From: Saccoglossus kowalevskii
Taxonomy: Eukaryota; Hemichordata; Enteropneusta; Harrimaniidae
Direction: 5' to 3'
Assembly: GCF_000003605.2 (NCBI RefSeq)
Contig: NW_003142801.1
Location: forward strand, 256,706-277,434
DNA length: 20,729 nt
Shown here: positions 1 to 20,729 of the stretch, piece by piece
Numbering within the stretch: the stretch's first letter is position 1
Layout of the letters: every line of letters starts with the position of its first letter
Position numbers and translations under genes: made by a program
Notes under the pieces: generated by a model
Seen by the model: the letters and a program-made list of their open reading frames with translations, nothing else
What the model was told of the DNA's origin: nothing
The model's database searches: none

Positions 1-305
1 GTATCCAGGATATCCGCCGCGGTATACAGGATATCCGCCGCGGTATACAGGATATCCGCCGCGGTATCCAGGATATCCGCCGCGGTATCCAGGATATCCG
101 CCGCGGTATCCAGGATATCCGCCGCGGTATCCAGGATATCCGCCGCGGTATTCATGACATCCGCCACGGTATCCAGGATATCCGCCACGGTATCCAGGAT
201 ATCCGCCATGGTATTCATGATATCCGCCACGGTATTCATGATATCCGCCATGGTATTCATGATATCCGCCACGGTATTCATGATATCCGCCACGGTATGC
301 ATGAT
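1..305. repeat. 21-bp minisatellite, 14 full copies plus a partial, open at the left edge
   Basis: Units begin GTAT and repeat every 21 bp from position 1 to 294, with a partial unit to 305. Units 1-7 carry CCAGGATATCC and GCCGCGG (units 2 and 3 have TACAGG). Units 8-14 drift to TTCATGATATCC and GCCACGG or GCCATGG. Units 9-10 are mixed, so the array grades from one subtype to the other. The core holds GGATATCC and CCGCGG palindromes. As 21 is divisible by three, reading frames stay open through the array on both strands. Confidence 0.97.
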
Positions 306-335
306 CAACTTCTTTACAAATGTTATTTCAGACAT
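1..335 (-). other. Possible partial coding region made of heptad repeats, running off the window
   Basis: On the minus strand an open frame starts after a TAG near 372. It has a methionine at 335 ([14 protein letters not shown]) and then runs to the window edge as repeats of VADIMNT, later AADILDT. A plausible splice acceptor (CTGTTTCAG) lies just upstream. The non-repeat head reads like protein, but the other frames through the array are open too (VSRISAA on plus, RGGYPGY on minus), so openness alone proves nothing. I do not recognise the product. It could equally be plain satellite DNA. Confidence 0.2.
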
Positions 336-606
336 GTACAAATAATACAACATGCAAACTGAAACAGATGACTAATGAAATGAAACACTAACAAAATACT
401 ACATTAATAATTCTAATAATAGACAGCATTTCACACCATAAATAGCAGCAACTGATGCAGTAAGTCATTGCAGTTGACACAAATATATATTTGGCCCTAA
501 AAAAGGAATTGATGAGTAAAATGTGATTCAGTAGAGAACAGCATTTGTTTTAGAACGATGGACACACATGCTTCAAATGTTTCATATACAATAAATATAA
601 ATACAA
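306..606. other. AT-rich spacer, no feature seen
   Basis: Unique-looking AT-rich sequence between two satellites. I see no exon, RNA gene or strong motif in it. Confidence 0.6.
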
Positions 607-1072
607 GTAGTTACTGTGCTTCTCTATAGGGTAAAATAGTGTAAGCCAGTGGCTAACATTGCGTAGTAGTTACTGTGCTTCTCTATAGGGTAAAATAGTG
701 TAAGCCAGTGGCTAACATTGCATAGTAGTTACTGTGCTTCTCTATAGGGTGAAATAGTGTAAGCCAGTGGCTAACATTGCATAGTAGTTACTGTGCTTCT
801 CTATAGGGTAAAATAGTGTAAGCCAGTGGCTAACATTGCATAGTAGTTACTGTGCTTCTCTATAGGGTAAAATAGTATAAGCCAGTGGCTAACATTGCAT
901 AGTAGTTACTGTGCTTCTCTATAGGATAAAATAGTGTAAGCCAGTGGCTAACATTGCATAGTAGTTACTGTGCTTCTCTATAGGGTAAAATAGTATAAGC
1001 CAGTGGCTAACATTGCATAGTAGTTACTGTGCTTCTCTATAGGGTAAAATAGTGTAAGCATTGGCTAACAGC
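607..1072. repeat. 59-bp satellite, eight copies
   Basis: Copies start at 607, 666, 725, 784, 843, 902, 961 and 1020, exactly 59 bp apart. Each begins GTAGTTACTGTGCTTCTC and contains AGCCAGTGGCT, a short inverted repeat. Copies 1-7 differ by only one or two bases, which implies recent homogenisation. The last copy decays after GTGTAAGC. The period is not a multiple of three, so a coding role is unlikely. Confidence 0.97.
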
Positions 1073-3736
1073 ACATTGTTTGTAAACTAGATTTTATGTT
1101 TAAGCAGAAAAATGCATTAATATTTAATGTCTTTTCAAAAGACAGTGACATATTAATAACTATGTTTAAAATTGTATTTAATTAAAATGCGACTTATGTC
1201 TCGTGGTGATGATGTAAAGTTTACAAACGTTAACCACTTTCTCAGAATAATTCCTGTTTAAAAGTTCATTTACTTCATTGGGGTTGTAAAGAACTATTTT
1301 GTGTACCAAAAACTAAAGAAATTAACGAGTGTCAAATGATGAAGTGTTAACATGCAGAATTAGTGGATGAAGACAGTTGGTGACAGCAATCAATCAGTGA
1401 ATAGATCTACTACTGTGAATGACTATTTGAAGATGGATACATCATCACTGGAAACCACAATCTTCACTGGACCAATAATTTTCTTTAATCTTTGTTTTTA
1501 TACAATGTATATGTAAATATTTTTTCAGAAAAAAAGTGGAAATAAATTATTCCACAGTACCAGGAAAGTTGTTTCAAATTGTCATGGGAACATCTCTAAC
1601 AACGGAATTATGTATGTGTACATGTATATTAAAACTGTTGTATTGTCTTTCTTATTTTTCACATAAAACCTGGAGTGCCTGATGCATGTCTAACCATAAC
1701 CATTATAAGGTTAAATATATTAGAAATGATATTATTGAAATAAGAGTTGTTTCACAGCACTTCCATGTGGGTGGCTGACATGTGAACCGTGATGCACGAC
1801 ATGCAAGATCAGTTACAACACGACTCACATGAAGCGATATATATCACTACTAGTGAAGATGAAAATAATCTCCTGAAAAAATTTATGATGGAGTGGAAGA
1901 ACAATTGACAGTGAAAATAAAAGTTTTTTCTACAATTATGTTTTAATTTGTTATACCCGAATTTGGTTATAATGATTCTTATCTCAATAGCACAGAGAGT
2001 AAATCACATTTCTTTTTAAAATTTACTGAAACATTGTTCACTGGACCAAATAAAATTAGTAAATTGTATGATCCAGAATAAAAAAAAAAATTCTGAAAGA
2101 ATGGTCTGTCTAATACCCAGCACCTTTCATATAATGGTTTACACCCCACCTACATGTAAAACAAACGACTTACGTTTCCTGTGAGTCAGTTTTAATTATC
2201 TACAGTTTAAACTATAGTTCTTTCCATTTCAAGATGACACTTCTTGCAATTAGATTGTGGAATCCAGTATGCCATGCTTTTGCTTTTGCATAATTCTAAA
2301 TGATATAGCGGCTGACAAAGTACATTTCACAACATATTATTGAGAGGAATATCCCCTACTTGACTTAGTTTTTTTGTCTTTCTAAACATCAAGTTTATTT
2401 TGATTGACATTCACAGAGAATTTGATGGCTGGTTCAAATTTATCCACTTTTACAGTGATCAATGTTGCGTTTGTGTTGAGTTACGAGTAATTACAAGTCT
2501 GATTTACATTTTTCTTACCATGTTTTTTCCTAGTCAAGCGGTATTAAATATAAGTGCGTTGGGAATTAGCATAATTATATTGCGCGAGTGAAAGAGGCTG
2601 GTGAGACTGTGTCACAACGTATTCCATGTATTTCCAACACGCTAGGTCGCCGCCTTTGATGGAGTTTATTTTGTTTTTTCAGTCTCCCAATCTATCAATG
2701 GCAGAGTTTGTTTCATCACGTCTCACAACTGAAAGTCCAAGCTGACTTTATTTTGGCTGTAAAATACGTGCAAGACACTTGTTTCGCTGCTTACAGATTT
2801 CTGATTATCTGTAATTAGCGAAACAAGCCATTTACTAATTAAACTATTGTTATTTTCGGCAAATATTTTGTAAATATTGTGCGTATAAAACCTATTTTCT
2901 CTGATTACAGTTTATTTTTTATTATGTATGTCATCCCATTTCGTTTCGTTTCGTTTCTTCGATTACAATAAGCCGTGTAAACGTAACCAACCAAACACCT
3001 GAACTAACTGAACAGGTATAACACTGTCAAAACGGTTCTAGGCTTGACCTAACGCATGTAAAAGTTGAAACGTGCGGCGATGGTGAGCACGCACGACTTT
3101 CCATGAAGTATGTTTTAGTGGCCCCTTTATGAGGTCATTTGACCGTTCATAGACTAGTAGACAGACCGACACTACACTTCAGTTAGTGACTTTCACGCAA
3201 TAATAATGGTCAGTTTTGTACACTGACAGGACAATATTCGTGACATGTCACGCGAGAACGGAATCTCAGCGTTGCACCACACATATTACGCTGCCTGGAG
3301 CACACTTTACATTCCAATACAAGCACGTTAATTAAGTCTACATTACTTACCATAAGACTCAATGCAAGTCAAATGTATCGTTATAAATGCTGTGGCCAGG
3401 TCCAGGTTCTAAAGTAAAGACTACGAACATGAATTCAATACCATTTGCGTGCGTGTATGAAGTACGTATATGCGTAACAAAAATATGTTGTTCTTCTCTC
3501 TGTATTTTAGAAGCGTATCATAATTACTCCGAGAACCAATTAGCCATCCATCCATCCACGGCGTTGCCAAATTAGAAATTCGAGAAAGTCTCTTTTTGAA
3601 TTCGGGTAACAAGTATTCTTAGTCGCCTAAGGGGTCACATATACCGGAAACAATGGTGAGGGCGTTTATTGTCATGCCATGGTCTCATGCACGCGGGTCT
3701 CACGAGTCTCACACAACCACTTTACAGTCAGCTGGC
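1073..3736. other. AT-rich intergenic DNA, no supported gene
   Basis: No exon with good support. Two short plus-strand frames each lie just upstream of an AATAAA: 1367-1516 (49 aa, starting MKTVGDSNQSVNRSTT) and one ending near 1909 (containing TTSEDENNLLKKF). Neither is recognisable, and both are short enough to be chance or old mobile-element debris. A TTTCG microsatellite lies at about 2939-2957 and a short CCATC run near 3544. Confidence 0.5.
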
Positions 3737-3824
3737 GCACAAGTGATAATATAATGTATAATAAATGCGATATTTACTATATGGTGGCCGCCAAATATCA
3801 AATTTATTTTATTATCACTTGTGC
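3737..3824. repeat. 88-bp foldback (MITE-like hairpin)
   Basis: The outer 15 bases, GCACAAGTGATAATA at 3737, recur as their exact reverse complement ending at 3824. Inside, ATAAATGCGATATTT pairs with AAATATCAAATTTAT (13 of 15), leaving a loop of about 17 bases with TATGGTGGCCGCC. Nearly the whole element therefore folds on itself. No clear target-site duplication is visible. It is either a miniature inverted-repeat element or a structured transcript; no open frame is present. Confidence 0.85.
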
Positions 3825-4002
3825 TCTCCTCAAGACAAAATAAAAAAGAGAGGCATTTCTAAAATATCAGTATTATATGATAGTGTAACTCAGTGAGTAA
3901 AAGTTGTAGCAGCCAAAGTTTGGATTTCAAAACTTCTCATGTTTCAGTCTATAGGAAGATAATCTAAATTAGTTATTCAAGTGTTATAGTACAACAAACA
4001 GG

Positions 4003-4075
4003 TCAGGATAAGATGAGATCATCTGGCCCTGCCCGGAGCAGCACTTCGGCGATGATCCTCTTCAGTTTGAGATTG
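4003..4075 (-). CDS. Weak candidate terminal exon, product unknown
   Basis: A GC-richer patch in AT-rich DNA reads on the minus strand as NLKLKRIIAEVLLRAGPDD followed by LILS and a stop. An AG acceptor precedes it (GACAAAAG). About 100 bp upstream another minus frame reads EKGDGKPYLVLRYKDHSNKK, and a GT donor at its end would join the two in phase. The predicted intron has a modest pyrimidine tract. I do not recognise the protein. Chance reading is quite possible. Confidence 0.2.
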
Positions 4076-4827
4076 CTTTTGTCACGGTCACGAGAACAAA
4101 GAAAATATTTTTCATGTTTTTCCAACAAAATAAAAGTATATTAATTAGTTGTTACTGTTTTGGTGCCCAGTAAATTTCACTTTTTGTTAGAATGGTCTTT
4201 GTATCGTAATACCAGATATGGTTTGCCGTCCCCTTTCTCAAACATATCCAAAACCAACAAATGTGCAACGCAAATCACGCAAATCAGCTGGTCTTATCAG
4301 TCTTATTTGTAGCAAGGATTTATACTGCAGATATGTTAATTACTGAATTTTACAACCGATGTCCGAGTACACGTGAAATGGCACCCTCACACAGAAGGGA
4401 GAAAACAAAATGAGACTTGTTGATTGAAAACACATTTCTACATATTTTGAGCCACATATTTGAACAATTAGCGTGTTTTTGTCACCGTGGTGTATGGAAT
4501 TTGTTGTCAGACTATCATTGTGTTTTGCATTATTTGACAGTGCTTCTAACCGATATATGTATAGTGTAGATACGAGAGTCGATTCCAAGAAAACAAAATT
4601 GCTCAAAAAAAGTATATGTAGTCTGAGAGCGGATAGACACGGTAATAGTTATTTATTAAGACACAGCTACATGAATATTGAAACTCGACAGCACTGTTTC
4701 GTACTCAGCACTCATATATATATATACAGAGATTAATATTCAGTAAATGGAGCAACCGGATCTAAACACACCAAATGCTATTAATTTGACTAGATTTACC
4801 CACCATCTGGCATCAATGATTGTTATA

Positions 4828-4833
4828 TTTATT
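4828..4833 (-). promoter_or_regulatory. Poly(A) signal AATAAA
   Basis: TTTATT on the plus strand is AATAAA on the minus strand, about 90 bases after the stop codon of the minus-strand frame ending at 4923. The spacing suits a short 3' UTR. Confidence 0.4.
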
Positions 4834-4922
4834 ACAGAATATTAACAATACCAATATGCTCGGCTGCGACAAAAACCGCAACCGTAACTACACACAGCGA
4901 TAATCTCCATAATCAGCGATAA

Positions 4923-5303
4923 TCAGTTGGACTGCTGGGAGGGATTTTCAGCGTATTTCGTACCCATCAACTTTGGGTAAATAGGATTCATACAGTCACG
5001 ACGATTCATAATTGATGGGAAATTTTGGAGGAAAAACGATTCCGTATAGCCATAAAACTGACTGAAACAAGTATTGAAGTTAGATATATCTTGGACAGTA
5101 CCTTCCATAGTCGCACTATAGAAGTACGGTGTGCGCAATGTTCCACTTTGTCTACAGATAGGGGGTACTTAATTTGAAAGTTTACAAGTAACAGGACGCT
5201 CTTTTAAACCATCAAAGTCGCTCCCATCCCCGTCCTTTAAAACTAATACCAAATCATTTACTGTATACTTTTCAACTTTCCCGGGGATTACTAAGACTGT
5301 CAG
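4923..5303 (-). pseudogene. Broken reading frame of 127 codons with one in-frame TAA
   Basis: On the minus strand one frame runs from 5303 to a TGA at 4923-4925, interrupted only by TAA at 5169-5171. The first block (44 codons) includes PGKVEKYTVNDLVLVLKDGD and ends TCKLSN. The second (81 codons) includes RTPYFYSATMEGTVQDISNF and ends GTKYAENPSQQSN. Both blocks look like globular protein and have higher GC than their flanks. An acceptor-like CTATCTGTAG at 5152-5161 directly precedes ACAAAG, so the second block could instead be a normal terminal exon. A GT donor upstream would give an intron of only about 34-41 bases, much shorter than the others here (at least 120). An AATAAA lies 90 bases past the stop. 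I do not recognise the family. Pseudogene and genuine last exon are both open. Confidence 0.4.
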
Positions 5304-6011
5304 TTACGCATTGCCCCCCCCCCAACACATACACACCCTATGTCATTCGCCTCTCCAAAGATTATAATTTTAGTGACAATAGTAATATAACACAGTGAGA
5401 TCGTAAGCCGATACAGAATGCACGCTGGGAGAACACTGTTGAAAACCAAACACAGATATCGTGACGTCGAATTGATAACAAATACGCAGACGACAACTTT
5501 CGACATGTTTCGAATAGACACGTTATATTTGCCGGTATCAATACAGCGTTATTGTTGTCAAAATGGGCGTCTTGTTTATTGCATATTATGAAAGAAACAC
5601 ACTAATTGAATTTACGTAAAACGCGTGCGATCAATAAAATACTACGTTGGCATTGTCTAGCGTTATTTCGATCGTTAGTGTTGTAACATGAAAATAGTAT
5701 GTGTCAAACACGTTTAGAAAAGCAACAATTATTTTTTATTTTTCGTCCGACCTCGACGGTGTTCACGGTTTGGTTTTCTACCAAAAAAATCATTTTCTAC
5801 AATGGGTCAGTTATTTCTTTGGGTGGCTTTTTAATAGTTAAGTTAAAAGATATCTAATGAAAACTATTTGTTGCAATCAAATCTATGAGTTAATAACTAG
5901 CATATGTTATGTCTACACCAAGTACATCACAATCCACGCATTTTTAGAAGAACAGTTAATGATGAAACGTTCGACGTAAATTAAAACACCTGCTATTATT
6001 TGAGCCTACCG
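5304..6011. other. Intergenic DNA upstream of the cyclin gene
   Basis: Holds a run of ten C residues near 5313 and AT-rich sequence. The minus-strand frame at 5300-5521 has no recognisable content. Nothing else is supported. Confidence 0.5.
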
Positions 6012-6188
6012 ATTGGACGATAGCCAGATACATATTTACATATGACTGAATGTCGAAATTGGCGCTATTTTTTTTCCAGTAATAGCCAATTAAAAACGTC
6101 GCTCGTGACGTAATTAGATAACAACCTGACAACAGCCAATTGAATGCAGGGCATCCCAACGAGCGTGGGATACTGCTTGGTATAAATA
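6012..6188 (+). promoter_or_regulatory. Cyclin promoter: three CCAAT boxes, CRE-like site, TATA box
   Basis: ATTGG (inverted CCAAT) at 6012-6016, CCAAT at 6086-6090 and CCAAT at 6136-6140 are followed by TATAAATA at 6181-6188. A TGACGTAA site (CRE-like) lies at 6106-6113. An initiator-like TCAGTA at 6213-6218 puts a start site near 6215, about 34 bases after the TATA box begins. Several CCAAT boxes bound by NF-Y are typical of G2/M gene promoters, including cyclin B. I found no clear CHR element. The motifs are directly visible; their use is inferred. Confidence 0.55.
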
Positions 6189-6214
6189 TTTCGTGACAGC
6201 AAACAGGGCCGCTC

Positions 6215-6420
6215 AGTATCGCTATGAGATTATCGATGTAACTCAAAGGTAGGACCAGCAAATCCGGTTTCGTTTCTAATGGACTTTATCACAGCCCAGT
6301 GTAGAGCAATTTAATTGTGAGTGTCCTTTTGACCGGACACTGACACCCGCATTGTAACTGTCGCATTCCTCTATTCTCTATGTAATGTTCTTTGCCCCGT
6401 AGGTTATAAACATATTAATA
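6215..6420 (+). other. 5' leader of the cyclin mRNA, probably with an intron
   Basis: From the likely start site to the ATG. A donor-like GTGAGT at 6317 and a good acceptor (TTCTTTGCCCCGTAG) ending at 6402 would remove 86 bases and leave an 18-base leader before the ATG on the second exon. An alternative donor, GTAGGA, lies at 6249. An in-frame TAG at 6400-6402 blocks extension of the protein upstream if the region is not spliced. Confidence 0.4.
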
Positions 6421-9400
6421 ATGTTACCTTCGACGAGTCAGGCTTGTGTGCAGTTCCAACCGTCAGCAGTGATGGTTGGAAAAACTGCGAGGCAGCCATT
6501 AGGTGACGTCATGGTGAACAACAAGTTGAGACAGGTGAGCGCTGATATGTATTTACTGTTGAAATTTAGCCGAGTCACAATGGCCACGTAGTAGCCCCAT
6601 TCCTTCTTTCCATTGTTTGCTTGCTTTGAGAAATTTGCCTAGTGTGTGTTCAACATTTAATTGATCCTAAATGAAAGTACACTGAATCGTGATGCCCGGG
6701 TTACTTCGTGTTTAGGTTTGTTATGGTGCTCATCTTTTTAAATAACATGCTCGTATGACGAGCATTTCAAACTGGTCTGCTCGTCAATGACTGTTCAGTA
6801 CTCGAAATGAACGTCTACAACTCTGGTCTTGTGGGTTTTTTTTTTATAGGTCAGTTTATATCTACTAAATAGTTGTGGAGTGTAACGAAGTGGGGCCTTG
6901 CCTCTTTCCGATCACTTAGTGCCCCATATTCCGTGATCACTTTATACTTGCAGGATATAGCATTTAGTTTATTTTTTCTGTGCCTTTTTCACATTCGCGG
7001 TAAACCGGCTTTCACCCTTTTATACACAGACCATTTTTATTGAGAAAAACTCCAAAAAATAAACTAGATATTCTAAGCAAGTCTATGGTCGCACTCAACC
7101 GGACACGTTATCGTGCAATGGATCTCAATACAGCAATGTATTTTTGAATACCTTTCCGAGTCGCTGTACTAACTTGTCACTGACTATTCCTCCTCAAATG
7201 GTCATCTGCTACAGTATACTTGGTTATGTCCAGTGAATCCACAATTTTTGCTAAAAAAACACGAACGACTATGTACGCTCGGGACTAAGTTCTTTAATCC
7301 ACACCAAGCAGAAAACTGCAAATTGCATCTACACGCAACAAAAAAAAAATCATTTTGACCCATTATTGCTTCCAATATAGATAAAAACCCTATCTGCCAT
7401 TATGCATGTTGTCGCCAGCCTGGCACCATTCACATCCATACGAATCCACTCGGCCGTTCTTTGCTACAACCGATCACTCGTTCGAATTTGGTATGAAACT
7501 AGCATATTCATCATAAACTTCCAAGACACTTATCCAATCGTACCAATTTGTTAAATTTTTAGTGCTGCGTTCGCTTGATCATTGCTTTCGGTTAAAAACT
7601 TCCTAATATGTGCTGTAATAAAGATCTCTGAAGTATTTGCGATGTTATATCGTGTCCCCTGGTTATACAATTTAGTTTCATAGAAAAATTACAATACTGT
7701 ATAAATACGTGTCCGGCCGTGACTACCTAGCAACCAAAATGCAAATTATATTTCGTTCAGGCATTCTTTTATCCTTTGAAAACAAATCTGTATGGGTATG
7801 TAATGTTTAAAAATTCAGTTACTCCGTACTACAGTAAAACTGATTCAACGAATTATGGAATGATGGTTATCAGCACGCGTTTTATCAAGGCTTGTACACA
7901 TATTACCAAATTGTAATAAAGTGGCAATACATATTCCAGTACTTGATTATTTTGTTTTTCAGATTCAAGAAGGAAAAGTCCTGTCCAAATTTAAATCCCG
8001 TTCCAGAATCCCATTGAGAAAGTATGTTGCAGAAAACAAACCCCATATTGGGGCAAAGAAACTACCTAATGGACGAACAAAAATGGCAAAACGCCTTAAG
8101 AAATCGCTGTCGTCTTTATCCCCAATTAAGGGCAAGTATTTTATTGTTTACCATATGGAGGGTGGCGTACGAAAGGTGCAAGTTTAGTGTTAAAGTTTTA
8201 ACAGACTCGTGATTGGATTCCTTTTTTGTAATCGAAAGTTTTGTCCTTGCAGAAAAGAACGAAGTGCAACTGGAGTCCCTTGTTAAGCTGAGCGATTTAG
8301 TAGACGAATGTTGCAATGCAGCGCCATCAATATCTACAAATGACCCATTTCAGTTTCCAGAATATCTCGATGACATTTACAAGTATTTACAGGTAATGAT
8401 AGCCAGTTAATATACGAACTGCAGTACAACTGAATATATATATATATTGGTGCAACAGATGCGCCAGCACGAACCATTGTGACTGAAATAGTTATGCAAA
8501 TTTAACTAGCTTGGCCGATAATTTGTTCTCTGTAGCATATGGAAAAAAAATCTTGTCCACTGAACTGTTATTGGAAAAACAAAGAAGCCTCGTGTAATGG
8601 CGTTAACAGGACCGTTCTACTAGATTGGTTAATTCAAGTACAGGCAAGTATCTTCTCCCATGAACATCATAAATCGACGCTTGGCAAAATGAACCTTGCT
8701 GAATATACATGAATATCAGCATAATGCTATTCCCAGCACTACATATTAGTGATTTAATTTTTACCATTATGTGAATAACATTCTAAGCTACACTAGGTTA
8801 GACAACTCATTGCATTCACGAAAGTTCAAGACGGGGTATTTGCAACTACCAACATTCGCGATTTCCAAAATTATTTGTTTGCAGTGTCACTTAGAACTAC
8901 TGGACGAGACGCTGTTTTTGACGATGAATTTGATAGACAAGTTTTTGACAGTTTCATCAATACCTCTGGATAAGCTTCAACTACTCGGCATCACGTGTCT
9001 ACTTATTGCATCAAAAATAGAAGAACGGTATCCTACTGAGGTAAGAAAACGTACTAAACTTAATACGAGTGTCGTGAAACAACTGCCTAAATTTGTCGTG
9101 TACCTTTCACGAATCTAAATATAAATGTAAAAAATACTACCCTTAAATTGACTTTCATTTCTACATATTCTAATTACCTTTGTAGGTGAACAATCTGTGT
9201 TTTCTGACCGCACATTCGTATTCAAGGAGGGATGTTCTTCGCATGGAAGCTATAGTTTTACGAAAAGTGGAATTTGAACTTAATTTTGTATCCCCTGTTC
9301 ATTTCTACGATTTATTGACAGCGATCACATCAGAAACAGATGACCAGGTAAGAAAATGACCAACGTCAGTTCTTCTACAATTTACAACTGATTAATTTAG

Positions 9401-10263
9401 ATAGTTTAATAAACTTTGCTAAATAAGATTAAAAAAAAATTGTATACGGAAATAGAGTCCCGCCGCAGGTCTAAAACCCGCCCAAATGCATACATTTTTG
9501 GAAACTCTAATTTCAAGAGCATTATCAAATCGTATTAACAATGGCCACAATTTTAAATGTATTAAATTTAAACTCCATGGGTGGTTCAAATTTGCATACT
9601 AATTGTAGCAAATTTCCCCATTCGTTGCCCAAAAGCTACATTTCTCGCTATTCTGACAGGTTCAACCATTAGGACGATACTTGATGGATCTGAGTATCTG
9701 CAACAATGACATTTTGAACTATCCACCATCACTACGTGCTGCATCGGCGCTATACTTCTCGAGGCAAATTATCTACGAGAATGGCGAGCAGCCGTGTTGG
9801 ACAGACTCTCTGACCGCTTTCATTGGATTGAATGAAGTAGATATGATTCAATGTGTCGATATATATGCACAGTTGTTATTAAAGGCACCAAAGGCCAAAC
9901 AACAGGCAAGTAACAACATTCAAGTTGTGTAAATTCAGATCGGTTAAAATAAGTTTCATCGAACGTATGCTTCAATAGTTCTATTGGCAAGAGTTTGTAG
10001 TAAATAAAATGCGCAAGTGTTAACTGCGGGCGCTACTCTATCCCACCTACCCCATAAAAACACCATTTTGCTACACAATTTTAGAGAAGCTGCTTGTGCT
10101 ACATGCAACTAGTACCAATCATTAATTTGCTATGCATTTTGTATTTCAGGCTGCTCGCACCAAATACAGCAGTAAATCCCGCTTCAATAGTCTTAGTCTT
10201 CATCCAATTCTCACCGAATCAAGAATATTGGCAGCGTTCAAAACGAATCTTTCCCATTCATAA
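6421..10263 (+). CDS. CCNB: Mitotic cyclin, B-type (G2/M cyclin), 8 coding exons, 402 aa
   Basis: Regulatory subunit of the CDK1 kinase that drives mitotic entry, destroyed by APC/C in anaphase (family knowledge). Exons: 6421-6534, 7963-8131, 8253-8392, 8536-8643, 8885-9040, 9186-9347, 9660-9905, 10150-10263. Intron phases are 0,1,0,0,0,0,0 and the frame holds throughout. Residues 24-30 (RQPLGDV) form a destruction box; the usual Asn is one place late (N33). There is no KEN box. Cyclin box 1 spans about 130-255: NRTVLLDWLIQVQ at 165-177 replaces the usual MRAIL-type patch, K221 (ASKIEE) and E250 (RMEAIVL) are the conserved CDK-contact Lys and Glu, and DKLQLLGITCLLIASK is typical. Cyclin box 2 follows (about 258-375), and the tail has AARTKYSSKSRF, as in B cyclins. 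Some stretches (EERYPTEV, LRMEAIVL, LKAPKAKQQ) resemble cyclin A, so A/B assignment is somewhat open. The start is the first ATG after an in-frame stop. Introns 2, 4 and 7 begin with GC. Confidence 0.93.
6535..7962 (+). other. Cyclin intron 1 (1,428 bp)
   Basis: Starts GTGAGC after CAG and ends TTGTTTTTCAG. AT-rich, with short A and T runs. I see no nested gene, RNA or repeat in it. Confidence 0.85.
8132..8137 (+). other. GC splice donor, cyclin intron 2
   Basis: The exon ends AAGG and the intron starts GCAAGTA. Intron 8132-8252 is phase 1: the last G joins AA at 8253 to make a Glu codon. The nearest GT, at 8136, would shift the frame. Confidence 0.85.
8644..8649 (+). other. GC splice donor, cyclin intron 4
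   Basis: CAG then GCAAGTA; intron 8644-8884, phase 0. Joining VQ to CHLELLDETL reproduces the uninterrupted cyclin B helix without gap or insertion. Using the GT at 8648 adds four bases and breaks the frame. Confidence 0.9.
9906..9911 (+). other. GC splice donor, cyclin intron 7
   Basis: CAG then GCAAGTA; intron 9906-10149, phase 0. Joining KAKQQ to AARTKYSSKS gives the expected C-terminal cyclin sequence. The GT at 9910 would shift the frame by one base. Confidence 0.9.
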
Positions 10264-10680
10264 GTAATATTTACAATATTGTATTCGTTTTTTTTTATTT
10301 TTCGTTTTAGTATATTTATTTTCAATGAGGTCGAGTCGAAATTAAAATCTGTCTGTTCGCAATTAAATATTTGGACGAACCTGTAAAGATCGACAAAGAC
10401 TTCCAGTGACATTTTTGATGTTTGTATCATATGTATATTTTGTAAAAATACAAGCACTAGCTAACAAATTAATATAAAATTTACTAAAATTAGAATGATT
10501 AATTCGCTCAATTGTAAATATTAACGATAGCATGATTCTGTAAATATGTTCTACCGATGTAAGTTTTTAACACTGATTGCTGGCACTTGTTTATATTTGT
10601 ATAGCACCAAACTGTAAAAACAAACCAGAGCTATATCTTTATTTTATCGAATACAATATCTGAATAAAGTTAAATAATTA
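10264..10680 (+). promoter_or_regulatory. Cyclin 3' UTR with Pumilio sites, CPE and poly(A) signal
   Basis: Two exact TGTAAATA sites (10513-10520 and 10539-10546) fit the Pumilio binding element UGUANAUA and are 26 bases apart. TTTTAT at 10642-10647 is a cytoplasmic polyadenylation element, 16 bases upstream of AATAAA at 10663-10668. A long T run with TTTTTAT lies at 10288-10298. An A-rich tract from about 10678 suggests cleavage there. Cyclin B mRNAs in flies and frogs are known to be translationally controlled by Pumilio/Nanos and CPEB. The sites are visible; the control is inferred. Confidence 0.65.
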
Positions 10681-10689
10681 AAAAAAAAT

Positions 10690-11944
10690 GTTGCTGCAGA
10701 GTTTCCAGTATTTATTTCTTTAAATCCCCGCGTAAATTACACGACCGGTCCAACCAAGTGAATTTACCCTAGTTAATATCACGTACCTTTGACGTCAATG
10801 TCTCTGTGCTAATTTCGTGATGGACTCGACTGATTGAAGTAGTTTGTATGGCATTATTACGTTTGGTCAGTCACCAACTCTAAAACACTGTCATGAGCAA
10901 GTATGATTCATCTATTTTAGCTTATTTTAATGACGTTCTGTATTGGGAGAATACAACATTTTATTTTCAATTTGAGTACCATGCTTGAATCTTTTGCTGA
11001 ATACGCAAACAAATGCACGGTAAATCCAATTCTCATGGGCATGAAATTATTGGAATATATTGAAGTTTGATCTTTAACGTTTAGTTTTGTAGATAACTTG
11101 CGCAAACTAGCCTATTTATAATGTATGAATTATTTACATAAATACAATCTTTCCAGATCAATGTACCATTTTATGACGTTGCAGTGAATTAGAGTAACAG
11201 TTTACATCAATGGCGTCTCTTCCATGCATAAATCTGTTTTTTCCAATAAAATATTATGAGAGAGGATAAATGGCCAACGCTATTTATACACTCGCATTTC
11301 ATTTTCTGGGTGATCCCCCCCCCCAGAATATTTTTCAGATAAACTAGAACAATTTATATGAAATATTAAAACATTTTTTCCCCGTAGTCTATTTTAAGCC
11401 AAAGAATTGACTGCAACAACTATTAAAATTAATAGTTTGCTGAAATATCTACTACGTGACTTTTAAATTGTAAACTTACTTTGTTGCGTTTATTATGGTG
11501 GTACAACGCTGCTGTGGAATTCTGTATTGCTGAAATTTCTTGAGTTCTCGGGCTGTAAAGACTGGGCAGTGTTGCAATTTTATTCAATTTTCAAGTTCCA
11601 CATCTGGAAAGAGTAGATTATCTCTGTATGGAAATTAATAATCCCAGTACAATTTTCCAATAATGATAAATCATAGCATTACGAAGATATATATAATGTA
11701 TTGACGACAAATTAAAACCGAAAGAAATTGCAAATGTAAAAATATTCCATCAAATCAAAAACAAATCTGGTAATAACATTTCGGTGTTGTGACATTTGTT
11801 TGAAACTATATACAATGAAATGTTACATAAGAGAATCTGAAGTTTTTAATTAATTCAGAAATATGGAAAGGTATTCCCGTTTGGAATGTTCACGGCTAGC
11901 GACAATTTACTCCTTTGATACCGTCCAATCACTTGAAAAATTAA
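10690..11944. other. AT-rich intergenic DNA
   Basis: No supported exon. A run of eleven C residues lies near 11314. The minus-strand frame at 10917-11105 looks like chance. Confidence 0.5.
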
Positions 11945-11946
11945 AG

Positions 11947-12202
11947 CTTGGTAAATGGTGACGCTACCTGTGATTCCCATATTGACTGTCCCGGACAGTT
12001 TACTTGTCAGTGTCTGACTGGTATATACGAAATGCGACCAGGAACACGTAGGAATAGGGGAAAAAAGCAACTAAAAGCCAGTTGCCAGTGTCAAGAGAGC
12101 AACAGAACCACAAAATCTGTCTCCCCATCGCCGTCCATAGCAGCAATCGCACGGAAATTGAGAACGGCGAGGGTCGACAGATTACATAGAAATGAACACT
12201 AA
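11947..12202 (+). CDS. Candidate terminal exon, cysteine-rich, EGF-like half domain then basic tail
   Basis: The open frame follows an AG at 11945-11946 and a stop at 11942-11944, and ends in TAA. It reads DATCDSHIDCPGQFTCQC then LTGIYE, which fits the second half of an EGF-like domain (C-x-C-x2-G-x-Y). A second CQCQ pair and a tail rich in Arg, Lys and Ser follow (TKSVSPSPSIAAIARKLRTA). GC content is higher than in the flanks and the first codon position is purine-rich, both favouring coding. The upstream pyrimidine tract is weak, and no partner exon is visible in this window. Other frames here are also open for about 70 codons, so it may be a relic. Confidence 0.35.
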
Positions 12203-12261
12203 ATACAGCTTTCAAGTACAATCTTCATGGGTGATGTAAAGGGTATTTCCATCTATTTGCT

Positions 12262-13420
12262 TTTATTTCCATCAATAACACTTGTGGTGGCCTACTTCAA
12301 TATTAAGGATGTTGTCAATCAGTCGGACATCTAGATCTGTGTTTTCAAGTTTTGTAAGATAGGCTTCCAAAACGAAATGGTTCTATAAGTTCAGAGTTTG
12401 TTTTTCCATTAGTTGAGGCTCTACTGTCATTGAAAATTTCAGTTTTCTAATGTAAAACAAAAGACGTTTGAGGTTATTGTGGATTTGGGTAACTTGAGAT
12501 GGATTCACTTTACCTTATCAGTGAATATAGCTGACTTTGCTTGGTGTCATTCAGCAAGGAAGTTACTTTTAGATACCATTTGGTAATTGCTTTATCAACC
12601 AAATAGGCTTCCATTTACAGTGAGTTTGTGGAATTCTTAGTTCGGTCAAACTATTCAATACTTAATTTAATATTGTAAGAGACGCCTAACAGAAATCTAC
12701 AAAAACTCGTATGAACATCTTAAGTTTCATCACTGGAGACATCACAGCCATAAACTAAAATCGGTCTGATTAGTGTATATAAAAAAACGAGAGAAAAAGT
12801 GAAATGTTGGAATTTTGATTAAATCCAATTTTTTATTTCAAAGAAAAAAGGCTCTTTCTAAGTTATTAGAGCCCCTCTTCACATTTACCATTTACACGAA
12901 TCTGTAATTTGTAAGATCTAACCCTACTAATTTATGTTTCTCAAAGAAAATACCACTGTCTAGATTTGTTTGTAATTTCCACGTGTTGACTGCGGGTTTC
13001 CACGTGTTGACTGCGGGTTTCCACGTGTTGACGGCGGGTTTCCACGTGTTGACGGCGGGTTTCCACGTGTTGACGGCGGGTTTCCACGTGTTGACGGCGG
13101 GTTTCCACGTGTTGACTGCGGGTTTCCACGTGTTGACTGCGGGTTTCCACGTGTTGACTGCGGGTTTCCACGTGTTGACATACAATGAAAGATTGTCAAC
13201 ACTGCCTTGTAAACCCTGTGTTTTCGACATGACAGTATCATCAGTATAGAGCAGACAGAGATGAGTGGATCACATGTATCAGAACTGACGATTTTCAGTA
13301 AATCATTTTACAGCCTTGCTTGACACCTTTGTCAGAATGAAAATTCTGTTAACCCATCCTCACATTCAAGTTTATATTTATCTTTACTATCCTTAAAACG
13401 TTTTACGTACATGGAACCTG
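12262..13420 (-). pseudogene. Decayed non-LTR retrotransposon (LINE), reverse transcriptase and C-terminus
   Basis: Read on the minus strand. LECEDGLTE and then GVKQGC at 13327-13310 match the RT motif before the palm, and LYTDDTVM at 13251-13228 is the catalytic YxDD box (Tyr-Thr-Asp-Asp). SKTQGLQGSVDNLSLYVNTWK follows in the order usual for LINE RTs (continuing past a space in the alignment at the repeat), then the 21-bp array, then NTWKLQTNLDSGIFFEKHKL to a stop at 12892. Further on, frames in 12614-12272 (MEAYLVDKAITKWYLKVTS; LKRLLFYIRKLKF; RLIDNILNIEVGHHK) resemble a LINE C-terminal region, with at least one frameshift and a TAG at 12383-12385. TTTATT at 12262-12267 (minus AATAAA) follows the final stop. 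Frameshifts and stops show it is dead. The 5' part, including the endonuclease, is absent. Confidence 0.78.
12977..13179. repeat. 21-bp minisatellite inside the LINE, about 10 copies
   Basis: CACGTG recurs at 12980, 13001, 13022, 13043, 13064, 13085, 13106, 13127, 13148 and 13169, exactly 21 bp apart. On the minus strand each unit encodes VNTWKPA in frame with the reverse transcriptase. Units 3-6 read GACGGCGGG while the others read GACTGCGGG, so the variants form one central block. The unit is unrelated to the 21-bp array at position 1. Confidence 0.97.
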
Positions 13421-13880
13421 AACATTGCTACAATCTAAGAGAAATTCTAGTAAGGAGTTGTTAAAATTATTTGATTGGCATATCAAAATCCTTGAATAGA
13501 ACATGTTCTATATTCACCAAAACAGCGGTGCTGTGTTTCTAGGCACACAACGAAAAATGCAGTCGAACTCGGCCACATGTAATCGCCTGGTGTGAAAAAC
13601 ACAGACCACGGTTACTAAAAAAAAAACTCCCATCTTCGACCGTCTGGTTTTGTTAAAAACAAATGAACAGTGTTTCAATTTGTAAGCCATTTTGTAGGAA
13701 GCACCATTTATTTTCAATGCATTTTACAAAAGTATTCGAATACAATAATTTCAGACAGTAGTTTATTTTACTGTGATAAAACATCGAGTACCGACAAAAC
13801 TGCTGAGTCACTGAAATCAACAACACTCGTATTTGTTATTTTAATGTTCTCGGCGATAGCTACGTAAATTCCACTTTGAT
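13421..13880. other. Region between the two LINE relics
   Basis: Probably decayed retrotransposon tail. On the minus strand a frame from 13998 to a stop at 13768 is open for 76 codons (includes KSGIRDSFYKIGRDAIKNQS and SVVDFSDSAVLSVLDVLSQ). It overlaps the tail of the neighbouring LINE in another frame. I do not recognise it and cannot tell whether it is a real exon. Confidence 0.35.
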
Positions 13881-14676
13881 TTTTTATAGCATCTCTTCCA
13901 ATTTTGTAAAATGAATCTCTGATCCCAGATTTCTGCACTATATCACAATATTGCTTTTTCGTATCGTGCCCGTTTTGCTTTTGTAAAATTCCCTGATGTC
14001 ATCAATATTCCAAGGTAGATGTAGTTTGTAACACAATGTTTTTATTGCCATAGTTCCACGTGTCTGTTTTCAGTGATCTTTTACTAAATGTCATGACTTT
14101 CGTTTTAGACAAATTGATTTCTAGTTTCCATTTGATAACAGTATGTGTGAAATTTCATTTTGTAATCCAGATGATGTATGCGACACAAGGTCCAAGTAAT
14201 CTGCATAGAGAATTGATTGTCTAAAACGGCTGTTCTTTACTAAAATCAAAATAAGGTGATTAATAAACAAGTTCAACTTACACATTCCTGTTTCACACCC
14301 TTTATTAATATTAAATATTTCTGTACTTTTATTTTCAATTTTAATATACATGCATTTAATTAATTTATATAGTTTACCATTTCCTATATTTAATAATTTG
14401 TAGAACAGATCAGTTCTCCATCAATCTAATTAAAATCCGATGTAGGTATGAGGCTCCAATTTTTTTTTATATATATATATAACCCTTTATATTATATTTA
14501 TTTGTATTTTAGTTTGAATATGTCGATTTTTTTTTGGTTTTACCAAAAAAATTGACATACCTACATCGGATTTTAATCAGATTGGTACCTATGCTACTGG
14601 TTACAGAGATTCCTCTATAATTTACATAATGACATATGGTAGTCCCTGTTGGAATCAGAGGAAATAAAGAATTATG
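13880..14676 (-). pseudogene. Second decayed LINE, split by a foldback element
   Basis: On the minus strand the 5' piece (14676-14584) reads FPLIPTG then VNYRGISVTSSIG, the start of a LINE reverse transcriptase (usual form NYRPISLTS-CLGK). The 3' piece (14420 to about 13880) resumes with WRTDLFYKLLNIGNGKLYKL, then NKGCETGMCKLNLFINHLIL, LYADYLDLVSHTSSGLQNE (14210 onward) and SKTKVMTF at 14109-14086. After a frameshift come YLGI at 14017-14006 and SGNFTKAKRARYEKA. The catalytic YADD is YADY and the QG of the preceding motif is lost, so the enzyme is dead. About 80 codons between SSIG and WRTDLF (fingers and first palm motif) are missing. It is a different family copy from the relic at 12.3-13.4 kb, in the same orientation. 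Confidence 0.85.
14421..14585. repeat. 165-bp foldback element (MITE-like) with 30-bp inverted ends
   Basis: The left arm 14421-14450 and right arm 14556-14585 are reverse complements at 28 of 30 positions; both carry ATTAAAATCCGATGTAGG or its complement. The centre is T-rich with a TA run near 14470, and CCAATTTTTTT pairs further with AAAAAAATTG after a small offset. It sits exactly between the two LINE pieces and has no coding capacity. Confidence 0.9.
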
Positions 14677-15186
14677 CACCAAAAGCGAATAATATTACAC
14701 GACTTTTCCAAAATCCTAACATATGGTCAGAAATTAAACAGGGTATGCATTTTTGTATCCAAACTGAATTTCATTTGTCAAGGCTCATGTATAGAGATAC
14801 GAAACACAAAATGAATCATCATGGACATGTATGTTTGTATCAAATTTGAAAAACCACAAATCCTGTCCAAGATACCACACTTTCAAAAAACATGAATGTC
14901 AGTCGGACATCTTTGATCTGATTATGGAACAAACTGACACATGCATGTGCCTAATATGATTGAAAATGGTCCCTACAAATTTGTACCTAAATAGCAATGC
15001 ATACAATTCAAGTTATAGTGATACTTTAAATACAAAAAATGTATTTAACCTGTACATCAGTCTTAACAAGGTAGATGTCACAAAGATTTATTTACTCCAA
15101 TGCAGTTTACAGTATACATATTTGCAATTGTTACATTTACATGCCGACATTTTCCTAAAAATTTATATTTTAGGATCCCGTTAAAT
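14677..15186. other. AT-rich DNA, possible further LINE debris
   Basis: No supported gene. The plus frames at 14649-14849 and 14960-15184 are not recognisable. CAGTCGGACATCT near 14900 recurs near 12320, in the other LINE relic, followed in both by GATCTG a few bases on; the two places may share a repeat origin. Confidence 0.4.
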
Positions 15187-15200
15187 ATTTTTTTTCTCAG

Positions 15201-15321
15201 GTGCTCCCTGTTTGAGAGTGTGATCACCTGGGTCAAAGGTGAGACCAACATGTGGTCTTTTGTTTTCTACTTAGCGGCGGTGTACCTGTGGGTTTATTCT
15301 GTGTGTATTTGGATGTTCTAA
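15201..15321 (+). CDS. Weak candidate terminal exon with a membrane segment
   Basis: A strong acceptor (TTTTTTTTCTCAG, ending 15200) precedes a frame reading CSLFESVITWVKGETNMW, then a hydrophobic stretch (SFVFYLAAVYLWVYSVCIW) and a stop at 15319-15321. GC content rises here. A donor-like AAAG/GTGAGA inside (about 15239) suggests an alternative 38-base internal exon. No partner exon was found and I do not recognise the product. It may also be part of an interspersed repeat. Confidence 0.2.
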
Positions 15322-15700
15322 TCTTGGTGTTTTTCCAGTGATTTCTCTAGGTGTAATTCAAATACAGTAGGTGTGTCTTGTTTACCTGAGATTTGCAAGA
15401 GTTTAAGCAGGCCAACATGTTATTTTTTTCATGTGGTTGATTACTGGCATGTTGATTTCCCATTTTTGAAACTTTGTTTATCATTTTCATATAGAAATCT
15501 AGTCATATGTTAACATTGTCATCTATGGAATTTCAATTAGTGGTATGTGCCCTACAATCTAAGCTAATTATTTATTTTGAGCATGCTCAGTTTCTCTGTC
15601 AGTGCAGTAGGGAGAGATAATTTTGGATGAAAATCCTGAAAAAGACCCACTTAGGATTTTCAGATCTAGAAAAAAAAATTACATTCATACTCGGCAGAGA
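15322..15700. other. AT-rich spacer
   Basis: No exon, RNA gene or clear repeat seen. Confidence 0.5.
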
Positions 15701-15810
15701 CTTGTTCATCAACCTGCCAAGTTTCATCAATATCTGCTGCAGAATTTCAGAGAAAATGGACATTGACAAAACCCGTTTTAGAAAGTCCCCTTTTCAGCGA
15801 AGATAAAGTG
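15701..15810. repeat. Probable interspersed repeat fragment
   Basis: Contains CCAAGTTTCATCAATATCTG followed by CAGAATTTCAGAGAAAATGG. Stretches of this form occur, to my recollection, as dispersed non-coding repeats in many invertebrate genomes. Only one copy is in this window, so the call rests on recollection. Confidence 0.3.
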
Positions 15811-17092
15811 GCAAGTAAAACAAACGCTGGTGCAATAAATTCAATACATATAATTTAATATAACTTTAATTTTGTGTTTTACTTATGTTACTCAAATCTA
15901 AGGATCACAAAAGTCTTTATGCATCAAAAAATAAATCACTTTTTTATGATTTTATACCATAACCACAACTAGTTAACAAACAGAAAATATTAAAATCATC
16001 CAATAACAAAATCATTTAAAATACTGGTAATTAAACTAATATTAACAAACAATATAGTAGAAAACAGTTGGCTAGGTTTCTGAAAGCCGTCTCACATCTA
16101 GTGTATATGTATTTGAATAATAACACACTGTTAGGCTTATGTTAAGATAGAAAATACCGTAGTTATGAAATGAACACAATTTATCTTTTAAATTGTCAAT
16201 ATTATATATTCCTAAGGGATATTTGACCTTGTGAGTGTATATTTGCTCATAAAATGTTAAATATATTATCAAAATATATACTTTTTTCAACTTGAATTGT
16301 TAATTACAATTACCGATAGTTCACAAGAATGAAAGATTGTAAAAAGAGTTTGTTAATCTGACCCAAGATTGACGGGTGAGTCTACAGTGCAAGGTTACTC
16401 ATAATGTAGACTAAAAAAAAGACGACTCTGAAACAGAAATAGTTTCTAATTTTAGAAAAGAATTTCACTTCCTTAAAAAACAAGAAAATCCACATTAGAA
16501 AGTTTTAAACATATGATGTATATTTTAAAAGTTTCTAGGTTGAGATTGATTAGGAAATGGTGAAATGAATGTGATTGGTGTGAAGTATATGCATGCACAC
16601 AACCAGCCACATCAAACATTATGAAACTATTACTTGTACATGTATATATGAAATCAATCTCAAACATGTAAACTTCAGTTTTGTGAAAGAGTCACTGAGG
16701 GATTAACCCTCTGAATGCTATATTTTGGTGAAAAAGTTTGCACAGTTTTATGTATTTCATTGTAAATTTTTAAAAATTGGAAAAATCCCATAATGAGTAA
16801 AAACTAATTTTTTGGAAAAAAATGTGGGTATTTATTTTGTGCAATGTAACAAAAGTTAACATTGAAAGGATTAAGACGGGGAATCAGTGACATCTAGGAA
16901 AAGTTATCCTTATACAAATAAGAACATAAATGGTGAAAATTTGACAATATTATAGTTACTATGTTTCAGTCAAAAATTGTTGAATAATGCCAATCATTTT
17001 GAGTATGTCGTCACCATTTTGAGTATGTACTAAAGATGAACACAGACGTCTTGGTATTTAAAAGTACACAGTGACACTGACGGAGAGAGTTT
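15811..17092. other. AT-rich intergenic DNA
   Basis: No supported gene. The segment near 16700 (ATTAACCCTCTGAATGC) weakly resembles one near 17318 (ATTAACCCTATCAATGGC), and both are followed by ATTTTGG and GAAAAGTTT. They may be old copies of one repeat. CATTTTGAGTATGT occurs twice at about 16995-17028. Confidence 0.45.
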
Positions 17093-17137
17093 CATAGAGC
17101 ACAGTCCCTCCAAGTTGTGGAGGGACTGTGCATAGAG
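17093..17137. repeat. Perfect hairpin with 13-bp arms, flanked by CATAGAG direct repeats
   Basis: GCACAGTCCCTCC (17099-17111) and GGAGGGACTGTGC (17119-17131) are exact complements around a 7-base loop. CATAGAG lies immediately on both sides (17093-17099 and 17131-17137), overlapping the arms by one base. It could be a tiny inverted-repeat element with a target duplication, or a stem-loop in the 3' UTR of the minus-strand gene ending at 17699. Confidence 0.85.
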
Positions 17138-17698
17138 TAATATTTAGCAACTTTTGGCAATTAATTTCTTACAGAAGAAAAAGAGATTACAAATGCAGTC
17201 AATCTACATGCAGGGAATCTCAGTACTACAACTAACAAGCAATACATACACTTTGTAAATGACAAAACTTTAAATAATGGCAGTGTGGTTGTATATACAA
17301 AGTAAATCAAGAGAGTAATTAACCCTATCAATGGCATCATTTTCCCCAACACCATTTTGGTTGAAAAGTTTTAAGTGTGAAGAAAGGTGACAAAAGTTGA
17401 CTTTGTTGTTCGCAGAATTAATGCTAGGACTTAATCTCAGTGAAAGGCACAATTACACATAGATACAATGTTGCCATCTACATATATAGAACATGATTCA
17501 ATACACAGCTGAATAATTGGAAGCACTACAAAGTTGCTTAAAGAAGATTCTGGAGTGCCTTCAGACTAATGGCATGGAGACATTTAGCATAAACAGCACC
17601 AATTTCAGTTGAGAGATTGTACATTTACAGCTTGGTAAATGTTGATGGATAAGTGAATGCCAGGGGTTGCAGCAGTGAAGATCATTAGTTGGAGTTCT

Positions 17699-18619
17699 CT
17701 ATTTGCCACTTTCTCCTCTGGCTTCATACATCATCTTAATAGCCTGAAAGGTTAGACAGAAATCAGCGTAACAATTGTTATGAACAAATCAATAATAAAA
17801 ATTATACATTTTACCATTCCGTAAAAAACTGTATTTGCTTTTGTTTGATCATCTAAAATTTCACTTATTTGGAATAAACATTGAATGTGTTTGATTTGAA
17901 CACTTTCCTTTCTTAAACTTAAACTCAATTGTCAATAAACTTAATTGTCTTGAACTGTATTATATAGTTTGGTTTGCTGCAAAAAGTTGTGTTGATTATA
18001 TGTCAGTAGTGCTATCAGAATACACATTGATATTGAAATTAACAGTATCATTAGTGAAAAGTCGCTTTGATAAACTGTGACTACAGCGATGTTAAAAAAC
18101 GGTTACCAGGATATAGAATTACAAGAACCATTCCTATACAGGGTTTTAAAATCACACAGCTTGTGCCTTGTGAACTCAAAATCTTCTCATTCTATAACCT
18201 ATACTTACATACCTTTTGCATTGCAACAATCCAAGCAACACTCTGTTTCTTATTAGAGCTTTCGGACACTTCAAATTTAATCTGTCTTATTAAAGACTGG
18301 TCTTTGTATTTCAGTGTTATTCCTTTTGGTATAGTAGGCCCTTAAATGAAACAAATAAGAAAGTCTGTATATTTTGCCTGTAAATCGGAGTCACCAATGA
18401 AGGTACACAATGGAATGCATAGATACATACAAAAGGGTAGTAGTACATATAGGAAGATATGCAATAAAAACAATTATGTTATTCAACATAAACGAGACAG
18501 GAAATTGGCACTTGTAAAACATTAAAAAACAAGATCAAACTAAGACACAACAATTACCATTGGGAAGTGACTCTGCATCAATTGGACTGAAGAATGAAAT
18601 CTTTTGTTTGTTACCACCA
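17699..18619 (-). CDS. Last three exons of an unrecognised minus-strand gene
   Basis: Exons on the minus strand: 18619-18558, 18340-18213 and 17743-17699. Both introns are GT-AG (donors GTAATT and GTATGT; acceptors CATTTAAG and CCTTTCAG) and the phases match (1, then 0), giving 77 joined residues without a stop. The reading includes GGNKQKISFFSPIDAESLPN, then GPTIPKGITLKYKDQSLIRQ, IKFEVSESSNKKQSVAWIV and AMQKAIKMMYEARGESGK before TAG. It is hydrophilic and mixed alpha/beta in character, with no signal peptide or membrane segment. The Trp-bearing C-terminal helix (AWIVAMQKAIK) vaguely recalls the end of a PH-like domain, but I do not recognise the family. Earlier exons should lie above 18620 or outside the window. 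A better acceptor at about 18690 opens a different frame (EREFVITLSKKHLEIV), which does not join in phase. Confidence 0.7.
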
Positions 18620-19572
18620 CTAATTTAATGGTAAAGTTTAAATTCACAATTTCTAAATGCTTTTTACTCAATGTGATGACAAATTCTCTTTCCTAAAGAG
18701 TGGGCAAACAGAAATTGTCAAGTTCTACAAAACTAATTGTTACTTAATTATGAAAAAAATCGCATTTGTGATTGTGACGACACTTCCAAATGGAAATCAG
18801 TGAAAATATTGTCAATCACATCAAGATCTATCTGATTCTATGCACATTTCAAGAAATTGTCTGATGGTCTTCTCTATTCATTTTTTGTATTTGACTTGTG
18901 TGAACCTAAAATTGTTAAAAGTATAAAGAATATAAATTTGGTTTTGTTTAATTCTCAGTACCTCAAATATAAATATGTGCAACTTTTGAATGTTTTTACT
19001 GTGCCACACACTGCATTGTGGGAAATTGATGACAGAGTGGATGTGTATCAAACACTTTATAACTTGCAATAAGGTAGAAGCTTAATCAAAATTGAAAATA
19101 CCCATAATTTACTCATTTTGCAATGAATTGCACTTCCTGTTAATAAACACTTTCACTGTTGGTTCCTATGGTAAAGATATTAAGTCTTATATCTCAAACT
19201 GTAAACTGGTGCAAATAGGCTGAAAAAATTACACATTGCAAATGAATTATCAGAAAAATCTGGTTTTTAAAAGCGACAAATGGAATTTTGTTTTATCATC
19301 GAATTGTTTTAAAAATATTGATTTTTGAAAAATATTGGGCAAATTTGGAGAAAAAAAACACTAACACACAAAAGAAGTTATTTTTTGCTATTATAAGACT
19401 ATAATTCCATGATTGTCATGTGATTTATTATAAAAAATCATGAGTAGACTTCTACCTTGAATTATAATAATTGTGTGAAGTCAACTAACTATTATACTGA
19501 GAATTCCTTACATCACTGTCGCAGAACTTTTAATGTTATATTAGTTGCCAAATAAAGAGTAATATTTTCCAG
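18620..19572. other. AT-rich DNA upstream of the minus-strand exons
   Basis: Presumably intron or upstream sequence of the minus-strand gene. No further exon is firmly seen. A ZNF143-like motif (minus strand TTCCCACAATGCAGTG) lies at 19009-19024. The plus frame 18857-19072 ends in FTVPHTALWEIDDRVDVYQ but has no other support. Confidence 0.45.
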
Positions 19573-19757
19573 CATAGTGTCAGTACATAATAGTGCAACA
19601 TAGTGTCAGTACATAATAGTGCAACATAGTGTCAGTACATAAGAGTGCAACATAGTGTCAGTACATAAGAGTGCAACATAGTGTCAGTACATAATAGTGC
19701 AACATAGTGTCAGTACATAATAGTGCAGCATAGTGTCAGTACATAATAGTGCAACAT
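19573..19757. repeat. 26-bp satellite, seven copies
   Basis: CATAGTGTCAGTACATAA recurs at 19573, 19599, 19625, 19651, 19677, 19703 and 19729, each followed by a TAGTGCAA-type end. Copies 3 and 4 read AAGAGTGCAA and copy 6 has GCAG. The array ends in a partial CATA. Confidence 0.97.
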
Positions 19758-20400
19758 ATTTAATACAATGATAAATGCATAGAAACAGCCACAATAAAAA
19801 AAGACAAAGTACAGTATACCTGATTATATACAATCATATGCAAATAATATACAATACAGAGCACAACTGCTACATGTACAATAGTAACGTTGTGACCATT
19901 ACAAACTATACAAATTGATTAAGGTCATAGACTCACCAGAATCCCATCATCAAAAAGAAATCATGTTTAATCCATGAGTGAATGAACATGAAATACAAAT
20001 ATGAACGAGATATAATAATAAAATTTATGACATTAGCTAATGCTCTCAAATCTGTGATAAATTGTGGGAATACAAATGCACTCACAACACAGTGTTCAAC
20101 TTCTTTAGCTATATCCTCAGTAAATACAAGAATGATTGATCTTTATTCAAGTTTAGGGGCATGATAAATACCAGGATGTTGTCACTGGTTATTACTGGTT
20201 GTTACATCGGACTCCTACGAGCGGTTGAACATTAAAAAGGATTTGCCCCCCTACCATAGGTGTCACAGACTAAATGGGAAAGTTAAAGCAGAGGGGTTGT
20301 CACCTGAAAACATGCACGCTAAAAACACAGAGGCTCATGGGACATTTGTAAACAACAACATGCTATAACCATCTGCAAAATGCACTGGCTGAATTTCATT
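19758..20400. other. AT-rich DNA with ambiguous open frames near 20.0-20.16 kb
   Basis: At about 19982-20164 both strands are open. Plus reads TLANALKSVINCGNTNALTT and onward to a stop; minus reads FTEDIAKEVEHCVVSAFVF then PQFITDLRALANVIN. Neither has clear splice sites or a family I recognise, so no gene is called. Confidence 0.4.
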
Positions 20401-20590
20401 TACTCACAGCAGGGTTCTCCCCAGGGCTTTTTAGCGCCGAGGTCCGCGGCGCTATACCTGTGAATCTCGGCGCTTCACTTGGGACCTCGGCGCTATGTGT
20501 TCCCACCTCGGCGCTTGATTTCATATTCGACATGCCAATATCAGATGTGAAAAATCTTTGTTCGCCACGTCGGTCGGCCCCGACCGTCAC
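20401..20590 (-). repeat. GC-rich interspersed-repeat-like block with repeated CTCGGCGCT
   Basis: GC content jumps here. CTCGGCGCT occurs at 20466, 20486 and 20507, its reverse form AGCGCCGAGG is at 20433, and a variant GCGGCGCT ends at 20453. GCAGGGTTCTCCCCAGGG at 20409 onward reads PGENPA on the minus strand, an ending I associate with dispersed repeats in animal genomes. The minus frame 20590-20396 is open (includes SSAEVGTHSAEVPSEAPRF) but looks repeat-derived. A short palindrome CGGTCGG/CCGACCG lies at 20571-20586. Confidence 0.4.
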
Positions 20591-20729
20591 TCAAAATTAG
20601 TGACCACCACGGAAATGCGAGGACTATTGTCTGATTGTTAGTATAATTACGTACCGACCGACACGCATCCTGTCAGTCGTGGATTATAATTTATAAACAA
20701 TAGACCTAGTCGCACGATACGTGATGAAC

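Follow-up and report, generated by a model that had tools for sequence, protein, structure and literature searches.

Predicted GC-AG introns, two firm and one probable, in a seven-intron cyclin B gene

Organization of the locus

The window (the whole stretch of DNA analyzed, 20,729 nt) carries a B-type cyclin gene comprising eight coding exons on the forward strand, which join into a single open frame of 402 a.a. plus the stop codon (Table 1). The three junctions singled out in a preliminary description of this DNA (8131/8253, 8643/8885, and 9905/10150) are all present, with one open frame running across the eight exons. An in-frame stop at 6400-6402 lies upstream of the ATG at 6421, and the frame is open from a second ATG at 6511 back to the first, which adds 30 residues, including a destruction-box-like motif. 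Most of the tests described below (Pfam, solved structures, U1 pairing, and alternative junctions) used a 372-a.a. model starting at 6511, whose frame is identical to that of the 402-a.a. product.

In this model, Pfam Cyclin_N and Cyclin_C were matched at 128.7 and 83.2 bits, respectively (cut-offs 23 and 22). Compared with proteins of solved structure, the product scored highest against cyclin B1 (152.9 bits), followed by cyclins A2 (136.1), F (78.3), D1 (74.4), and E1 (63.6), a ranking that reflects best scores against solved chains and is not tree-based. By its sequence, the gene product is accordingly classed as a predicted B-type cyclin, nearer cyclin B than cyclins A, D, E, or F. The stretch RQPLGDVMVN in exon 1 is similar to RTALGDIGN of cyclin B1, with the asparagine falling one residue later. 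A stretch of the RTALGDIGN kind is what we take to be the destruction box of cyclin B, and the exon 1 stretch appears to resemble it. An AATAAA occurs 3′ of the gene at 10663-10668; since the window has 65 such hexamers, this one is no evidence by itself.

Table 1. Predicted exons and introns of the cyclin B gene and of the ZFYVE21 gene, numbered from the first position of the window
Feature	Positions	Strand	Sites and remarks
Exon 1 (coding part)	6421-6534	+	ATG at 6421; RQPLGDVMVN
Intron 1, GT-AG	6535-7962	+	donor CAG/GTGAGC
Exon 2	7963-8131	+	phase 1 end at GG/GCAAGTA
Intron 2, GC-AG (probable), 121 nt	8132-8252	+	donor AGG/GCAAGTAT, acceptor TTGCAG; basis frame and site quality, not domain homology
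Exon 3	8253-8392	+	
Intron 3, GT-AG	8393-8535	+	donor CAG/GTAATG
Exon 4	8536-8643	+	C-terminal end ...DWLIQVQ
Intron 4, GC-AG, 241 nt	8644-8884	+	donor CAG/GCAAGTAT, acceptor TTGCAG; interrupts DWLIQVQ/CHLELL
Exon 5	8885-9040	+	
Intron 5, GT-AG	9041-9185	+	donor GAG/GTAAGA
Exon 6	9186-9347	+	
Intron 6, GT-AG	9348-9659	+	donor CAG/GTAAGA
Exon 7	9660-9905	+	C-terminal end ...LLLKAPKAKQQ
Intron 7, GC-AG, 244 nt	9906-10149	+	donor CAG/GCAAGTAA, acceptor TTTCAG
Exon 8 (coding part)	10150-10263	+	with stop codon
ZFYVE21 gene, 3′ part	17699-18600	-	Pfam ZFYVE21_C, 44.4 bits
ZFYVE21 exons	18600-18558, 18340-18213, 17743-17699	-	separated by two GT-AG introns

The window also holds the 3′ part of a ZFYVE21 gene, whose two introns are the only other whole introns identified. 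Taken with the cyclin and the intron structure, this gene points to an animal source for the DNA. No upstream exon of this gene was seen in the open frames, which were inspected by eye and in one case by Pfam. Among the 153 listed open frames of the window, seven were scanned for further genes and none rose above the Pfam cut-offs, the best sub-threshold matches being to PolB_N (E 0.029) and EGF (E 0.24). Relatives were also sought in viral and prokaryote contig collections, where 7 and 22 pattern matches were obtained and none proved to be a relative by tblastn, a result that says little.

Repeats are found in several other parts of the window. Minisatellite arrays lie at 1-305, 606-1070, 12976-13179, and 19573-19758 (periods 21, 59, 21, and 26; 94-98% matches), along with a fifth, weak array (73%) at 20447-20496. 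A perfect 20-base inverted repeat (14430-14449/14557-14576, with 107 bases between the arms) is possibly a small foldback element. On the reverse strand at 13768-14420, open frames resembled reverse transcriptase remnants by eye (...QSILYADYLDLVSHTSSGLQNEIS...); for two of these frames, Pfam returned nothing at E values up to 1.

Placement of the GC junctions

The preliminary description had assigned GC donors to introns 2, 4, and 7 on the grounds that the frame and the cyclin alignment leave no other choice. To a large extent this holds for introns 4 and 7, where the GC junction gives the best Pfam fit; intron 2 lies outside the Cyclin_N match, has GT alternatives, and is only probable. The further statement that splicing at the GT four bases downstream disrupts the frame is correct, provided that the acceptor is kept.

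Alternatives to each GC junction were defined as in-frame, stop-free GT-AG combinations (donor -90 to +120, acceptor within 90). There are 33 for intron 4 and 21 for intron 7 (54 together), and Pfam scoring covered seven of the 54 (3/33 and 4/21, respectively), with residues 61 onward of the 372-a.a. model as input. At intron 4, Cyclin_N reached 129.1 bits with the GC donor vs. 122.6, 121.0, and 91.1 bits with the three GT alternatives; at intron 7, Cyclin_C reached 83.6 bits with the GC donor vs. 75.0, 70.0, 68.5, and 51.4 bits with the four. Shifting either junction to a scored GT alternative meant a loss of 6.5 to 38 bits in all seven cases. An ungapped alignment to cyclin B1 (DWLIQVQCHLELLDETL on DWLVQVQMKFRLLQETM) is likewise obtained across the intron 4 GC junction. 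On frame and Pfam fit, introns 4 and 7 are predicted with high confidence to be spliced as GC-AG introns. The preliminary reading may have been led by the donor motif, but neither the frame nor the domain fit depends on that motif at these two introns.

The Pfam Cyclin_N match begins at residue 105 of the 372-a.a. model, downstream of the intron 2 junction, and the cyclin alignment therefore does not decide this intron. Over the same search range, intron 2 has 25 in-frame, stop-free GT-AG alternatives. These include donor 8136 with acceptor 8238, which adds six residues, and donor 8162 with acceptor 8252, which adds ten residues and whose predicted U1 pairing (-6.6 kcal/mol) is near the -7.2 kcal/mol of the GC site. 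Such options, in an N-terminal region beyond the Pfam match, lend some weight to the reading that one junction, likeliest that of intron 2, is truly GT-AG elsewhere, in which case the gene would contain two GC-AG introns. Set against this, the alternatives have as donor AGG/GTGGCG, or CAA/GTATTT with a GAAAG acceptor, compared to AGG/GCAAGTAT and TTGCAG at the GC site, which also shows the best U1 energy among them. The GT alternatives thus look like poorer splice sites; we regard intron 2 as a probable GC-AG intron and a displaced GT-AG junction as rather unlikely.

U1 pairing and donor context

Predicted U1 pairing of the GC donors was -9.3 (intron 4), -9.0 (intron 7), and -7.2 kcal/mol (intron 2), compared with -11.1, -8.1, -9.6, and -11.0 kcal/mol for the GT donors of introns 1, 3, 5, and 6, all of these being model values for isolated 11-mers against the U1 5′ end. 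Introns 4 and 7 fall inside the range of the GT donors (-8.1 to -11.1), and intron 2 has the weakest pairing in the gene. The match to the 11-base U1 complement is 10/11 for intron 4, 9/11 for intron 7, and 8/11 for intron 2. Placing a T at +2 in the GC-donor 11-mers gave -14.0, -13.7, and -11.9 kcal/mol, in each case stronger pairing than at any of the gene's four GT donors.

Among the 653 GC dinucleotides on the forward strand of the window, the three GC donors take the first three places for predicted U1 pairing, which bears out the earlier claim that their context compensates for the mismatch to U1. This ranking supports their reading as real U2-type GC-AG introns with compensated donors, as far as modeled energies go. 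When frame-permitted GT, GC, AT, and GA sites within -90/+120 were compared using the same acceptor, the chosen donor had the best U1 energy in six of six introns (introns 2 to 7).

The common AG/GCAAGTA context proposed for the three donors is found at introns 4 and 7 (CAG/GCAAGTA) and fails at intron 2, whose exonic context is GG/GCAAGTA, without the exonic AG. The motif GGCAAGTA occurs in four copies in the window vs. 0.38 expected (0 of 100 shuffles reach four), with three of the four copies being the GC donors; GCAAGT as a plain hexamer shows no enrichment (12 vs. 9.5 expected). Within the gene, only the three GC introns have a GYAAGT donor with an inner GT; the GT donors read GTGAGC, GTAATG, GTAAGA, and GTAAGA.

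Two other origins were considered and rejected. The donors (GCAAGTA vs. the ATATCC-type consensus given in PMC3033335) do not fit U12-type introns. For an Introner or duplicated-intron origin, among the 15 pairs of introns 2 to 7 only introns 2 and 4 scored above shuffles (24 vs. a shuffle maximum of 23, n = 100), and the repeat they share is the donor region itself. No RNA gene, U1 included, was found in the window at the gathering score.

Origin of the cluster and comparison with known GC-AG introns

On average, GC-AG introns are reported to outnumber every other non-GT-AG class in animals, with a mean share of 0.983% over 489 animal genomes (PMC7072748), in agreement with the value of about 1% assumed at the outset. 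More than two GC-AG introns per transcript are reported for few human or mouse protein-coding genes (PMC7242645). At the 0.983% rate, the probability for a preselected gene is 3.2e-5 for at least three GC introns of seven and 2.0e-3 for at least two; with between-gene rate variation (beta-binomial, rho 0.01 to 0.1), the former becomes 1.8e-4 to 3.3e-3. About 5.3 genes with at least three GC introns would be expected per 20,000 at this rate (geometric intron number, mean 6.9), and at a rate of 3.46%, the number would be 26 for every 20,000 seven-intron genes. Under these models, a cluster of three in seven should be rare for any given gene, yet expected somewhere in a genome. Plain chance needs a scan of many genes because of the 3.2e-5 for a preselected one, and the cluster would thus reflect either chance acting over many scanned genes or a higher use of GC-AG introns in the lineage. 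Our literature search returned, among the matches listed, no report of GC-AG introns in a cyclin B gene.

We consider it probable that these are ordinary U2-type GC-AG introns (two firm, one probable) in an intact cyclin B gene, each derived by a T to C change at +2 and spliced constitutively. Each of the three introns would have started with an unusually strong GT donor; the subsequent T to C change at intron position +2 would have been tolerable through the near-complete U1 pairing of the remaining donor bases, leaving the GC introns most likely constitutively spliced and the change near-neutral. The GC donors lie where a GT would have strength to spare, because their GT versions (-11.9 to -14.0 kcal/mol) outpair the GT donors of the gene. 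The sequence shows the gene structure, the frame, the fit of introns 4 and 7 to the cyclin domains, and the predicted U1 pairing, whereas the actual splicing, the direction of the change, the constitutive use, and the near-neutrality are inferred. In mammals, GC donors are reported to keep nearer to the consensus, with 298 GT to GC changes vs. 40 in the opposite direction, and neutral fixation of GT to GC in a strong context is described as a plausible scenario (PMC2490688). Counting against this explanation is intron 2, the weakest of the seven donors, for which the evidence is frame and site quality.

A raised genome-wide share of GC-AG introns in the lineage (several per cent or more), under which three per gene would be unremarkable, is compatible with the T to C mechanism and overlaps the explanation above; we rate it as less likely than not. 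The observed 3/7 is far above 0.98%, and three of the nine introns identified in the window are GC (95% Clopper-Pearson interval 7.5 to 70%), in a window chosen because of the cyclin gene. High shares are reported for the cyst nematode Globodera rostochiensis (3.46%; PMC4901422) and for the algae Aureococcus (39.6%) and Micromonas pusilla (22.2%), although the algal rates are tied in the same source to high genomic G+C (PMC3033335), and this window has 35% G+C. Also against a raised share, both whole introns of ZFYVE21 are GT-AG (donors -8.4 and -5.1 kcal/mol), two introns saying little, and a published 8.9% in Heterorhabditis is reported to have fallen to 0.8% after re-annotation (PMC5906903). 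A still more extreme version, an animal lineage combining an AT-rich genome with GC donors at 10% or more of all introns, and perhaps with a changed U1 snRNP as well, seems improbable; no such animal lineage was found in the literature covered.

The preliminary description had also raised selection for weak, regulated splicing of a cell-cycle gene. Such regulation could act, for example, through the +4 GT or intron retention, with a frameshift and decay as the outcome. GC donors are associated with alternative splicing (PMC7242645, PMC2490688). Mammalian genes with GC-AG introns are reported to undergo alternative splicing more frequently, with donors that are on average weaker (PMC7242645), and these reported links fit a regulated reading too. 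If splicing at introns 2 and 4 shifted to the +4 GT, stops would arise 780 and 477 nt ahead of the last junction (for intron 7, the stop would lie within the last exon), and the inner GT is confined within the gene to the three GC introns. Speaking against regulation, the +4 GT competitors are weak (-3.0 to -3.4 kcal/mol), retention of any of introns 2 to 7, GT or GC, leads to an in-frame stop and does not single out the GC introns, and GCAAGT is what compensation alone predicts. Intron 2 pairs most weakly (-7.2 kcal/mol); for introns 4 and 7, which pair within the range of the GT donors, selection for weak, regulated splicing is not supported. Selection for regulated splicing thus has the least support when compared with chance or a GC-AG-richer lineage, and we judge it improbable. 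Errors in base calling or assembly, or polymorphism in the genome, would be conceivable at the three +2 positions in that a single sequence lies behind all three calls; however, an identical C at +2 of three donors, with the frame otherwise intact, would be hard to obtain by error, and splice-site sequence variants are reported to average far below 1% (PMC7072748), making this explanation very improbable.

For gene prediction, the locus serves as a warning, given that GT-only models would make two or three mistakes in this cyclin. Were the lineage GC-AG-rich, it would make it possible to test how animals evolve tolerance at donor position +2.

Like known U2-type GC-AG introns, those predicted here start with GC, end with AG, and have donors otherwise near CAG/GTAAGT and complementary to U1; they differ in that two firm cases and one probable case occur in one seven-intron gene. 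In Globodera, introns of both kinds share the reported donor consensus CAGG[T|C]AAGT, a likeness to this gene, whereas the share there (~3.5%) was measured genome-wide and here one gene was read (PMC4901422). Intron 10 of C. elegans let-2 likewise has a GC donor in a protein-coding animal gene; its regulation is reported to have been shown by donor replacement (PMC2490688), in contrast to the present case, which is drawn from sequence alone.
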